Of a stretch of 64,000 nt of DNA, positions 1-64,000 are shown in pieces. The notes beneath the pieces are model-generated. The model saw only the letters and a program-made list of their open reading frames with translations. It searched no databases and had not been told where the DNA came from. Source of the stretch: Pseudomonadota bacterium (GTDB taxonomy: Bacteria; Pseudomonadota; Alphaproteobacteria; Rhodospirillales; Magnetospirillaceae); assembly GCA_021848545.1 (NCBI GenBank), contig JAJZUL010000013.1, positions 1 to 64,000 on the forward strand, given 5' to 3'. The stretch's first letter is position 1. Every line of letters starts with the position of its first letter. Position numbers and translations under genes: made by a program.

Positions 1-118
1 GAGGCTCCATCGGGGCCTCGGAGCGCAAGCGAGGATAGCCAAGGGCGCGGACGCGCCCGCCCGGCGATTGAGGGAAATATACATAATGCAGGGGAAGCGG
101 GTTCACCCGATTCCCCTG
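1..118 (-). repeat. Dispersed repeat family A, copy 1 (cut by window edge)
   Basis: This is the hairpin-proximal part of a dispersed repeat, reading on the minus strand and truncated by the start of the window. It carries the family landmarks: the CTTGCGCT/AGCGCAAG and GGCTATCCTC blocks, an A/T-rich linker around TATACATAAT, and the terminal hairpin (AGGGGAA paired with TTCCCCT) next to ATCGGGTGAA-type sequence. This copy also has the optional internal hairpin module (GAGGCTCC..GGGGCCTC). Confidence 0.85.
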
Positions 119-137
119 TGACGGGGATGGTGATGTG

Positions 138-166
138 GTGACGGTGGCGTGCGGATCTGGTATAAT
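138..166 (+). promoter_or_regulatory. Sigma-70-type promoter
   Basis: A perfect -10 box TATAAT at 161-166 is preceded by GTGACG at 138-143 with a 17-bp spacer. Transcription would start near 173, about 26 nt before the ATG at 199. Confidence 0.55.
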
Positions 167-198
167 CGCCCCGTTTCGTCGGTGATGGCCGTTCCGCC

Positions 199-1092
199 AT
201 GTCCGTGTCGCCAATTTCTCTTTTTGGTAGTTTGTATACCGGATATCCCGCCTATCCGGCGGCGGCCGCGACGACGGGCGGCTTTAGCGCGGCGTATCCT
301 GAGGGCGGCTTTTTTTCGCTGGCCTCGGGCAGCAGCACCTTTCTCGCCAGTGTGCTCGGTGGGTCGATCTTTATGGGAACCAGCGGCGGAACGCAGACCG
401 ATCCGATCTCGGTTTCCTCCTATTTCGCGCAAGGATACGGCTTCTCCGATTTGAACAGCGCCGTGTCGTCGTACCAATCGTCCCTGTCGCAATTGGTCTC
501 GGCGCCGGTTCAGGTGTCGTCCTTCGACGCGCAGCAGGCATTGAGCGGCCAGTCGGTCTCGCTGAGCGCCGGCGCCTATGACGCGGCCTCCACCTTCGCT
601 CAGGACACCAGCCGGCTTCTGAACCGCCTGTCCAATATCGCCGGCACGCCCGGCGATTCCGCGTCCGGCGTGGCCGCGGACCTGCAGGTGGCGATCGGTT
701 CGGCGATCTCGGCGAGCTACCAGATCAATACGGGCTACAACCTGCCCAATTCCATCGGCGCCTATGGGTTCAGCGCGACCACCCCCGGCGCCCATGTGGT
801 CGATGCCTCGGCCATCGGCCTGACCCAATCGGGCAATGCGGTTTCGTTCGACAGCGCCACTCTGCAAAGCGCCTATGCCACCGATCCCTTCGCCACCACC
901 GATCTGCTCAACACGGTGATCGCGACCGTGAACAACGTGGTCGGTGCCATTGCCGGCGCCAATGGTCTGGCGAACGGGCAGGGGAGCGCGGGGGCCGCGA
1001 CTTCCGCCTTTTTTCCGCCCTCCGTCAATCCGTCGGGCAGCTCCGCCTATCTGGCGGCGGCCGACGCCTATCAGCTCGCCTCGATTCTGTGA
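199..1092 (+). CDS. Hypothetical Ser/Ala/Gly-rich protein with FliD-like C-terminal segment
   Basis: This 297-aa protein is low in charge and rich in Ser, Ala, Gly and Tyr, with no lipobox and no clear hydrophobic anchor. Residues 1-80 are repetitive (GY, AAA, GGF motifs). The rest is more helical. Around residues 200-250 the pattern (IGL, then VSFDSATLQSAYATDP, then a hydrophobic helix) resembles the segment near the C terminus of flagellar cap/hook-associated proteins, where a short strand is followed by a Lys/Asp-Ala helix. That similarity is weak and by eye only. The gene stands alone behind its own promoter and is followed by tandem family A repeats. The start ATG lacks a good Shine-Dalgarno. 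Function unknown; a surface or flagellum-associated role is only a possibility. Confidence 0.6.
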   Translation: MSVSPISLFGSLYTGYPAYPAAAATTGGFSAAYPEGGFFSLASGSSTFLASVLGGSIFMGTSGGTQTDPISVSSYFAQGYGFSDLNSAVSSYQSSLSQLVSAPVQVSSFDAQQALSGQSVSLSAGAYDAASTFAQDTSRLLNRLSNIAGTPGDSASGVAADLQVAIGSAISASYQINTGYNLPNSIGAYGFSATTPGAHVVDASAIGLTQSGNAVSFDSATLQSAYATDPFATTDLLNTVIATVNNVVGAIAGANGLANGQGSAGAATSAFFPPSVNPSGSSAYLAAADAYQLASIL

Positions 1093-1097
1093 TGGCG

Positions 1098-1318
1098 GCC
1101 GCGTCCGCGCCCTGGGCTATCCTCGCTTGCGCTGCGGCGGCCTCAACGGCCTAGTCGCTCCGCTCCAGGGGAATCGGGTGAACCCGCTTCCCCTGCATTA
1201 TGTATATTTCCCTCAGCCGGGCGGGCGCGTCCGCGCCCTGGGCTATCCTCGCTTGCGCTGCGGCGGCCTCAACGGCCTAGTCGCTCCGCTCCAATTCGCC
1301 TTCACTCGAGTACCCTGC
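1098..1318 (+). repeat. Dispersed repeat family A, tandem 1.5 copies
   Basis: A right-half copy (1098-1165) runs directly into a full copy (1166-1318). The full copy starts with the hairpin AGGGGAATCGGGT..ACCCGCTTCCCCT and ends with CCTTCACT near 1310. The two right halves (GCGTCCGCGCCCTGGGCTAT to CTCCGCTCCA) are almost identical, so the tandem arrangement looks recent. The gap between the upstream gene and glyQ is filled by this repeat plus about 75 bp without other recognisable signals. Confidence 0.88.
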
Positions 1319-1392
1319 CTCCGCCGGGGCGTCTTGACCGGTTCCGCCCGGCTGGGTAGGGTGTCCGCCTTCTTTTCAGAGCGTGTCCTCCC

Positions 1393-2268
1393 ATGGCCTC
1401 AGGCGGCAAGGTTCCCAGTTTCCAATCCCTGATTCTCGGCCTTCAGACCTTCTGGGCCGAGCGGGGCTGCGCCATTCTTCAGCCCTACGACATGGAGGTC
1501 GGGGCCGGAACCTTCCATCCCGCCACCACCTTGCGGGCGTTGGGGCCGGACCCGTGGGCCTGCGCCTATGTCCAGCCGTCGCGCCGGCCCAAGGACGGGC
1601 GCTATGGCGAAAATCCCAATCGCCTGCAGCATTATTATCAGTTCCAGGTGCTGCTGAAGCCCAGTCCCGAGGATGCGCAGGGGCTGTATCTGGATTCGCT
1701 CGCCCATCTCGGCATCGATCCCCTGGCCCACGACATCCGCTTCGTCGAGGACGACTGGGAAAGCCCGACCCTGGGCGCCTGGGGCCTGGGCTGGGAAGTG
1801 TGGTGCGACGGCATGGAGGTGACCCAGTTCACCTATTTCCAGCAGGTGGGCGGCATCGAATGCGATCCCGTCGCGGTCGAACTGACCTACGGGCTGGAGC
1901 GGCTGGCCATGTACATCCAGGGGGTCGAGAACGTCTACGATCTCGATTACAACGGCCATGGCCTGAGCTATGGCGACGTTTTCCTGCGGGCGGAAAAGGA
2001 TTATTCCGCCCACAATTTCGAACATGCCGGCATCGACATGCTGTTCCGTCATTTCGACGACGCCGAACGGGAATGCCAAAGCCTGCTGGCGGCGGGTCTG
2101 GCCCAGCCGGCCTATGACCAATGCATCAAGGCCAGCCACCGCTTCAACCTGCTGGATGCCAGGGGGGCGATTTCGGTGGCCGAACGTCAATCCTATATCG
2201 GCCGGGTCCGCGCCCTGGCCAAGGCCTGCTGCGAGGCCTGGCTGGCCGGCAGCGGGACGGGGGGCTGA
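1393..2268 (+). CDS. glyQ: Glycine--tRNA ligase alpha subunit
   Basis: GlyQ is the catalytic alpha subunit of the bacterial alpha2beta2 glycyl-tRNA synthetase, which charges tRNA-Gly with glycine at the expense of ATP in the cytoplasm. The 291-aa protein has the expected family length. It shows the class II landmarks near the N terminus ([27 protein letters not shown]) and the highly conserved block [12 protein letters not shown]. The stop codon is 5 bp before the glyS start, so the two subunits are co-transcribed and probably translationally coupled. The ATG has no strong Shine-Dalgarno; it was chosen because family alignment begins right after it. Confidence 0.97.
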
Positions 2269-2273
2269 CGGAC

Positions 2274-4340
2274 ATGGCCGAATTTCTGCTGGAAATCCGT
2301 TCCGAGGAAATCCCCGCCCGCATGCAGGGCCGCGCATCCGAGGATCTGTCGCGGCTGGTGACCGAAGGCCTGAAGTCGGCCGGCATCGCCTATGAGGCCG
2401 CCCGCGCCTACGCCACCCCCCGGCGTCTGACCCTGGTGATCGAGGGATTGCCGGTGGCCGCGCCCGACATCAGCGAAGAGCGGCGCGGTCCCCGCGTCGG
2501 CGCCCCCGAGGCGGCGCTGGCGGGATTCCTGAAATCCGCCGGCCTGACCCGGGACCAGTTGGAACAGCGCGATACCGGCAAGGGCGAATTCTGGTTCGCC
2601 ACCATCGAGCGCAAGGGCCGCGCCACCGCCGAGGTGCTGAAGGAAACGGTGGAATCGGCCATGGCCGCCTTTCCCTGGCCCAAATCCATGCGTTGGGGGA
2701 TGCATGCGGTGCGCTGGGTGCGGCCGATCCGCTCGCTGTTGTGCCTGTTCGACGGCGCCGTGGTTCCCGCCGTCTTCGGGCCGATCACCGCCGCCGACAC
2801 CACCTGCGGCCATCGCTTCCTGGCGCCCGAACCCTTTGCCGTGACCGATTACGCCGATTACGCCCGCCGCCTTGCCGATGCCAAGGTGATTCTGGACCCG
2901 GTGGAGCGCCGCCACGCCATCCTGTCCCGGGCCGAGGCGGCGGCCGAAGCCGCCGGCTGTACCCTGCGCGCCGATGACGGGCTGTTGGACGAGGTCACCG
3001 GGCTGGTGGAATGGCCCCTGGTCCTGACCGGCGGGATCGACCCCCGCTTCATGGCGGTGCCGCCGGAAGCGCTGATCACCGCCATGCGCGCCCATCAGAA
3101 ATACTTCTCGCTGGTCGCCGCCGACGGATCGCTGGCGCCCCGTTTCCTGGTGGTGTCGGACCGCGAGCCGGTGGATGGCGGCGCGGTCATCGCGGCGGGC
3201 AACGAACGGGTGCTGCGGGCACGTCTGTCGGATGCGGCCTTCTTCTGGGATACCGACCGTCGCATCCCCCTGGCCGACCGTCTGCCCGGTCTGGCCGGCC
3301 GCCTGTTCTATGCCGGGCTGGGGACCATGCGCGACAAGGCCGCCCGCATGGCGGTGCTGGCCCGCCATCTCACCTTCGCGGTGGAAGGGGCGCACGCCGC
3401 CGACGCGGCCCGCGCCGCCGAACTGGCCAAGGCCGACCTGTCCACCGAAATGGTGGGCGAATTCCCCGAATTGCAGGGGATCATGGGCCGCTATTACGCC
3501 CTGGCCGGCGGCGAAACCGAAGCGGTGGCCCAGGCCATCGCCGACCATTACGCCCCGCTGGGGCCGACGGATACGGTGCCCACCGCCCCGTTGAGCCTGT
3601 GCGTGGGGCTGGCCGACAAGATCGATACCCTGGTGGGCTTTTTCGCCATCGGCGAGAAACCCACCGGCTCGAAGGACCCGTTCGCCCTGCGCCGCGCCGC
3701 CCTGGGGGTGATCCGCTCCATCGTCGAGAACAAGGTGCGCCTGCCGCTGATCCCCTTCCTGACCCTGGCCCACGCCCAGTTTTCCGGGGAGCTGGCGGCG
3801 GACGGCGAGACCACCGCCCGCGAATTGCTGGACTTCCTGGGCGAGCGCCTCAAGGTTCATCTGCGGGAACAGGGCGTGCGGCACGATCTGATCGCCGCCT
3901 CTTTCAGTTTCGGCGAGGACGATCTCGTCCGTCTGCTGGCCAAGGTGGCGGCCCTGGCCGATTTCCTGGCCAGCGACGACGGCGCCAATCTTCTGATCGC
4001 CTATCGCCGTGCCGCCAATATCGTGCGCATCGAGGACAAGAAGGACGGCGAGACCCGCGACCACGCCGTCGATGCCGCCTTGCTGACCGAGGCGGAGGAA
4101 AAGACCCTGGCCGAGGCTCTGGAGACGGCGCGTGACGCCGTCGCCCAGGCGCTGACCGCCGAGCGTTTCGCCGACGCCATGGCGGCGCTGGCCCGCCTGC
4201 GCCGTCCCGTGGATTCCTTCTTCGACGCCATCACCGTCAATGCCGACCGGGCCGAGCTGCGGGCCAACCGGCTGGGCCTGCTGGCCAACATCGGCGCCGT
4301 CATGGAAACGGTCGTCGATTTCTCCCGAATCGAGGGGTGA
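2274..4340 (+). CDS. glyS: Glycine--tRNA ligase beta subunit
   Basis: GlyS is the large beta subunit of the heterotetrameric glycyl-tRNA synthetase and carries most of the tRNA-binding surface. At 688 aa it has the usual family length. It starts with the typical [14 protein letters not shown]. In the middle it has the HD-like block around residues 380-420 ([20 protein letters not shown]). The C-terminal region is a DALR-type anticodon-binding segment ([20 protein letters not shown]). The ATG at 2274 follows the glyQ stop by 5 bp. An in-frame upstream start at 2121 would lie deep inside glyQ and was rejected. The end is followed by about 100 bp of ordinary spacer and then a family A repeat. 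Confidence 0.97.
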
Positions 4341-4441
4341 TGCCAAACCCCGGTGAGCGTGACTCATCGGGATTTGGTCAAGCCCGCGCGGCATTTGAGC
4401 GACGGATGAAACGGAACAACCTCGCTCCGTGAATGGCGTCA

Positions 4442-4625
4442 GGGTCATCGGGTGAAGGCGCGTTGGAGCGGAGCGACTAGGCCGTTGAGGCCGCCGCAGC
4501 GTGCGGAGAGGCCCCATCGGGGCCTCGGAGCGTAAGCGAGGATAGCCCAGGGAGCGGACGCGACCGCCCGGCGATTGAGGGAAATAGACATAATCCAGGG
4601 GAAGCGGGCTCACCCGATTCCCCTG
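4442..4625 (-). repeat. Dispersed repeat family A, copy with internal module
   Basis: A full-length copy on the minus strand between glyS and ppdK. It begins with GGGTCATCGGGTGAAGGCG at 4442 and ends with the hairpin arms GGGGAAGCGGG and CCCGATTCCCC. It contains the optional module with GGCCCC..GGGGCC self-complementarity near 4513-4530. The remaining intergenic bases, 4341-4441 and 4626-4717, show no further gene. Confidence 0.88.
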
Positions 4626-4717
4626 GTGAATGCGTCGCAATATGCCGTGAATCGATGTACATTCTTCAGGTCGGGGGGCGACCGATGGGCATTGCCCGCG
4701 AATGAGAGGGGGAGGCC

Positions 4718-7390
4718 ATGACGAAGTGGGTCTATGGATTCGGCGGCGGCAGCGCCGAGGGCCGCGCCGACATGAAGAGCCTGCTGGGCGGCAAGGGCGC
4801 CAACCTTGCCGAGATGAGCAATCTCGCCATACCGGTGCCTCCGGGCTTTACCCTGACCACCGAGATTTGCACCTATTACTACAAGAACGGCCAGACCTAT
4901 CCCGCCGATCTCGAAGCGCAGGTCATGGCCGCGCTGGCCCGGGTCGAGGAAATCATCGGCCTGAAGTTCGGCAACGATTCCGATCCCCTGCTGGTGTCTG
5001 TGCGCTCGGGCGCCCGGGCCTCCATGCCCGGCATGATGGACACCATTCTCAATCTCGGTCTGAATGACCGTTCGGTCGAGGGGCTGGCGGCGCGGTCCGG
5101 CGATCCCCGTTTCGCCTATGACAGCTATCGCCGCTTCATCCAGATGTACGGCAACGTGGTGATGGAAATCGATCACGACCGTTTCGAGGACATTCTGGAG
5201 GAGCACAAGCGGGAGCGCGGCCTCAAGCTCGATACCGATCTTTCCGCCGACGATTGGCGGGCGGTGGTGACCCAATACAAGGCGATGGTGGAAAAGACCC
5301 TGGGCAAGCCCTTTCCCCAGGATGTCCACGATCAATTGTGGGGGGCCATCGGCGCGGTGTTCGGAAGCTGGATGAACCAGCGGGCCATCACCTATCGGCG
5401 CCTGCACGACATCCCGGAAACCTGGGGAACGGCGGTCAACGTCCAGTCGATGGTGTTCGGCAATATGGGCGACGATTGCTGCACCGGCGTCTGTTTCACC
5501 CGCAATCCGTCCACCGGCGACAATGAGTTCTATGGCGAATTCCTGGTCAACGCCCAGGGCGAGGACGTGGTCGCCGGCATCCGCACGCCCCAGCAATTGA
5601 CCATCGCCGGGCGCGAGGCCCAAAGCTCGCCCCTGCCGTCGATGGAAGAGGTCATGCCGGCGGTGTTCAAGGAACTGAACGCCGTCCGCCACAAGCTGGA
5701 AGCCCATTACACCGACATGCAGGACATGGAATTCACCGTCCAGCGCGAACGGCTGTGGATGCTCCAGACCCGCACCGGCAAGCGCACCACCAAGGCGGCG
5801 CTGAAAATCGCCGTGGATATGGCCCGCGAGGGCTTGATCACCCGCAAGGACGCCATCACCCGCATCGATCCCGCGGCGCTCGACCAGCTTCTCCACCCCA
5901 CCCTCGATCCCAAGGCGCCGCGCACCCTGCTGGCGCGCGGCCTGCCCGCCTCGCCGGGCGCGGCCTCGGGCAAGGTGGTGTTCTCGGCCGACGATGCCGA
6001 AGCCTGGGTGCGCGACCGCAAGGAAAAGGTCGTGCTGGTCCGCATCGAAACCTCGCCCGAGGATATCGGCGGCATGCATGTGTCCCAGGGCATTCTCACC
6101 ACCCGCGGCGGCATGACCAGCCACGCCGCCGTGGTCGCCCGCGGCATGGGCACGCCCTGCGTCGCCGGGGCCGGCGAGATTCGCGTCGATTACGCCGCCA
6201 AGACCCTGACGGTGGCCGGCCGCACCGTGGGCGAGGGCGAGATCATCACCCTGGACGGGGCCACCGGCGAAGTGTTCCTGGGGGCGGTGGCCACCGTCCA
6301 GCCGGAACTGACGGGCGATTTCGCCACCTTGATGGAATGGGTCGATACCATCCGCACCCTGAAGGTGCGGACCAACGCCGAAACCCCCAACGACGCCGCC
6401 ACCGCCCGCCGGTTCGGGGCCGAAGGCATCGGCCTGTGCCGTACCGAACACATGTTCTTCGACCCCACCCGCATCATCGCCATGCGCGAGATGATCCTGG
6501 CCGAGGACGAGGCCGGCCGCCGCACCGCCCTGGCCAAGCTGCTGCCCTATCAGCGCCAGGATTTCATCGATCTGTTCCAGATCATGCAGGGGCTGCCGGT
6601 GACCATCCGCCTGCTCGATCCGCCCTTGCATGAATTCCTGCCCCACACCGACGCCGAGATCGCCGAGGTGGCCGCCGCCGCCGGTACCGATCCGGCCACG
6701 GTCAAGGCGCGCAATGCCGGTCTTTACGAGACCAATCCCATGCTCGGCCATCGCGGCTGCCGGCTGGGCATCACCTATCCCGAAATCTACGAAATGCAGG
6801 CCCGCGCCATTTTCGAAGCCGCCGTCCATGTCAGCCGCGAAACCGGCCGCACGGTGATCCCCGAAGTGATGATTCCCCTGGTGGGTGCCAAGCGGGAACT
6901 GGACATCCTGAAGGAGGCCGTCGTCGGGGTGGCCGAGGCGGTCTTCACCGAATCCGCCTATCGGGTCGATTACCATGTCGGCACCATGATCGAATTGCCC
7001 CGCGCCGCCCTGCTGGCCGGCGAGATCGCCGAAACCGCCGAATTCTTCTCGTTCGGCACCAACGATCTGACCCAGACCACCTTCGGCATGAGCCGCGACG
7101 ATTCCGGTCCGTTCCTGGCGGTCTATCGCGCCAAGGGCATCTATGACCGCGATCCCTTCGCCAGTCTCGACCAGCAAGGGGTGGGCGAACTGATCCGCAT
7201 CGCCGCCGAGCGCGGGCGCAAGACCCGCCCCGGTCTCAAGCTCGGCATCTGCGGCGAGCATGGCGGCGATCCCGCCTCCATCGCCTTCTGCCAGCGGACC
7301 GGCCTCGACTACGTCTCGTGCTCGCCCTATCGGGTGCCCATCGCCCGTCTGGCGGCGGCTCAGGCGGCGCTCGGCGGCGGAAACAAATAA
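4718..7390 (+). CDS. ppdK: Pyruvate, phosphate dikinase
   Basis: PPDK interconverts pyruvate, ATP and Pi with phosphoenolpyruvate, AMP and PPi, a reversible cytoplasmic step in gluconeogenesis or pyrophosphate-linked glycolysis. The 890-aa length is canonical. Domain order is an N-terminal ATP-grasp domain (GGKGANLAEMSNLAIPVPPG near residues 23-42), a swivelling phosphohistidine domain with the catalytic His at about residue 469 in GGMTSHAAVVARGMG, and a C-terminal TIM barrel with the PEP-binding signature ending in LKLGICGEHGGDP (catalytic Cys near residue 845). A good ribosome site (GAGAGGGGGAGG) precedes the ATG. The glyQ-glyS-ppdK neighbourhood is common in alphaproteobacteria, although a repeat element separates it here. 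Confidence 0.97.
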   Translation: MTKWVYGFGGGSAEGRADMKSLLGGKGANLAEMSNLAIPVPPGFTLTTEICTYYYKNGQTYPADLEAQVMAALARVEEIIGLKFGNDSDPLLVSVRSGARASMPGMMDTILNLGLNDRSVEGLAARSGDPRFAYDSYRRFIQMYGNVVMEIDHDRFEDILEEHKRERGLKLDTDLSADDWRAVVTQYKAMVEKTLGKPFPQDVHDQLWGAIGAVFGSWMNQRAITYRRLHDIPETWGTAVNVQSMVFGNMGDDCCTGVCFTRNPSTGDNEFYGEFLVNAQGEDVVAGIRTPQQLTIAGREAQSSPLPSMEEVMPAVFKELNAVRHKLEAHYTDMQDMEFTVQRERLWMLQTRTGKRTTKAALKIAVDMAREGLITRKDAITRIDPAALDQLLHPTLDPKAPRTLLARGLPASPGAASGKVVFSADDAEAWVRDRKEKVVLVRIETSPEDIGGMHVSQGILTTRGGMTSHAAVVARGMGTPCVAGAGEIRVDYAAKTLTVAGRTVGEGEIITLDGATGEVFLGAVATVQPELTGDFATLMEWVDTIRTLKVRTNAETPNDAATARRFGAEGIGLCRTEHMFFDPTRIIAMREMILAEDEAGRRTALAKLLPYQRQDFIDLFQIMQGLPVTIRLLDPPLHEFLPHTDAEIAEVAAAAGTDPATVKARNAGLYETNPMLGHRGCRLGITYPEIYEMQARAIFEAAVHVSRETGRTVIPEVMIPLVGAKRELDILKEAVVGVAEAVFTESAYRVDYHVGTMIELPRAALLAGEIAETAEFFSFGTNDLTQTTFGMSRDDSGPFLAVYRAKGIYDRDPFASLDQQGVGELIRIAAERGRKTRPGLKLGICGEHGGDPASIAFCQRTGLDYVSCSPYRVPIARLAAAQAALGGGNK

Positions 7391-7564
7391 AGTTCGAAAG
7401 CGCAGGTCGGGCTTTCCCGCCGCGCCAACCTGGATCATGATGCGGCCCGATCATGAGTCCTGGCGTGCCGACATGACCCTGGCGTTGATAGGCGACCGAA
7501 CGAAAACGGGGGCGGCGCCGGCGCTCGATATCCCGTCACCGTCCGATATCCCGCCCGCTGTGCA

Positions 7565-8473
7565 ATGACCATGCGCGCCGTTCCGCTTGTCCCGCCGGTT
7601 CCCGATCCGCCACGATCCCGTTCGCGGACCGCGCTCACCATCGTCGCCTGGCTGCTGGCGATCCTGTTTCACATTTTGTTGCTGCTGGTGCTGTGGTGGA
7701 GCCTGCGCCACCACCGTGTTCCGAAGCAGCCGGCCCCCATCACCGTCCAATTGGTGCCGCCGCCCAAGCCGGTGGTGAACCGTCCGAAGCCCAAGCTGAA
7801 ACCGGTGCCTAAGCCCAAGCCGCCGCCGGCGCCGCCTAAGCCCAAGCCGGAACCCAAACCAAAGCCGCTGCCGCCGCCGCCCCATCCGCATGCGGTGCCG
7901 AAGCTGATGCCGTTGCCGCCAAAGATCCAGTTCCAGAAAGGCAAGCTGGCCAAGACCTCCCATGCCGGGCGGCCGGCCCACCACGCCGCCCATCACGCCG
8001 CCCGTCACAAGGTCGCGAAGCCGGCGGCGCCGAAGCTTCCCGCCTGGCTGAGGGGCGACGTCCCCGTGCCGCCGCCCCGTCATCACCAGGGGATGACCAT
8101 GGGCAGCCGCGGGGCGCCGGGCAAGCATGTCCGCGAGGCGACCCAAAGCGAGCGCGATCTCATCCTGTCCCAGATTCTGGAGAGCTGGCACAAACCGCCC
8201 TTTCCCTGGGGACCGAAGGCGGTGGTCAGTATGCGGGTGGTGGTGCTGCCCAACGGCTATCTGGCGGCGCCTTTCAACGCCAAGGGCAAGTGGGACCCCG
8301 ATGCCGCCATCACCGATTTCAAATCGATGGCGCCGGGCGATCCCCGCCGCGACCTGCTGCTGACCCTGTATATGGCGATCCGGGTGGCCCAGCCCCTGAC
8401 CTTGCCCTCCGCCCTGAAGGCCAAGGCGCCGTTCCTGGCGGATCTGGATTTCCGGCTGAGCGATGTGCCTTGA
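7565..8473 (+). CDS. TolA/TonB-like membrane-anchored, proline-rich periplasmic protein
   Basis: This 302-aa protein has one strong N-terminal transmembrane helix (residues about 20-44, Leu/Ile/Trp-rich) after a short cytoplasmic stretch with Pro and Arg. A long Pro/Lys linker follows (repeated PKPK, PPP motifs, residues 55-120), then a His/Ala-rich stretch (PAHHAAHHAARHK, about 135-150), then a compact C-terminal domain from about residue 190. The C-terminal pattern (ESWHKPPFPWGPKAVVSMRV, then AQPLTLP and LDFRL) resembles the C-terminal domain of alphaproteobacterial TolA. The family role is to span the periplasm and couple inner to outer membrane, but no tolQ, tolR, tolB, exbB or exbD lies nearby. 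It could instead be a TonB paralogue. Upstream 7391-7564 holds no other gene. Confidence 0.65.
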   Translation: MTMRAVPLVPPVPDPPRSRSRTALTIVAWLLAILFHILLLLVLWWSLRHHRVPKQPAPITVQLVPPPKPVVNRPKPKLKPVPKPKPPPAPPKPKPEPKPKPLPPPPHPHAVPKLMPLPPKIQFQKGKLAKTSHAGRPAHHAAHHAARHKVAKPAAPKLPAWLRGDVPVPPPRHHQGMTMGSRGAPGKHVREATQSERDLILSQILESWHKPPFPWGPKAVVSMRVVVLPNGYLAAPFNAKGKWDPDAAITDFKSMAPGDPRRDLLLTLYMAIRVAQPLTLPSALKAKAPFLADLDFRLSDVP

Positions 8474-8482
8474 TAAATGGGC

Positions 8483-8612
8483 CTCAGGCGCCGGCGCTCG
8501 CGCTTGGCTATCCTCGCTCGCTTGCGCTCGCTCCGGCGCGCTGGTTATTGGTGCTCCGCTCCGCTTCGGGCGCATAGTCGGCCGCTAACGCGGCCTCCGG
8601 GTGCCGGTGGTC
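8483..8612 (+). repeat. Dispersed repeat family C, copy 1
   Basis: About 130 bp between the convergent TolA-like gene and hemN. It matches 20030-20160 in reverse orientation. Shared blocks are GGCCTCAGGCGCCGGCGCTC, CTCGCTCCGGCGCGCT, GCGCATAGTCG and CTCCGGGTGCCG. It shares the GGCTATCCTCGCT core with family A, so the families may be related. Confidence 0.75.
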
Positions 8613-8642
8613 GAAAGCGGGGGGTAATTAAACCGCTTTCGA
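8611..8642. terminator. Bidirectional hairpin between convergent genes
   Basis: TCGAAAGCGG (8611-8620) pairs perfectly with CCGCTTTCGA (8633-8642). The hemN stop codon lies in the AT-rich loop. There is no long U-tract, so this is a probable rather than certain terminator. Confidence 0.5.
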
Positions 8643-9980
8643 GTGGCGTTGTTCGCCGCGTTTCAGGTAGCGGTCGAAGGTGGCGCAGACGGCGCGGACC
8701 AGGGTGCGGCCCTCTTCGGTGACCGCGATCTTGCGGCCGTCCACACGCACCAATCCGTCCGCCTCCAGCGGCGCCAGCGAGGCCAGTTCGGGGGCGAACT
8801 GGGCGCCATCGGCGCCGAAACGGCCCGCCACCGCGTCCAGATCGACGTCCAGATCGCACATCAGCCGTTCGATGATCGCCCGGCGCAGACGGTCGTCGCC
8901 ATTGATGGCCACACCCCGCTGGGTGGCCAGTTCGCCCTTGGCGATGGCGTCGCGATAGGCGTGGATTTCGCCGACATTGGCCACGTAACCCTGGGGCAGG
9001 GCGCCGATTCCCGATGCGCCGAACCCGATCAAAGTGTCGGCGGAATCGGTGGTGTAGCCCTGGAAATTCCGGTGCAGGCGCCGCGCCTTCAGCGCGATGG
9101 CCATTTCGTCGTCGGGGGCGGCGAAATGGTCCAGGCCGATCTGGACATAGCCATGGGTCTCCACCAGCCGCCGGCATCCGTCCTCATACTGCCGCCAGCG
9201 CAACTGGGTGTCGGGCAGGGCCTCGTCCGGGATCAGCCTTTGATGCTTCTTCATCCACGGCACATGGGCATAGCCGAACAGGGCGATGCGTTTCGGACCG
9301 AACGCCACCGCCCGGTCGATGGTGTCGATCAGGCCGTCCAGGGTCTGGTAGGGCAGGCCGTAGATCAGATCCATGTTGATTTCGGGCACGCCGTGGCGGC
9401 GCAGCCATTCGATCACCTGGGCGGTGACCGCGTAGGGCTGGATGCGGTTGATGGCTTCCTGCACCTTGGGGTCGAAATCCTGCACCCCGATCGAGGCGCG
9501 GGTCACCCCGGCGCCGGCCATGGCCGCCACATAGGCCTCGTCGGCGGTGCGCGGGTCCAGTTCCACCGCGATTTCAGCATCCGCCTTGACCGCGAAACGC
9601 CGGCGCAGGCTGTCGACGGTGCGGACGAAATCCTCGGCCGACAGAATGGTGGGGCTGCCGCCGCCGAAATGGATGTGTCGGGCGGTCATACGGGCGGGCA
9701 GGGCGTCCGCCACCATGTCGATCTCGCGCCATAGCGCGTCCATATAGGCCGCCACCGGCGCGTAGCGCTTGGTGATCTTGGTGTGGCAGCCGCAGAACCA
9801 GCACATTTCCGCGCAATAGGCGATGTGCAGATACAGCGACAATTCGGTGGCGGGATCGATGCCCCCCAGCCAGGCGCCATAGGTGGCGGAATCGATGCCG
9901 CCGTGGAAATGCGGCGCCGTCGGATAGGAGGTGTAGCGCGGCACGCGCAGGTCGTATTTGTCGGACAGGTCGGAGCGCAT
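8628..9980 (-). CDS. hemN: Oxygen-independent coproporphyrinogen III oxidase
   Basis: HemN is a radical-SAM enzyme that decarboxylates coproporphyrinogen III to protoporphyrinogen IX without oxygen, supporting heme (and, where present, bacteriochlorophyll) synthesis under microaerobic or anaerobic conditions. The 450-aa protein has the conserved N-terminal VPRYTSYPTAPHF. The radical-SAM cluster ligands are Cys56, Cys60 and Cys63 (YCAEMCWFC), followed by the extra Cys65 typical of HemN. FGGGSPTILS is the GGE-like SAM-binding motif. The C-terminal HemN domain is complete. Length and motifs separate it from the shorter HemW-like proteins. The minus-strand ATG at 9980 is the first in-frame start and gives the canonical N terminus. 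Confidence 0.95.
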   Translation of the reverse strand: MRSDLSDKYDLRVPRYTSYPTAPHFHGGIDSATYGAWLGGIDPATELSLYLHIAYCAEMCWFCGCHTKITKRYAPVAAYMDALWREIDMVADALPARMTARHIHFGGGSPTILSAEDFVRTVDSLRRRFAVKADAEIAVELDPRTADEAYVAAMAGAGVTRASIGVQDFDPKVQEAINRIQPYAVTAQVIEWLRRHGVPEINMDLIYGLPYQTLDGLIDTIDRAVAFGPKRIALFGYAHVPWMKKHQRLIPDEALPDTQLRWRQYEDGCRRLVETHGYVQIGLDHFAAPDDEMAIALKARRLHRNFQGYTTDSADTLIGFGASGIGALPQGYVANVGEIHAYRDAIAKGELATQRGVAINGDDRLRRAIIERLMCDLDVDLDAVAGRFGADGAQFAPELASLAPLEADGLVRVDGRKIAVTEEGRTLVRAVCATFDRYLKRGEQRHSKAV

Positions 9981-10074
9981 TGCCGTCGCGGTTCAGCGGA
10001 AGGTTAATTCAGGTCGGCAACCCTACTCCGTCCGGGCCGGCCATATCAACAATGGGACGCGCAGGGATAAAGGA

Positions 10075-11130
10075 TCAGGGGGTTTTGTCGAAGGGCGCGG
10101 CGCCGCGCGCCGACTGGGCCTGGCGGGCGCCCTGGTGCTCGATCATCCAGCCCGGATATTCGGGGGGCAGGGCGCTGACCTCGTCGAGGGCGGCGATCTC
10201 GTCGGCGGCCAGCGTCAGATCCGAGGCGGCCAGATTGTCGTCCAGTTGCTCCACCGTCTTGGCGCCGATGATCACCGCGGCGATGCCGGGCCGATGCAGC
10301 GCCCAGGCCAGCGCCACCCGCGCCACCGAAACGCCATGGGCCTCGGCGATGGGGCGCATCCGATCCACGCAGGCGAATACCCGCTCGCGATCCACCGGCG
10401 GGAAATCGAAGCCGGTGCGCCGCGCTCCTTCCGGCCCGGCCGTTTCGCGGTCGAACTTGCCCGACAGCAGACCCCCGGCCAGCGGGCTCCAGGCCAGCAG
10501 GCCCAGACCCTCGGACCGGGCCATGGGCACGATCTCGCGCTCGATGTCGCGCGCGGCGATGGCGTAATAGGCCTGCAGCGTGACCAGGCGGGTCCAATCA
10601 TGGGCCAGGGCCAGGCCTTGAGCCTTGGCCACCATCCAGGCCGGCCAGTTGGACACGCCGATATAGCGGACCAGACCCTGGCGCACCAGATCGTCGAGCG
10701 CCCGCATGGTTTCGTCCACCGGGGTCAGGGGGTCGACTCCGTGAATCTGATACAGATCGATGTAATCGGTGCCCAGGCGGCGGAGGCTGGCCTTGACGCC
10801 GTCCATGATGTGCCCGCGCGAGGTGCCGCGATCGTTGACGCCGGCGCCGGTGGCGCCGAAGACCTTGGTGGCCAGCACCACGTCGGTGCGCTTGATGCCG
10901 GCGTTGACCAGGGCGCGGCCGGTGATCTCCTCGGCCAATCCTTCGGAATAGACGTCGGCGGTGTCGATGAAATTGACCCCGGCCCCGACGGCGCGGGCCA
11001 CCAGCCGGTCGGCGGCGCCCTGGTCCAGGGCGCCGATCGCCGTCCAGAAGCCGCGCCCGCCGAAGGTCATGGTGCCCAAACACAACTCCGAGACGACAAG
11101 ACCGGTGGCGCCCAGAGTGCGATAACGCAT
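10075..11130 (-). CDS. Aldo/keto reductase family oxidoreductase
   Basis: A 351-aa NADPH-dependent aldo/keto reductase of the large YajO/Tas-like group. It begins MRYRTLGATGLVVSELCLGT, a typical first strand. It carries the catalytic tetrad pattern: Asp in NFIDTADVYSEG (with Tyr), Lys in VLATKVFG, and His in DLYQIHGVD. The cofactor region includes GVSNWPAW and the C-terminal VIIGAKTVEQLDDNL. The ATG at 11130 has GGGAG upstream and is preferred over a start 29 codons earlier, whose extra residues look non-conserved. Physiological substrate unknown. It is monocistronic and divergent from the receiver-like gene at 11277. Confidence 0.9.
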   Translation of the reverse strand: MRYRTLGATGLVVSELCLGTMTFGGRGFWTAIGALDQGAADRLVARAVGAGVNFIDTADVYSEGLAEEITGRALVNAGIKRTDVVLATKVFGATGAGVNDRGTSRGHIMDGVKASLRRLGTDYIDLYQIHGVDPLTPVDETMRALDDLVRQGLVRYIGVSNWPAWMVAKAQGLALAHDWTRLVTLQAYYAIAARDIEREIVPMARSEGLGLLAWSPLAGGLLSGKFDRETAGPEGARRTGFDFPPVDRERVFACVDRMRPIAEAHGVSVARVALAWALHRPGIAAVIIGAKTVEQLDDNLAASDLTLAADEIAALDEVSALPPEYPGWMIEHQGARQAQSARGAAPFDKTP

Positions 11131-11276
11131 GGCGGGACTCCCGTTTACGGTGGACAACGTAAAGGTAATGAATATGTTGAATCGCCGGGTCGGTTCAACC
11201 GACAATCCGGTGTGCATCCGTCACCGTGCCGATGGCTCCGGCGGTGATGCGCGATCTTACCGATTCGGGGGAGAGA

Positions 11277-12059
11277 ATGGCCATAGACGAAAGCGCCGAC
11301 AACGAAAACGAGCGGCGCGTCATCGACGAATTTCGCGATGAATTACGCGATACCGCCAGCGCCATCGACGTGTTGCTGGGCAATCTCCGTTCGAAAAGCG
11401 TCGATGCGGCCGAGGGTCTGAGCGCTTTGCGCCGGGACGCCAGCAACATGCGCAGCCAGGCCCAGGCCATGGCGGTGCCGATGATCCGGCTGGTGACCCA
11501 TCGCCTGGACGAATATCTGGCCGAACTGACCGATCTGTCGCCGGCGGCGATCGACGAAATCGAAGTGTTCATCAGCAAGATCGAGGCCCTGGCCGAGGGC
11601 GAGACGGTCGCCGAAAGCGACGTGCCGGTGGTGTTGCGCGCCCTGCCGGCCAAGCGCCGGGACGATATCGATTTCGGTTCCATCGTCAAAAAGAACGTCG
11701 AATTCCTGCTGGTGGTGCCGGAAAAGGCCATGGCCCGCATCGTCGAGCGCGAACTGGCCGCTTGCGGCTATCGCACCTCGCTGGCCCATGACGGGTTCGA
11801 GGCCATCGAAATGATCGTGCGGACCCGTCCCGACATGGTCATCGCCTCCATGGAACTGGGTCTGCTGTCGGGGGTCGATCTGGGGTGCGCCCTGGCCGCC
11901 ATGCCGGTCACCGAAGGGGTGCCCTATGCGGTGCTGACCAGCTACGACTGGTCCAACCCCAAGTTGAAGGGCCTGCCCACGCGCGCCTCCCTGATTCGCA
12001 AGGGACCTCATTTCGGCGACGATCTCGCCGAGACCTTGTCGCGCTTCGGGATCACCTGA
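11277..12059 (+). CDS. Degenerate Hpt-like plus pseudo-receiver domain protein
   Basis: A 260-aa cytoplasmic protein. Residues about 10-110 form an all-helical region whose central helix (ALRRDASNMRSQAQAMAVP) has the shape of a histidine phosphotransfer helix, but Ser stands where the phospho-His is expected. Residues about 140-255 follow the response-regulator alternation (EFLLVVPEKAMARIVERELA, then DMVIASMELGLLSGVD, AVLTSYD, LIRKGP). The acidic pair is replaced by PE, and the phospho-acceptor Asp appears replaced by Ser or Ala in VIASMEL. Thr and Lys of the switch are retained. It is probably a non-phosphorylated signalling adaptor, an inference by eye. The GGGGGAGAG ribosome site decides the ATG at 11277. 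Confidence 0.65.
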   Translation: MAIDESADNENERRVIDEFRDELRDTASAIDVLLGNLRSKSVDAAEGLSALRRDASNMRSQAQAMAVPMIRLVTHRLDEYLAELTDLSPAAIDEIEVFISKIEALAEGETVAESDVPVVLRALPAKRRDDIDFGSIVKKNVEFLLVVPEKAMARIVERELAACGYRTSLAHDGFEAIEMIVRTRPDMVIASMELGLLSGVDLGCALAAMPVTEGVPYAVLTSYDWSNPKLKGLPTRASLIRKGPHFGDDLAETLSRFGIT

Positions 12060-12076
12060 CCGGGCCGATCGCTTCA

Positions 12077-12115
12077 GCCGCGCTGTCATCTTGGTGGCGG
12101 CGCGGCAAAATTTTT
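12077..12115 (+). terminator. Rho-independent terminator
   Basis: GCCGCGC (12077-12083) pairs with GCGCGGC (12100-12106) and is followed by AAAATTTTTG. It lies 18 bp past the receiver-like gene's stop. Confidence 0.6.
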
Positions 12116-12190
12116 GATTGCAGACGCTACTTAAACGTGTGTTACTATGCCGGAAATGCTCGTAATGTTATGAACATGGGAGTGGTGAAG

Positions 12191-12820
12191 ATGGCGGGTG
12201 ACCGGAATTCGGGCGGCGAAACGAAGGGGACGCGCACCGAACTGGTGCGGCAGCGACTGGAAGCGGAAATCCTGAGTGGGCTGCTTCCTCCCGGAACCCA
12301 TCTTGACGAAAAGGCGCAGGCCACGCGTCTGGGATGTTCGCGGACGCCGTTGCGCGAGGCGTTCAACCAGTTGGTCGCCACCGGGCTGCTGACCCGGCGC
12401 AATCATTGCGGCGTTCATGTCGCAATCCATGACCGCCGGCGCATCTGCGATCTGGTGCAGGCCTATGCCGTGACGGAAGCGTTTTGCGCCGACCTCGCCA
12501 TCTGCCGGGGCGGACTGGCCGGCCTGTCCGTGCCGGGCGACGGAACCGATTTCCGCGCCTTGCTGCGGGCGGTGCGGGAGCGATGCGGCAATGGCGTGCT
12601 GACCGAAATGGCGGCGCGGCTGGAGGTGCGGGTGGAACCCTATCGCCGGTTGGAAGGGGCCTTGGCCGAGGATCGCGATGGCGCCGCCGCCATGGCCCTG
12701 GCCGCGGCGATCCGCGGCAATAACGGCGACGAAATCGTACGCATCGTGCGCAACCGGCTGCTGGCCATGGCCGAGACCGCGAGCGCCTGCCTGCCCGCCA
12801 CCATCGGCGTCGCGGCGTAA
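12191..12820 (+). CDS. GntR-family (FadR/FCD type) transcriptional regulator
   Basis: A 209-aa DNA-binding regulator. The N-terminal winged helix (residues 12-80) shows the GntR signature: VRQRLEAEILSGLLPPGTHL, then LGCSRTPLREAFNQLVATGL, where the recognition helix is SRTPLREA. The C-terminal ligand-binding FCD domain is short (about 120 aa) and lacks an obvious full set of metal-binding His residues, so its effector is unknown. The ATG at 12191 was chosen for the GGGAG eight bases upstream; ATGs at 12170 and 12176 are alternatives. Its stop codon TAA ends on the first base of a family B palindrome. No adjacent metabolic operon reveals its target. Confidence 0.85.
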   Translation: MAGDRNSGGETKGTRTELVRQRLEAEILSGLLPPGTHLDEKAQATRLGCSRTPLREAFNQLVATGLLTRRNHCGVHVAIHDRRRICDLVQAYAVTEAFCADLAICRGGLAGLSVPGDGTDFRALLRAVRERCGNGVLTEMAARLEVRVEPYRRLEGALAEDRDGAAAMALAAAIRGNNGDEIVRIVRNRLLAMAETASACLPATIGVAA

Positions 12821-12963
12821 GAGCCCGACCCGAAAATCGCCATGGCGGCCTGCAAATGGCGGTTTTCTGCGCATCCGCTGCTCACGTACATGAAGTACGC
12901 TCCGCTGCGGGTCTCGAAAACCGCCATTTTCGGCACACCCTGCCGATTTTCGGGTCGGGCTCT
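12820..12963. repeat. Palindromic repeat family B, copy 1
   Basis: A 144-bp near-perfect palindrome. The terminal arms are AGAGCCCGACCCGAAAATCG and CGATTTTCGGGTCGGGCTCT. The inner arms are AATGGCGGTTTTC against GAAAACCGCCATT (one mismatch here), and the tip is CACGTACATGAAGTACGCT. It starts on the last base of the GntR stop codon. Relative to other copies, both outer arms carry the same change at the AAAATCG position, so pairing is kept. Confidence 0.92.
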
Positions 12964-13057
12964 AAGCGGGGGGGGCTTGAGGACAATCAACTTGACGGAT
13001 AGTGACATGGGTGTAACGCTCCCATTGGATAGTGGGGAGTCTTAGGGGAGCGTGGAA

Positions 13058-14038
13058 ATGGTCGGGTTTCTCAGCCGTGGCGCGCGATTTGGCGCCACGG
13101 TACTCGTATGTTTCGCCCTGTTGGGATGTGCGCAGAGCGGCGTCGACCAAAGTGGGCAGCCGGTTGCGGGAATGGGGCAAAAGCAGGCGGTGGGGACCGG
13201 GCTTGGTGCTCTGATCGGCGGGGTTGCGGGCGCCTTTATCGGCAAGGGGGCCGGCAAGGCTGTCGCCATTGTCGCCGGAGCGGCTATCGGCGGGCTGATC
13301 GGCAATCAGATCGGCGCGGCTTTGGACGCCGAGGATCAGAAGGCAATCCAGGAGAAGGCGGCGCAGGCCCTGCTGACCGAGCCCGACAATGCCAAAATTC
13401 AATGGAAATCCAATCATTCCGGGGCGAGCGCCACCATCGTGCCGACCGATACCCGGGTGGTGAAGCGTAAGATCGCGCTGCTTCGCGCCGCCGACGTGGC
13501 GCCTCCGGTGAATATGGAATTTACCGGCAAATGGTATCGGGTCGTTCGGGACACCAATGTCCGGTTGGGGCCGTCCACCGCTGATCGTATCGCCACCACG
13601 CTTGCCGCCGGCTCCTCGATTTGGGGGGTGGGACAGGTTCGCGGCCATTCCTGGATGATGGTCTCTCAGCATGGCAAAGCCATCGGCTATGTGGTGGCCA
13701 CCAATGTCGCGTCGCCGCAGGCCTGGCGCCAACTTCTGGCGGCGCGGCGGAACAGGCGCAAATCGCTGGCGCGCCGCAAGAGCGCAGCGTCCCCGCAGGT
13801 GGCGACGCGATCCGCCCCCGCAGCCAAGCCGTTCAATCTTGATGCCGCGATGCCGGTGCGCAGTCCCGCCGATCTCGACGCGCTCGCCAAGGCGCCCGGT
13901 TCTGGCGTCAAGCTGGAAACGGTAACCGCCAGCGTGACCTGTCGCGACATCACCATGGATACCACCATCAAAAACCAATCCCGGACTTCGACCGAGACCG
14001 CCTGCAAATCGCCGGACGGGTCGTGGGATATCGAATAG
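13058..14038 (+). CDS. Lipoprotein with glycine-zipper and SH3-like domains
   Basis: A 326-aa predicted lipoprotein. The signal peptide ends in the lipobox LLGC at about residue 24. Residues 45-90 form a glycine zipper (GTGLGALIGGVAGAFIGKGA, GAAIGGLIGNQIGAAL), the motif of the 17-kDa surface antigen/2TM group that inserts in membranes. Residues about 155-215 fit a bacterial SH3 fold (WYRVVRDTNVRLGPSTADRI, then GVGQVRGHSWMMV). The last 40 residues (TCRDITMDTTIKN, two Cys) match the C-terminal domain common in surface-antigen lipoproteins. It is the first gene of a three-gene envelope cluster, 12 bp before the next start. GGGGAG lies 7 bp upstream of the ATG; the GTG at 13052 is less well placed. 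Function unknown, likely cell-envelope. Confidence 0.82.
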   Translation: MVGFLSRGARFGATVLVCFALLGCAQSGVDQSGQPVAGMGQKQAVGTGLGALIGGVAGAFIGKGAGKAVAIVAGAAIGGLIGNQIGAALDAEDQKAIQEKAAQALLTEPDNAKIQWKSNHSGASATIVPTDTRVVKRKIALLRAADVAPPVNMEFTGKWYRVVRDTNVRLGPSTADRIATTLAAGSSIWGVGQVRGHSWMMVSQHGKAIGYVVATNVASPQAWRQLLAARRNRRKSLARRKSAASPQVATRSAPAAKPFNLDAAMPVRSPADLDALAKAPGSGVKLETVTASVTCRDITMDTTIKNQSRTSTETACKSPDGSWDIE

Positions 14039-14050
14039 AACGGCGACATC

Positions 14051-15649
14051 ATGACCAAACGGATTTTTCTGGTGGGCGCGATAGCGGCCACCATGGTGGC
14101 CGCGCCGTCGGCTTTTGCCCATAGCCATGCGTATATGCTGGCCACGTCGAAACACTTCATGCTCGACGTCACCGCCGCCGGCGGCACGGCTTGGTGCGGT
14201 TCGGCCATTCATTTGCAAATGGCGCTGAAACAGGGAAGTCCCGATGCCGGCAATACCGCCGGGCAGATCACCATCATGAATTTGTTGAAGACGCCGATCG
14301 TTCAGGATTGTCCCCAGGCGAAGACGGCGTCGCTGCAGGTTTCCGGTCCCGGCGCCGCGTCGGGAACGTTTGACGCCTCGGCCGCCAATGGCTGGCGCTT
14401 CGCCAAAGCGCAAGCCCCAGTGGCAAACGTGACACCTGCGAAAACGCCGGCTGCCACGCCCGTGGCTGCGGCGCCGCCCGCCATTCCGCCGATTCCGCGC
14501 TATCGCAACTATACCGGCGTCATGCTGGCCTATATCCATGCCAATCCAGCTTTGGCCGACAATCCCGCCTATGTACGGTGGTGGGCTTCGCACCATTACG
14601 CCCAGGCGTTCAATGCTGTCCAATTTCAGGAATTCAAGCTCCGGCCGCTGCTGGAGAGGGCAAAAGCCGATCTAAAGAAAACCGTATCCAACATAAACGG
14701 AAAATATGTAACGATTATACTTGGGGCGACGTTTGGCACGTATGATTTTTCGAAAAATGCATTCCCAATAATAGGGTTTTCAAATTCAAATAAAATAACC
14801 ACTACAAGTAATGATTTGCGGCCTGGTAAAATACCTTTTACTTTTTATATCAATGTTCCAGGGTTGTCCTTTATTCGAAGACTGCCCATGGATCAGGCTT
14901 CGGCGCAGGCGTTCGAGAAAAAACGGACGCAATGGGGCAATGTCAATCGAAGCATCGTCATCGCGGCCACGATCAAACTCGATAAAAAGGGATTTACGAT
15001 CGCCAATGATGTCTTCGGAGGCGTAAACGCGACCACGTCGGGCACTTTGGTCAACGCCACCATTTACGCCAGCAGCCGGCTCCAGGATCCTCTCTACGTC
15101 ATTTCCGCCGCCGATCTCCAGCAGGCGCGGGCGGCGCAAGTGGCGGCGGCGGCGGCCCAGCGCGCGGCGGAGGCCAGGCAATTGGCCAAGCAACAGCGCG
15201 AGGCGCTGATGGCGCAACGCCAGGAAGACATCACGCTGCTGGCGCAAAGCACGCCCAGTACCAGACTGGCCAACTGGATTTCGACTGGTCCCCTTGATTT
15301 TTCCGCCCGCCTTGAGTCGCTGCGAGGCGCCAGAACGGCGGCTTTGCTCGCCGGCCGGCCGGTGACCGTCCAGATGCTGGTCCAGGCGGACGAGGGCGGG
15401 CGCGATAAGATCGCCAGCCGCTGGCCCGGTCATTTGCGGGTGACGGTGCCATCCGGGCAGCCGGCCTTGCGGGCGTCGCATTGGTATCTGGTCCAGGGTG
15501 CGCTGTCCGTGCCCGAAAAGCCGGGGCTGCAGACCGCCACGCTGGCGGCGGACCGCGTTTATGCCTGCACCCAGGCCCAATGCCGCGACGCGATGAACGC
15601 CACGGCGATCGTCGATCGCAAATTGGCGGCATTGGAATCGGGTCACTAA
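14051..15649 (+). CDS. Exported protein of unknown function (DUF4852-like region, AT-rich insert)
   Basis: A 532-aa protein with a clear signal peptide cleaved after SAFA (residue about 23). It has an N-terminal domain with two Cys (residues 50-110), a Pro/Ala linker (about 125-155), and a segment around 160-215 (NYTGVMLAYIHANPALADNP, Trp-rich YVRWWASHHYAQAF) recalling DUF4852-type proteins. An Ala/Gln/Arg coiled-coil stretch spans about 355-395, and the C-terminal domain has two Cys (YACTQAQC). Bases about 14685-14885 are markedly AT-rich inside a GC-rich gene, with foreign codon choice (ATA, AAA, TTT), suggesting an acquired or recombined segment. It sits in the middle of the envelope cluster, 12 bp after the lipoprotein gene. 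No function assigned. Confidence 0.72.
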   Translation: MTKRIFLVGAIAATMVAAPSAFAHSHAYMLATSKHFMLDVTAAGGTAWCGSAIHLQMALKQGSPDAGNTAGQITIMNLLKTPIVQDCPQAKTASLQVSGPGAASGTFDASAANGWRFAKAQAPVANVTPAKTPAATPVAAAPPAIPPIPRYRNYTGVMLAYIHANPALADNPAYVRWWASHHYAQAFNAVQFQEFKLRPLLERAKADLKKTVSNINGKYVTIILGATFGTYDFSKNAFPIIGFSNSNKITTTSNDLRPGKIPFTFYINVPGLSFIRRLPMDQASAQAFEKKRTQWGNVNRSIVIAATIKLDKKGFTIANDVFGGVNATTSGTLVNATIYASSRLQDPLYVISAADLQQARAAQVAAAAAQRAAEARQLAKQQREALMAQRQEDITLLAQSTPSTRLANWISTGPLDFSARLESLRGARTAALLAGRPVTVQMLVQADEGGRDKIASRWPGHLRVTVPSGQPALRASHWYLVQGALSVPEKPGLQTATLAADRVYACTQAQCRDAMNATAIVDRKLAALESGH

Positions 15650-15694
15650 TTACTCGACCGTATCGAACGGCGCAAAAGATCGGAGGAGGGGAAC

Positions 15695-16690
15695 GTGTCG
15701 GGTCAGTCGGCGAAAGCCAAGCGCAAGCCGTTGCTCATCGGAGGGGCCGCCCTGGCGGTCGTGGTGGTCGGCGGTTGGTTGGTCGCCAGCCATATCGCGA
15801 CCAAGACGGCCAAGGACAAGGTCGATACCTTTCTCATTCGCAACAATTTGACCGGCGTCGTCAGCTATGGCGGCATTTCGGCCTCGCCCTTCGGGTCGGC
15901 AACCTTGTCCCATGTGCTGGTCAGAGATTCCAGCGGCGCGGCGGTGGCGAAATTCGGTTCGGTCGAGATTTCCGATCTGCGGGTCAAGGATGGGGCGGTG
16001 TTGGGCGCGAAGGTGTCGTTGGCGTCGGCCGCCATCCCGCTTTTGCCGATGGCCCGGCAAAATCCGGGCGACGCCACCTTGGCCGGTCTGGTCGGTCTTG
16101 GTTACACCACGCTTACCGGGAACCTGTCGGTTGCCGAGCATTTCAATGCCGAGCGGGGGCGGTTCTCCCTTAATATCCGCAGCGACATCGACGGTATGGG
16201 CCGGCTCAAGCTCAGGCTCAAGCTTAACGATATCGATCCCGGCATGATGGATGTCGTGGCGAAAATGGCCCAGGCTGGGGCGCAGGGCAATGGGTTGGCG
16301 ATATTGGGGACCGGGTTGGCGGGGCTGCAAAGTCTCGAATCAACTTCCCTGGACAAGCTGACGGTGACAATTGACGATTCGAAGCTGGTTCACCGCCTTC
16401 GCAAAATTCCCGTGACCGCCATTCCGGCGAAAGCCGGCCCGTCGATGGAACTTGCTCCAGGGTTGAACGTCGATCAATTGGTGCGGGCCGGCATGTCGCT
16501 GTCGGACGCCAGGAATACGGCGGACGCGGTGCGGCACTGGAGCCGGAACGGGGGAACCATCCACATGCGCACCCATATCGCCTCCCCCCTTCCCCTGTTC
16601 AAATCGACGGGGGTGTTCGGTGGGGCGGGGCTCGCCTTCAGCAATGTCGATACATTCCTGGCGGCGACACGGGCGACCATTTCCAACTGA
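15695..16690 (+). CDS. Single-pass membrane protein of unknown function (YdgA/AsmA-like features)
   Basis: A 331-aa protein. A lysine-rich N terminus is followed by one transmembrane helix (residues about 12-30, Ala/Val-rich), placing the rest in the periplasm. The remainder alternates short beta strands and Gly turns (LSHVLVRDSSGAAVAKFGSV, SVEISDLRV), a pattern seen in DUF945/YdgA-like and AsmA-like envelope proteins. Conserved catalytic motifs are absent. It starts with GTG behind an excellent GGAGGAGGGG ribosome site, 45 bp after the previous gene, so the three genes probably form one operon. It ends inside a palindrome shared with the convergent thioesterase gene. Confidence 0.7.
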   Translation: MSGQSAKAKRKPLLIGGAALAVVVVGGWLVASHIATKTAKDKVDTFLIRNNLTGVVSYGGISASPFGSATLSHVLVRDSSGAAVAKFGSVEISDLRVKDGAVLGAKVSLASAAIPLLPMARQNPGDATLAGLVGLGYTTLTGNLSVAEHFNAERGRFSLNIRSDIDGMGRLKLRLKLNDIDPGMMDVVAKMAQAGAQGNGLAILGTGLAGLQSLESTSLDKLTVTIDDSKLVHRLRKIPVTAIPAKAGPSMELAPGLNVDQLVRAGMSLSDARNTADAVRHWSRNGGTIHMRTHIASPLPLFKSTGVFGGAGLAFSNVDTFLAATRATISN

Positions 16691-16715
16691 CGGCGACCGA
16701 CGCGGACGCCGTCAG
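16687..16715. terminator. Bidirectional hairpin overlapping two stop codons
   Basis: CTGACGGCG (16687-16695) pairs perfectly with CGCCGTCAG (16707-16715). The arms contain the stop codon of the plus-strand gene and that of the minus-strand thioesterase gene. No U-tract is seen. Confidence 0.45.
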
Positions 16716-17158
16716 TCGATAAGATCGTCTTCCCCCGGCGGGATTTCCCGTTTGGCGTGGTTGTCGTCGATGGCGACATAGGTGAAGACGGCGCTGGTCA
16801 CCCGGATCGGCGCCGTCAATTGGCGGCCGCGGCGGACCCAGGCTTCCACCCGCACCGCGATCGAGGTGCGGCCGATCCGGACGATCTCGGTATAGCAGCT
16901 CACCTCGTCGCCGATGAAAACCGGCTGGTGAAAGGTCATGGCCTCCACCGCCACCGTCACCGCCCGTCCGTGGGTGCGGCGAAAAGCGTGGGTGCCGCCG
17001 GCCAGATCCATCTGGCTCATCAGCCAGCCGCCGAAGATATGGCCGTAGGGATTGGCGTCGGCCGGCATCGCCACGGCGCGGATCGACAGACGGCCGCGCG
17101 GCCGCGCGGCGCCGTCCTCCGGTGTCGGGACGGGAGAATCTGAACCGGAATCAGTCAT
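16712..17158 (-). CDS. Acyl-CoA thioesterase (YciA-like hotdog fold)
   Basis: A 148-aa cytoplasmic hotdog-fold thioesterase, predicted to hydrolyse short- or medium-chain acyl-CoA to free acid and CoA. The core shows MPADANPYGHIFGGWLMSQM with the catalytic Asp expected in the following helix (DLAGGTHAF), then VEAMTFHQPVFIGDEVSCY and VRIGRTSIAVRVEAW, the canonical YciA/BACH pattern. The acidic C-terminal tail (PPGEDDLID) is non-conserved. The ATG at 17158 was preferred to a TTG three codons upstream. It is convergent with the envelope cluster and divergent from parE. Confidence 0.9.
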   Translation of the reverse strand: MTDSGSDSPVPTPEDGAARPRGRLSIRAVAMPADANPYGHIFGGWLMSQMDLAGGTHAFRRTHGRAVTVAVEAMTFHQPVFIGDEVSCYTEIVRIGRTSIAVRVEAWVRRGRQLTAPIRVTSAVFTYVAIDDNHAKREIPPGEDDLID

Positions 17159-17217
17159 GAAGGGCAAATCCAGGAACTAGATATGGTAGGTGACGGTGAA
17201 AATCCCACAGCATCCGC

Positions 17218-17245
17218 TTGCGTGGGGCCGTCATTCTCCTATAAT
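17218..17245 (+). promoter_or_regulatory. Promoter giving a probable leaderless parE transcript
   Basis: TTGCGT (17218-17223), a 16-bp spacer and a perfect TATAAT (17240-17245). The expected start, 6-8 nt downstream, coincides with the parE ATG at 17253. No Shine-Dalgarno lies before that ATG. Confidence 0.6.
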
Positions 17246-17252
17246 GCCCGCC

Positions 17253-19241
17253 ATGGCCGATCTCTTCCAGCCGCTTGCGCCCCAGGGGCGGGATTATTCC
17301 GCCAAGGATATCGAGGTCCTGGAGGGACTGGAGCCGGTACGTCGGCGCCCCGGCATGTATATCGGCGGGACCGATGACCGCGCGCTCCATCATCTGGTGG
17401 CCGAGGTGCTGGACAACGCCATGGACGAGGCGGTGGCCGGCCATGCCACGGTGATCGATCTGGAACTGGCCGAGGACGGCTGGTGCGTGGTGCGCGACAA
17501 TGGGCGCGGCATCCCCATCGATCCCCATCCCAAATTCCCCGACAAGAGCGCCCTGGAAGTCATCCTGACCACGCTCCATTCCGGCGGCAAGTTCGGCGGC
17601 GACGCCTATAAGGTGTCGGGCGGTCTGCACGGGGTCGGCGTGTCGGTGGTCAACGCCCTGTCCGACGGCTTGTCGGTCGAGGTCGCCCGCGACCGTGTCC
17701 TGTATCGTCAGCGTTTCGCCCGTGGCTTGCCGCTGGGGCCACTGGAAACGGTGGGGCCGGTCCAGAACCGGCGCGGCACCACCGTCTCCTTCCATCCCGA
17801 CCCGGACATCTTCGGCGATCGCGCCCGGCTGCGGCCGGCGCCGCTCTATCGCATGGCCCGGGCCAAGGCCTATCTGTTCCGGGGTGTGCGCATCCGTTGG
17901 AACTGCGCCGCCAGCCTGATCGACGACGGCGATGTTCCCGCCAGCGCCGAACTTCATTTCCCCGGCGGCCTGTCGGATTTCCTGGGCTCGGTGCTCGGCG
18001 ATCGGCCCCTGGTCACCCGCGACGTCTTCGCCGGAATCGCGCCCCTGGCCGACGATATGGGGCAGGTGGAATGGGCGGTGGCCTGGCCCGACGATGACGA
18101 GGACGGGTTCGCCAACACCTATTGCAACACCGTGCCCACCCCCGACGGCGGCACCCACGAGGCCGGCCTGCGCAACGCCCTGACCCGCGGCCTGCGCGCC
18201 TACGGCGACATGGTCGGCAATCGCAAGGCGTCGGGCATCGCCCCCGAGGATGTGATGGGCGGCGCCGCCATTCTGTTGTCCCTGTTCATCAAGGACCCGC
18301 AATTCCAGGGCCAGACCAAGGAAAAACTGGCCAGCCCCGAAGCCACGCGGCTGGTGGAAGCGGCCATCAAGGACCATTTCGACCATTACCTGTCGGGCGA
18401 TCCCCAATCGGGAAGCGCCCTGCTCAGCCGCATCGTCGATCGCGCCGAGGACCGCCAACGCCGCAAGGCCGCCCGCGAAACCAACCGCAAAAGCGCCACC
18501 AAACGCCTGCGCCTGCCCGGCAAACTGGCTGATTGCAGCCGCCGCGCCAATATCGGCACCGAATTGTTCCTGGTCGAAGGCGATTCCGCCGGCGGCTCCG
18601 CCAAGCAGGGCCGCAACCGCGAAACCCAGGCGATCCTGCCCCTGCGCGGCAAGATCCTCAACGTCGCCTCGGCCACCACCGACAAATTGCGCCAGAACCA
18701 GGAACTCAAGGACCTGATCGAGGCCCTGGGCTGCGGCGTGCGCGACGCCTACGACGGCGAGCGCCTGCGCTACGAGCGGGTCATCATCATGACCGACGCC
18801 GATGTCGATGGCGCCCATATCGCCTCGCTGCTGATGACCTTCTTCTATCAGGAGATGCCCGGCCTGATCCAGGAAGGGCATCTGTTCCTGGCGATGCCGC
18901 CCCTCTATCGCCTCAGCCACGGCCGCGACGTCGCCTATGCCCGCGACGACGCCCACAAGGACGAGTTGATGAAGACCCTGTTCGGCGGCAAAAAGAACAT
19001 CGAGATCAGCCGCTTCAAAGGCCTGGGCGAGATGCCGCCGGCCCAGCTCAAGGAAACCACCATGGACCCGGCCCGCCGCACCCTGATCCGGGTGACCCTG
19101 CCGTCCGGGCGGACCGAAGAGGATCACGAGGAAGCCCGCGACGTCGCCGCCCTGGTGGAAACCCTGATGGGCCGGAAACCGGAATTGCGCTTCCACTACA
19201 TCCAGAAACACGCCCGCTTCGTGCGCGATCTGGACGTGTAA
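17253..19241 (+). CDS. parE: DNA topoisomerase IV subunit B
   Basis: ParE is the ATPase subunit of topoisomerase IV, which decatenates daughter chromosomes together with ParC. The 662-aa protein has the GHKL ATPase fold: EVLDNAMDEAVAGHA (catalytic Glu and Asn), DNGRGIPIDPHP, and the GGLHGVGVSVVNALS P-loop-like lid. The Toprim domain includes ELFLVEGDSAGGSAKQGRNR and IIMTDADVDGAHI. The C-terminal QKHARFVRDLDV closes the family. The short length, lack of a GyrB-type insertion and the opening IEVLEGLEPVRRRPGMYIGG followed by TDDRALHHL favour ParE over GyrB. The start at 17253 matches the mapped -10 box; the ATG at 17244 overlaps that box. Confidence 0.95.
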   Translation: MADLFQPLAPQGRDYSAKDIEVLEGLEPVRRRPGMYIGGTDDRALHHLVAEVLDNAMDEAVAGHATVIDLELAEDGWCVVRDNGRGIPIDPHPKFPDKSALEVILTTLHSGGKFGGDAYKVSGGLHGVGVSVVNALSDGLSVEVARDRVLYRQRFARGLPLGPLETVGPVQNRRGTTVSFHPDPDIFGDRARLRPAPLYRMARAKAYLFRGVRIRWNCAASLIDDGDVPASAELHFPGGLSDFLGSVLGDRPLVTRDVFAGIAPLADDMGQVEWAVAWPDDDEDGFANTYCNTVPTPDGGTHEAGLRNALTRGLRAYGDMVGNRKASGIAPEDVMGGAAILLSLFIKDPQFQGQTKEKLASPEATRLVEAAIKDHFDHYLSGDPQSGSALLSRIVDRAEDRQRRKAARETNRKSATKRLRLPGKLADCSRRANIGTELFLVEGDSAGGSAKQGRNRETQAILPLRGKILNVASATTDKLRQNQELKDLIEALGCGVRDAYDGERLRYERVIIMTDADVDGAHIASLLMTFFYQEMPGLIQEGHLFLAMPPLYRLSHGRDVAYARDDAHKDELMKTLFGGKKNIEISRFKGLGEMPPAQLKETTMDPARRTLIRVTLPSGRTEEDHEEARDVAALVETLMGRKPELRFHYIQKHARFVRDLDV

Positions 19242-19335
19242 ATCCGCGCAGGCGGATAGTCCCAAAAAGCAAGAGGGCCAAGAAGACAAGCGGGCGGCGG
19301 CCCGCGCGCGTCAGCGCGAATCCGGCGACGCGGCC

Positions 19336-19950
19336 CTATCCCGCGTCCAAGGCCTGACGCACCGCCGGGCGGGTTTCCATGGTTTTGGCCCAGGCGGCGA
19401 TACGGGGGTAATCGGCCAGATGGATGTCGGCCAGATCGGCCAGCACGGCGGTCCAGGGATAAAGGCCGATATCGGCGATGGAATAGGCGCCGCAGAGGTA
19501 GGGGCCGGTTTTGAGCTGGGCGTCAAGGATGGCGCAATGACGCCGGGCGCGGTCCTGGTGGCGGGCCACGATGCTGTCGGGGATGTCGCCGGTGACATCC
19601 ATCAGGCAATGATAGAGCTCGATCAGGGTCGGGCAGAGATTGGCGGCTTCGAAGAGCAGCCATTTCATGACGTCGGCGCGTGCCCGTGGTTCGGCCGGCA
19701 GGAATTGTCCGCTTTTTTCCGCCAGATAGTGGAGGATGGCGGCGGATTCGAACAAGGCGGCGCCGGTCTGCTCGTCGCGGATGGCCGGCGTGGTGCCGTT
19801 GGGGCTGACCTCCGCATAGGAGCCTTCCGGCATGGCGCCCCGGAGCCGCTCGACGATTTCGACGCGGTGGGGCAGGCCGGTTTCCTCCAGCATGATCGCC
19901 ACCTTGAGGACGTTCGGGCTGGGGTTCTCGATGCGGAACAGGGTAATCAT
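19336..19950 (-). CDS. Glutathione S-transferase family protein
   Basis: A 204-aa GST. The N-terminal thioredoxin-like domain starts MITLFRIENPSPNVLKVAIM (Ser/Asn in the glutathione-activating position) and contains the cis-Pro region NGTTPAIRDEQTGAALFESA typical of the GST/YfcG-like group. An all-helical C-terminal domain follows (YSIADIGLYPWTAVL with the N-capping Asp). It likely conjugates or reduces small molecules with glutathione; the substrate is unknown. ATG 19950 is favoured because GAGG lies at the right distance; ATG 19956 is an alternative. The gene is followed on the minus strand by nothing but parE's 3' end, 95 bp away. Confidence 0.87.
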   Translation of the reverse strand: MITLFRIENPSPNVLKVAIMLEETGLPHRVEIVERLRGAMPEGSYAEVSPNGTTPAIRDEQTGAALFESAAILHYLAEKSGQFLPAEPRARADVMKWLLFEAANLCPTLIELYHCLMDVTGDIPDSIVARHQDRARRHCAILDAQLKTGPYLCGAYSIADIGLYPWTAVLADLADIHLADYPRIAAWAKTMETRPAVRQALDAG

Positions 19951-20019
19951 CGCCATCCTCGGTTGTTGACCCCGAATGATAGCACGGTTACCGCCGGTAG
20001 GGCGATCAGCGCCCGCCCG

Positions 20020-20178
20020 CCCCCACAACCCTCGACCTACGGCACCCGGAGGAGCGTTAGCGACGACTATGCGCGTTGAGCGCGCCGGAGCGAGCGTAAG
20101 CGAGTGAGGATAAGCCAAGCGCGAGCGCCGGCGCCTGAGGCCAACCAACAAACCAAGCGCCGGCGCCTGAGGCCCAAT
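20020..20178 (-). repeat. Dispersed repeat family C, copy 2
   Basis: Reverse-oriented match to 8483-8612, with an additional partial unit (CAAGCGCCGGCGCCTGAGGC, 20155-20174) repeated in tandem. It lies just past the hpnH stop codon and upstream of the GST gene. Confidence 0.75.
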
Positions 20179-20179
20179 A

Positions 20180-21331
20180 TCAACCCGCAGCGCTTTTGCG
20201 CTGCGGCAGGCGGTCCTCTTCGGTCATGCGGGCGATCTGTTCCTCGACGACGGACTTGTAGACGTCCTCGGCCGGGCGCTGGTGGTCCAGCGGGATGTCG
20301 GCGGCCATGGCGCCGTCGGTGCGCGGGCCGCGCAACGCCACGCTCAGCGCCTTCAGCGGGTGGGCGATGGTGTCCTTGACGGCCGAGGCCTCGAACCCGC
20401 TATGGACCATGCAATTGGCGCATTTCTCGTAATTGCCGGTCCCGTACAGGTCCCAATCGGTGTCGTTCATCAATTCGTCGAAGCTTTTGGCGTAACCTTC
20501 GCCCAGCAGGTAGCAGGGGCGTTGCCAGCCGAACACGTTGCGGCAGGGATTGCCCCAGGGCGTGCAGTGATAGGCCTGGTTGCCGGCCAGGAAATCCAGG
20601 AACATCGAGGATTGGTTGAACGGCCATTTGGCGCCGCGTTCCTTGCCCATCCGGAAGATGGAGCGGAACAGCTCCTTGGTGCGCCGGCGCGACAGGAAGT
20701 GTTCGCGGTCGGCCGCGCGCTCATAGGCGTAGCCGGGGGAAATGGTGATGCCGTCCACGCCAAGGGCGGTGGCGATGTCCAGATGCTCGGCCACCTGGGC
20801 GGGGTCGGCGCCGTCGAACAGGGTGCTGTTGATATTGACCCGGAAGCCCAGGGACTTGGCCTTCTTGATGGCGGCGACGGCGGCATCGTAGGTGCCGGGC
20901 TGGCACACCGCCTTGTCATGGTCGTCGCGGCCGCCGTCGAGATGGACGTTCCAGGTGAAATCGGGATGGGGCTTGAAGCGGTCGATCTTCTTTTCCAGCA
21001 GCAGCGCGTTGGTGCACAGATAGATCACCCGCTTTTGCGCCAGCAGCCCTTCGACGATGGCGGGCATGTCGTGGTGGAGCAGGGGCTCGCCGCCGGCGAT
21101 GGACACCACCGGCGCGCCGCATTCCTTGGCCGCCGACAGGCATTCATCGACCGAGAGGCGGGCGTTCAGCACCGGATCGGGATAATCGATCTTGCCGCAG
21201 CCGGCGCAGGCGAGATTGCAGCGGAACAGGGGTTCCAGCATCAGCACCAGCGGATAGCGGCGCCGTCCGGTCAGGTGCTGCCGCAGCACATAGGCGCCGA
21301 TGCGCGCCGCCTGATTCATCGGAATGGACAT
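20180..21331 (-). CDS. hpnH: Adenosyl-hopene transferase HpnH (radical SAM)
   Basis: HpnH joins the 5'-deoxyadenosyl radical to diploptene to make adenosylhopane, the first committed step toward extended C35 hopanoids in the cell membrane. The 383-aa protein has the radical-SAM ligands Cys38, Cys42 and Cys45 (CNLACAGC) and VVSIAGGEPLLH as the GGE motif. A C-terminal Cys-rich SPASM-like part includes YHCTPWGNPCRNVFGWQRPC and YEKCANCMVHSGFEA. Length and motif order match HpnH closely. It is divergent from the hpnM-hpnI-hpnJ run, so the 143-bp gap (21332-21474) probably holds back-to-back promoters. Confidence 0.95.
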   Translation of the reverse strand: MSIPMNQAARIGAYVLRQHLTGRRRYPLVLMLEPLFRCNLACAGCGKIDYPDPVLNARLSVDECLSAAKECGAPVVSIAGGEPLLHHDMPAIVEGLLAQKRVIYLCTNALLLEKKIDRFKPHPDFTWNVHLDGGRDDHDKAVCQPGTYDAAVAAIKKAKSLGFRVNINSTLFDGADPAQVAEHLDIATALGVDGITISPGYAYERAADREHFLSRRRTKELFRSIFRMGKERGAKWPFNQSSMFLDFLAGNQAYHCTPWGNPCRNVFGWQRPCYLLGEGYAKSFDELMNDTDWDLYGTGNYEKCANCMVHSGFEASAVKDTIAHPLKALSVALRGPRTDGAMAADIPLDHQRPAEDVYKSVVEEQIARMTEEDRLPQRKSAAG

Positions 21332-21474
21332 GAAGATTCCTCGGTTGCGCCGCCGGAACAGGTCGGATCGCTTGGGGGCCGGAGGATATCGTCTGGCGCC
21401 GGCCGGTGCAACAATCCAGCTTTTGTGGGTTTTGTATTGAAGCGCGAACGGACATCGCCGATATCATGGGGATC

Positions 21475-22107
21475 ATGCGCAAAATCCTCTTCGCGACCCT
21501 GTGTCTCGCCCTTCTGGCCGGTCCCGCCGTCTCTTCGGCCGTCGCCGAGCCTTCCGCTTCCGTCGCCACCGCCCCGGCCCGCACCGTCATCGTCGATTTC
21601 TATCACCGGCTTTTGACGGTGATGAAGGACGGCCCCAAACTGGGCTTCAAGGGCCGTTATAAAATGCTGGAACCGGCGGTGGACCGGGCCTTCGCCATGG
21701 AATCCATGGCCAAGCTCAGCCTGGGCGTGGCTTCGACCACCCTGCCGGCGGCGGAAATGACGCAATTCGTCAAGGCCTTCCGCGATTACACCGTGGCCAA
21801 TTACGCCGGCAATTTCACCAATTACAGCGGTGAGCGCTTCATCGTGGGCGAGGCCAGCGCCATCCCCGGCGGCGCCGTGGTGGTGTCCTCGAAACTGGTG
21901 CCGGCCAAGGGCGATCCGGTGTCGCTGGATTACGTGATGCATCGGGTGGACGGAAAATGGGGAATCACCGACGTCCTGGCCGAGGGCTCCATCAGTCAGG
22001 TGGCGATGCGCCGCTCGGAATTCGTCTCGGTGCTGCAGCGCCAGGGTTTTTCCACTTTGCTGAAGGTTCTGGCGGAGAAGGCCCAGGTCCTGGCGGGAAA
22101 GGATTGA
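21475..22107 (+). CDS. hpnM: Hopanoid-associated MlaC/Ttg2D-like periplasmic protein
   Basis: A 210-aa exported protein with a signal peptide ending near SSAVAEP. The mature part is an MlaC/Ttg2-family phospholipid-binding fold: DFYHRLLTVMKDGPKLGFKG, then FAMESMAKLSLG, FRDYTVANYAGNF, YVMHRVDGKWGITDVLAEGS, and the terminal RSEFVSVLQRQGFSTLLKVL. Context between hpnH and hpnI identifies it as the hopanoid-linked member HpnM, presumed to shuttle hopanoids or lipids across the periplasm (inference). ATG 21475 is preferred because it starts the basic n-region MRKILF; ATG 21466 is possible. Its stop codon overlaps the region where hpnI translation must begin. Confidence 0.88.
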   Translation: MRKILFATLCLALLAGPAVSSAVAEPSASVATAPARTVIVDFYHRLLTVMKDGPKLGFKGRYKMLEPAVDRAFAMESMAKLSLGVASTTLPAAEMTQFVKAFRDYTVANYAGNFTNYSGERFIVGEASAIPGGAVVVSSKLVPAKGDPVSLDYVMHRVDGKWGITDVLAEGSISQVAMRRSEFVSVLQRQGFSTLLKVLAEKAQVLAGKD

Positions 22108-22150
22108 GGCGCTGCTGACCGTCCTGTCCGGCCTGTTCGGCGCCGCCGCT

Positions 22151-23257
22151 TTGGCGGGGACCGCCTATCATCTGTGGGCGGCGACCTTGCTGAAGCGGTT
22201 CGCCGCCCGGCCGGCGCCACGGCCCGTTTCCCGGCCGCCGGTGAGCCTGCTGAAACCCCTGTGCGGCGACGAGCCCGATCTGGACGTCAATCTCGCCAGC
22301 TTCGCCGCCCTCGATTATCCCGATTTCCAACTGGTGTTCGGCGTTCACGAGGCCGCCGATACGGCGTTACCCGTGGTGGAGCGCCTGCGCGCCGCCCGGC
22401 CCGATCTCGACATCGCCTTGGTGGTGGGGACGGGGCGGCCGACCGACGGCAATCCCAAGATCGCCAATCTGCTGGACATGATGCCGGCGGCCAAACACGA
22501 GATCCTGGTGGTCACCGACAGCGACATGAATGTCGATGCCGATTACCTGTCCCGCGTGGTGGCGGTCCTGGAACGTCCCGATGTGGGCATCGCCACCAGC
22601 CTGTATGTGGGCCGGCCCACCGGGTCGGTCTGGAGCCGGCTGGGGGCCATGGGCATCAATCACGGCTTTCTGCCCTCGGTGATGGTGGCCGAGGCCATCG
22701 GCCGCCATGACGGCTGTTTCGGCGCCACCCTGGCCCTGCGCCGCGCGGTGCTGGAGTCCGTCGGCGGATTCCAGGCCCTGCGGCCCCAGCTTGCCGACGA
22801 TTACCTGTTGGGAGCGGCGGTGCGGCGGCGGGGGATGGCCATCGGTCTGGTGCCGACCTTGCCCCGCAGCCTTGCCGACGAGCGCGACCTGTCCCAATTG
22901 ATGGCCCATGAGGTGCGCTGGGGCAGGACACTGGCAAGCATCGACCGGGTAGGGTATATAGCGTCCCTGGTGACCCAGGCGGTGCCGCTGGCCCTGGTGG
23001 CGGTGCTTATCGGCCGCGATGTCGGAATGGCGGCGGTGATGGGCGTGGCCCTGGCCGGACGATTGTGGGCCGTGGGCGTCGAGGCCCGCAGCCTGGGCGT
23101 GGAGCGGCCGCCGGCCTGGATGGTGGTGGCCCGCGATCTGTTGTCCCTCGTGGTGCAGGGCGTGGCCCTGTCCGGGCGGACGGTCCGCTGGCGCGGACGC
23201 CGGTTCCGGATCGGGCGGCGCGGTGTGTTGCTGCCGTTTGAAGAGACTCGTTCTTGA
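22151..23257 (+). CDS. hpnI: Hopanoid glycosyltransferase HpnI
   Basis: HpnI is a family 2 glycosyltransferase that adds N-acetylglucosamine to bacteriohopanetetrol. From residue 30 it shows VSLLKPLCGDEPDLDVNLAS, the DxD-type metal motif in VVTDSDMNVDADYL, and the Q/RxxRW-like VRWGRTLASI, with C-terminal transmembrane helices (LVTQAVPLALVAVLIG and beyond). TTG 22151 is the first conventional start, but it would truncate an N-terminal membrane helix encoded just upstream in the same frame (LTVLSGLFGAAALAG). No ATG or GTG exists in that stretch, so the true start may be ATT 22103 (overlapping the hpnM stop, behind GGGAAAGG) or a CTG around 22112. It is coupled with hpnM. Confidence 0.9.
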   Translation: MAGTAYHLWAATLLKRFAARPAPRPVSRPPVSLLKPLCGDEPDLDVNLASFAALDYPDFQLVFGVHEAADTALPVVERLRAARPDLDIALVVGTGRPTDGNPKIANLLDMMPAAKHEILVVTDSDMNVDADYLSRVVAVLERPDVGIATSLYVGRPTGSVWSRLGAMGINHGFLPSVMVAEAIGRHDGCFGATLALRRAVLESVGGFQALRPQLADDYLLGAAVRRRGMAIGLVPTLPRSLADERDLSQLMAHEVRWGRTLASIDRVGYIASLVTQAVPLALVAVLIGRDVGMAAVMGVALAGRLWAVGVEARSLGVERPPAWMVVARDLLSLVVQGVALSGRTVRWRGRRFRIGRRGVLLPFEETRS

Positions 23258-23273
23258 GAGAGAATCCTTGGCC

Positions 23274-24710
23274 ATGATGAAGACCCTGTTTCTCAATCCC
23301 CCGTCCTATGAGGGCTTCGATGGCGGCGCCGGTTCCCGCTATCAGGCCAAGCGCGAAATCCGCTCGTTCTGGTATCCCACCTGGCTGGCGCAGGTCGCCG
23401 CCCTGGTGCCGGATTCCAAGCTGGTGGACGCGCCGGCCCGCGGGCTGCTGCTGGACGACATCCTGCCCATGGCCGGTGAATACGAGTTGCTGGTGATCTA
23501 CGCCAGCGCCCCCACCTTCCGCTCCGACGTCGACGTGGCCGAGCGCTTCAAGGCCGCCAATCCCAAGCTGATGATCGGGTTGTGCGGCGCCCATGTCGCC
23601 ACCGTGCCCGAGGATTCGATCACCGCGTCCGACGCCATCGATTTCGTCGCCCGCCACGAATTCGACTACACCATCCAGGAAGTGGCCGAGGGCCGGCCGT
23701 TCGAGACCATCGACGGCATCACCTGGCGCCGCGACGGAAGCGTGGTCAACAATCCCGACCGCGCCCTGGTCCACGACATGGACGCGCTGCCCTCCGTGAT
23801 CCCGGTCTATGCCCGCGATCTGGTGGTCGAGGATTATTACATCGGCTATCTGAAGCACCCCTACGTGTCGTTCTATACCGGGCGCGGCTGCCGGTCGAAA
23901 TGCAGCTACTGCCTGTGGCCCCAGACCATCGGCGGGCGCACCTATCGCACCCGCAGCCCGGAAAAGGTGGCCGAGGATGTGCGCCTGGCCCTGGAAATGA
24001 TGCCCCAGGTGAAGGAGATCTTCTTCGACGACGACACCTTCACCGATGCCGAAAACCGCGACCGCGCCGCCGCCGTCGCCCGCCTGATCGGGCCGATGCT
24101 GAAGGCCAAGGGCGTCACCTGGTCGGTCAACGCCAAGGCCGACGTGCCCTATGACCTGCTGAAGATCCTGAAGGAGAACAATCTCCGCCAGCTTCTGGTC
24201 GGCTACGAATCCGGCAACCAGACCATCCTCAACAATATCCGCAAGGGTACCCGGCTGGACATCATGCGGCGCTTCACCGCCGATTGTCACAAGCTGGGGA
24301 TTTCGGTGCACGGCACCTTCATCATGGGCCTGCCCGGCGAAACCCGCGAAACCATCCGCGAAACCATCGCCTTCGCCAAGGAAATCAACCCGCATTCGCT
24401 GCAGGTGTCCCTGGCCGCGCCCTATCCCGGCACCGAACTGTACAAGCAGGCCCAGGAGAACGGCTGGTACGCCGCCGGCGATCTGGTCCAGGAGGGCGGC
24501 ACCCAGATGGCGGTGCTGTCCTATCCCGACCTGTCCAGCGCGGAAATCTTCGCCGCCGTCGATGAATTCTACCGGGCCTTCTATTTCCGCCCCAGCAAGA
24601 TCGCCGAAATGGTGCTGGAAATGCTGAAAAGCTGGACCATGTTCCGCCGCCGCATCCGCGAAGGGATCGAGTTCTTCCAGTTCCTCAAGAAGCGGGGCGC
24701 GGAGGCGTAA
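23274..24710 (+). CDS. hpnJ: Hopanoid biosynthesis radical SAM protein HpnJ
   Basis: HpnJ is a B12-binding radical-SAM enzyme implicated in forming the cyclitol ether of bacteriohopanetetrol. The 478-aa protein has an N-terminal cobalamin-binding-like Rossmann region (residues 1-170, with VIYASAPTFRSDVDVAERF and LMIGLCGAHVATVPE). The radical-SAM core has its cluster motif near residues 205-213 (RGCRSKCSYCLWP), followed by EIFFDDDTFT and the C-terminal helices. Seventeen bases separate it from hpnI, so it is probably the last gene of the hpnM-hpnI-hpnJ operon. ATG 23274 has a GAGAG ribosome site 11 bp upstream. Confidence 0.94.
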   Translation: MMKTLFLNPPSYEGFDGGAGSRYQAKREIRSFWYPTWLAQVAALVPDSKLVDAPARGLLLDDILPMAGEYELLVIYASAPTFRSDVDVAERFKAANPKLMIGLCGAHVATVPEDSITASDAIDFVARHEFDYTIQEVAEGRPFETIDGITWRRDGSVVNNPDRALVHDMDALPSVIPVYARDLVVEDYYIGYLKHPYVSFYTGRGCRSKCSYCLWPQTIGGRTYRTRSPEKVAEDVRLALEMMPQVKEIFFDDDTFTDAENRDRAAAVARLIGPMLKAKGVTWSVNAKADVPYDLLKILKENNLRQLLVGYESGNQTILNNIRKGTRLDIMRRFTADCHKLGISVHGTFIMGLPGETRETIRETIAFAKEINPHSLQVSLAAPYPGTELYKQAQENGWYAAGDLVQEGGTQMAVLSYPDLSSAEIFAAVDEFYRAFYFRPSKIAEMVLEMLKSWTMFRRRIREGIEFFQFLKKRGAEA

Positions 24711-24733
24711 GGGGCGCGTCCGTGTCGTGTGAA

Positions 24734-24821
24734 GGGTGTGGGCTGCCGCCCACGCCCGTTTGGGGCCTGGAGGCCCCAAACCCCCACTGTTATTCAGTGG
24801 GCGGAAAAAGATAAACTGTCG
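24734..24821 (+). repeat. Direct repeat upstream of the MNT-HEPN module
   Basis: About 86 bp matching 25647-25732 at roughly four bases in five. It contains three small hairpins: GGGCTGCCGCCC, TGGGGCCTGGAGGCCCCA and CCCACTGTTATTCAGTGGG. It begins 24 bp after the hpnJ stop. Confidence 0.8.
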
Positions 24822-24851
24822 CCGTAAATCTGGAACAGGAGAGTCGTCGCC

Positions 24852-25196
24852 ATGGCAGCCTTAGCGAATCTCCCCCAGGCCCTTGAATCCTTCACCCGCG
24901 CCGTGGCGCAGCGGGAGGGGGCGCGGTTCCGGTCGGCCATCCTGTTCGGCAGCCATGCGCGCGGCGATGCCGGCGCCGACAGCGACGTGGATGTCGCCGT
25001 GGTGCTGGACGGCCCACCGGGCGGTGCGCTCGATGCCGTGCTGGACCTCAGCGCTGTCGCCTACGACGTCCTGCTCGACACCGGGGTGCTGATCCAGCCG
25101 GTGCCGGTGCGCAGCGACGAGTGGGAAAATCCGGAACGCCATTCCAACCCACGCCTGCTTGCCAACATCCGCAGGGAAGGCCGGGTGCTGCCGTGA
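24852..25196 (+). CDS. MNT-type nucleotidyltransferase (antitoxin-like)
   Basis: A 114-aa minimal nucleotidyltransferase. Residues 31-50 carry the defining motif LFGSHARGDAGADSDVDVAV, that is GS followed by the metal-binding DxD pair. In characterised MNT-HEPN pairs such as MntA-HepT, the MNT protein modifies or masks the HEPN toxin with nucleotides. The gene overlaps the following HEPN gene by 4 bp (GTGA), the coupling expected of a toxin-antitoxin pair. The AACAGGAGAG ribosome site supports the ATG. The module is framed by direct repeats at 24734 and 25647, suggesting it arrived as a cassette. Activity in this strain is inferred, not shown. Confidence 0.88.
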   Translation: MAALANLPQALESFTRAVAQREGARFRSAILFGSHARGDAGADSDVDVAVVLDGPPGGALDAVLDLSAVAYDVLLDTGVLIQPVPVRSDEWENPERHSNPRLLANIRREGRVLP

Positions 25197-25576
25197 CGGA
25201 CACGGTGGCTCACCTTCTGGATAAGGCCGCCCGGGCCGTGGCGTCCGCCCGCGTGCTGCTGGACCTGGGCGACACCGACAGCGCGTGCAGCCGCGCCTAC
25301 TACGCCATGTTCGACGCGGCGCGCGGCGCCCTCGCCAGCCAGGGCCATGCTCTCGATGCCCACAAGACCCATGGCTCGGTGCATAGCGCCTTCGCCCTGG
25401 CGTTCGTCAAGACCGGTCTGATCCCGCGCGAGATCGGTCGCGCCCTCGGACAGGTCCAAGACGTTCGCCTGCTGGCCGATTACGCCGCCGAATCGATCCC
25501 GGCCGACAAGGCGGAATGGTCCGTGTGCCAGGCGGAAGCCTTCGTGACGGCGGTGCGGGCGCTGCCGCCGGGGTAA
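25193..25576 (+). CDS. HEPN-domain protein (toxin-like partner of MNT)
   Basis: A 127-aa all-helical HEPN protein. Typical features are AARAVASARVLLDLGDTDSA, SRAYYAMFDAARGAL and LGQVQDVRLLADYAAES. The classical RNase motif R-x4-6-H is not evident; this is closer to the UPF0332/PF05168 branch, some members of which may act without that motif. It starts at GTG 25193, overlapping the MNT stop codon, and lacks an independent ribosome site, so its synthesis depends on MNT translation. Together the pair is a candidate toxin-antitoxin or abortive-infection module. Toxicity is unproven. Confidence 0.85.
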   Translation: MTDTVAHLLDKAARAVASARVLLDLGDTDSACSRAYYAMFDAARGALASQGHALDAHKTHGSVHSAFALAFVKTGLIPREIGRALGQVQDVRLLADYAAESIPADKAEWSVCQAEAFVTAVRALPPG

Positions 25577-25646
25577 CCCCGGCGAAAAGATCGCGACGGC
25601 ACCCGGAAATGCCGCCTGCCCGCGCAGGCGGGCAATTTGAAAAAAA

Positions 25647-25732
25647 CAAGCGGGCTGCTGCCCGTGCCCGCTCGGGGCCTCAGGCCCCGAACTCCCGCTG
25701 TTATTCAATGGGCGGAGAAAGGTAAGCTGTAA
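25647..25732 (+). repeat. Direct repeat downstream of the MNT-HEPN module
   Basis: Second copy of the repeat at 24734-24821, in the same orientation, 70 bp after the HEPN stop. Corresponding hairpins are GGGCTGCTGCCC and CGGGGCCTCAGGCCCCG. TTATTCAATGGGCGG..AAAGGTAAGCTGT is the conserved tail. Confidence 0.8.
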
Positions 25733-25746
25733 TTCCGTCCACCCCA

Positions 25747-26025
25747 TCACCGTAATCCCGTAATCCCTCGAAACCATGCCAAATCTGGTGACTCACGCCA
25801 TGCATGCCACCCCAATGGAAGGTCAAATAGCGAGAAAATGGTTGGGTCCAGATCCGTCACACTTTTTAAACTAACAAGAGTCGCATCGGTCTCGCTTAAC
25901 GGCGTCGAAGAATTAGTGTGGAATTGCCATGCCCCATCATCGCTGTCGTGTGACACATATGCGATCCAAGCGTTTCCAGAAAGAATTTTCCGATTCACGA
26001 TGACCGCAACGTTAGGGGGGGGCAT
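25747..26025 (-). CDS. Small orphan protein resembling DUF2185/immunity-type proteins
   Basis: A 92-aa soluble protein, acidic overall, with a Trp-rich pattern: VIVNRKILSGNAWIAYVSHD, DDGAWQFHTN, LVSLKSVTDLDPTIFSLFDL, then GWHAWRESPDLAWF. The order (bound strand, DDGWQF, D.DP.....L.LP.GW.A.R) resembles the DUF2185/Imm-like group often found as contact-toxin immunity proteins. No toxin, Rhs or T6SS gene is in the window. The coding region and the following 130 bp are much more AT-rich than the surroundings, which fits lateral acquisition. The ATG lacks a strong ribosome site. Family assignment is by eye and tentative. Confidence 0.55.
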   Translation of the reverse strand: MPPPNVAVIVNRKILSGNAWIAYVSHDSDDGAWQFHTNSSTPLSETDATLVSLKSVTDLDPTIFSLFDLPLGWHAWRESPDLAWFRGITGLR

Positions 26026-26402
26026 AAAATGGCCACTGTTTTTTCATTTCTAATTATTCGATTTCGATGTGTTTTGTTGACGCGATGAAACTTGTGCATT
26101 TCCATAGCTGTTTGTGCCGGGTTCTATAATGGGAATTACGGCGATACTTTACGAAATTCCTAGCGCCGACTGCACACGGGGCCGTATGCGGTAACGTCCG
26201 CTTATCCGTCTACTTCATCCCAAAACCCGCCCGTGCCCTTTCAGCCCCCCATGCCCCAAGACCACGGAATCGGGTCCGGGGCCGCGCCCCGGGCGGGTGC
26301 GGGCGGCAGCCCGCTTTTCCCTGTTTCGGCCCTTATTCCGCCGGGTTGGCGGCTTCTTCCGTCCGGCGCCGGACGGGATGTCCGGGCCGGCGTCGTCGTT
26401 TT
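26026..26402. other. 377-bp gene-free, partly AT-rich spacer
   Basis: No coding region is supported here. The first half is AT-rich and probably holds the promoter of the minus-strand immunity-like gene. Bases 26128-26161 are one copy of a short direct repeat found again past ridA. The second half is GC-rich, with hairpin-forming GGGCGGCAGCCC-type sequence like that in the MNT-flanking repeats. Confidence 0.5.
26128..26161. repeat. Short direct repeat flanking ridA, copy 1
   Basis: GGGAATTACGGCGATACTTT followed by ACGAAATTCC is matched at 26829-26864 by GGGAATTACGGCAACAGTTT followed by ATGAAACTCC. The unit is itself an imperfect palindrome (GGAATT..AATTCC). Confidence 0.6.
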
Positions 26403-26795
26403 TCAGGATTTCGCGGGGATTGTCGCCGTCAGCTCGATCTCGACCAGCATGTCGGGATCGAGGAAGGGTTTGACATGGACCAGGGCCAGGGCCGGTCGCA
26501 CCGCGCCGAACACTTCGCCGTGAGCTCGGCCGATCTCTTCCCAGCGGGCGATGTCGGTCAGATAGACCCGGCTTTGCACCACATCGCCATAGCCGGCGCC
26601 GGCCTCGGCCAGCACCGCGCCCAGCTTGTCCAGGATCGCGCGGGTCTGGGCGTACATGTCGCCCTTGCCCACAATCGTCCCGTCGGCGCCGGTCGCCGCC
26701 GTCGCGGAAATGAAAACGAAGCCGTTGGCCACCACCGCCCGGGAATATCCGATCTTCTCTTCCCAGGGCGATCCAGAGGAAATATTGCGCCGCAT
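26403..26795 (-). CDS. RidA/YjgF/UK114-family protein
   Basis: A 130-aa RidA-superfamily protein. The canonical member deaminates reactive enamine/imine intermediates (for example 2-aminoacrylate) to ketoacids. Recognisable blocks are GYSRAVVANGFVFISATAAT, ILDKLGAVLAEAGAGYGDVV, SRVYLTDI, FGAVRPALALVHVKPFLDPD and VEIELTATIP. The catalytic Arg of archetypal RidA lies in a R.A....L block; here the corresponding position reads RPALALVHV, with Arg present. It probably belongs to an Rid subfamily of unsettled substrate. It is flanked by the short direct repeats at 26128 and 26829. Confidence 0.9.
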   Translation of the reverse strand: MRRNISSGSPWEEKIGYSRAVVANGFVFISATAATGADGTIVGKGDMYAQTRAILDKLGAVLAEAGAGYGDVVQSRVYLTDIARWEEIGRAHGEVFGAVRPALALVHVKPFLDPDMLVEIELTATIPAKS

Positions 26796-26828
26796 GTCTG
26801 CTCCTGTTTGAACCTTGCTGTCGTGTAG

Positions 26829-26864
26829 CGGGAATTACGGCAACAGTTTATGAAACTCCCGGCC
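26829..26864. repeat. Short direct repeat flanking ridA, copy 2
   Basis: Same orientation as 26128-26161, 34 bp upstream of the ridA start codon. Confidence 0.6.
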
Positions 26865-26893
26865 CCAAGCGGTCCCGGTTGCCCATGAGTATA

Positions 26894-27037
26894 AGAGCCC
26901 GACCCAAAAGTCGCCATGGCGGCCTGCAAATGGCGGTTTTCCGCGCTTCCGCTGCTCACGTACATAAAGTACGCTCCGCTGCGGTTCTCGAAAACCGCCA
27001 TTTTCGGCTCACCCTGGCGACTTTTGGGTCGGGCTCT
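26894..27037. repeat. Palindromic repeat family B, copy 2
   Basis: A 144-bp palindrome with outer arms AGAGCCCGACCCAAAAGTCG and CGACTTTTGGGTCGGGCTCT. Both arms carry the same substitution relative to the consensus (CCCAAAAG against CTTTTGGG), so the base pair is restored. It lies 160 bp downstream of the coiled-coil gene's 3' end. Bases 27038-27197 show no other gene. Confidence 0.92.
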
Positions 27038-27197
27038 AAACAAATTGACCAGAGGGTGATCGCCGGCCTCGATCCGGGAAGGCGCAAAAGGCCGTGCCAC
27101 GCCGTTTCAATGAACCAAGGGAAGGGAGGTCTGGAGGCGAGCCTCCAGGCGGGGTTGCGGGGCGGCAGCCCCGCTTACTTCATTACGGCGGCCGCCC

Positions 27198-30146
27198 CTA
27201 TTCCAGGCGGCCCAGCGAGCGGGCGAGGACCAGATACAGCTTGCCCACGTCCGACGAGGTGAAGGCGCCGGTCAGCACGTCGGGGGCGCTGGAGGCGCGG
27301 GCGTGGTTGAGCAGGGCTTCGAATTCGGTGATGTAGCGCAGCACGTAGTCGCGGAACTCGCCGTCATCCTCGTACTTGTTCTTGATGGCGCCCATCTGGT
27401 GCTTGTCGAGATTCTTGAGAATCTTGCGGACGAAGATGCTCTGGTCGCCGGAATGGAAGTCGCGCCATGCCTTTTCGTCGATATTGGCGGCGAAGACGCG
27501 GCTGATATCGACCGACAGGGATTGCAGCTTCTCGACGATGAAGGCCGCATTGTGGAGGAAGGGCTCGACGGCGGCGCGGCTGTGCTTCTCTTCGAGCTGC
27601 GCGGCCTGGATTTCGGCCAGTTTGGAGGCCGAAACCAGATTGTCCGCCTGTCGCTCGAAGGCGGCGGCCATGGATTCGGCTTGTTGGGCCAGACGATCGC
27701 CGGTGATGCCGAGATCGTTGGATTTCTGGCGCAGCATCTCGAACGAGCCTTCCAGCTTGGCGCCGGTCTGTTCGGTGGTGTCCTGAAGCTCCTGGGACTG
27801 GCGCCGCATGGATTCGCCCGACGCCCGGACCTGGGCGGTGATGCGCTCGGCCGAGGCGGTCAGTTCGCGGATGCCGGCCCGGAGGATGTCGCCCGACGCG
27901 TTGACCTGGGCCGCGGTCTTGTTGGAGGTTTCCTCGAAATCGCGGCCGATCTTTCGCAGGGCGTCGCCGGCGGTCTGGGATTGGGCGAAAACATGTTGCG
28001 CCGCCTCGTTGAGCTGCACCGCGTGTTCCTGCAGCGATTGTCCGAACGCCTTGAGGATGTTGGTGGCGTCGTCGGCATTGCGGCCCAGCACCAGGTTTTG
28101 CTCGTCCAGTTCGGCGCCGGTGGCCTGGACGGCGGCGCGGGCCTGCTCGCCGGCGGCGGTGACCCGTTCGCTCTGCTTGGCCAGGGCGTCGGTGGTGGAG
28201 CGGATGCCCGACACCACCTGCGCGGTGGCGGCGACGATCTGCTCGGCGCGCTGTTGCAGGGCTTCGGATACGCCGGTGGTTTCCGCCACCGCCCGCGAGG
28301 CGACGGCGCCGATATCGGCGGAACGCTGGCGCAGGGATTCGCCCACCGCCTCCAGTTCCACGCCTACCCGGCTGGAGACGCCGATCAAATCGTTGGTGTT
28401 CTGGCGCAGAGTGTCGCTGATGGTCTTGACCTTGCCCATCACCTGATCCGACGTGGAAATCAGATGGCGGGATTGCTGGTTCAGCGAGGCTTCCGACAGG
28501 CGCGACTGGGTCGAAACCACGCTGGCGGCGTCGGCCAGCTCGTCGGCCTGCTTGCGCAGCGACTGCCGGATCTGTTCGGCATCGGCCGCCGCCTTTTCCG
28601 CCCCCCGGTGCAGATCCTCGATCTGCTGGTCCAGGGCGTCGCCGACTTCGCGGGCGCGGGCCTGCATCTGGTCGGATGCGGCGGCCAGGGCCCGGTTCTG
28701 GGCCTGGAAGGCGTCGCCCACTTCGCGCACGCGGGTGGTCGCCTGATGGGCGGCGCCGTCCATTTCCTCGCGGCGCTGGGTGATCATGGCGCTGATTTCG
28801 CCCAAGCCGGCGCCGGCTTCCTCCACCACGGCGCGAATGCTGTCGCGATGGCTGGCCAGGACATTCTCCATGTCGCGGAACCGGCCCATGGCCTGGTCCG
28901 AGGTCGAGGACAATTCGCGCGACTGCACCGCCAGGGATTCCTCGACGATCTTGATCCGCGACAGAACGCGGTCGGTGATCTGGTCCAGTCCGGTCGCCTG
29001 CTGCGCCAGGGACGCGCTGATCCGCGCGGTCTGTTCGGCCAGACGTTCGGCCGACTGGTCGAGATCGGTGTTCTGGCGGACGAACAACTGGCCCAGGGAT
29101 TCGATCCGCTGCACCAGTTGGGCGGAGATCTCTTCGCCGTTCCGGGCCGCCCGTTCGGTGGCTTCGTTGAACAGGCTCGATTCCCGCTCGAACATCGTCG
29201 CCACCTGCGCGGCGCGCTCGGTCGCCGCCCGGGAGGCGCGGTCCATGGCCTCGACATCCTGTTCCAGGCGTTTGGAAATCTCGTCGGCCCGGTCGGCGGC
29301 CCGGGTCGAAACCGTGTCCACCATCTCCATATGCTGCGCGATGGCGCTGCCGAACTGGCGGACGCGGGCGTCGGCCGCTTCCGTCGCCTCGCCCAGGGTC
29401 TGCGTCTGGACGCGGAGCAGCCGCTCGACCTCGCGCGTGCGCTCGCCGGCGGTTTCCGCCGCGCCGCTCAGCCGCTCGACTTCGCCGCTCAGCGCCGCCA
29501 GCGCGCCGCTGGTGTCGTTGCCCACCCGTCCGGCCAGTCCCGACAGGGCGTCGATCTGCTGGGTCAGCATGGCGCAGACCTTTTCGGTCCGTTCGGCCGC
29601 CGCATTCGACGCCCGGGTCAGATCCTGGGCCTGGGCGCGCAGGGCGTCGCCCACCGCCTTCACCTTGCTTTCGGCGTCGTCGGCGGGGTAGGTGAGGCGG
29701 TCGAGCTGGTCCTGTAGTCTTCCGGCGATGCGGTTCAATTGCTGGCCGCGATCGAGATAGGCGACCACCAGCCACAGGAACGCCAGCGGCACGAAGCCGG
29801 CGCCGACGATGCCGCCCATTTCCTGGGGCTGGAGCAGCATCAGATTCTGCCAGCCCACCCAGTTATTGATGTAATAGAGACAGAATCCCAGCCACGCCAG
29901 GGTGACGATCAGGGCCAGCAGGGTCCCGCCGGAGGCGGCGGCGCGGCGACGGGTGCGCGGGCCGATCGGGTCGGTGGCGCGGGTATGGTCGCCGCCGCCG
30001 GAAGAGGACGCCGCTACCGGAAGATTCGCCGTTTTGCCGCCTTTTTCGGCGGCGGTGGGGTTGACGGGGTCGTGTGTGGCGCGCATGTCCAGGAGGTCGT
30101 CGCTGGGAGAAATCTCATCGTCGCGGGAAATCGTCGTCTCGCCCAT
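27198..30146 (-). CDS. Large coiled-coil membrane protein (TipN-like architecture)
   Basis: A 982-aa protein. An acidic cytoplasmic N terminus (residues 1-75) is followed by two transmembrane helices (about 78-100, LLALIVTLAWLGFCLYYI, and about 112-135, GIVGAGFVPLAFLWLVVAYL). Then come roughly 700 residues of heptad-rich coiled coil with repeated units of about 35-42 residues (ER..E....L..Q...L). A conserved globular C-terminal 110 residues ends it (FLHNAAFIVEKLQSLSVDIS, WRDFHSGDQSIFVRKILKNL). Two N-terminal membrane helices plus a long coiled coil is the layout of the Caulobacter polarity factor TipN, so a scaffold or polarity role is plausible, but sequence identity is unverified. AGGGG before ATG 30146 sets the start. 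Confidence 0.8.
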   Translation of the reverse strand: MGETTISRDDEISPSDDLLDMRATHDPVNPTAAEKGGKTANLPVAASSSGGGDHTRATDPIGPRTRRRAAASGGTLLALIVTLAWLGFCLYYINNWVGWQNLMLLQPQEMGGIVGAGFVPLAFLWLVVAYLDRGQQLNRIAGRLQDQLDRLTYPADDAESKVKAVGDALRAQAQDLTRASNAAAERTEKVCAMLTQQIDALSGLAGRVGNDTSGALAALSGEVERLSGAAETAGERTREVERLLRVQTQTLGEATEAADARVRQFGSAIAQHMEMVDTVSTRAADRADEISKRLEQDVEAMDRASRAATERAAQVATMFERESSLFNEATERAARNGEEISAQLVQRIESLGQLFVRQNTDLDQSAERLAEQTARISASLAQQATGLDQITDRVLSRIKIVEESLAVQSRELSSTSDQAMGRFRDMENVLASHRDSIRAVVEEAGAGLGEISAMITQRREEMDGAAHQATTRVREVGDAFQAQNRALAAASDQMQARAREVGDALDQQIEDLHRGAEKAAADAEQIRQSLRKQADELADAASVVSTQSRLSEASLNQQSRHLISTSDQVMGKVKTISDTLRQNTNDLIGVSSRVGVELEAVGESLRQRSADIGAVASRAVAETTGVSEALQQRAEQIVAATAQVVSGIRSTTDALAKQSERVTAAGEQARAAVQATGAELDEQNLVLGRNADDATNILKAFGQSLQEHAVQLNEAAQHVFAQSQTAGDALRKIGRDFEETSNKTAAQVNASGDILRAGIRELTASAERITAQVRASGESMRRQSQELQDTTEQTGAKLEGSFEMLRQKSNDLGITGDRLAQQAESMAAAFERQADNLVSASKLAEIQAAQLEEKHSRAAVEPFLHNAAFIVEKLQSLSVDISRVFAANIDEKAWRDFHSGDQSIFVRKILKNLDKHQMGAIKNKYEDDGEFRDYVLRYITEFEALLNHARASSAPDVLTGAFTSSDVGKLYLVLARSLGRLE

Positions 30147-30550
30147 ATCCGCCCCTGACCCTTCCCCAGATAGTGATCGCGTCGCGCTTTCGTCGTGTCC
30201 GGGCCCGCGTCCGACCCCATGATCAACGAGCGCGACGGTGTCCGCAGCAGCCCGGTCCGCTTCCGACGTCATTCCCCAAATCATGACAGGGCGGCCACGG
30301 AGTCCGAAACACCTAACACCTGCCGCAGGATGCCTATATCGGCCCTGGAAATCAATCGTTTGGGGCCTGACATCGGCCGTCGGGGCCGGATTTCGCCGCT
30401 GGGCGTTTCGATCTTCCGGCCGGGGCGGAATCGGGCTACCCTGAATTCCGGCGGGGATTGGGTCCCGCCCGTCCCGCGGTCCCGACTTTCAGTCCTGGCG
30501 GGCTTGATCCCCGGCCGGCTTTGGGACAGCATGCTGAAAAAGCATGCGCC
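30147..30550. other. 404-bp divergent intergenic region
   Basis: Lies between the divergent coiled-coil gene and the DUF155 gene. I find no coding region with support and no clear sigma-70 box. It must contain the promoters of both genes. Confidence 0.45.
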
Positions 30551-31381
30551 ATGTCCGACATCGAGACCTCATCCGCATCCTCGCAGCACTCCCTGGATGA
30601 TGCCGCCGGCCGCACCCTGATCGCCCGCGCCTTTCTGTTGGGCGAACGGCTCGATGTGCGCGGATTCGATCAGCGCCATGCCCTGGCGACGACGCCGCTG
30701 ACCGTTTCCGCCGGCCGCAAGGGGCATGCGGTTCTGTTCCGTTACGGGGTGGTGGTCCTGTTCGACGTGTCCGCCGGAGAGGAAGCCCATTTTCTCGCCG
30801 ATCTCGCCGGGCTGGTCAGCGATCCTTTGGCTCAGCCCGGCCGCGAACAGGCGCATATCGATGTGGTGGCCGGCGCCGCCGAGCGGGTGGCGGCCGACGG
30901 TTCCGTCGTTCTGGCCGAGGTGACGCCGGAACGGCTGCAGATCATCGCCGACGTTCTGGCCAAGGACGTCCTGCTGGAACATTACGAGGTTCGTCTGGCG
31001 GCGGTGTTCGACCGGGTCGAGCCGCTGGCCGTTCGTCTGACCCGGGGCGGGCGGCGCAATTTCTCCACCGACGAGTTGCTGACCCAGATCGGCGATGTGC
31101 TGGGCATCAAGCACCGCATGGTCGGCCGCGCCGAGGTTCTGGAAAAGCCCGAGGTGCTGTGGAACCAGCCGGAATTGGAAGGGTTGTTCCTGCGTTTGGA
31201 GCGGGAATACGAAATCCGCGAGCGCTCCCGGGCTTTGGAGCGCAAGCTGGAGGTGGTGGGCGATACGGTCGAGACCCTGCTCGATCTGGTCCATACCCGC
31301 CGTTCGCTCAACGTCGAGTGGTATATCGTGGCCTTGATCGTCTTCGAAATCCTGCTGTCCCTGTACCAGAGCTTTCATTGA
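30551..31381 (+). CDS. RMD1/YagE family protein (DUF155)
   Basis: A 276-aa DUF155 protein, homologous to the yeast Rmd1/Sif2 group of unknown biochemical function. Soluble N-terminal two-thirds include AVLFRYGVVVLFDVSAGEEA. A helical region near residues 200-255 carries the family hallmarks LEREYEIRERSRALERKLEV and VETLLDLVHTRRSLNVEWYI. A single C-terminal transmembrane helix (IVALIVFEILLSLYQ) anchors it in the inner membrane as a tail-anchored protein. ATG 30551 begins a Ser-rich tail; earlier in-frame starts encode implausible sequence. pyrE follows 94 bp later on the same strand. Confidence 0.9.
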   Translation: MSDIETSSASSQHSLDDAAGRTLIARAFLLGERLDVRGFDQRHALATTPLTVSAGRKGHAVLFRYGVVVLFDVSAGEEAHFLADLAGLVSDPLAQPGREQAHIDVVAGAAERVAADGSVVLAEVTPERLQIIADVLAKDVLLEHYEVRLAAVFDRVEPLAVRLTRGGRRNFSTDELLTQIGDVLGIKHRMVGRAEVLEKPEVLWNQPELEGLFLRLEREYEIRERSRALERKLEVVGDTVETLLDLVHTRRSLNVEWYIVALIVFEILLSLYQSFH

Positions 31382-31475
31382 CGCCGACACCGGCGCATAT
31401 TGCCGGCGCAACGAACCCGGATCGAGTCCCCGGGGATCGATCCAGAGGACAGGTTTCAAGGAGCGCGACCAGCCG

Positions 31476-32165
31476 ATGAGCACCGTATCCCGCACCCCTG
31501 AACAGAAGCGCGCGGCTTTGGTGACCGCCCGCATTCTGCTGGAAATCGGCGCGGTCAATTTCCGGCCCGAGGACCCTTACATTCTGACTTCGGGGTGGGC
31601 CAGTCCCGTCTATGTGGATTGCCGCAAGGTGATTTCGTTTCCGCGCGCGCGCGCCAAGATCGTGGAATTCGCCGTCAACGCCATCCAGCGCGAGGTCGGT
31701 TACGAATCCCTGGACGCGGTGGCGGGCGGCGAGACCGCCGGCATCCCCTATGCCGCCTGGATCGCCGACCGGATGCTGCTGCCCATGCTGTATGTGCGCA
31801 AGAAGCCCAAGGGGTTCGGCCGCAACGCCCAGATCGAGGGCGATCTCAAGCCCGGGTCCCGCGTCGTGCTGGTGGAGGACTTGGCGTCCGACGGCGCGTC
31901 CAAGGTCAGTTTCTGCAATGCCCTGCGTGAGGCCGGCGCCGAAATCGACCACGCCTTCGTGGTGTTTTTCTACGGCGTGTTTCCCGGCGCCATGAAGACC
32001 CTGCACGATATCGGCGTCTCGCTGACCTATCTGGCCAATTGGTGGGACGTGCTGGAGGTGGCCGAGGCCAATGGCGGCTTCGACAAGCGCACCATCGAGG
32101 ACGTCCGCTCGTTCCTGCACGATCCCGTGCAATGGTCGGGCATGCATGGCGGCCGCACCGCCTGA
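31476..32165 (+). CDS. pyrE: Orotate phosphoribosyltransferase
   Basis: PyrE condenses orotate with PRPP to orotidine 5'-phosphate, the fifth step of de novo UMP synthesis. The 229-aa protein contains YILTSGWASPVYVDCRKVIS at the substrate site. The PRPP-binding signature is VVLVEDLASDGASKVSF (residues about 128-144), and MLYVRKKPKGFG forms the catalytic flexible loop. Length and motif spacing match the alphaproteobacterial type. The ribosome site AAGGAG lies 12-17 bp upstream. The gene ends near the family D repeat and its inserted MITE. Confidence 0.96.
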   Translation: MSTVSRTPEQKRAALVTARILLEIGAVNFRPEDPYILTSGWASPVYVDCRKVISFPRARAKIVEFAVNAIQREVGYESLDAVAGGETAGIPYAAWIADRMLLPMLYVRKKPKGFGRNAQIEGDLKPGSRVVLVEDLASDGASKVSFCNALREAGAEIDHAFVVFFYGVFPGAMKTLHDIGVSLTYLANWWDVLEVAEANGGFDKRTIEDVRSFLHDPVQWSGMHGGRTA

Positions 32166-32193
32166 CGGCATCCGCTCTCGATCAATGAGGCGT

Positions 32194-32285
32194 CGGGTAT
32201 CATCATACCGGGAGCGCGATGCGACGAGCACCGTGCTCCCGCGAGCATTGAGCGAGCGGCCAAGCGGCCGGACGGCCGCGCTTAG
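32194..32285. repeat. Intergenic repeat family D, copy 1 (left part, split by MITE)
   Basis: After pyrE come small hairpins (GGTATCATCATACC; GGGAGC..GCTCCC) and then the family D core GCATTGAGCGAGCGGCCAAG..GGACGGCCGCGCTTAG, closely matching 44654-44693. The match continues as GCAGAGGG only after the 153-bp MITE, from 32443. A final hairpin near 32462-32495 (ATATGGAGCGTG with CACGCTCTATAT) overlaps the 3' end of the next gene. Confidence 0.75.
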
Positions 32286-32438
32286 CCCGTCTTATTCCCG
32301 AGTAGGGCGAAGGCGAGAGAACGCCTGGGTTCCTGAATTACCCCTGTGGCAAAATTTGCCACACCGCATATGCGTGTCAACGCATTGTGATCGCTCACTT
32401 TTAGGCTGGATTTTGCCTGCGCTGGTGAATAAGACGGG
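32286..32438. mobile_element. MITE-like element, 153 bp, with TTAG target duplication
   Basis: Perfect 12-bp terminal inverted repeats CCCGTCTTATTC and GAATAAGACGGG are flanked on both sides by TTAG (32282-32285 and 32439-32442). The unoccupied counterpart exists at 44690 (CGCGCTTAGGCAGAGGG). Inside lie an almost perfect palindrome, TGTGGCAAAATTTGCCACA, and no ORF of consequence. A 4-bp duplication of YTAR type is compatible with IS5-like or IS1380-like transposases; the parent element is not in the window. Confidence 0.88.
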
Positions 32439-32485
32439 TTAGGCAGAGGGCGGATATCAAACCATATGGAGCGTGATTCCACGCT

Positions 32486-33265
32486 CTATATGGGGCAGGC
32501 GGCCAAATGCATCAGGAAGGGGCCGATGCGGTGGTGGGGGTCCGAGCCGAATTCGGCGCGGAACGCCGCTCCGTCCTTGGCGGCGATTTCGGTCAGCGGC
32601 GAGAACAGCGCCTGGAAGAACAGGCAGAATTCGCGATTGGTGAAGATGTGGGGTTCGGCCCGCTCCTCGGCCGCGTGTTCCTTCACCACAAAGGCGTTCT
32701 GCGCCGTGCTGATGGTGGTCGGCGTGTATTGCATCAGGTTGAGGAACCAGTCCTTGCGCACGTCCCAGCGCTTGAAGGATTCGGCGATACGCACCAGGGT
32801 GCGCCACTGCACCATTTTGGCCTCGATATCGTCGTAGAAATCGAGCCAGGTAAAATCCTCGCCCCGCTTTTCTTTCAGGCGGGCGACGATGTCGAGGCAG
32901 GTCTGATTGAAGGCTTCGGCGTCGTCGCCAAGAACCAAATGAAAGAAGGAAAAGACGTTGGGGAGCATGCTGCGTTCGAAGGTGCCATCGCGCAGCAGCG
33001 GCGCCAAGGGGTGGATCATCAGCCGTCCGAAGGCGTAGACCCGTTTCTGCTCAAGCTCCTCTTCCTTGATCTCATCGACCAATTGCTCATAGGCGTGATT
33101 GTAGAAATGGTCGAAAACGGGCGAGCTTTTCAGATGTTCGACGATACCGTGCAAGACCTCCCAGTTGAGGCCTTGTTCGCTGCAGGCTTTTTTTACCGAT
33201 TGCAGCAAGGCGTCAAGCATCGAATTGGTGGTTCTGCGCATGTACCTGGGACCGCGCCTGGCCAT
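32486..33265 (-). CDS. Hypothetical helical protein
   Basis: A 259-aa soluble protein, predicted mostly alpha-helical, Phe/Leu/Glu-rich, with no signal peptide or membrane helix. Conserved-looking blocks are LNWEVLHGIVEHLKSSPVFD, RLMIHPLAPLLRDGTF, EDFTWLDFYDDIEAKMVQW and NREFCLFFQALFSPLTEIAA. I do not recognise a family or catalytic motif. GGAGG five bases before ATG 33265 makes the start convincing; a GC-typical codon pattern supports it as native. It is convergent with pyrE. The 3' end overlaps a hairpin of the family D region. Confidence 0.75.
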   Translation of the reverse strand: MARRGPRYMRRTTNSMLDALLQSVKKACSEQGLNWEVLHGIVEHLKSSPVFDHFYNHAYEQLVDEIKEEELEQKRVYAFGRLMIHPLAPLLRDGTFERSMLPNVFSFFHLVLGDDAEAFNQTCLDIVARLKEKRGEDFTWLDFYDDIEAKMVQWRTLVRIAESFKRWDVRKDWFLNLMQYTPTTISTAQNAFVVKEHAAEERAEPHIFTNREFCLFFQALFSPLTEIAAKDGAAFRAEFGSDPHHRIGPFLMHLAACPI

Positions 33266-33362
33266 GCCGTCCTCCGAAGCATTTGAATCATTGTAACAAA
33301 ATACGCAACGCCGTTCCACAACGGTTAAATTGTGGCGTGGCCTTGATTTGTGCGTGACGCTA

Positions 33363-34061
33363 TCACGCTTCGAGCCACTTGCGGAGATGGGATGTGGTCT
33401 CGGCCGGTTGTTCGATCGGCGTCAGGTGGCCGCACTCGTTTATGATCGCCAGGCGGCAGTCGGGGATCGCCTCGGCCATTTCCTTCGCCCGATCCAGCGA
33501 GCCGATGGGATCGTCGGCGCCCCCCAGCACCAGGGTCGGGCAGGCGATGGCGGCGAGATCGGGCCGCGAATCCGGCCGGCCCAGGATCGCCTGCTGTTGG
33601 CGGATGAAGACATCCGGTCCCATATCCAGGGCCATGGCGCGCACCAGCCCGCCGATGGCGGGATCGTCCGCGTGGCGGGGGTGCAGCAATTGCGCCGGGG
33701 TGCCGGCGGCGATGCGCCCGTAGCCGCCGGAGCGGGCCAGCGCGATCGCTTTTTCGCGCCTTTCCGCTTGTTCGGGCGTATCGGGCCGGGCGGTCGTGGC
33801 GATCAACGCCAGCCGCTCGACCCGGTCGCGGGCCTGACGGAGGATTTCGAACGCCACGTAGCCGCCCATGCTGATCCCGGCCAGGGCGAAGGTGGGGGGC
33901 GCGGCGGCCAGGATGCGCCGGGCGATGGATTCCATGTCCGCGTCGCGGGTGGCGTCGGCCACCCGGACCGCAATTTCGCCCGCCAGCGCCGCCTTCTGGT
34001 GCGCCCACAGGCGGCCGTCGGTGACCAGGGCGGGAATCAGGATCAGGGCGGACGACGGCAT
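33363..34061 (-). CDS. Alpha/beta hydrolase
   Basis: A 232-aa alpha/beta-hydrolase. The nucleophile elbow is GISMGG (Ser at about residue 64), the acid is the Asp in VLGGADDPIG (about residue 182), and the catalytic His is in INECGHLTPIEQP (about 209). The first strand ALILIPALVTDGRLWAHQ contains the oxyanion region. The size and HLTPIEQP ending are typical of small esterase/BioH-like members; the substrate cannot be told. It ends 98 bp upstream of the helical protein gene's start on the same strand, so the two could be co-transcribed. Confidence 0.88.
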   Translation of the reverse strand: MPSSALILIPALVTDGRLWAHQKAALAGEIAVRVADATRDADMESIARRILAAAPPTFALAGISMGGYVAFEILRQARDRVERLALIATTARPDTPEQAERREKAIALARSGGYGRIAAGTPAQLLHPRHADDPAIGGLVRAMALDMGPDVFIRQQQAILGRPDSRPDLAAIACPTLVLGGADDPIGSLDRAKEMAEAIPDCRLAIINECGHLTPIEQPAETTSHLRKWLEA

Positions 34062-34238
34062 GGCTGGCTCCGGAAAAGACGGGCCGTCACCCTACACTGA
34101 AAGCGAAAAGCGAAGAAACCGGGCGATATCGGTCGCTCCGACATTGACACGCCCGCAGGACGGCCTATTATCCCGGCGCGTACTTATTCGTTGAAACGAC
34201 TTTCGTGTCCGAGCCGGACATGGCCGGACCCAATTCCT

Positions 34239-35783
34239 ATGGATTTTAGCGCGCTAGGCCTCGGCCCAGAACTCCTTCAAGCGGTCGCGGGTGCAGGCTA
34301 CGTCAAGCCCACCCCGATCCAGGAACAGGCGATCCCCGTTGTTCTGATGGGGCGCGACGTGCTGGGCTGCGCTCAGACCGGCACCGGCAAGACCGCCTCC
34401 TTCACCTTGCCGATGATCGAGATCCTGGCCGCCGGGCGCGCCAAGGCGCGCATGCCGCGCTCGCTGATCCTGTGTCCGACCCGCGAGCTGGCGGCCCAGG
34501 TGGCCGACAATTTCGACAAATACGGAAAATTTCATCGCCTGACCAAGGCGTTGATCATCGGCGGCGAGTCCATGAGCGATCAGGTCGCTTTGCTCGACCG
34601 CGGCGTCGATGTGCTGATCGCCACGCCGGGCCGTCTGCTCGACATGTTCGAACGCGGCCGCATCCTGCTGACCGATGTCCGCATCCTGGTGATCGACGAG
34701 GCCGACCGCATGCTGGACATGGGCTTCATCCCCGATGTCCAGCGTATCGTCGGCCTGTTGCCCAAGATCCGCCAGACCCTGTTCTTTTCGGCCACGTTGG
34801 GGCCGGAAATCCGGACCCTGGCCGACGATTTCCTGATGAATCCCAAGGAAATCACCGTCAGCCCCGAGGCATCGACCGCGCCGACGGTGGAACAATTCCT
34901 GGCGGTGGTCGACGAGATCGACAAGCGCGAGACCCTGCGTCACATCATCCGCGTCGAAAACGTCAAGAACGCCTTCATCTTCTGCAACCGCAAGCGCGAC
35001 GTGGCGGTGCTGTACCGTTCGCTCACCAAGCACGGTTTCGACGCCGCCCAGCTTCACGGCGACATGGCCCAACCGGCGCGCATGGAAGCGCTGGGCCGGT
35101 TCAAATCGGGCGATGTGGCGCTGATGGTCTGTTCGGACGTGGCCGCGCGCGGCATCGATATCCAGGGGGTCAGCCACGTCTTCAATTTCGACGTGCCGAT
35201 CCACGCCGAGGATTACGTCCATCGCATCGGGCGGACCGGTCGCGCCGGCATGGCCGGCCGGGCCTTCACTATCGCCGTGCCCGAGGACGGCCGCCATGTG
35301 GCCGCCATCGAGACCTTGATCGGCAAGCCCATCCCCCGCATGGAAATCGAGGGCGTGCCCCCGCTGGATCTGGATATGGAGTCGCGCCGGCGTCGGGGCG
35401 GCAAGGGTGGCAGACCCGAGCGGACGGACAGGGCCGAGAAGACGGCTCGCCCCGAGCGGACGGACAGGCCGGAAAAGGCCGCCCGCCCCGAACGGACGGA
35501 CAGACCCGAAAAGGCGGCCAGGCCCGAAAAGGCGGCCAGGCCCGACCGGGACGACCGGCGGCCGGCCACCGGCAGCCGGGACGAGCGTCGCGGCGACGAG
35601 CGCAAGAGCGACACGCGCCGCGAAGACCGCAATCGCGGGCGGCGGCGCGGCCGGATCGATGAATTGGGCATCGGCGAAATGCTGCATGCCGACAGTGTCG
35701 TCGGTTTCGGCGACCACGTTCCCGATTTCATCCAGCGCGCCGTTCCGGCGGCGCGGGTGGCCGTCGCTCGCGGCGACGAATAA
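34239..35783 (+). CDS. DEAD-box ATP-dependent RNA helicase with repetitive basic tail
   Basis: A 514-aa RNA helicase, RhlE-like. Motifs in order are Q motif (GYVKPTPIQEQAIP), I (AQTGTGKT), Ia (PTRELAAQV), II (VIDEADRMLDMGF), III (FFSATLG), IV (AFIFCNRKRDV), V (VCSDVAARGIDIQGV) and VI (HRIGRTGRAG). After residue about 390 comes a low-complexity charged tail with tandem RPERTDRPEKAA-type 12-residue units and an Arg-rich segment, likely an RNA-binding extension. Such proteins remodel structured RNA in ribosome assembly or decay. ATG 34239 begins the conserved MDFSALGLGPELLQAV; there is no strong ribosome site. Confidence 0.94.
   Translation: MDFSALGLGPELLQAVAGAGYVKPTPIQEQAIPVVLMGRDVLGCAQTGTGKTASFTLPMIEILAAGRAKARMPRSLILCPTRELAAQVADNFDKYGKFHRLTKALIIGGESMSDQVALLDRGVDVLIATPGRLLDMFERGRILLTDVRILVIDEADRMLDMGFIPDVQRIVGLLPKIRQTLFFSATLGPEIRTLADDFLMNPKEITVSPEASTAPTVEQFLAVVDEIDKRETLRHIIRVENVKNAFIFCNRKRDVAVLYRSLTKHGFDAAQLHGDMAQPARMEALGRFKSGDVALMVCSDVAARGIDIQGVSHVFNFDVPIHAEDYVHRIGRTGRAGMAGRAFTIAVPEDGRHVAAIETLIGKPIPRMEIEGVPPLDLDMESRRRRGGKGGRPERTDRAEKTARPERTDRPEKAARPERTDRPEKAARPEKAARPDRDDRRPATGSRDERRGDERKSDTRREDRNRGRRRGRIDELGIGEMLHADSVVGFGDHVPDFIQRAVPAARVAVARGDE
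35408..35550 (+). repeat. Tandem coding repeat in helicase tail
   Basis: About 36-bp units encoding RPERTDR(A/P)EK(T/A)A are repeated roughly three times, then decay to RPEKAA units. The DNA units are nearly identical, which implies recent expansion by slippage or unequal recombination. Confidence 0.75.
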
Positions 35784-35791
35784 TACTGTTT

Positions 35792-35902
35792 CCGGCAAGT
35801 TCCGACCTCCGGTCGGAACTTGCCGGGCGCTTGGCCGCAGCCATCAATGATGGCTGCTGGATACGCGTTCCAGAAGTCAAAACATCCTGGAACGCGTATA
35901 AT
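35792..35902. terminator. Three consecutive perfect hairpins between convergent genes
   Basis: First, CCGGCAAGTTCCGACC against GGTCGGAACTTGCCGG (35792-35826, 16-bp stem, 3-nt loop). Second, GCAGCCATC against GATGGCTGC (35837-35857). Third, TACGCGTTCCAG against CTGGAACGCGTA (about 35862-35900). They fill the gap between the helicase and MgtC-family genes. None has a U-tract. Confidence 0.65.
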
Positions 35903-35909
35903 CCGATCA

Positions 35910-37172
35910 TTACCAGAGCAACTGGACACCCACCACCAGGGCGCCGGCGGCGATCATCGCCCCCAGCCCCAGGGTGGCCCGCCGTGCCATCGATCCCCCG
36001 CACAGGGCGATGACCATCGCCGCATGGACGGCGGTATTGACGAAGACGGCGATCAGCGACGTCGTCGCCGCCACCGGCAGGGTCACGGCGTGGCCGGCCA
36101 TTTCCGCCATGGACAGGGAAATGGCATCGACGTCGGCCAGCCCGGCCACCGCGCCCAGCAGATAAAGGCCGGCATTGCCCGCCCAGGTTTGCAGCAGGCG
36201 CGAGGCCACGGTGACGGCCGCCAGCAGCAGGGCGAACTTGATCGCCATCCCCAATTCGAATGGATTGGCGATTCCGGTGCCGTCGGGTTTGCTGTCGCGG
36301 TCATGGCCGCGCCACAGCAGGGCGGTCACCGCCAGACCGATGACGGACATCACCGCCAGGGCCGGCAGTTCGGCCATGGCCATGGGGCGGTCCACCGCCA
36401 GCACGATGATCCACAGGCGCACGAACATGGTGGTGTTGGCCACCGCCACGCCGGCGGCCAGCACCTTGTGCATCGAGGGCTGGGTCTTGCCCATGCGGGC
36501 GAAGCTCAAGGTCAGGGCGGTGGACGAGGCCAGACCGCCGAAAACCCCGGTCAGCAGGCTGCCGATGCGGGGGCCGGCGATCTTGATGGCGAAATAGCCG
36601 AGGAACGAGATTCCGGCCACCATCACCACCATCAGCCATAGCCGGAACGGATTGAGCCCATTCCCCGGCCCGAATCCCTGATCGGGCAGAACCGGCAGCA
36701 TCACCACCGAAATCAGCAACAGCCGGATCGCCGCCCGCATTTCCAGGCGCTCCACATGGGACAGCCAGGTATGCAGGGTTTCCTTGGCGTTCAGCAGGGC
36801 GGTGGCCACCACCCCGGCGGCGGCCGCCGCCGCCATATGGCCGGTCGCCGCCAGAGCCCCCAGGCAAAAGGCGGCCAGTTCGGCGATTTCGGTGGTGAAG
36901 CCCAGATCGGTATCGGCGGGGGGGCGGCGGATGCGGGCGGCCGTCACCAGGGCGGTCAGGGCCAGGATCGCGCCCGCCAGCACCAGTCCGCCCAGGGATA
37001 CGGCCAGTGCCCCGGCCACGCCGCCACCCAGACCGATCAGACCGAAGGTGCGGATGCCGGCGCCGCGCAGCTCCTCGGGCGTGCCCCGTTCGTGCCAGCC
37101 GCGTTCCGCCCCCATCAGCAGACCGATGGCCAGGGCGAGACCCAGCCGGGCGAATAGCGCCACCGTCGTCAT
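35910..37172 (-). CDS. MgtC/SapB-family membrane protein with DUF4010 domain
   Basis: A 420-aa polytopic inner-membrane protein with about 11-12 hydrophobic helices. The N-terminal MgtC/SapB domain (residues 1-140) carries LGLALAIGLLMGAERGWHER and GIRTFGLIGLGGGVAGAL. The C-terminal half fits DUF4010 (GSLLTGVFGGLASSTALTLS, GLADVDAISLSMAEMAGH). Family members are linked to Mg2+ stress and modulation of transport, but the fused MgtC-DUF4010 type is biochemically uncharacterised. It is convergent with the helicase gene across the triple-hairpin region. Confidence 0.88.
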   Translation of the reverse strand: MTTVALFARLGLALAIGLLMGAERGWHERGTPEELRGAGIRTFGLIGLGGGVAGALAVSLGGLVLAGAILALTALVTAARIRRPPADTDLGFTTEIAELAAFCLGALAATGHMAAAAAAGVVATALLNAKETLHTWLSHVERLEMRAAIRLLLISVVMLPVLPDQGFGPGNGLNPFRLWLMVVMVAGISFLGYFAIKIAGPRIGSLLTGVFGGLASSTALTLSFARMGKTQPSMHKVLAAGVAVANTTMFVRLWIIVLAVDRPMAMAELPALAVMSVIGLAVTALLWRGHDRDSKPDGTGIANPFELGMAIKFALLLAAVTVASRLLQTWAGNAGLYLLGAVAGLADVDAISLSMAEMAGHAVTLPVAATTSLIAVFVNTAVHAAMVIALCGGSMARRATLGLGAMIAAGALVVGVQLLW

Positions 37173-37250
37173 TGCAACTCCCCCGTACCCCGCGTCAAAA
37201 GGAAGTGTGCCACGAAAGCGGGGAAGCGTTAAGGAAGGCGCGGGATCATT

Positions 37251-37404
37251 CCAGGGGAATCGGGTGAACCCGCTTCCCCTGGGTTATGTATCTTTCCCTC
37301 AATCGCCGGGCGGTCGCGTCCGCGCCCTTGGCTATCCTCGCTTGCGCTGCGGCGGCCTCAACGGCCTAGTCGCTCCGCTCCAAGTCGCCTTCACCCGATG
37401 ACCC
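37251..37404 (+). repeat. Dispersed repeat family A copy
   Basis: A full copy without the optional module. It starts CCAGGGGAATCGGGTGAACC at 37251 and ends TCACCCGATGACCCC. It lies immediately downstream of the SemiSWEET gene's stop codon and upstream of the MgtC-family gene. Confidence 0.9.
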
Positions 37405-37410
37405 CGGGGA

Positions 37411-37686
37411 TCATTCCCGGCGGAAATTGGCCAGCTTGACGGCGAGGATGGTGCCGGCCATCACCAGCGTCGCCGCGTTGGCGGCGATCACCGGCAGCGA
37501 ATCGATCATCGCGCCATAGATCAGCCACAGGGCCACGCCGACCGTGAAGGACAGGAACATGGTCAGGGAGATGTCGCGGGTCGACCGGCTGCGCAGGGTC
37601 TTGACCACCTGCGGCACGAAGGCCGCCGTGGTCAGAAAGCCGGCGATGGAGCCAAGAAGGTCGGCGGACGGAAAAGCGGGCGGCAT
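37411..37686 (-). CDS. SemiSWEET-family transporter
   Basis: A 91-aa three-helix membrane protein of the SemiSWEET family, which dimerises to move small sugars across the inner membrane. Helix 1 has the PQ-loop motif (TAAFVPQVVKTLRSRSTRDI), helix 2 is MFLSFTVGVALWLIYG, and helix 3 is IAANAATLVMAGTILAVKL. Length is typical. Substrate unknown. The stop codon lies 6 bp from a family A repeat, and the next gene upstream (37712-38110) is on the same strand with a 25-bp gap, so the two may be one transcript. Confidence 0.9.
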   Translation of the reverse strand: MPPAFPSADLLGSIAGFLTTAAFVPQVVKTLRSRSTRDISLTMFLSFTVGVALWLIYGAMIDSLPVIAANAATLVMAGTILAVKLANFRRE

Positions 37687-37711
37687 GGTGGTCTCGATTC
37701 CATGGCGCCCG

Positions 37712-38110
37712 TCAGGCGCGGATGAGTTTACGCAACCCGGCGATGTCGACGGAGCGGGCCAGCCCGACGATCAGCCGGGTATTGGCCAGTCCGTCCCCGC
37801 CGATTTCGACCAGCATGCGCCGGTCGATCACCAGTGTCACCTCTCCCGATCGGGCGAGGGGATTCCAGCGGATTTGGGCGGGGACGCCCTTCACCGTCAT
37901 ACGGGTCAGGTTGGGCTGGGGCGGGGAATCGGCCAGGGCCGAGCCCAGAGCCGAAATCACCGCGGGAAGATCGCCGCGCTGATAGGCATGGCGGGCGCTG
38001 GTCAGCAAATGCCGGATATCGGTTCGGGCCAGAGCCGGCCTTGCCGTCGGCGCCATGACCGCCAGGGTCATGATCGCCGTTCCGACCAGCGTCCTTATCC
38101 GCCCGTTCAT
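37712..38110 (-). CDS. Exported hypothetical protein
   Basis: A 132-aa protein with a signal peptide (MNGRIRTLVGTAIMTLAVMA, cleavage near ARPALA). The mature part has a helical start (IRHLLTSARHAYQRGDLPAV) followed by beta-rich sequence with VKGVPAQIRWNPLARSGEVT and VGLARSVDIAGLRKLIRA. No catalytic motif or known family was recognised. ATG 38110 has AGGA seven bases upstream; ATG 38119 is possible. It is divergent from the YjbE/TerC-like gene. Confidence 0.7.
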   Translation of the reverse strand: MNGRIRTLVGTAIMTLAVMAPTARPALARTDIRHLLTSARHAYQRGDLPAVISALGSALADSPPQPNLTRMTVKGVPAQIRWNPLARSGEVTLVIDRRMLVEIGGDGLANTRLIVGLARSVDIAGLRKLIRA

Positions 38111-38247
38111 TCCCGTCATCCTGTTGTTCCGATTCGAACCATATAGCAAATCGCCAAACCTCCGTCGCCGGGGATGCGGCATAAGGCCTTGGTTCGCCAA
38201 TCGGCGGCGGGCACAATGCAATCAGGATCACGACAAGGGGGAAGGCT

Positions 38248-38856
38248 ATGATCCCGGACGGTTCCCTGGTCAGTTGGCTGACCGCTTTGGCCGCGGTGGT
38301 GGTGATCGACGTCACCTTGGCGGCCGACAATGCGGTGGTGGTGGGCATGGCCGCGGCCGGCCTGGCCCCGCAACAGCGGCGATCGGCGATCTTCGTCGGC
38401 ATCGCCGCCGCCGCCGTGATGCGGATCGGCTTCGCAATCTTCACCATGCAATTGATGGAGGTGGTCGGCCTGGTTCTGGCCGGCGGCCTGTTGCTGCTGT
38501 GGGTCTCGTGGAAATTATGGCGTGAAATCCGGGGCGGCGCCGCCCGGCCCGACGCGGATGCGACCGGGAATCCGGCCGGGAAAACCTTTCGGCAGGCGGT
38601 GTTCCAGATCATCCTGGCCGACCTGTCCATGTCGCTGGACAACATCCTGGCGGTGGCGGGCGCCGCGCGCCATCACCTGGACGTGCTGATCGGGGGACTG
38701 GTCCTGTCGGTGATCCTGATGGGATTCGCCGCCAATCTGGTGGCGCGGCTGCTGCTGCGCTACCACTGGCTCGCCTATGTCGGCCTTTTGACCGTGGTGG
38801 CGGTGGCGCTGCGCATGATCTGGGAGGGGGGGCACGCCGTGCTGGCCGCCACCTGA
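38248..38856 (+). CDS. YjbE/TerC-family integral membrane protein
   Basis: A 202-aa inner-membrane protein with about seven helices. TerC-family acidic motifs lie in membrane segments: VVVIDVTLAADNAVVVGMAA near residue 25 and IILADLSMSLDNILAVAGAA near residue 125, the two inverted-repeat halves each with a conserved D..L..DN. The TerC superfamily, including Mn2+ exporters such as MeeF/YceF and YjbE-like proteins, is linked to metal-ion export or metalation of exported proteins. GGGGGAAGG precedes the ATG. A strong terminator follows 15 bp downstream. Confidence 0.9.
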   Translation: MIPDGSLVSWLTALAAVVVIDVTLAADNAVVVGMAAAGLAPQQRRSAIFVGIAAAAVMRIGFAIFTMQLMEVVGLVLAGGLLLLWVSWKLWREIRGGAARPDADATGNPAGKTFRQAVFQIILADLSMSLDNILAVAGAARHHLDVLIGGLVLSVILMGFAANLVARLLLRYHWLAYVGLLTVVAVALRMIWEGGHAVLAAT

Positions 38857-38870
38857 GAGCCAGGTTCTGA

Positions 38871-38897
38871 ACCCGGCGGACGAACCGTCCGCCGGGT
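38871..38897. terminator. Bidirectional hairpin terminator
   Basis: ACCCGGCGGACG (38871-38882) pairs perfectly with CGTCCGCCGGGT (38886-38897) with loop AAC, between the convergent YjbE/TerC-like and HtrA-family genes. Confidence 0.65.
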
Positions 38898-38919
38898 CGG
38901 CACTTACCGGAAAATAATA

Positions 38920-40026
38920 TTACTGCGCCAGCGAGCGGCGGGGTTCGACCTCGGTGCCCGGCGCGATGGTCACGGTGAAGACTTTCTCGTGTCCATCCTT
39001 GAGCACGGTCAACGCCACCTGCTGGCCGACCGGGATCAGCCCGACCGCGTCACGCAGTTCGGCGGCGCTGTGAACCGGCGCGCCGTTGACCTTGACCACC
39101 ACGTCGCCCTGGTGCAGCCCGGCCTGTTGCGCCGGCGAACCCGGCATCACCGAGACGATCGCCGCGCCATGGGCGCCACGGTCATGCAGAGCCCGAGCCA
39201 GTTCCGGGGTCAGGTTCTGGATTTCGACGCCGATATGGCCGCGGCTGACTTTGCCGTGGGCGATGATCTGGTCCATGACCGCCTTGGCCATGTTGATGGG
39301 AATGGCGAAGCCGATGCCGACATTGCCGCCGCTGGGGGCGACGATGGCGGTGTTGATGCCGATCAACTGGCCCTTGAAATTGACCAGGGCGCCGCCGGAA
39401 TTGCCGGGATTGATGGAGGCGTCGGTCTGGATGAAATCCTCGTATCCCTCGATGCCCAGCCCGGAGCGGCCCACCGCCGAGACGATGCCGCTGGTCACCG
39501 TCTGGCCCAGGGCGAAGGGATTGCCGATGGCCAGCACGTAATCGCCGACCTGGACCTTGTTGCTGTTGCCCAGCGGCAGCGATTGCAGATGGCTGGCGTG
39601 AATCTTCAGCACCGCGATATCGGTGGCGGCGTCGCGGCCCACCAGCTTGGCCCGGAAGGTCCTGCCGTCCTTGGTGGTGACCTCGATGCGGTTGGCGCCG
39701 GCGATCACATGATTATTGGTCAGGATGTAGCCGAGCTTGGCGTTGATGATCACCCCCGATCCGGCGGCCACCGCCTCGCGGGGCTGGGGCTGGTAATTGC
39801 GGGGGATGTGGAAGAATTGCCGAAAGAAGGGGTCCTGGAACAAGGGGTTTTCCACCGCCGGTTCCAGGGTCTGGGTGCGGATGTTCACCACTGCCGGCGT
39901 AACTTTTTTGACCAGCGGCGCCAGAGTATAAGCATTGTCCACCGGCACCGTGCCGGCCATGGCGGCGGGTGCGGCCGATGCCGTCAGGACCAACAGGGCC
40001 ATGGCGGCCGAAAATCGCATACGCAT
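38920..40026 (-). CDS. HtrA/DegQ-family periplasmic serine protease
   Basis: A 368-aa exported serine protease for quality control of envelope proteins. The signal peptide ends near AAMAG (residue 25). The trypsin-like domain has the catalytic triad His106 (ILTNNHVIAG), Asp136 (AATDIAVLKI) and Ser210 (INPGNSGGALV). One PDZ domain follows (residues about 265-355: RGHIGVEIQNL, GSPAQQAGLHQGDVVVKVNG). With a single PDZ it is DegS-like in layout, but it has a cleavable signal peptide rather than an anchor, so DegQ-like is the safer label. AGGAG nine bases before ATG 40026 sets the start. Confidence 0.92.
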   Translation of the reverse strand: MRMRFSAAMALLVLTASAAPAAMAGTVPVDNAYTLAPLVKKVTPAVVNIRTQTLEPAVENPLFQDPFFRQFFHIPRNYQPQPREAVAAGSGVIINAKLGYILTNNHVIAGANRIEVTTKDGRTFRAKLVGRDAATDIAVLKIHASHLQSLPLGNSNKVQVGDYVLAIGNPFALGQTVTSGIVSAVGRSGLGIEGYEDFIQTDASINPGNSGGALVNFKGQLIGINTAIVAPSGGNVGIGFAIPINMAKAVMDQIIAHGKVSRGHIGVEIQNLTPELARALHDRGAHGAAIVSVMPGSPAQQAGLHQGDVVVKVNGAPVHSAAELRDAVGLIPVGQQVALTVLKDGHEKVFTVTIAPGTEVEPRRSLAQ

Positions 40027-40092
40027 GAATTCACTCTCCTTATGCTCGGTCTCTCGCGCTCGCTGAAATCACCCCGCAAGGCTACCTTTTCT

Positions 40093-41046
40093 CTACCGGA
40101 TCCGTAACCCCGGCCGCCCCCATGGCCCCGGTCGCCGCCGGTTCGGATCGAGGACGGGTCGCAAGGCGTCGGGCACGGCGACCCGATGATGGTCGGGCGG
40201 CGGCATCAATTCGCGAAGCCGGGCGATGCGCTCGGAGGTGGAGGGATGGGTGCGGACCAGCGTCAGCCACGACCGCGTCCGGCCCATCCGTTCCCATCCC
40301 TGCGGCTGAATCCGCTCCATGATCGCCAGGGCGGCCATCAGGCCGCGAGGATCGCCGGTGATCTCGGCGGCGCCGGCATCGGCCTCGAATTCGCGGGTGC
40401 GCGACAGTTTGAGGGTCAAAAGATCGCTGGCGACCGGCGCGGCCAACATCAACAGCAGGGCGGCGACCGGCACTTTCGCGCCCATCGCGGCGGCGCCGGG
40501 AAGGTACAGGGCCAGCGACAGCACGCCCAGCATCGCCAGCAGGCGGGTCAGCCGCCCGGCGGCTTCGGCCAGCCGCAGAATGCGAAGGTCGCCGTGGCGC
40601 AGATGGCTGATTTCATGGGCCAGAACCGCCCCCAATTCGCGGCCCGGCAGCAGGCCCAAAAGCCCCTCCGTCACGGCGATGACGGGCTCGGCCCGCCCCC
40701 CCGCCGACAGGGCCGCCGGTTCGGGCCGGGGAATGTAGAGCAGCGTCGGAGGCCGTTCCAGCCCGGCCCGTTCGGCCAGGGAAGCGGTCAGGCCGTAAAG
40801 ACCCGGCGCCTCGGCCTGGGTGACCGGCAGGGCGCCGTACAGGGCGCGCAGGAGCGCCGCCGAGCGGGACGGCTGGATCGTCAGCAAAAGGGCGGTGCCG
40901 CCCACCGCCCAGATCACGCCGTTGATGCCCGCCACCAACCACCCCACCATGGCCATCCATAGGCCGAGCCCGCCCAGCACCGCCGCCGTTTGCAGGCGGT
41001 TGCGGCGGTGGTGACGGGCCAGGACGGCGGGGTCGAGCGGGGCCAT
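40093..41046 (-). CDS. M48-family zinc metalloprotease (HtpX-like)
   Basis: A 317-aa inner-membrane metalloprotease. Two N-terminal transmembrane helices (about residues 22-55) precede the zinc motif HEISH (His144, Glu145, His148). Two further helices follow (about 170-205), with the third ligand Glu in SRTREFEADAGAAEI. The terminal region TLVRTHPSTSERIARLRELM is the usual HPS.. block. HtpX-type enzymes degrade damaged membrane proteins. It lies on the minus strand between the dnaJ-like gene, 6 bp upstream, and the HtrA gene, so dnaJ-like, M48 protease and HtrA may form a proteostasis operon. Confidence 0.92.
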   Translation of the reverse strand: MAPLDPAVLARHHRRNRLQTAAVLGGLGLWMAMVGWLVAGINGVIWAVGGTALLLTIQPSRSAALLRALYGALPVTQAEAPGLYGLTASLAERAGLERPPTLLYIPRPEPAALSAGGRAEPVIAVTEGLLGLLPGRELGAVLAHEISHLRHGDLRILRLAEAAGRLTRLLAMLGVLSLALYLPGAAAMGAKVPVAALLLMLAAPVASDLLTLKLSRTREFEADAGAAEITGDPRGLMAALAIMERIQPQGWERMGRTRSWLTLVRTHPSTSERIARLRELMPPPDHHRVAVPDALRPVLDPNRRRPGPWGRPGLRIR

Positions 41047-41052
41047 GCGGAT

Positions 41053-41985
41053 CTATAAATTCCGGCGCGGGTCGAAGGGGTGGCGGCGTTCCCAATCGGT
41101 GATGGCGGCGGCAAGCTCGGCATCGACCGGATCGGGCAGGACCACCGAAAGCGTCACATACAGATCGCCGGCCGCCTGGTCCCTGGTCGCGACCACGCCC
41201 CGGCCCTTCAGGCGCAGAACCTTGCCGCTGTTCGAACCGGGGGGCACGGTGACCGTCACCGCCCCCGACGGGGTCGGCACGGTGATCTTGGCCCCGGCGA
41301 TGGCCTCGCCCGGGGTCACCGGCACGTCCAGACGGATGTCGCGGCCGGTGCGGCGGAACAGTTTATGCGGCCGCACCTGGATCTCCAGCAGCAGATCGCC
41401 GGCCGGCCGCGCCCCGCCTGCGCCTTCCCCCTGGCCCTTGAGACGCAGGACATGTCCGTCCTCGATCCCGGCGGGGATGGCCACGTCCAGCGAGCGGCCG
41501 TCGGGCAGGGTGATGCGGCGCTTGGCGCCGTTGACGGCGTCCAGGAAATCGACCGTCAGGCGATGACGATGGTCGCGGCCGCGCGCCCGCGGGCCGCCGC
41601 CGAATCCGCCCTGGTCGCCGAACAGATGGCTGAACAGGCCGCTGATATCCTCGGTGGCGCCGCCGTCCTGGCCGGAATGGAAATCGCGGGTGAAGCGGAA
41701 ATCGCGGGTGCCGCCAAAGCCGCCCGCTCCGCCGAAGCCGCCGCCGGCATGGGCGAAGATCTCGTTGCCGGCGGCATCGATCTCGCCCCGGTCGAAGCGG
41801 GCGCGTTTCTTGGCGTCGGACAGAAGGTCGTAAGCCGCGTTGATCTCCTTGAAACGGAGTTCGGCCGACGGGTCGTCCCGGTTGAGGTCGGGATGGTATT
41901 GCTTGGCCAGTTTGCGGAAGGTCTTGCGGATGTCCGCCTCGCTTGCCGCCGGCTTCACGCCCAATACGTCGTAGGGGTTGCGCAT
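41053..41985 (-). CDS. DnaJ-family co-chaperone, CbpA type
   Basis: A 310-aa J-domain protein. The J domain is residues 1-70 with the HPD tripeptide in AKQYHPDLNRDD. A Gly/Phe-rich linker follows (about 85-125: GGGFGGAGGFGG). Two beta-rich C-terminal substrate-binding domains end it (RLTVDFLDAVNGAKRRITLP; VPVTPGEAIAGAKITVPTPS). There is no zinc finger, which distinguishes it from DnaJ proper and matches CbpA. It stimulates DnaK and works with the downstream proteases by proximity (inference). ATG 41985 starts the conserved MRNPYDVLGV; longer in-frame starts add an unrelated Arg/Pro tail. Confidence 0.93.
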   Translation of the reverse strand: MRNPYDVLGVKPAASEADIRKTFRKLAKQYHPDLNRDDPSAELRFKEINAAYDLLSDAKKRARFDRGEIDAAGNEIFAHAGGGFGGAGGFGGTRDFRFTRDFHSGQDGGATEDISGLFSHLFGDQGGFGGGPRARGRDHRHRLTVDFLDAVNGAKRRITLPDGRSLDVAIPAGIEDGHVLRLKGQGEGAGGARPAGDLLLEIQVRPHKLFRRTGRDIRLDVPVTPGEAIAGAKITVPTPSGAVTVTVPPGSNSGKVLRLKGRGVVATRDQAAGDLYVTLSVVLPDPVDAELAAAITDWERRHPFDPRRNL

Positions 41986-42424
41986 CCCTTGTCCGTCCTG
42001 TTTACAGGCGCCGGGGCGCCGTTCATCCTGTGGTTCCGCCGGGCGTTTCCTCATCACGATCGCTGTCGATGGTGGCGCCCGCATGGCGATGTCCGCACCG
42101 CCCGGCTTAGACAGATTTAAGCCGAAGATGAACTCCGTCAACCCGTCACGCAAGGCATTAGCACAGAGATTCCAATGCGTTGTCGGAAATCTGCAAAGAG
42201 CGCCATCGCCTTAACAAATAGTAATCTCCTAGAAAGAACCCGGTAAGGTCGAAAACGGCATGCTCCTCGTCATTGAGGCCGTACATGGACGTGGTGGTTC
42301 AGCGCTCCCCGCCACCCCACCGGCCTCCGGCGGAACCGACTCCACCGCCGTTCGCGGATCACTCTCCCTTCCGAGGGATCCGCACCCGGACCCCGGCTGT
42401 TCCCCCCCGGCCGGGACCGCAAAG
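41986..42424. other. Intergenic region with possible small RNA
   Basis: About 440 bp without a credible protein gene. From about 42290 it can form several hairpins (GGTGG..CCACC; GCGGATC..GATCCGC) and runs into a strong plus-strand terminator at 42425 although no plus-strand gene precedes it. I found no convincing promoter. See the corresponding finding. Confidence 0.4.
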
Positions 42425-42465
42425 AAGCCCCCGCAGCATCATCCCGGCTGCGGGGGCTTTCCTTT
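42425..42465 (+). terminator. Rho-independent terminator without an upstream gene
   Basis: AAGCCCCCGCAGC (42425-42437) pairs perfectly with GCTGCGGGGGCTT (42447-42459), followed by TCCTTTG. Confidence 0.7.
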
Positions 42466-42518
42466 GTGGTAAGGTCGCGGACTGTGACAATGCGCGGGGG
42501 GCAGGAGACAGGAATCCG

Positions 42519-43196
42519 ATGCGCATCCTGCTGATTGAGGACGATGCCGAGGCGGCCGCCTATATGGCCAAGGGTTTGAAAGAGGCCGGTCACACCGTGG
42601 ATCACGCCGCCGACGGCACCAACGGCCTGTTTCTGGCCACCACCGAACGCTATGACGTGATGGTGGTGGACCGCATGCTTCCGGGCCTGGACGGTCTGTC
42701 CATCATCCAGTCGATCCGCGCCGACGGCAACGCCACGCCGGTGCTGATCCTGTCGGCGCTGGGCAAGGTGGACGACCGGGTGCGCGGCCTGCGCGCCGGC
42801 GGCGACGATTATCTGGTCAAGCCCTATGCCTTTGCCGAGCTGATGGCGCGCATCGACGCCTTGGGGCGGCGTTCCACCGCCGCCCAGCCGGAAACCCGCC
42901 TGAAGGTCGAGGATCTGGAAATCGATTTGCTGGCCCGCACCGTGACCCGCGCCGGTCGCGCCATCGATCTGCAACCCCGCGAATTCCGGCTGCTCGAATA
43001 TCTCATGCGCCATGCGGGGCAGGTGGTGACCCGGACCATGTTGCTGGAAAACGTCTGGGAATATCATTTCGATCCCCAGACCAACCTGATCGACGTTCAT
43101 ATCAGCCGTTTGCGCCAGAAGGTGGACAAGGATTTCGAACGCCCCTTGATCCATACCGTTCGCGGCGCGGGATATTCGTTACGTGCGCCCCGGTGA
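42519..43196 (+). CDS. OmpR-family two-component response regulator
   Basis: A 225-aa response regulator. The receiver domain (residues 1-115) has the acidic pair in ILLIEDDAEAA, phospho-acceptor Asp51 in VMVVDRMLPGLDG, the Thr/Ser switch in LILSALGKVDDR and Lys in YLVKPYAF. The C-terminal winged helix (130-225) shows LQPREFRLLEYLMRHAGQVV and ENVWEYHFDPQTNLIDVHIS. It is most like the QseB/CopR branch. It overlaps the kinase gene by 14 bp, so the two are translationally coupled. The start ATG has AGGA seven bases upstream. The stimulus is unknown. Confidence 0.94.
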   Translation: MRILLIEDDAEAAAYMAKGLKEAGHTVDHAADGTNGLFLATTERYDVMVVDRMLPGLDGLSIIQSIRADGNATPVLILSALGKVDDRVRGLRAGGDDYLVKPYAFAELMARIDALGRRSTAAQPETRLKVEDLEIDLLARTVTRAGRAIDLQPREFRLLEYLMRHAGQVVTRTMLLENVWEYHFDPQTNLIDVHISRLRQKVDKDFERPLIHTVRGAGYSLRAPR

Positions 43197-44613
43197 TCTG
43201 TTTCGCGCCACCACCTTCCGGCTGGCGCTCAATTATCTCGGCCTGTTCACGGTCTCGGCCATCGCCCTGATCGGATTGGTGTCCTGGAGCACCTCGCTGT
43301 TCATCGAATGGCGGCTCCAGGCGACGGTGGAGGCCGATGCCAGCGGCCTGTCGGAACGCTACCGGGAAAGCGGCCTGCGCGGGCTGGCCGACCTGATCGA
43401 GGAGCGGATCCGTCAGGAGGGCGAGGGGCCCAGCGTCTATCTGCTGGTCAGCCCCGACGGGGCGCGCATCGCCGGCAATCTGTATGGCTGGCCGGCGCGA
43501 CATCCCAATGCCGAGGGATGGGTGCGGTTCAGGATCGAACGCATCGGCGACCGCACCACCACCGTCATCGCCCACGCCTTTTACCTGTCCGGCGGCTACC
43601 GGTTGCTGGTGGGCCGGACCATGGACGATGTCGAGCGGGTCAAGCTGGCCATCAACCGCGCCCTGGGCTGGGGCTTGGCGCTGACCATATTGCTGGGGAT
43701 CGTCGGCGGCTATTTCGCCAGCCGCCAGATGGTGCAGCGGGTCGAGGCGATGAGCCGCACCGCCCGGCGCATCGTCGGCGGCGACATGACCAGCCGCATG
43801 CATCTGTCTGGAGCCCGCGACGAATTCGATCAGTTGGCCCAATCCTTCAACGAGATGATGGACGAGATCCAGCGGCTGGTGGAAAGCCTGCGCACGGTAA
43901 CCGACAACATCGCCCATGATCTGCGCACGCCCCTGAACCGGCTGCGCAGCCGCATCGATCTGGCCCTGATCGGCAAGGCCGAGGGCGAAGCCGCCGATTA
44001 TCGCCGCACCCTCGAGGAAACCTTGGCCGAGGCCGACAATCTGCTGGCCACCTTCAATGCCCTGCTCGCCATTTCCCAGGCGGAATCGGGGTCGCGGCTG
44101 AATTCCTTCGAAGCGCTCGACCCGGCGCGTTTGGCCGAGGATGTGGTCGAATTGTACGAACCCCTGGCCGAGCAGAACGGCGTGCGGCTGACCGCGCGCT
44201 TCGACGATTGGCCGGGTGCGGACGCGCCGACCATCGCCGGCGACCGCCATATGCTGTTTCAGGCTTTGGCCAATCTGGTGGACAACGCGGTCAAATACGC
44301 GCCGGCCGGCAGCGTGGTGACGGTGAGCGTCGCCGCTGGCGATCGGGACGGGCACGCGCCCGGCCGGGTCGAGATCGTGGTGGCCGACAACGGCCCCGGC
44401 GTGCCCGAGGGCGCCCGCGACCGGGTGCTGGAACGGTTCGTGCGCCTGGATTCCACCCGCACCACTCCGGGCAACGGGCTGGGTCTGTCGCTGGTCAATG
44501 CGGTGGCGCGCCTGCATGGCGCCGATCTGATCCTCGAAGACAATCAGCCGGGTCTCAGGGTGCGGCTGCGCTTTCCTCCGCCGACGGCTGATTTGCCGTC
44601 CGATGAGGCTTAG
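43183..44613 (+). CDS. Two-component sensor histidine kinase
   Basis: A 476-aa inner-membrane kinase. Transmembrane helix 1 is about residues 15-38, a periplasmic sensor loop of about 125 residues follows, and helix 2 is about 163-183 (GWGLALTILLGIVGGYFAS). Then come a HAMP domain, the HisKA box with phospho-His in TDNIAHDLRTPLNRLRSRI (about residue 244), and the HATPase domain with the N box (LANLVDNAVKYAP), G1 (VADNGPGVP) and G2 (GNGLGLSLVNAV). It starts with GTG inside the regulator's last codons and is the cognate kinase of that OmpR-type protein by gene arrangement. The sensor loop offers no recognisable ligand domain. Confidence 0.94.
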   Translation: MRPGDLFRATTFRLALNYLGLFTVSAIALIGLVSWSTSLFIEWRLQATVEADASGLSERYRESGLRGLADLIEERIRQEGEGPSVYLLVSPDGARIAGNLYGWPARHPNAEGWVRFRIERIGDRTTTVIAHAFYLSGGYRLLVGRTMDDVERVKLAINRALGWGLALTILLGIVGGYFASRQMVQRVEAMSRTARRIVGGDMTSRMHLSGARDEFDQLAQSFNEMMDEIQRLVESLRTVTDNIAHDLRTPLNRLRSRIDLALIGKAEGEAADYRRTLEETLAEADNLLATFNALLAISQAESGSRLNSFEALDPARLAEDVVELYEPLAEQNGVRLTARFDDWPGADAPTIAGDRHMLFQALANLVDNAVKYAPAGSVVTVSVAAGDRDGHAPGRVEIVVADNGPGVPEGARDRVLERFVRLDSTRTTPGNGLGLSLVNAVARLHGADLILEDNQPGLRVRLRFPPPTADLPSDEA

Positions 44614-44741
44614 AGCGGTGTGCCTCGTATTTAAGGCACGCCGCTCTTGCGCCCATTGAGGGCGCGGCCAAGCGCGCGGACGCGCGCGCTTAGGCAGAGG
44701 GAAAAACAAAACGGCTTAGAGTGTGATGCACATTTAGGGCA
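44614..44741. repeat. Intergenic repeat family D, copy 2 (intact, with two hairpins)
   Basis: Between the convergent kinase and DapA-like genes. The hairpin AGAGCGGTGTGCCT..AGGCACGCCGCTCT (about 44613-44648) is followed by the family D core (44654-44700, GCCCATTGAGGGCGCGGCCA to TTAGGCAGAGGG). A second hairpin is CTTAGAGTGTGATGC with GCATCAAACTCTAAG (about 44716-44754). The core preserves the pre-insertion site of the MITE at 32286. Confidence 0.8.
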
Positions 44742-45590
44742 TCAAACTCTAAGCGCCGTTCTGATGGCGGCGACGGCCGTCTCGTCCAGTTCCGCCAGCG
44801 GCGGGCGGACGATTGCCCAGGCGGGGTCATCCTCCAGGATCGCCAGCGCGGCCTTGATCGCCACGGTGGCGGGCCGGCCGGCCAGGGCGGCGCGGATGTG
44901 ATCGGTGCCGGCCGCATCGGTGGGATCGACCAGATTGGCATAGCCTGAAATGCAGCCGGCGCGGGCGCCGACCGCCTGGTTCAGGGCCGGCAGCAGCCGG
45001 GCCTGACCGGTCAGCAAGGCAACGTCGGGGCAGGCCCGTCCCACCGCCAGCAGGGTATCGAGATCGCCCGACGAATCCTTGATGCCGGCGATGATCGCGG
45101 GGTAGGCCCGGGCCAGCCGCGTCACCAGCGAAGCGGTGACGGCGACCCCGCTTTGCCGGGGGAAATTGTAGAGATAAACCCGAAGGCGCTCCCCCTGCGG
45201 CGCCGCCAGTATCCGGTCGATGGCCCGGGCGAAAAAGGCGAACAGTCCGTCCTCGGTCACGCCCTTGAAATAGAAGGGCGGCAGCAGCAGAACGCCGCCG
45301 CATCCCAGACGGATGGCGTGATGGGACAGGGCCACCACCTCGTCGGCGACGCAGGACCCCGCGCCGACGATGGTCGATGGTCCCGTCAATTCCGCCTTGG
45401 CCATGGCGTCCAGCAGGGACCGTTTTTCATGAAAGGACAAGGACGGCCCTTCGCCGGTGGTGCCGAACGGCACCAGACCCACGCCGCGATCGGCCAGACG
45501 GCGGCCCAGATTCACGAGACGGGCGGAATCGGGAAGAAGGCCGGCATCGAACGGCGTGGGCAGGGGGGCCAGGACGGTCGGAAAAAGCAT
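44742..45590 (-). CDS. DapA-family (dihydrodipicolinate synthase-like) aldolase/lyase
   Basis: A 282-aa class I aldolase-fold TIM barrel. Key residues are the GTTGEG loop (Thr45, LVPFGTTGEGPSLSF), Tyr141 in YLYNFPRQSG and the Schiff-base Lys171 in IIAGIKDSSGD. These match the DHDPS/N-acetylneuraminate lyase superfamily. Sequence around the carboxylate-binding positions and the rather short C terminus make it uncertain whether it is the lysine-pathway DapA or a paralogue acting on another keto acid. It is convergent with the kinase gene, and its 3' end reaches into a family D hairpin. Confidence 0.85.
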   Translation of the reverse strand: MLFPTVLAPLPTPFDAGLLPDSARLVNLGRRLADRGVGLVPFGTTGEGPSLSFHEKRSLLDAMAKAELTGPSTIVGAGSCVADEVVALSHHAIRLGCGGVLLLPPFYFKGVTEDGLFAFFARAIDRILAAPQGERLRVYLYNFPRQSGVAVTASLVTRLARAYPAIIAGIKDSSGDLDTLLAVGRACPDVALLTGQARLLPALNQAVGARAGCISGYANLVDPTDAAGTDHIRAALAGRPATVAIKAALAILEDDPAWAIVRPPLAELDETAVAAIRTALRV

Positions 45591-45662
45591 GGTCGACGGC
45601 GTTATGAAAGCGGATTTTCGTAGTTTATCCCAACATCCGCCCCCGTCACGCCGCCGTTTTCG

Positions 45663-46313
45663 TCAGGCCCGCGGCAACAGTTTGGCGCCCGCCGCCACCG
45701 ATTGCTCCATGTGGGCGAAATTCCGCGGATTTTCCTGGAAATATTTGCTGGCCTGGAGATAGCCCTTGATATCTTCGACGGTGACGATCGGCCCGTCCGG
45801 CGGCGCCATGCCCATTTCCGTGCCGCCGCCCAGCCAGCGATTGAGGGTGTCGGGCGCGCCGGTCATGTTGACCCACAGGGCGATGTACAATTGCGCCTCG
45901 GGATCGATGGTCTTGCCGGCCCGGCCGGCGGCATCGACCGAGCTGTCGATATAGCCCAGAACGCCCCGCATCAGCCCGTCATCCATCTGATCGACCAGAT
46001 CCCGACCCTGGGAACGGGCCAGGGCGTCGTTGACGCGCTCGGCGTCGTCCGGCGACAGGGGGTTGCCGCCGGGGCAGGGGCGGGATACGGCATCCAGGAT
46101 GCGGACCCGCGCGTCGTCATCGACATTGGCCGCTCGCAAAACATTGTCGAGCGTGTCGCGGGCCCGGGCGTTGACGTTGGTGTCGCCCTGAAAAATGCCG
46201 AAGCTGGCGCCGCTGTTTCCCAGGCAGGCATAGGACAGGCAATATGGCGACGCCGGACCCAGTTCATTCGCCTGAATGGCGCTGCGGACGGCGGGAATGA
46301 ACGCTTGATCCAT
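45663..46313 (-). CDS. Hypothetical protein, possibly lysozyme-like fold
   Basis: A 216-aa soluble protein with no signal peptide. The region LSYACLGNSGASFGIFQGDT (residues about 26-45) resembles the small-residue/aromatic core of lysozyme-like or chitosanase-like folds (G.S.GIFQ.D), and a later stretch AQLYIALWVNMTGAPDTLNR is helical. A catalytic Glu cannot be assigned with confidence. It is divergent from the glycerate kinase gene across an AT-rich promoter region with a TCAATT/AATTGA inverted repeat. ATG 46313 has AAAGGCG upstream. The function is not assigned. Confidence 0.68.
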   Translation of the reverse strand: MDQAFIPAVRSAIQANELGPASPYCLSYACLGNSGASFGIFQGDTNVNARARDTLDNVLRAANVDDDARVRILDAVSRPCPGGNPLSPDDAERVNDALARSQGRDLVDQMDDGLMRGVLGYIDSSVDAAGRAGKTIDPEAQLYIALWVNMTGAPDTLNRWLGGGTEMGMAPPDGPIVTVEDIKGYLQASKYFQENPRNFAHMEQSVAAGAKLLPRA

Positions 46314-46375
46314 GATTTGCGCCTTTCGACGGGCGGTCGCGGTTGATGAAACCATAGATAGTGTTTGCCGATATA

Positions 46376-46392
46376 TCAATTCAAATAATTGA
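46376..46392. promoter_or_regulatory. Operator-like inverted repeat in divergent promoter
   Basis: TCAATT (46376-46381) and AATTGA (46387-46392) are separated by 5 bp in the AT-rich gap between two divergent genes, a plausible regulator site. No regulator is identified. Confidence 0.4.
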
Positions 46393-46458
46393 GTAATCAG
46401 AGGTATGCAAAATTATAAATTGTGTATCTGTCGCGGGTCGCCGGCCGGGGAATTGAAG

Positions 46459-47721
46459 ATGAAAAACGATTGTCGCGTCCTGTTGCGCCATCTGTTCGAA
46501 AGCGCGGTGGCGGCGGTTTCGCCGGCGGCGGCGCTGGCGGGGCGCCTGCCGGCGCCGCCGGTCGGCCGGACCGTCGTGATCGGAGCCGGAAAGGCGGCGG
46601 CGTCCATGGCCCGCTTCGTCGAAGACAATTGGCCGGGTCCGCTGGACGGTCTGGTGGTCACCCGCTACGGCCACGGCGTGCCGACCACGCGCATCGCCGT
46701 GATCGAGGCCGGCCATCCCCTGCCCGACGCGGCCGGCGCCGAGGCGGCGCGCGCCATGCTGGCGATGGTCGGGGGATTGTCGTCCGACGATCTGGTGCTG
46801 GCGCTGATATCGGGGGGTGGATCGGCCCTGTTATCGCTGCCTGCCGACGGGATCGGTCTGGCGGACAAGCGATCGGTGACGGCGGCGCTATTGGCCAGCG
46901 GCGCCGCCATCGGCGAGATCAACATCGTGCGCAAGCATCTGTCTTCCATCAAGGGCGGCCGGCTGGCGGCGGCGGCGGCGCCGGCGGCCGTGGTGACCCT
47001 GGCCATTTCCGACGTGCCGGGCGACGATCTCGCCGCCATCGCCTCGGGTCCGACCATCGCCGATCCGACCACCTTCGCCGAGGCCCGCGCCATTCTCGCC
47101 CATTACGGCATCGAGCCGCCGCCTTCCGTCGCCCGCCATCTGGCCGAGGGGCGGAACGAGACCATCAAGCCCGGCGATCCGCGTCTGGCCGCATGCCGCG
47201 CCGAGATCGTCGCCGATGGCTGGATGGCGTTGGACGCAGCGGCTGCCGCGGCCGCCGCCGCCGGCTTTTCGCCTTTGATCCTGGGGGACGGGATCGAGGG
47301 CGAGGCCCGCGAGGCGGCCCGCGTTCTGGCCGGCATCGCCGCTTCGATCAAGCGCCGCGACCGGCCGGTCAAGCGGCCGGCGGTATTGATTTCGGGCGGC
47401 GAGACCAGCGTGACCCTGCGCGCCCCTGGGCGCGGCGGGCGCAATACGGAATTCCTGCTGGGTCTGGCCCTGGCCCTGGACGGCATGGGGGGGATGCACG
47501 CCATCGCCTGCGACACCGACGGCATCGACGGCACCGAGGACAATGCCGGCGCCGTTCTCGCCCCCGACAGTCTGGCGCGGGCCAGAGCGTTGGGTCTCGA
47601 CCCCCGGGCCATGCTGGCCGCCAACGCCTCCTATGATTTCTTCGCCGCCCTCGGCGATCTGGTGGTGACCGGCCCCACCCGCACCAACGTCAACGATTTT
47701 CGGGCGATTCTGGTGGAGTAG
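46459..47721 (+). CDS. Glycerate 2-kinase (GckA/MOFRL family)
   Basis: A 420-aa class II glycerate kinase forming 2-phosphoglycerate from glycerate and ATP, feeding serine-cycle, glyoxylate or tartronate routes into glycolysis. The N-terminal DUF4147 domain has TVVIGAGKAAASMARFVED, LALISGGGSALLSLP and INIVRKHLSSIKGGRLA. The C-terminal MOFRL domain has VLISGGETSVTLRAPGRGGR (residues about 310-330) and ACDTDGIDGTEDNAGAVL. Length is typical. ATG 46459 follows a GGGG ribosome site; the ATG at 46405 has AGAGGT immediately adjacent and would add 18 atypical residues. A family B repeat begins 11 bp after the stop. Confidence 0.93.
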   Translation: MKNDCRVLLRHLFESAVAAVSPAAALAGRLPAPPVGRTVVIGAGKAAASMARFVEDNWPGPLDGLVVTRYGHGVPTTRIAVIEAGHPLPDAAGAEAARAMLAMVGGLSSDDLVLALISGGGSALLSLPADGIGLADKRSVTAALLASGAAIGEINIVRKHLSSIKGGRLAAAAAPAAVVTLAISDVPGDDLAAIASGPTIADPTTFAEARAILAHYGIEPPPSVARHLAEGRNETIKPGDPRLAACRAEIVADGWMALDAAAAAAAAAGFSPLILGDGIEGEAREAARVLAGIAASIKRRDRPVKRPAVLISGGETSVTLRAPGRGGRNTEFLLGLALALDGMGGMHAIACDTDGIDGTEDNAGAVLAPDSLARARALGLDPRAMLAANASYDFFAALGDLVVTGPTRTNVNDFRAILVE

Positions 47722-47732
47722 GTGGTCGCGTC

Positions 47733-47875
47733 AGAGCCCGACCCGAAAGTCGCCATGGCGGCCTGCAAATGGGGGTTTTCTGCGCTTCCGCTGCTCACGT
47801 ACAGAAAGTACGCTCCGCTGCGGTTCTCGAAAGCCGCCATTTTCGGCTCACCCTGGCGATTTCAGGTCGGGCTCT
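47733..47875. repeat. Palindromic repeat family B, copy 3
   Basis: A 143-bp palindrome from AGAGCCCGACCCGAAAGTCG to GGTCGGGCTCT between the convergent glycerate kinase and diguanylate cyclase genes. The remaining 90 bp up to 47965 hold no gene. Confidence 0.92.
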
Positions 47876-47965
47876 CAGAACTTGTAAATCAATCGAACTT
47901 GCAAAATAACGCCCATTGGAAACGCTGGCGTTTTTCCGTCTATTTCACGCCGGATGGGCATTCTT

Positions 47966-49180
47966 TCACAAACGCTCAGCCGGGATTTGGCGGGCGTCCC
48001 CATCGGCTTCGATATATTTCACCCTGTTTCGGCCTGAGTTTTTCGCGTCATAAAGCGCTTTGTCGGCGCGATTGAGAACATCGTCGATGTTTTCATCGGT
48101 GCTCTGAAAAGACGTTGCGCCAATGCTTACCGTTACTCGGAACGCACCCGAAGGAATTTCAACCGGTTTGTCCTCAATATGTTTCCGAAGTTTTTCAAAT
48201 ACGATTTTTGCGTTTTCGGGGTTTGTGTTCGGTAACAGTATGGCGAACTCTTCGCCGCCGATCCGTCCCACCACATCGCTGGTGCGAATGACCTCCTGGA
48301 TGCCCTTGGTGATCATTTTAATGGTGTCGTCGCCGACGGCATGGCCGTAGGTGTCGTTGACGCTCTTGAAGTGATCGATGTCCAACAACGCCACCATCAG
48401 GGGGTCACCGCTGCGGCGTGCGCGATCGACTTCGTGCGTTCCCACCTCCATGAAATAACGGCGGTTCCGGCATCCCGTCATCGGGTCGGTGATCGCGGCG
48501 TTCAGCAACGTCTTCTGTGTGATTTCCAGCTTCCGGAACAAAGGGCGAAAAATCAGGATCGCCTCGGCCAGCAGCGTGGCCAGCATCGCCGCCAGCGCGC
48601 CCCACAGGATTTGTCGCAGCCGCAAATCCGCGGCTTCGCTATCGGCCAGATGTTGATCGATCGCGTTCTCGAAGGACTCGAGAAGCGGTCGTTGCGCCGA
48701 TGCCGTAAGGTCGGCCAATAGCGGGCTGCCGGCGCGCTTGGCCGGCGGCAGGGCCAGATAGGAACGGCCCTGATCGATGAACGTCCTGGTTCGGACGGAA
48801 GGGTAACCGTGGGCTTGCGTATGGGGCGCCATTTTGGTGGCGTTCTTGTCGGGAAAAACGCCCTCTTTCTTTGACTTGTCGCGCAAAATGCGGAACGTGG
48901 TTTCCATTCTGTTCAGATTCTCGAGAAAATCGCTCTCCAACTGGACGTTCCGGCCGATCTCCGGCCGGGCCAGTTCCACCGCCTCCATGGCCACCCGTTG
49001 CGATAATATCCGCATCCGTCCGACCAGATTGATCATGCGCGCCGTATCGGCTTCATGCGCCGAAATGGTGTCAATGATGATATGAGAGCCGATGGCGAGA
49101 GTCGCAATAAATCCAAGGGCGGAAATATATATTATTTTTACAAATTTGAAGCCGGTGTTATGTGACAGTAATTTTTCCAT
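47966..49180 (-). CDS. Membrane-bound diguanylate cyclase (GGDEF) with PilJ-type sensor
   Basis: A 404-aa inner-membrane protein predicted to make c-di-GMP. Helix 1 is residues about 14-38. A periplasmic helical region about 160 aa long starts with VGRMRILSQRVAMEAVELAR, the type IV pili methyl-accepting/PilJ-like signature. Helix 2 is about 192-215. The GGDEF domain has DPMTGCRNRRYF, LLDIDHFKSVNDTYGHAVGD and the active-site motif GGEEF (RIGGEEFAILLP). No RxxD inhibitory site is obvious. ATG 49180 was chosen; a GTG three codons upstream is possible. Codon use in the first 50 residues is AT-rich. Confidence 0.92.
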   Translation of the reverse strand: MEKLLSHNTGFKFVKIIYISALGFIATLAIGSHIIIDTISAHEADTARMINLVGRMRILSQRVAMEAVELARPEIGRNVQLESDFLENLNRMETTFRILRDKSKKEGVFPDKNATKMAPHTQAHGYPSVRTRTFIDQGRSYLALPPAKRAGSPLLADLTASAQRPLLESFENAIDQHLADSEAADLRLRQILWGALAAMLATLLAEAILIFRPLFRKLEITQKTLLNAAITDPMTGCRNRRYFMEVGTHEVDRARRSGDPLMVALLDIDHFKSVNDTYGHAVGDDTIKMITKGIQEVIRTSDVVGRIGGEEFAILLPNTNPENAKIVFEKLRKHIEDKPVEIPSGAFRVTVSIGATSFQSTDENIDDVLNRADKALYDAKNSGRNRVKYIEADGDARQIPAERL

Positions 49181-49498
49181 CTCATTCACCGATCATGGCG
49201 TTTATCGTGTTTTTCGACAAAATAAAAAATTATCATAAACGCAATGTTTTATTTAGTGTTGAGCAGTTCGTGCGTCGATGACAATCAAATGTTACAGCGG
49301 TTTATGTAAACATAAAAGTCTATTCGCAATTACCACGCCTAAATCGTCTTGTGCCGTCGCTCACGGTCCACGACCGAGCGCGAGCGGCTTTCGGCGCGAA
49401 TCCGGCCGGCGACTTGACCGGCGGGCCGTTCTGACGGAGAAACCGGGTCCGGGGCGCCGGCGCGATGTCGGTCGTCCGGATCGCAGCCATCTTCCGTC
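49181..49498. other. 318-bp divergent intergenic region
   Basis: AT-rich toward the diguanylate cyclase side. It contains the palindrome TTTATGTAAACATAAA (49301-49316), an operator candidate about 120 bp upstream of the cyclase gene. No coding region is supported. Confidence 0.45.
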
Positions 49499-50785
49499 GT
49501 GCCGCGTCGCCCGCGCTCGGGCGGCGACGGACGGGGAAGCAGGAAAGGAAGCCGCTCTCTGTCCAGCCCACCGCCTTTTGTGGCTGTCATCGGCGCCGGT
49601 CCCGCCGGTCTGATGGCCGCCGAGACCGCCGCCCTGGCCGGCGCGCGCGTGGCGCTCTATGACGCCATGCCTTCGCCGGGCCGCAAATTCCTGTTGGCGG
49701 GACGGGGCGGCCTCAATCTCACCCATGCCGAACTCTATGAATCCTTCGTCGGACGTTATGGTCCGGCGGCGGCGCGTCTGCGTTCCGCTCTCGACGCCTT
49801 CGGCCCGGCACAGATCCGGGACTGGGCGGAGGGTCTGGGCATCGCCACCTTCGTCGGCACGTCAGGGCGGGTGTTTCCCACCGATTTCAAGGCGGCGCCG
49901 TTATTGCGCGCCTGGCGCCGTCGTTTGAGCCATCAAGGCGTCGCCCTGCATGTCCGCCACCGCTGGCTGGGATGGGACGGCGAAAACCGCCTGCGGTTCG
50001 CCGCGCCCGATGGCGACATGCTTTGCGACGCCGATGCCGCGATCCTGGCCCTGGGCGGGGCAAGCTGGCCGCATCTGGGCTCCGACGGGGCCTGGGTCGC
50101 GGCCCTGGCCCGGCGGGGCGTGGATATCGCGCCCCTGCGCCCCGCCAATTGCGGGTTCGACCGGCCCTGGAGCGCTCATTTCCGGGAAAAGGCCGCGGGC
50201 CGGCCGCTGAAGACGGTGGCCCTGTCCCATGGCGGACACGGCGCCAGGGGCGATGTCGTCATCACCGAGACCGGAATCGAGGGCGGCCCGGTCTACGCCC
50301 TGTCGGCCTCGTTGCGGGACGCCATCGCCGCCGAAGGCGCGGCGCGTCTGCTGATCGACCTCAAGCCCGATTGGAGCGAGGCGCGCCTCGCCGCCCAATT
50401 GGCGCGGCCGCGCGGCAGCCGCTCCCTGGCCGCCCATCTCGACCGGAATGTGGGCATATCGGGGGCGGCGGCGTTGCTGTTGCGTGAAATCCTGCCGGCG
50501 GCGGTCCTGGAAAACGCCGGCGCGCTGGCGGCGGCGATCAAGGCGCTGCCCTTGGACCTTGCCGGGCCGCGTCCCTTGGCCGAAGCCATCAGCACCGCCG
50601 GGGGCATCCGCCTGGACGAGGTGGACGACACGTTCATGCTGCGGCGCCTGCCCGGCATTTTCGCCGCCGGCGAGATGCTCGATTGGGAGGCGCCCACCGG
50701 CGGTTACCTGCTGACCGCCTGTCTGGCGACGGGACGCGCCACCGGCGCCAACGCCGCCGCCTGGGCTATATCAAATCGGCGGTAG
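49499..50785 (+). CDS. HI0933/YhiN-family FAD-dependent oxidoreductase
   Basis: A roughly 428-aa flavoprotein. The dinucleotide-binding fold is VAVIGAGPAGLMAAETAALA. GRKFLLAGRGGLNLTHAE is the hallmark of the HI0933/YhiN group, and DADAAILALGGASWPHLGSD is the second FAD motif. The end LRRLPGIFAAGEMLDWEAPT followed by GGYLLTACLATGRATG is the C-terminal flavin-binding block. The family's physiological reaction is not established. The start is uncertain: GTG 49499 is used here, but a purine-rich GGAAGCAGGAAAGGAAG lies before a CTG at 49559, and GTG 49580 starts almost at the first beta strand. Confidence 0.9.
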   Translation: MPRRPRSGGDGRGSRKGSRSLSSPPPFVAVIGAGPAGLMAAETAALAGARVALYDAMPSPGRKFLLAGRGGLNLTHAELYESFVGRYGPAAARLRSALDAFGPAQIRDWAEGLGIATFVGTSGRVFPTDFKAAPLLRAWRRRLSHQGVALHVRHRWLGWDGENRLRFAAPDGDMLCDADAAILALGGASWPHLGSDGAWVAALARRGVDIAPLRPANCGFDRPWSAHFREKAAGRPLKTVALSHGGHGARGDVVITETGIEGGPVYALSASLRDAIAAEGAARLLIDLKPDWSEARLAAQLARPRGSRSLAAHLDRNVGISGAAALLLREILPAAVLENAGALAAAIKALPLDLAGPRPLAEAISTAGGIRLDEVDDTFMLRRLPGIFAAGEMLDWEAPTGGYLLTACLATGRATGANAAAWAISNRR

Positions 50786-50957
50786 CCCGGATGTCGTCAC
50801 GCTCGGGGACGGCTGAAAACGCCCCGGCGTCGGCCTGGACCGAGACGTGGTAGCACTGCCGGCACCACAACACCGTCGCCAGCATCCGTTCGCGAAAGAC
50901 CATATGCCGGGTCGATTGCCGGCATTGGGGACAATGGTGGGCGAGAAGATCCGTCAT
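50766..50957 (-). CDS. Small zinc-ribbon protein
   Basis: A 63-aa protein with two Cys pairs, CPQC (residues 9-12) and CRQC (32-35), forming a zinc-ribbon knuckle pair around MVFRERMLATVLW. No other domain is present. It is presumably a nucleic-acid or protein-binding accessory factor. It overlaps the flavoprotein gene's 3' end by 20 bp in convergent orientation. AGGA lies three bases before the ATG. Confidence 0.7.
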   Translation of the reverse strand: MTDLLAHHCPQCRQSTRHMVFRERMLATVLWCRQCYHVSVQADAGAFSAVPERDDIRATADLI

Positions 50958-51059
50958 CGGTCCTGCTCCGTCTTTATACCGACCGGTTCAGTCAGGTATA
51001 GCCGAAAGGCGGCACGGGCAAGCGACAGTGCGATGAAATCGGATCGCCGCCGGATGCGA

Positions 51060-51686
51060 TCAGGGCTCGTAATCGGGCTGCCGTTCGGGTGCGGCGGCGG
51101 CGAAGGCCGGCAAATCGCGGCAATGGGACGCGATGGCGGCAAGCCGGGGATACTTGGCCAGATCGACCTTGAAACGGAGGGCGTTGGCCATTTGCGGGAC
51201 CAGACACACATCGGCCAGGGTGGGGGTATCGCCGAAACAGAACCGCCCCGATTCGGCGGCGATGCATTCCAGGGCGCGGAACCCCTCCTCGATCCAGTGC
51301 CGCGCCCAGGCGGTGGCGGCGGCTTGGTCGAGGTTTTGGGTGATCCACTGGATCACCCGCCGGCTCTGCAGGGGATGGATGTCGGCGGCGACCATCAGCG
51401 CCATGCGCCGCACCTGGGCCCGCGCCATCGGATCGGCGGGCAGAAGCGGCGGCTGGGGATGAGTTTCCTCGAGATATTCGATGATCGCCAGCGATTGGGC
51501 CAGAAGATCGTCGCCGACGCTCAAGGCCGGGACCATGCCTTGCGGATTGACGGCGAGGTAATCCGCCGTCCGATGAGCGTCCTGTTCCAAATGAATGGGC
51601 GCGGTCTCGTGGGGCAGGCCTTTGAGGTTGAGGGCGATGCGGACCCGGTAGGCGGCGGAGCTGCGCGCGTAGCTGTACAGAATCAC
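51060..51686 (-). CDS. maiA: Maleylacetoacetate isomerase / zeta-class glutathione S-transferase
   Basis: A 208-aa zeta-class GST. VILYSYARSSAAYRVRIALN carries the SSxxxRVR active-site signature of maleylacetoacetate isomerase. YLAVNPQGMVPALSVGDDLL includes the cis-Pro, and LAQSLAIIEYLEETHP the glutathione contact. The reaction is the glutathione-dependent cis-trans isomerisation of maleylacetoacetate to fumarylacetoacetate in tyrosine breakdown. No homogentisate or fumarylacetoacetase gene is nearby, so maleylpyruvate or another substrate is possible. GTG 51686 overlaps the Nudix stop codon (GTGA) and has GGGAGA upstream. Confidence 0.88.
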   Translation of the reverse strand: MILYSYARSSAAYRVRIALNLKGLPHETAPIHLEQDAHRTADYLAVNPQGMVPALSVGDDLLAQSLAIIEYLEETHPQPPLLPADPMARAQVRRMALMVAADIHPLQSRRVIQWITQNLDQAAATAWARHWIEEGFRALECIAAESGRFCFGDTPTLADVCLVPQMANALRFKVDLAKYPRLAAIASHCRDLPAFAAAAPERQPDYEP

Positions 51687-52138
51687 GGTGGATCTCCCAT
51701 GGCCAGGGCAATCAGGCGGTCGAGGCCGGCGCTGGCCGGCAGGCGCGCCGCTTCCCGCGGCGTGAACCAGCCCAGTTCGGCCGCGTCGTCGCCGGCTTGT
51801 ATCCGATCCGACAGCGGGCGGCACAAAAACGCCGTCAGCACATAGTGATAGCGCACCCGGCCGGTTTCGTCGCGGCGGATGACGTCGAACACGTCGAGAA
51901 TCCGATCGGTACGGGCCGTAAGACCGGTTTCCTCGGCCAGTTCCCGGCAGGCGGCCTCGGCCGCGCTTTCGCCCAGTTCGATCAGGCCGCCGGGAAAGCC
52001 CCACAGGCCCTGATCCGGCGCCTTGGCCCGCCGGGCCAACAGGACCGCGCCGGCCTTGACCACCACCGCCACCACGCCGGGCAAGGGATGGGCGGGATAA
52101 ACCCGCCCATCGTCCCCGTTTCCCGGCGGCGCGGCCAT
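51683..52138 (-). CDS. Nudix hydrolase
   Basis: A 151-aa Nudix pyrophosphohydrolase. The complete Nudix box runs from GFPGGLIELGES through AAEAACRELAEETGL (pattern Gx5Ex7REUxEExGU), residues about 46-72. The N-terminal VVAVVVKAGAVLLARRAKAP and the following RTDRILDVFDVI fit ADP-ribose pyrophosphatase-like or NUDT-type members. The substrate cannot be decided from the motif. It is coupled to maiA by a 4-bp overlap and lies 6 bp downstream of prk, so prk, nudix and maiA are probably one transcript. Confidence 0.9.
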   Translation of the reverse strand: MAAPPGNGDDGRVYPAHPLPGVVAVVVKAGAVLLARRAKAPDQGLWGFPGGLIELGESAAEAACRELAEETGLTARTDRILDVFDVIRRDETGRVRYHYVLTAFLCRPLSDRIQAGDDAAELGWFTPREAARLPASAGLDRLIALAMGDPP

Positions 52139-52144
52139 GGCCGG

Positions 52145-53038
52145 TTACGACATGGCCGCTTTGCGGTCGTTCATGATCTGGCGCATGATCGGCGTCAGGA
52201 TCAGTTCCATGGCCAAGCCCATCTTGCCGCCGGGGACGACGATGGTGTTGCGCCGGCTCATGAACGAATCCTTGATCATCTGCAGCATGTAGGGGAAATC
52301 GACGGTGAACCGCTCCAGCTTGCGGAAGCGGATCACCACCAGGCTTTCATCCGGGGTGGGGATGTCGCGGGCGATGATCGGGTCCGAGGTGTCGACGATC
52401 GGCACCCGCTGGAAGTTGATGTCGGTCGATTTGAACTGCGGCACGATGTAATGCACGTAATCGTGCATGCGGCGCAGGATGGTGTCCATGACCGCTTCCT
52501 CGGAATAGCCGCGCTGCTTGGTGTCGCGGTGGATCTTCTGAATCCATTCGAGGTTGAGCACCGGCACCACGCCGATCTTGAGGTCGGCATGCCGCGCCAC
52601 GTTCGCTTCCGGCGTCTTCACGCAGCCGTGAAGCCCTTCGTAGAACAGGCAGTCGGTATTCGCCGGCATGTCCTCCCACGGGGTGAATTCGCCGGCCTTG
52701 ACGTTGTGCTGGGCGAAGCGCTGGGCTTCCTCGTCGTTATGGATGTAGAAGCGCCGCTTGCAGGTGCCGGTTTCGCCGTAATGGGCGAAGGTGTCGGCCA
52801 GTTCGGCGAACAGATTGGCTTCCGGTCCGAAATGGCTGAAATGATGGTTGCCCGCCTTTTCCGCCTCAGCCATCGCCGCCTTCATATCGACCCGGTTGAA
52901 GCGGTGGAAGCTGTCGCCTTCGATGATGCCGGGGGTGATGCCCTCACGCCGGAACATATGCTCGAAGGCTTCCTTGACGGTGCTGGTGCCGGCGCCCGAT
53001 GATCCGGTGACGGCGATGATCGGATACTTTCTCGACAC
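52145..53038 (-). CDS. prk: Phosphoribulokinase
   Basis: PRK phosphorylates ribulose 5-phosphate to ribulose 1,5-bisphosphate, the committed Calvin-Benson-Bassham step. The 297-aa protein is the bacterial (class I) type. The P-loop GSSGAGTST is at residues 12-20. Further blocks are IIEGDSFHRFNRVDMK, HFSHFGPEANLFAELADTF, LFYEGLHG (Walker B-like) and VPVLNLEWIQKIHRDTKQRG. GTG 53038 follows GAGGGG eight bases upstream. RuBisCO and other cbb genes are not in the window. Presence of prk indicates potential autotrophy, consistent with microaerobic Rhodospirillales. Confidence 0.96.
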   Translation of the reverse strand: MSRKYPIIAVTGSSGAGTSTVKEAFEHMFRREGITPGIIEGDSFHRFNRVDMKAAMAEAEKAGNHHFSHFGPEANLFAELADTFAHYGETGTCKRRFYIHNDEEAQRFAQHNVKAGEFTPWEDMPANTDCLFYEGLHGCVKTPEANVARHADLKIGVVPVLNLEWIQKIHRDTKQRGYSEEAVMDTILRRMHDYVHYIVPQFKSTDINFQRVPIVDTSDPIIARDIPTPDESLVVIRFRKLERFTVDFPYMLQMIKDSFMSRRNTIVVPGGKMGLAMELILTPIMRQIMNDRKAAMS

Positions 53039-53367
53039 GGTTATCACCCCTCTTCTTGAAACATTTCCTTGTTGGGATTGTTGGGGAAATCCGCGAGGGC
53101 CCGGCCCGCGATCAGAATTCCCATACCCACGCCACAGCCATTTCCCACGGGCGGCAGCGCATCCGCCCGTTCCGGTCCGGCAAGCGGGATGCCGCCGCCA
53201 CACTACCGTTCCGGCCGGCGCATTTCGAGTCTTTCCCCGCCGTTCCGGCCCCTGTGGTGTGATGGGCGGCGCACTCTGCCGCAGCGGGGGCGGTCCGCGG
53301 AACACCCGGACAGGGAATTTTTATAGGACCAAAAGGGGAGTTTGAAAACAGTCATATCGGGTGGGGA
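53039..53367. other. Intergenic region upstream of prk
   Basis: No credible gene. It should hold the prk promoter and, if present, a regulator site such as for CbbR, but I saw no clear TNA-N7-8-TNA palindrome I could defend. Confidence 0.4.
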
Positions 53368-53552
53368 CAGGGGAATCGGGTGAACCCGCTTCCCCTGCAT
53401 TATGTATATTTCCCTCAATCGCCGGGCGGGCGCGTCCGCGCCCTTGGCTATCCTCGCTTGCGCTCCGAGGCCCCGATGGAGCCTCTCCGCACGCTGCGGC
53501 GGCCTCAACGGCCTAGTCGCTCCGCTCCAACGCGCCTTCACCCGATGACCCT
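53368..53552 (+). repeat. Dispersed repeat family A copy with internal module
   Basis: Full copy. It begins CAGGGGAATCGGGTGAACCC at 53368 and ends TTCACCCGATGACCC. It includes the optional module CCGAGGCCCCGATGGAGCCT..CCGCACG absent from the copies at 37251 and 55568. Confidence 0.9.
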
Positions 53553-53703
53553 GCGGGTGGGGACGGTCCCGACGGACGGCCGGAACATAAACATGTCATT
53601 TTACAAATTATTGAGTTGTGGCACACTTGCCGCACAAAATGTTGCGGGTCGGTTGGCCCGATACGGGTAGACCCGCCACTCTCCGGCAGAAAGGGTAGTG
53701 GAA

Positions 53704-53934
53704 ATGGACGACATTGATTTTGCCACCGAACGGGCGGAGACCTTCAACGCCACCGCTCTGCAAATGGTATTGCGGCGCCAGTCGGCGGCGGTTTCGACCG
53801 GAATCTGTCTGTCCTGTAGCGAACCCATCGAGACCGAGCGGCTGGAAGCCAATCCCCATGCCCGCCATTGCTGCGATTGCGCCGCCGAGGAAGAGGCGGT
53901 GAGCCGCCGGGTCAAGCGCTGCGGCCCCCGCTGA
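53704..53934 (+). CDS. TraR/DksA-type zinc-finger protein
   Basis: A 76-aa protein with the DksA/TraR C4 zinc finger: GICLSCSEPIETERLEANPH, then ARHCCDCAAEEE. The Cys pairs are CLSC and CCDC, followed by a basic tail. This short form without the long coiled coil resembles plasmid/phage TraR and chromosomal C4-type proteins that bind the RNA polymerase secondary channel and modulate promoters. ATG 53704 is preferred to the GTG two codons before it. Nothing else phage-like is nearby. Confidence 0.82.
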   Translation: MDDIDFATERAETFNATALQMVLRRQSAAVSTGICLSCSEPIETERLEANPHARHCCDCAAEEEAVSRRVKRCGPR

Positions 53935-54072
53935 TCCGAACGCGCCGGGCCGTTTCCGCGTTTTATTGGCCGGTGCGCACCCTTGTAATGAGGGGCGCGC
54001 GGGGCCTTATGAGAGGGAGCCGCCGCTTAAGGGCGGCCGTCCCGCGGGGTCGATGTCTCCGCCGCGGAGGGA

Positions 54073-55560
54073 GTGTCAGGGCGCCCCATGTTCGGTATCA
54101 TCCGTGCGCCGGATTTCGGCCGTTTCGGCTTGGTTTGGCTTAATGTTCCGCAGCCTTTGTCCCTGGCCGCCGTCGCCGGCCGGGTGACGATTCTCGATTT
54201 CTGGACCTTTTGCTGCATCAATTGCGTTCATGCCCTGCCGGCCCTGCGCGGGCTGGAAGAGACGTTCCCGCGCGAGGTCACCGTCATCGGCGTCCATTCG
54301 CCGAAATTCCCGCATGAGCGGGATGCCGCCCAGCTTCGCCACGCCATCGCCCGCTACGACATCCACCATCCGGTGGTGCACGATCCCGCCATGATCCTGT
54401 GGCGCGAATACGGGGTTCGCGCCTGGCCGACCCTGGTGTTCCTGTCTCCCGATGGGCGGGTCATCGGCCAGATGGCGGGAGAGCCCGACCCCGACCGGCT
54501 GGTCCAGGGGGTGGGGGCGATGATCGACCGCTTCTGGGAACGGGGCGCGTTGAAACCCGATCTGATGGCGCCCGTCATCCACGCCGAACCGGGCGGCGCC
54601 CTGCGCTTTCCCGGCAAGATCAAGCCCTGTCCGCCCAATGCCGCCACCCCCGATTCCGCCTGGGCGGTGGCGGATACGGGGCACCATCAGATCGTGGTGG
54701 TGAGCGATGACGGCCGCGAACTGGCGCGCTACGGTTCCGGGCGGGCCGGGTTCGAGGATGGCGGGGCCGAGGAGGCCGGGTTCGACGGTCCCGAGGGATT
54801 GGCCTGCGACGAGGCCGCCATCTGGGTGGCCGACACCCGCAACCACGCCATTCGCCGCATCGACCGCCTGACCGGAGCGGTCGAGACCGTGGCCGGTTGC
54901 GGCTGGCGGGGGATGGCGCTCTACCGCGCCGATCCGGCGCCGGAGGTGGCGCTGGCTTCGCCCTGGGATCTGGCTCTGGGCGATAACGTCCTTTATTTCG
55001 CCAATGCCGGCACCCATCAGGTGGGAATTATCGATCTGGCCGATTATTCATTGCGGCCCCTGGTGGGTAGCGGAATCGAGGGTCTTGTCGACGGAACGGG
55101 CCGGCAGGCGGCGCTGGCCCAGCCCAGCGGTCTGGCCCTGAACGATGCCGGGGATCGTCTGTATGTGGCCGACAGCGAGACTTCGGCCGTGCGCCGGGTC
55201 CGACTGGGGGCCACGCCCGAAATCGAGACGGTGGTCGGCGCCGGCCTGTTCGATTTCGGCCATGTCAACGGCGCCCTGGCCACCGCCCGTCTTCAGCATC
55301 CCCTGGGGGTGGCCGTGGCCGGCGGCCGCCTTTACGTCGCCGACAGCTTCAATTCGGCGGTGCGGGTGGTCGAGCCGGATCGCGACAATGTCGCCGATCT
55401 GGAATGGGGAGGCTGCCTGGATCCCGCCTGCCGGCCGTTGTCGGAACCGGCGGGGGTGACTGTTGCCGCCGACGGGCGATTGTTGATCAGCGACACCAAC
55501 AATCACCGCATTCTGGTCTGGTATCCGGAGACGGGCGAAAGCCGAACCTGGTTCGCGTGA
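54073..55560 (+). CDS. Thioredoxin-like domain plus NHL beta-propeller protein (NHLRC2-like)
   Basis: A 495-aa protein. The N-terminal thioredoxin/TlpA-like domain (residues about 20-165) has the redox motif FWTFCCINCVHAL with the CxxC pair Cys48 and Cys51, then RAWPTLVFLSPDG. A six-bladed NHL propeller follows (about 190-490: AVADTGHHQIVVV, EGLACDEAAIWVADTRNHAI, LYVADSETSAVRRVRL, GRLLISDTNNHRILVW). The layout matches the bacterial counterparts of animal NHLRC2, whose biochemical role is open. No signal peptide is visible, so it is probably cytoplasmic. GTG 54073 has GGAGG just upstream; ATG 54088 is an alternative. Confidence 0.9.
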   Translation: MSGRPMFGIIRAPDFGRFGLVWLNVPQPLSLAAVAGRVTILDFWTFCCINCVHALPALRGLEETFPREVTVIGVHSPKFPHERDAAQLRHAIARYDIHHPVVHDPAMILWREYGVRAWPTLVFLSPDGRVIGQMAGEPDPDRLVQGVGAMIDRFWERGALKPDLMAPVIHAEPGGALRFPGKIKPCPPNAATPDSAWAVADTGHHQIVVVSDDGRELARYGSGRAGFEDGGAEEAGFDGPEGLACDEAAIWVADTRNHAIRRIDRLTGAVETVAGCGWRGMALYRADPAPEVALASPWDLALGDNVLYFANAGTHQVGIIDLADYSLRPLVGSGIEGLVDGTGRQAALAQPSGLALNDAGDRLYVADSETSAVRRVRLGATPEIETVVGAGLFDFGHVNGALATARLQHPLGVAVAGGRLYVADSFNSAVRVVEPDRDNVADLEWGGCLDPACRPLSEPAGVTVAADGRLLISDTNNHRILVWYPETGESRTWFA

Positions 55561-55567
55561 CTTTGCT

Positions 55568-55718
55568 TCAGGGGAAACGGGTGAACCCGCTTCCCCTGGA
55601 TTATGCATATTTCCCTCGCCGGGCGGGCGCGTCCGCGCCCTGGGCTATCCTCGCTTGCGCTGCGGCGGCCTCAACGGCCTAGTCGCTCCGCTCCAAGTCG
55701 CCTTCACCCGATTCCCTG
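55568..55718 (+). repeat. Dispersed repeat family A copy
   Basis: Copy without the optional module, 7 bp after the NHL-propeller gene's stop. It runs from CAGGGGAAACGGGTGAACCC to CACCCGATTCCCTG. Confidence 0.9.
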
Positions 55719-55771
55719 ACCGCCGCTTCAACGGATTGTTCATGGCGGCGAAACTGCGTATCGTGCCGGCC

Positions 55772-56074
55772 ATGTCCAAGAGCCGCACCGAAATCATCGA
55801 CGATCTGGAAAATTACATCGCGCGCAACGGGGGCCGGTTCGGCGAATGGTACGTGTCGGCCACCGGCACGCCTCGGGCGACTCTGTTCAAGCGCCACGGC
55901 GTCCGTGACAAGGGCGACGCCTGGATCGCGCGGTCGTCCAAGGACGAATACGAAGCCGCCGACGTGGTCGATTATTTCCTCGACACCCGCCATACCCGTG
56001 GCGCCCGCAGCCAGAAGCGGGACGTGGACCTGTATGTCTATGCCTACAAGGTCAAATCCCACACCAAGCCTTAG
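55772..56074 (+). CDS. Conserved hypothetical protein of about 100 aa
   Basis: A 100-aa soluble protein. Its pattern (FGEWYVSATGTPRATLFKRH, then DAWIARSS, YEAADVVDYFLDTRHTRGAR, and terminal YVYAYKVKSHT) is that of a conserved family I have seen in many alphaproteobacteria, with the invariant FGEWYVG-like and VYAYK blocks. No function is known. ATG 55772 is preferred; ATG 55742 would add ten residues. The TAG stop overlaps the first bases of a family B palindrome. Confidence 0.75.
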   Translation: MSKSRTEIIDDLENYIARNGGRFGEWYVSATGTPRATLFKRHGVRDKGDAWIARSSKDEYEAADVVDYFLDTRHTRGARSQKRDVDLYVYAYKVKSHTKP

Positions 56075-56216
56075 AGCCTGACCCGAAAGTCGCCATGGCG
56101 GCCTGCAAATGGCGGTTTTCTGCGCTTCCGCTGCTCACGTACATAAAGTACGCTCCGCTGCGGTTCTCGAAAACCGCCATTTTCGGCTCACCCTGCCGAC
56201 TTTCGGGTCGGGCTCT
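56073..56216. repeat. Palindromic repeat family B, copy 4
   Basis: A 144-bp palindrome between convergent genes. Its first base lies inside the TAG stop of the upstream gene, and its last base is the last base of the ada stop codon (minus strand). Outer arms are AGAGCCTGACCCGAAAGTCG and CGACTTTCGGGTCGGGCTCT. Confidence 0.93.
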
Positions 56217-57292
56217 TAAGTTTTCCGGCTCCGCTTCTCCCGCTCGATGAGAGTCCGTTTGCGCTCCGCCCCCCAGCGATAGCCGGCCGTGTCGCCGTCG
56301 CCGCGCACCAGACGGTGGCAGGGAATGGCCACCGCCAGCGGGTTGGCGGCGCAGGCGCCGGCCACTGCCCGCGCGCCGCGCGGCAGGCCCAAGGCGGCGG
56401 CCAGCTCGCCATAGGACAGGGTGGTTCCCGGCGGGATGGCGCGCAACGCCGTCCAGACCCGTTGCTGAAAGGCGGTGCCGCGGATGTCCAGAGGAAGAAC
56501 GTGGGCGCCGGCCGGATCGTCGATCAGGGCGATCACGTCGGCCACCAGGCGACCGAGGCCGCCGTCGCCATCCACCAGATCGGCCTTGGGGAAGCGGCGG
56601 CGCAAATCCGCGGTCAACAGCGCCGGATCGTCGCCGATCAGGATGGCGCAGACGCCCTTGTCGGTGACGGCCACCAGAACCCGGCCCAGGGACGAGGTGC
56701 CCAACGCGGTGCGGATGATTTCGCCGGCGCCGCCGGCGCGCCAGGCGCTGGGGGTCATGCCCAGCATGAAGTCGGCGGCGGCGTAGAACCGGCCGCTGGA
56801 ATTGAAGCCGGCATCGTACAAAGCTTCCGTGATCGTCGGGGCCAGCGTCAGATCGCGGCGGACGCGACCGGCCCGGCAGGCGGCGCCATAGGCCTTGGGC
56901 GTCACGCCGGTCGCCGCCTTGAACAGGCGGTGGAAATGGTGGGGGCTGAAACCGGCCGCGCCCGCCAGTTCGGCCAGATGGGGCGGCTCATCGGCCTCGG
57001 CGATGCGCCGGCAGGCTGCGATGACCACATCCAGGTGGGGATCGGCCGATCGCTCCCGGTCGGGATGGCACCGCCGGCACGGGCGGAATCCGCACGCTTC
57101 CGCCGCCTTGCCGTCGGCGTGAAAGCGCACGTTCTCGCGCCGGGGGCGCCGCGACGGGCAGGAGGGACGGCAATAAACGCCGGTGGTGGCCACCGAATAG
57201 CGGAAATACGCATCGGCGGTGCGGTCGCGGCCGAGGATGGCGGACCATTTATCGTCGTCGGTGGCATAGGATGGCGTGGCGAACATGGGCAT
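56216..57292 (-). CDS. ada: Bifunctional Ada: AraC-type activator and O6-alkylguanine-DNA methyltransferase
   Basis: Ada repairs alkylated DNA and, once methylated, activates the adaptive response. In order: the N-terminal Zn/Cys domain (Cys41, Cys45, and CGFRPCRRC further on, matching E. coli Cys38/42/69/72), an AraC-type helix-turn-helix (LAELAGAAGFSPHHFHRLFK; SGRFYAAADFMLGMTPSAWR), and the C-terminal methyltransferase domain with active-site Cys in AIPCHRLVRGDG. The 358-aa length is full. It is divergent from a 2OG-Fe(II) oxygenase and alkA, an arrangement that suggests Ada controls both from the 154-bp gap 57293-57446. ATG 57292 or 57286 starts the protein. Confidence 0.95.
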   Translation of the reverse strand: MPMFATPSYATDDDKWSAILGRDRTADAYFRYSVATTGVYCRPSCPSRRPRRENVRFHADGKAAEACGFRPCRRCHPDRERSADPHLDVVIAACRRIAEADEPPHLAELAGAAGFSPHHFHRLFKAATGVTPKAYGAACRAGRVRRDLTLAPTITEALYDAGFNSSGRFYAAADFMLGMTPSAWRAGGAGEIIRTALGTSSLGRVLVAVTDKGVCAILIGDDPALLTADLRRRFPKADLVDGDGGLGRLVADVIALIDDPAGAHVLPLDIRGTAFQQRVWTALRAIPPGTTLSYGELAAALGLPRGARAVAGACAANPLAVAIPCHRLVRGDGDTAGYRWGAERKRTLIEREKRSRKT

Positions 57293-57446
57293 GGGTCCGG
57301 TGGCTGGCGACGGACCGATGGTGATCCGGGCCGGGGCGGGGCGCACTCCGAATATTGCGCTTCAATTCGATCGCAAGGATCGGGATGTGGTGTCGCAACG
57401 GCCACGGCACAGTCGCGCCGATCCAGTATGACGCAACGAGGGAAAC

Positions 57447-58157
57447 ATGGACGAGGATTTGGCCGGGCGCATAAAGGCGCTGGATTGGAGCGGAATCGGG
57501 GCCGCTCTCGACGAAAACGGCTGGGCGGTGATTCCCGGCCTGTTGACGTCCGACCAATGCGCGGCCGTCGCCGGCCTGTACGAACGGCCGGGTATGTTTC
57601 GCAGCCGGGTGATCATGGCCCGCCATAATTTCGGGCGCGGCGAATACGGCTATTTCGCCTATCCGCTGCCCGATCCGGTGGCGGCGCTGCGCCGGGGCCT
57701 GTATCCGGGGCTGGCCGCCATCGCCAATCGCTGGGCGGCGCGTTTGGGCGCGGAGGAGCGTTTCCCGCCCGTTCTCGACGATTTTCTGGAACGCTGCCAT
57801 CGGGCCGGCCAGACCCGGCCGACGCCGCTGCTGGTCCGGTATGGGGCCGGCGATTACAATTGCCTGCACCAGGATTTGTACGGCGACCACGTCTTTCCGT
57901 TGCAGGCGGCGATCCTGCTGACCGACACCGCCGATTTCGAGGGGGGCGAATTCGTGCTGACCGAGCAGCGCCCGCGCATGCAATCCCGGGTCGAGGTGGT
58001 GCCCCTGGCCCAGGGTGACGCCGTCCTGTTTCCCACCCGCCACCGGCCGGTGACGGGAACCCGCGGCGATTATCGGGTGGCGTTGCGGCACGGGGTCAGC
58101 CGCGTCCGCCGGGGCCATCGCTCCGTTCTGGGAGTCATTTTTCATGATGCCGCTTAA
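57447..58157 (+). CDS. 2OG-Fe(II) oxygenase in the alkylation-repair locus
   Basis: A 236-aa Fe(II)/2-oxoglutarate-dependent dioxygenase. The metal triad is His141 and Asp143 (NCLHQDLYGDHV) and His199 (FPTRHRP). The 2OG-binding Arg is in GDYRVALRHGVSRV. The N terminus (DENGWAVIPGLLTSDQCAAV) matches prolyl-4-hydroxylase-like members. Position between ada and alkA, with a 14-bp overlap into alkA, strongly suggests a role in alkylation damage repair, perhaps oxidative demethylation by analogy with AlkB, but sequence resemblance to AlkB itself (nucleotide-recognition lid) is not evident. Chemistry is inferred from motif, role from context. Confidence 0.88.
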   Translation: MDEDLAGRIKALDWSGIGAALDENGWAVIPGLLTSDQCAAVAGLYERPGMFRSRVIMARHNFGRGEYGYFAYPLPDPVAALRRGLYPGLAAIANRWAARLGAEERFPPVLDDFLERCHRAGQTRPTPLLVRYGAGDYNCLHQDLYGDHVFPLQAAILLTDTADFEGGEFVLTEQRPRMQSRVEVVPLAQGDAVLFPTRHRPVTGTRGDYRVALRHGVSRVRRGHRSVLGVIFHDAA

Positions 58158-59058
58158 GGATTCGCTGTCCGTCGTCGTCGCCCTGCCGGCCGATTTCCGC
58201 GCCGACGAGGTGTTGGCCTTTCATCGCCGCGACCCGGCCGGGACGGCGGAACGGGTCGAGGACGGGGTGGTGGCCAAGGGCCTGTGCTGGCGGGGGGGAC
58301 CCGCCGCCCTCACGCTGCGTCCGCGGCCGGGAACGGTCGAGGCGGTGCTGGCGGTGGATGGGGAAGTCGGCGCACAGGACGGCGCGCAGGAAAGCGCGCT
58401 GGCGGCGATGGCGCGGCGGATGTTGGGGCTGGGCCAAAGGGTGGCGCCCTTCGTTCAAGCCTTTGGCGATCACCCCCAGCTCGGCCCGCTTCTGGCCCTT
58501 CGCCCCGGCCTGCGGGTGCCGCAGACCGCGACCCCGTTCGAAGCCCTGGCCTGGGCGATCATCGGTCAGCAGATCACCGTGACGGCGGCGGTTTCCATTC
58601 GCGCCCGCCTGATCCGCCAGGTGGGGGTGCGCCATTCCGGCGGACTGTGGTGTTTCCCGGACGCGCCGGCGCTGGCGCGCCAGACCCCCGAGACCCTGCG
58701 CGGCGCCGGTCTGTCGGCGGCCAAAGCGCAGGCCCTGATCGGCGTGGCCGAACGGGCGGCGGACGGCGCCTTGCCGCTGGATGAATGGGCGGCCGATCCG
58801 GTGCCGGCGGACACCATCCGCGAAACGCTGCTGGCCATTCGCGGCGTCGGTCCCTGGACGGTGGAGTATGTGCTGCTGCGGGGCTATGGCTGGCTGGACG
58901 GGTCGCTCGACGGCGATGCGGCGGTGCGTCGCGCCATCGCCCGGCTGACCGGCAAGACGGTGACCGCGGCCGAAGCCCGGTCCTGGCTGGCGCCGTTCGC
59001 GCCGTGGCGGGCCTTGGCCGCCGCCCATCTGTGGGCGTCGCTATCCACCCAGGCGTGA
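58144..59058 (+). CDS. alkA: DNA-3-methyladenine glycosylase II (AlkA-like)
   Basis: A 304-aa base-excision glycosylase removing alkylated bases. The N-terminal TBP-like domain (residues 1-90) precedes the helix-hairpin-helix GPD fold: FEALAWAIIGQQITVTAAVS, then LLAIRGVGPWTVEYVLLRGY (hairpin). The catalytic Asp follows in SLDGDAAVRRAIARL. WLAPFAPWRALAAAHLW closes the domain. The start ATG overlaps the oxygenase gene by 14 bp, so the two are translationally coupled. With ada divergent upstream this is an adaptive-response locus. Confidence 0.94.
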   Translation: MMPLKDSLSVVVALPADFRADEVLAFHRRDPAGTAERVEDGVVAKGLCWRGGPAALTLRPRPGTVEAVLAVDGEVGAQDGAQESALAAMARRMLGLGQRVAPFVQAFGDHPQLGPLLALRPGLRVPQTATPFEALAWAIIGQQITVTAAVSIRARLIRQVGVRHSGGLWCFPDAPALARQTPETLRGAGLSAAKAQALIGVAERAADGALPLDEWAADPVPADTIRETLLAIRGVGPWTVEYVLLRGYGWLDGSLDGDAAVRRAIARLTGKTVTAAEARSWLAPFAPWRALAAAHLWASLSTQA

Positions 59059-59072
59059 CGGTCCCGGCGTCT

Positions 59073-59264
59073 TCAGGCCGACTTTTTCGCCAGCGTATCG
59101 AGCTGCGCCAGAACCTGGCGCCATTTCTCGACGCCTTCGTCGGCATCGGCCGACGCCGAACGGGACCAGGCGGTGACCATTTCCGTGACGGTCTCCCGGG
59201 CTTCTTCCCAGCCGTAGGAGGTCACCAGCGCGCCCGCGATATCCTGTTTGTCCGACTTCGTCAT
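59073..59264 (-). CDS. Small hypothetical helical protein
   Basis: A 63-aa acidic, helical protein (TKSDKQDIAGALVTSYGWEE, then VEKWRQVLAQLDTLAKKSA), with no membrane helix or Cys. No family recognised. GAGGGG five bases before ATG 59264 and a well-formed promoter at 59290-59318 make it a convincing small gene. It is convergent with alkA, 14 bp apart, and divergent from the candidate ncRNA. Confidence 0.72.
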   Translation of the reverse strand: MTKSDKQDIAGALVTSYGWEEARETVTEMVTAWSRSASADADEGVEKWRQVLAQLDTLAKKSA

Positions 59265-59289
59265 ATCCACCCCTCACCGCAACGCAAAA

Positions 59290-59318
59290 ATTATACTGCA
59301 TTGCAGCAATATCGGCAA
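59290..59318 (-). promoter_or_regulatory. Sigma-70 promoter of the small helical protein
   Basis: On the minus strand, TTGCCG (59318-59313), 17 bp, then TATAAT (59295-59290). The start near 59283 leaves a leader of about 19 nt with the GAGGGG ribosome site. Confidence 0.7.
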
Positions 59319-59340
59319 GGAGTGGTTTGATCGGTTTTCT

Positions 59341-59369
59341 TTGACTTCGGAATGAATCAAATGCATAAT
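59341..59369 (+). promoter_or_regulatory. Sigma-70 promoter of the candidate ncRNA
   Basis: TTGACT (59341-59346), exactly 17 bp, then CATAAT (59364-59369), the strongest -35/-10 pair I found in the window. Expected start is about 59376. Confidence 0.75.
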
Positions 59370-59375
59370 GAAAGC

Positions 59376-59649
59376 GTAAGAAATTGGTGGATCAGAGGTG
59401 TAGTCGGGCATCAACTACAGAAGTTCGGTGGGGCCGTACTTTCCGATGAAGGTATGGCGAGCCGAAGGGAGGGTGCGTAAGCGGCATGAAGTCACCTGGT
59501 CAATTGTGAGGCGTCTCTGGTAGAGACGTCGGAAAGGTACGAAGAGGTATTGAAATACTTCCCGGCACGAAGCCGGTACATCGGGCAGTGTGCCCAAAGC
59601 CAAAAGCCCCGCGATGAGCGCTGATCCGCCCGCGGGGCTTGGTTTTTTT
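59376..59649 (+). ncRNA. Candidate structured non-coding RNA of about 270 nt
   Basis: No credible protein is encoded, but the stretch has its own promoter and terminator and is dense in stable helices. They are GTAGT/ACTAC (from 59400); CCGTACTTTC with GAAGGTATGG (10 pairs including G-U, 59434-59457); CGTCTCT with AGAGACG (3-nt loop); GAGGTAT with ATACTTC closing a TGAA loop; CCGGC with GCCGG; and GGGCA with TGCCC. The terminator ends it. It does not show the landmarks of tmRNA, RNase P RNA, SRP RNA or 6S RNA that I can recognise. A stranded group II intron or retroelement fragment remains a possibility. Confidence 0.65.
59604..59649 (+). terminator. Rho-independent terminator of the candidate ncRNA
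   Basis: AAGCCCCGCG (59604-59613) pairs perfectly with CGCGGGGCTT (59631-59640), followed by GGTTTTTTT. Confidence 0.85.
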
Positions 59650-59704
59650 GAAACGGGGTTTGGTTTTTGTTGGGGATCGGCGATCCATGCGTATCCGTGA
59701 CGGG

Positions 59705-59833
59705 GTGGTCAGTCGGGGCAATCGGGTGAGCCGATTGCCCCGGTTTATTGTTGGCCCTCATTCGCCGGGCGCCACCTCCGGTGGCTTGGCTACGCTCCGC
59801 GGGCTTTGACCCCATGGCCCCGGGTGGTCAGTC
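59705..59833. repeat. Diverged family A-like element with 10-bp flanking direct repeat
   Basis: The hairpin GGGGCAATCGG/CCGATTGCCCC (59715-59741) and the downstream CATTCGCCGGGCG..TTGGCTACGCTCCG are a diverged version of family A. GTGGTCAGTC occurs directly on both sides (59705-59714 and 59824-59833). The right copy contains the trmN6 stop codon. Confidence 0.6.
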
Positions 59834-60589
59834 CAGGGCGGCGCCGTGGCGCAGGATGGAATCGGCGGCGGCGCCATAGGTGCCGCCTTCGTCATGCAGA
59901 ACCAGTCCCGCCGCCAGTTCCAGGGGGGTGCGCGCTCCCTTGCGGGCCGATATCAGCACCCGGATGGCGGGCCGGCCGGGCTTGGGGTGGATGGGCCGGA
60001 TGCGGATGGCGCCCACCGCTAGTTTTCCCAGAATGGTCAGCAGATCGCCCAGCCGGTCGGCGCGGTGGATCACCGTCAGACGGCCCTTGGGCGCCAGCGC
60101 GGCCGTCGCCGCCTTCAGCCAGGCGGCCAGATCGATATCGCCCTCCATATGGCCGATGCGGCTGGTGGTCGCGGCGGGCGCGCGGTGGGTGGCGGGATCG
60201 TACCAGGGGGGATTGGTGATCACCTGATCGAAGGTCCGGCCGGCAAGGGTGGCCGGCGGCGGCGCCAGCGACCCCTCGATGACGGTGAATCGGTCCTCCA
60301 TGCGGTTGTCGCGGGCGTTGCGGCGGGCCAGATCCGCCAGATCCGGCTGAAGCTCGATGCCGGTGACCGTCATGTCGGGCCGGCGGGCGAGCAGGCACAA
60401 ACCGGCGGTGCCGATGCCGCAGCCCAGATCCAGCACCGTCTGGCCCGGCCGCGCCTGAACCGACGCCGCCAGCAGCACCGGATCGATTCCGGCGCGGTAC
60501 CCTCGGACCGGCTGACGGAGAAGCAGGCGCCCGCCGAGAAAGGCGTCGCGGCTGATATCGGCGGAATCCGGCAAAAAAGAGTCATTCAT
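59828..60589 (-). CDS. tRNA1(Val) (adenine(37)-N6)-methyltransferase-like enzyme
   Basis: A 253-aa class I SAM-dependent methyltransferase of the TrmN6/YfiC group. The N-terminal DAFLGGRLLLRQPVRGYRAG and DPVLLAASV are the family start. Motif I is VLDLGCGIGTAGLCLLARR. The catalytic NPPW is at residues 126-129 (ITNPPWYDPA), as in N6-adenine methyltransferases. Its family modifies A37 of tRNA-Val1, though substrate specificity varies. It is divergent from the prenyl diphosphate synthase gene. The 3' end lies in the flanking repeat of the family A-like element. Confidence 0.86.
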   Translation of the reverse strand: MNDSFLPDSADISRDAFLGGRLLLRQPVRGYRAGIDPVLLAASVQARPGQTVLDLGCGIGTAGLCLLARRPDMTVTGIELQPDLADLARRNARDNRMEDRFTVIEGSLAPPPATLAGRTFDQVITNPPWYDPATHRAPAATTSRIGHMEGDIDLAAWLKAATAALAPKGRLTVIHRADRLGDLLTILGKLAVGAIRIRPIHPKPGRPAIRVLISARKGARTPLELAAGLVLHDEGGTYGAAADSILRHGAALD

Positions 60590-60623
60590 GGTGAAAGAAC
60601 AGGCGTTGTCTGTGCATGCGCGC

Positions 60624-60653
60624 TTGACCCGCTTTCATGGCGGACACTATGTT
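60624..60653 (+). promoter_or_regulatory. Sigma-70 promoter of the polyprenyl synthase gene
   Basis: TTGACC (60624-60629), 18 bp, TATGTT (60648-60653). It overlaps the in-frame ATG at 60637, which argues for the downstream GTG start at 60700. Confidence 0.6.
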
Positions 60654-60699
60654 TCCGGGCGCGGGGGGACCGCAGCCGTCAGTCAAGGAGTCCCATCAG

Positions 60700-61719
60700 G
60701 TGGCGAGCGTGGTCAGTCTCGGCGAGGAACGCGGAGCCAAGAGTAAAAGCTTTGACGCTCTCGTCGCCCTCGTCAAGGACGACCTGGACAAGGTCAACCG
60801 GACCATTCTGAAGCGCATGCAGAGCCATGTCGTTCTGATTCCCCAATTGGCCAGCCATATCGTGGCGGCCGGGGGAAAGCGGTTGCGCCCGGTTCTGACC
60901 CTGGCTTCCGCCCGTCTGGCCGGCTATGAGGGCGATCGTCACATCGACCTGGCCGCCTGCGTCGAATTCATCCATACCGCCACCCTGCTGCACGACGATG
61001 TGGTCGATGAAAGCTCGCTGCGGCGCGGCGAGGCGTCGGCCAACGCCCTGTTCGGCAACAAGCCCAGCGTTCTGGTCGGTGATTTCCTGTTTTCGCGCGC
61101 CTTCGAACTGATGGTCGAGGACGGGTCGCTGGCGGTGTTGGGGATTCTGTCGCGGGCCTCGTCGGTGCTGGCCGAAGGCGAGGTGCTGCAACTGATCACC
61201 GCCAACGATACCGGGACCGGCGAGGAGTCCTATCTGGAGGTGATCCGCTCCAAGACCGCCTCGTTGTTCGCCGCCGCCTGCCGCATCGGCGCGGTGGTGG
61301 CCGATGTGCCGGCCGCCCAGACCGAGGCGCTGGACGCCTATGGCCTCAATCTCGGCATCGCCTTCCAATTGATCGACGACGTTCTGGATTTTTCCGCCAA
61401 ACAGGCCCTTTTGGGCAAGAATGTCGGCGACGATTTCCGCGAGGGCAAGATCACCTTGCCGATCATCCTCGCCTTCGCGCGCGGCGATGACGAGGAAAAG
61501 GCTTTCTGGCGCCGGACCCTGGAGGAACTGGAGCAGACCGACGAGGATCTGGGCCACGCCATGGTTCTGCTGGAGCGCCATAACGCGCTTACGGACACCA
61601 TCGCCCGCGCCCGTCATTATGGGGCGATCGCGCGCGAGGCGCTGGCGTCGTTCCCCGATTCGCAGATCAAGCGGACGATGATCGACGTGATCGATTTCTG
61701 CATCGAACGCGCCTACTAA
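60700..61719 (+). CDS. ispB: Trans-polyprenyl (octaprenyl-type) diphosphate synthase
   Basis: A 339-aa E-prenyltransferase that elongates farnesyl diphosphate with isopentenyl diphosphate to make the ubiquinone or menaquinone side chain. AAGGKRLRPVLTLASARL is the substrate-binding region. The first Asp-rich motif is LLHDDVVDESSLRRG (about residue 98) and the second is FQLIDDVLDFSAKQ. GNKPSVLVGDFLFSRAFELM and GKITLPIILAFARG are further landmarks. The chain length produced cannot be read reliably here. GTG 60700 is preferred for the AAGGAG ribosome site nine bases upstream and the mapped promoter. Confidence 0.93.
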   Translation: MASVVSLGEERGAKSKSFDALVALVKDDLDKVNRTILKRMQSHVVLIPQLASHIVAAGGKRLRPVLTLASARLAGYEGDRHIDLAACVEFIHTATLLHDDVVDESSLRRGEASANALFGNKPSVLVGDFLFSRAFELMVEDGSLAVLGILSRASSVLAEGEVLQLITANDTGTGEESYLEVIRSKTASLFAAACRIGAVVADVPAAQTEALDAYGLNLGIAFQLIDDVLDFSAKQALLGKNVGDDFREGKITLPIILAFARGDDEEKAFWRRTLEELEQTDEDLGHAMVLLERHNALTDTIARARHYGAIAREALASFPDSQIKRTMIDVIDFCIERAY

Positions 61720-61856
61720 CGTCCTGTGCCGTCCGGCAATCTTGACGGATTTTGGCCAATCCCTACATTAGCGTCATCTAAAGTTACCGCGGTCGGATTG
61801 GCGTCCGGTCGCCGCGTGGGTCCGTCTGAATTTTTGGACAGCAAGGAGATTGGGGC

Positions 61857-62228
61857 ATGTTCAACCGGATTTTCGGGTCGGTCTTCGCGCCGGGTCCGGG
61901 AAGCGATCGTATTCATATGACCGACCCCCGTGAAATCAAAAGTTGGTACGATTCCGGCGAAACATTGGTTCTCGACGTGCGCGAAAACAACGAATATGCC
62001 GTCGAACATATTCCGGGCGCGCTGCACATCCCCCTGTCCCAATTCGACCCCAACCGGGTGCCCCACGACGTGGCCAAAACCAAGAAGCTGGTCATCCATT
62101 GCCGCTCGGGCGCGCGTTGCGGCATGGCGGCGTCCCGCCTGATGGCTTCGGGCTGGGAAGGCGAAATCTATCGCATGAGCGGCGGTCTGATGGGGTGGAA
62201 GTCGGTCGGCGGTCCCACCGAGCGGTGA
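61857..62228 (+). CDS. Rhodanese-like domain protein
   Basis: A 123-aa single-domain rhodanese. It has the substrate-binding loop with catalytic Cys in VIHCRSGARCGMAA (about residue 82), the CH2A-like LVLDVRENNEYAVEHIPGAL, and the terminal YRMSGGLMGWKSVGGP. Such proteins carry persulfide sulfur or transfer it to cyanide, thiols or thio-accepting proteins. It has a short N-terminal extension (MFNRIFGSVF) and no signal peptide. A ribosome site AAGGAG is 8 bp upstream. Its stop codon TGA lies at the start of a family B palindrome. Confidence 0.92.
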   Translation: MFNRIFGSVFAPGPGSDRIHMTDPREIKSWYDSGETLVLDVRENNEYAVEHIPGALHIPLSQFDPNRVPHDVAKTKKLVIHCRSGARCGMAASRLMASGWEGEIYRMSGGLMGWKSVGGPTER

Positions 62229-62369
62229 GCCTGCCCCGAAACTCGCCATGGCGGCCTGCAAATGGCGGTTTTCTGCGCTTCCGCTGCTCACGTACATGAA
62301 GTACGCTCCGCTGCGGTTCTCGAAACCCGCCATTTTCGGCTCACCCTGCCGACTTTCGAGTCAGTCTCT
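62226..62369. repeat. Palindromic repeat family B, copy 5 (most diverged)
   Basis: A 144-bp copy starting inside the rhodanese stop codon (TGAGCC). The outer arms TGAGCCTGCCCCGAAACTCG and CGACTTTCGAGTCAGTCTCT have several uncompensated changes, unlike other copies. The inner arms and tip are conserved. Confidence 0.88.
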
Positions 62370-62409
62370 TAGACGCGGCCTGTTCGGGACGGATTGGATG
62401 CCGGCCACT

Positions 62410-62595
62410 TTACCGGGCGGCCGGCGCTGTTTCGGCGGGGGGCGCCTTGGCGCCGTGGTGAGGGGGATTTTCGATTCCAATGGGGAATCGCCCTAAAGAC
62501 AGCAGGCCGGCGGCGAAACCGATGGATAGAATCGTCGCGACCACGATCGCCAGGATCAGCGATACCCAGTGACGCGGTTCGCGGGGCGGGGTCAT
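62410..62595 (-). CDS. Small single-pass membrane protein
   Basis: A 61-aa protein. A short basic N terminus (MTPPREPRHW) is followed by one hydrophobic helix (VSLILAIVVATILSIGFAAG, residues about 11-30) and a Pro/Ala-rich periplasmic or cytoplasmic tail. No family was recognised. The ribosome site is weak (GGAAA). It is convergent with the rhodanese gene across a family B repeat. Support comes from the clean hydrophobic segment and codon pattern rather than from homology. Confidence 0.5.
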   Translation of the reverse strand: MTPPREPRHWVSLILAIVVATILSIGFAAGLLSLGRFPIGIENPPHHGAKAPPAETAPAAR

Positions 62596-62799
62596 GGCGG
62601 TTTCCGTTCGTCGGGCGGCCCCGTGGGTCGGCCGGTTGCATATTGGAACCATACCGGTATGGCGCATCGGCCAGCCGGGATCAAGGGCGCAGAGTTGGTT
62701 CCCGTTTGTGCGATTTAGTATTATAATCACGACGGGATCGTCCCGGTGGTGCGGTGCCGTTGTTTGTTATATAAAAAGAGTATCAGGAGAGGGTGACTC

Positions 62800-63462
62800 A
62801 TGGACCGCTTCACAATCAACGAAAGCCGGATGTTATATTTTCATCGGGTCGTTCTGGATGAAGCGCGCCGGACACCGTCCCTGATCGATCGCGCCCGCGC
62901 CATCCTGGGCGGCATGCGCGACCGGCGGCCGGATACCCATGGCGTTTGGGCCGAATGGGAGACGCTGCTGGACGGCTCCATCGATCAGATGGCGGTGGCG
63001 GTTCTGGGGTCTTCGGCGCGCGCCGGTCTGCTGCGCGCCAATTCGCCCATCATCGAAGGATTGGCGCCCGAGGAGCGTAACGCCCTGTGGCAACGGGTCG
63101 GGCTTCAGCAATTCGTCGCCTATTTCATGGCGGCGGCCGAGGATCTGGCCTTGTCGGTCGAAGAGCAGGCGACCATCGCCATGGTGCCGGTCGAGGTGGT
63201 CGAACGCTGGCGCGAGGCGCCGCCCCTGACCATCACCAGCCGCAGCCTGGAGGCGTTGAAGGTCATCGTCGGATTGCGTCACTCCCTGGCCATGCTCTAT
63301 CCCGACGGCGATGTCCGGCGCTCGTGGCTGCGCAGCCATGTGGATTCTTTCGCCGGGCGGCCCATCGACATTCTGCTGAACGGAGACGGTCCCACCCTTC
63401 AGGCCTATGTGCTGGAGGCGGTCCAGCCGCATCTGACCTCGGCCGACATGCCCAGCTACTGA
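62800..63462 (+). CDS. MbcA/ParS/Xre-type antitoxin-like protein (DUF2384)
   Basis: A 220-aa protein in two parts. Residues 1-85 (INESRMLYFHRVVLDEARRT, then RARAIL and WAEWETLLDGSIDQMAVAVL) match a helical domain I associate with antitoxin-like proteins. Residues about 150-220 (LRHSLAMLYPDGDVRRSWLR, then FAGRPIDILLNGDGPTLQAY) match the DUF2384 antitoxin domain, which in MbcA/ParS blocks RES-domain toxins. No RES toxin follows; the next gene encodes a hemerythrin domain. It may be an orphan antitoxin or a regulator derived from one. AGGAGAGG precedes the ATG. Confidence 0.72.
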   Translation: MDRFTINESRMLYFHRVVLDEARRTPSLIDRARAILGGMRDRRPDTHGVWAEWETLLDGSIDQMAVAVLGSSARAGLLRANSPIIEGLAPEERNALWQRVGLQQFVAYFMAAAEDLALSVEEQATIAMVPVEVVERWREAPPLTITSRSLEALKVIVGLRHSLAMLYPDGDVRRSWLRSHVDSFAGRPIDILLNGDGPTLQAYVLEAVQPHLTSADMPSY

Positions 63463-63480
63463 CCCGATCCGTTCACGGGT

Positions 63481-63527
63481 CCGGGAAAAAGTCCCTCGGC
63501 CGATAGCCTCGGCGTACTTTTTCCCGG
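63481..63527 (+). terminator. Hairpin after the antitoxin-like gene
   Basis: CCGGGAAAAAGT (63481-63492) pairs with ACTTTTTCCCGG (about 63516-63527), 12 bp perfect, with a loop that can itself pair (CCTCGGCCGATAGCCTCGG). Confidence 0.55.
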
Positions 63528-63540
63528 TCGCTCCGTACTC

Positions 63541-63707
63541 TTAACCCGATCCATTCACGGTTCCGACGGGCGCTGGCTTGGTCTTTGATCCGCCTGGGCT
63601 TTTTGCGGCCTTGCCAATACCGGGGTATTGGCGGCGTCCGCGAAAAATCCCATCCAAATCAAATCCCGGCGCCATCACCTCGCGGCTCCATGAATAGATC
63701 GGGTTAA
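63541..63707. mobile_element. MITE-like element with TTAA-bounded inverted repeats
   Basis: The left end TTAACCCGATCCATTCACGG (63541-63560) and the reverse complement of 63688-63707 (TTAACCCGATCTATTCATGG) agree at 18 of 20 positions. If TTAA is the target duplication, the ends are CCCG-N4-ATTCA, as in the MITE at 32286. It contains the hairpin GCCAATACC/GGTATTGGC (about 63613-63632) and no gene. The right end supplies the hemerythrin gene's stop codon. A related left-end sequence also occurs at 63462-63481. Confidence 0.65.
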
Positions 63708-64000
63708 TTTTCTTCCATCAGCGCTTTGACCCGATCGAGCGTGGAATCCCGTTCCGCTCCGGCGATCTGATCGAGCATGGGATAGAGAACGCTTTCCTCC
63801 TTCATGTTGTGGGCGTTCAGGATGGATTTCAGGGCGGCCGCATGCCCCCGATAGGCCGTGGCGTCGCGGCTTCCGATGGCGTCCAGCAGACCGTCGAAGA
63901 TTTCCTTCATCCGGGTGTGCTCGGTACGCATGACATGGGTGGGGCCGCCGGTGATGCCGGTGCGCGCCTCGAATAGTGGGAACAGCACGTTTTCCTCGGC
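63704..64000 (-). CDS. Hemerythrin-domain (HHE) protein, 5' end outside window
   Basis: At least 95 aa of a hemerythrin-like protein are visible; the reading frame stays open through base 64000, so the N terminus is missing. Iron-ligand residues typical of HHE domains appear in order: ENVLFPLFE (Glu), HVMRTEHTRM (two His), HAAALKSILNAHNMKEESVL (His, His, Glu). The C terminus DSTLDRVKALMEEN is short. Such proteins bind O2 or NO or sense redox state in microaerobes. The TAA stop falls in the terminal TTAA of the adjacent MITE-like element. Confidence 0.85.
   Translation of the reverse strand, partial: AEENVLFPLFEARTGITGGPTHVMRTEHTRMKEIFDGLLDAIGSRDATAYRGHAAALKSILNAHNMKEESVLYPMLDQIAGAERDSTLDRVKALMEEN

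Follow-up and report, generated by a model that had tools for sequence, protein, structure and literature searches.

The window, by which we mean the whole stretch of 64,000 nucleotides analysed, contains a predicted RNA gene of about 270 nt that is preceded by a sigma-70-type promoter, closed by an intrinsic terminator and occupied by a Shine-Dalgarno-like motif, a very short reading frame and a series of hairpins (Table 1). Both boundary signals claimed in the original prediction were recovered: the promoter (TTGACT-17-CATAAT) agrees with the consensus at 10 of 12 positions, and the terminator (AAGCCCCGCG...CGCGGGGCTT) extends to 59640 and is followed by the T-run. Four promoter-like sites were found within 5 kb, against about 0.7 expected from shuffles. 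The unit has a predicted folding energy of -107.3 kcal/mol (z -3.61; none of 200 shuffles was equally stable) and a multibranched predicted fold. Two helices described previously were also present in it, namely a stem at 59434-59457, with 11 pairs including GU, which forms part of the larger hairpin PA, and a TGAA-loop stem near 59544-59560, where conservation is poor. A small ORF of 65 aa (59073-59270, minus strand) without a Pfam match lies immediately upstream of the RNA gene and divergent from it, with a promoter-like site (TATAAT) at 59290-59318. The window also holds at least four copies (26907-27011, 47745-47850, 56085-56190 and 62238-62343) of a repeat, dispersed through the genome and 106 bp or more in length, with 97-100% identity; two of these copies flank the RNA gene. 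This repeat has about 40 or more copies over the contigs of the genome and is partly self-complementary (weak 73% reverse matches in matching places), and is therefore a REP/MITE-like element.

Table 1. Elements of the RNA gene in the window and the evidence for each.
Feature	Position	Strand	Evidence or remark
Sigma-70-type promoter, TTGACT-17 nt-CATAAT	59341..59369	+	Promoter scan; similarly placed box in family homologues
RNA gene	59376..59649	+	5' end predicted from promoter; 3' end taken as end of T-run; homologues; transcript not observed
Variable 5' domain: small hairpin (59399-59419) and hairpin PA (59424-59466)	59399..59466	+	Just upstream of the Shine-Dalgarno-like motif
Shine-Dalgarno-like GGAGG	59468..59472	+	Kept across the whole RNA family
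Putative mini-ORF, ATG AAG TCA CCT GGT CAA TTG TGA (MKSPGQL*)	59486..59509	+	Family consensus M-T-P-P-(G/A/D)-x-x-stop
Hairpin P2	59510..59530	+	First base directly after stop codon; covariation in 12 homologues (helix 2) and in short-form subgroup
Hairpin P3 (CCGGC...GCCGG)	59562..59576	+	Folding, covariation set, relatives
Hairpin P4 (GGGC...GCCC; in relatives GGCC...GGCC)	59583..59595	+	Folding, covariation set, relatives
Intrinsic terminator, conserved loop (AUGAGCGCUGAUCCGC), then T-run	59604..59649	+	

The RNA is conserved well beyond this strain. Homologues, whose collection the original prediction had proposed as a check, were found by BLAST in 11 other genomes of this family; most of these share a GTAAC(A)AAG-like 5' end, and nearly all same-family homologues carry a TTGAC(A/T)-17/18-TATAAT-like box at an equal distance. 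A covariance model (R1), built from 12 homologues over the final 174 positions, detected the RNA in 39 of 55 same-family genomes, with E-values down to 1e-52 (rough, as for all our covariance models, given their short calibration) and one convincing copy in each, second matches being few, weak or partial; weaker copies appeared in other families of the order as well. At the scale of the class, the core pattern GGAGG-N-ATGACTCC-N-CCGG was present in 13 of the 385 alphaproteobacterial genomes searched, none of which contained its reversed version, a scan of named genomes located the core in Magnetospirillum, Paramagnetospirillum, MAGs labelled Phaeospirillum, Rhodopila and other Acetobacteraceae, and BLAST found the RNA in Azospirillum, where no feature is annotated. 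A second model (R2, 36 nt, trained partly on pattern-found copies) had matches in 28 of 387 genomes, spread over 22 alphaproteobacterial genera. With its strict filters, this survey is probably an undercount. Outside the class, nothing convincing was found in a phylum-wide sample, where the sole such match (L139) resembles coding sequence. We discarded this match and two from the class pattern (L095 and L096) as apparent chance hits inside coding sequence, together with six from the scan of named genomes (L056, L069, L073, L074, L076 and L080) that are likely due to chance and lack the promoter/terminator pattern by eye.

On inspection, most distant copies proved to lie between genes; a promoter with a TTGAC(A/T) box precedes them by about 20, 65 or 100 nt, and a terminator follows. 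At the distant loci, promoters matching at least 9 of 12 consensus positions were present in 12/35 cases (8% in shuffles) and downstream terminators in 23/35 (4% in shuffles). RNA length, about 270 nt in the window, ranges from roughly 170 to 280 nt across the family: hairpin PA is confined to the long forms and the whole 5' domain is reduced or absent in some distant relatives, in which the promoter lies about 20 nt upstream of the Shine-Dalgarno motif, while P3, P4 and the terminator were seen again in most of the lineages for which a fold was computed. One genome of the Azospirillum-matched genus (G315, locus L136) has tandem copies at 2336132 and 2336468, each apparently flanked by a promoter and a terminator of its own, and a third copy elsewhere, other genomes usually having a single one.

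Base-pairing is conserved together with the sequence. In the Magnetospirillum-type set, 93.7% of cells are paired over 29 pairs, nine of them with double changes, which exceeds all shuffles and slid controls. In a short-form subgroup of 10 sequences, P2 and a pseudoknot formed by the P2 loop (CUUGG) with a downstream CCAAG are paired in 99.2% of cells and include seven double-change pairs, again exceeding the controls, none of 500 shuffles being as well paired. Covariation of the pseudoknot depends on a single column, in which three changes are compensated, and it is therefore less certain than P2.

The most conserved part of the RNA consists of GGAGG followed, after 8-18 nt (a spacing often longer than usual between Shine-Dalgarno and AUG), by ATG-ACN-CCN-CCN and usually by an early stop (MTPPGxx*). 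The original prediction had called the RNA non-coding and had seen no credible ORF in it. By length alone the latter holds, but it overlooked the conserved 7-codon mini-ORF with its Shine-Dalgarno motif; as to the former, the RNA is indeed an unrecognised one, but its best conserved element behaves like a translated frame. In an alignment of 41 diverse copies, GGAGG and ATGAC-CC-CC are near-invariant, and read as codons the core gives Met, then Thr (rarely Ser, Asn, Ile or Lys), Pro-Pro and Gly, Ala, Asp, Glu or others, usually with an early stop. The frame most often has 5-16 codons, with a full span from 5 to more than 40 residues, and in four loci (L048, L050, L062 and L119) it is long or has no early stop. 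In one family (f68; L087-L090 and L109) a longer mini-ORF with the conserved sequence MTPPAI...NL..TAD* overlaps a CAATCTG...CAGATTG hairpin, and the peptide itself may matter there. Another alphaproteobacterial locus (L091, around 1400-1540) has two tandem Shine-Dalgarno-mini-ORF motifs about 90 nt apart, ATGACACCACCTGGGCACTAA and ATGACTCCACCGG...TAG.

Because our search patterns had left third codon positions partly open, which would bias the pattern-found set, the codon test was redone on loci found by BLAST and R1 only. By parsimony on 38 such loci, 18 of the 22 steps in codons 2-4 fall on third positions (binomial p about 4e-6); the mini-ORF bases were excluded from the tree, the RNA is short and the steps are not fully independent. 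Likewise, among 30 loci obtained without a codon-shaped pattern, 26/30 minor states are at third positions (rank 1 of 84), and a stop occurs within eight codons after codon 4 in 29/30 in frame versus 5/30 and 17/30 in the other frames. The proline codons interchange between CCA and CCG and among CCG, CCT and CCC (codon 3 being CCA in 38 of 48 copies), and the start varies among ATG, GTG and TTG. The stop abuts P2 in many lineages, including the window (UGA, 59507-59509), and is UAA instead of UGA in L044 and L077. All listed copies have the Pro-Pro codons except three, those of the window (Ser-Pro-Gly), L044 (PSG) and L045 (PQG). Judged from these substitutions, the core is probably a mini-ORF; its translation has not been measured. 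Counting against this reading are the ACG that replaces ATG in L024 and L025, the incomplete proline pair of the three copies just named, the loci whose frame is long or lacks an early stop, and the often wide spacing between Shine-Dalgarno motif and AUG.

A serious competitor, although we consider it unlikely, is a purely non-coding trans-acting RNA whose core (GGAGG...CAUGACUCCACCGG) would be a structured or antisense motif, the codon pattern being coincidental. The complement of the core, GGUGGAGUCAUG, does resemble a ribosome-binding site plus start codon, and the motif occurs in RNAs whose 5' and 3' portions are otherwise unrelated. The start codon is partly within a small hairpin, the inner stem GUGN/NCAU, which covaries even where AUG becomes ACG, as in two Paramagnetospirillum-type copies (L024 and L025) that retain this hairpin. 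Coincidence nevertheless fits poorly with the third-position bias, the alternative starts and an early stop restricted to one frame. The competing outer GGAG/CUCC pairing is complete at its variable pair in 26/41 copies, but in the other 15/41 it is broken at the third base of codon 2, so that we rejected it as an essential stem, and the variants responsible (AGT, AAT, ACA and ACG) all keep Met-x-Pro-Pro, which speaks for coding. An alternative GGUG/CACC stem in the core was also rejected, as it showed no covariation. The third base of codon 5 (GGT) is nearly invariant in the R1 set, and therefore constraints on the RNA also act.

The genes next to the RNA vary, with no protein neighbour of the window common to the 11 homologue genomes and a different gene pair identified by Pfam in each case examined. 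They include a kup-type transporter, a ClpA-type ATPase with Iso_dh, PMSR with an OppC-type permease, MatE with a response regulator, IPP transferase, pyrophosphatase with SDR, RecO with SLT, luciferase-like proteins, and FKBP with a cyclase. Since neighbours differ whereas promoter and terminator are present, the RNA is in all likelihood an autonomous gene and not a leader. A cis-acting leader or attenuator of the leader-peptide type, controlling an adjacent gene, is accordingly improbable, even if promoter, mini-ORF, alternative hairpins and terminator in series have the layout of an attenuator and short proline-codon ORFs regulate Mg2+ transporters in Salmonella (PMC8092293). In Magnetospirillum the RNA does adjoin a gene whose C-terminus is mgtE-like, by eye only, but the next downstream gene in the window, like phbB in Azospirillum, is encoded on the opposite strand, and the constant same-strand downstream gene expected of such an attenuator was not met in the lineages examined, where neighbours always differ. 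It is very unlikely, too, that the RNA serves as the message of a tiny functional peptide (MTPPxxx) with the remainder as untranslated region: MTPP is conserved with synonymous changes, but neither the residues after Pro-Pro nor the length is, and the conserved structure far exceeds the need of a 24-nt message.

The window RNA matches no Rfam family. An Rfam search of the window, proposed together with the original prediction, gave nothing at the gathering threshold and only chance-level matches at E<=10. The absence of tmRNA, RNase P and 6S landmarks noted in that prediction was borne out, the genome encoding these RNAs on other contigs: alpha_tmRNA (RF01849, 247 bits; ARAGORN finds no tmRNA in the window), RNase P RNA (RF00010, 304 bits, contig C52; no match in the window) and 6S RNA (contig C40). 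The 6S RNA was also rejected as an identity for the window RNA, which has no RF00013 match and a multibranched fold rather than a long hairpin with a central bubble. BLAST of the RNA against plasmid and phage collections gave no match, which excludes a plasmid- or phage-borne location within these collections. The locus is absent from the Rfam table of the M. gryphiswaldense MSR-1 transcriptome paper, the A. brasilense sRNA paper yielded no match by terms (supplementary tables not included in either case), and no paper on an MTPP sRNA was found. A fragment of a group II intron, retroelement (the domesticated fragment once suggested as an alternative) or housekeeping RNA is practically ruled out, since neither group II intron nor other retroelement models of Rfam matched, this genome has a single copy and the family survey showed one convincing copy per genome, the unit has its own conserved promoter, and tmRNA, RNase P and 6S RNA are encoded elsewhere. 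Conservation, covariation and the lack of an Rfam match thus strongly support the main inference of the original prediction, an unrecognised structured RNA with its own promoter and terminator: on the sequence evidence, the small RNA gene is real, previously uncatalogued, and recurs in many families of Alphaproteobacteria.

Several known systems share some of its traits. SgrS/SgrT exemplifies the dual-function bacterial small RNAs that bear a small ORF. Like them, the RNA described here would be autonomous: promoter and terminator signals of its own are conserved, and it has a short putative frame preceded by a predicted ribosome-binding site. This frame, however, usually of 5-16 codons, is constant only in Met-x-Pro-Pro and precedes a conserved structured domain, and the RNA is conserved over many families of a class. 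In Salmonella, mgtL and mgtP are leader ORFs responsive to proline and EF-P. A further leader ORF with proline codons is mgtQ (PMC8092293). These leaders resemble our RNA in having a short proline-codon ORF beside alternative hairpins, with ribosome behaviour as the proposed signal, but they act in cis on a downstream gene, whereas our RNA ends in a terminator and has unrelated neighbours. The likeness to tmRNA (RF01849, alpha_tmRNA), a stable RNA, is a very short reading frame next to pseudoknots. The two-piece alpha form is recognised by a tRNA-Ala-like domain and a resume-codon ORF that lacks a Shine-Dalgarno sequence, whereas our RNA has no tRNA-like part and has its own start codon and Shine-Dalgarno motif. 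Finally, several alphaproteobacterial small RNAs in Rfam (Atu_Ti3, SorX, BjrC80 and others) are also class-restricted and have intrinsic terminators, but show no match above chance.

We favour, with some reserve, a small RNA that is autonomous, acts in trans and has a translated Pro-Pro mini-ORF at its core, with its own sigma-70-type promoter and intrinsic terminator. Conservation, covariation, promoter and terminator signals, codon-like substitution and independence from neighbouring genes provide the observed basis for this reading; that the RNA is transcribed, translated, pauses ribosomes and acts in trans is our inference. Pro-Pro is a known EF-P-dependent ribosome pause site. In proline pairs, CCA has been reported to tune the strength of pausing in E. 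coli (PMC8129111). Ribosomes would load on the exposed Shine-Dalgarno motif, open at a start codon partly held in the small GUGN/NCAU hairpin, and read Met-Thr-Pro-Pro-(Gly/Ala/Asp) before a stop that in most lineages would follow a few codons later, often directly at the foot of P2. Slowed at or near the Pro-Pro codons, they might rest against P2, and their loading or pausing could determine how the 3' domain (P2, the pseudoknot in one subgroup, P3 and P4) folds, how stable it is or how available; this domain would act on other molecules. In the window copy (MKSPGQL*), frame, start and stop are intact whereas the Pro-Pro pair is incomplete, and its lineage may therefore pause ribosomes less strongly or do without pausing. 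Only tentatively, as a possibility we regard as rather doubtful, do we extend this to a class-wide free-standing RNA in which a ribosome paused on the Pro-Pro mini-ORF beside a structured domain, pseudoknotted in one subgroup, serves to report the state of ribosomes, EF-P or prolyl-tRNA, with an effect in trans and not as a cis leader.

Rfam has no family for this RNA, although within Alphaproteobacteria it occurs in at least some twenty genera, among them Magnetospirillum, Paramagnetospirillum, Azospirillum and members of the Acetobacteraceae; this is a gap in the catalogue. A conserved Met-x-Pro-Pro mini-ORF inside an autonomous, terminator-ended RNA is unusual. If the proposed reading is true, a trans-acting RNA would join the proteins and cis leaders in which proline-dependent pausing of ribosomes has been studied until now.
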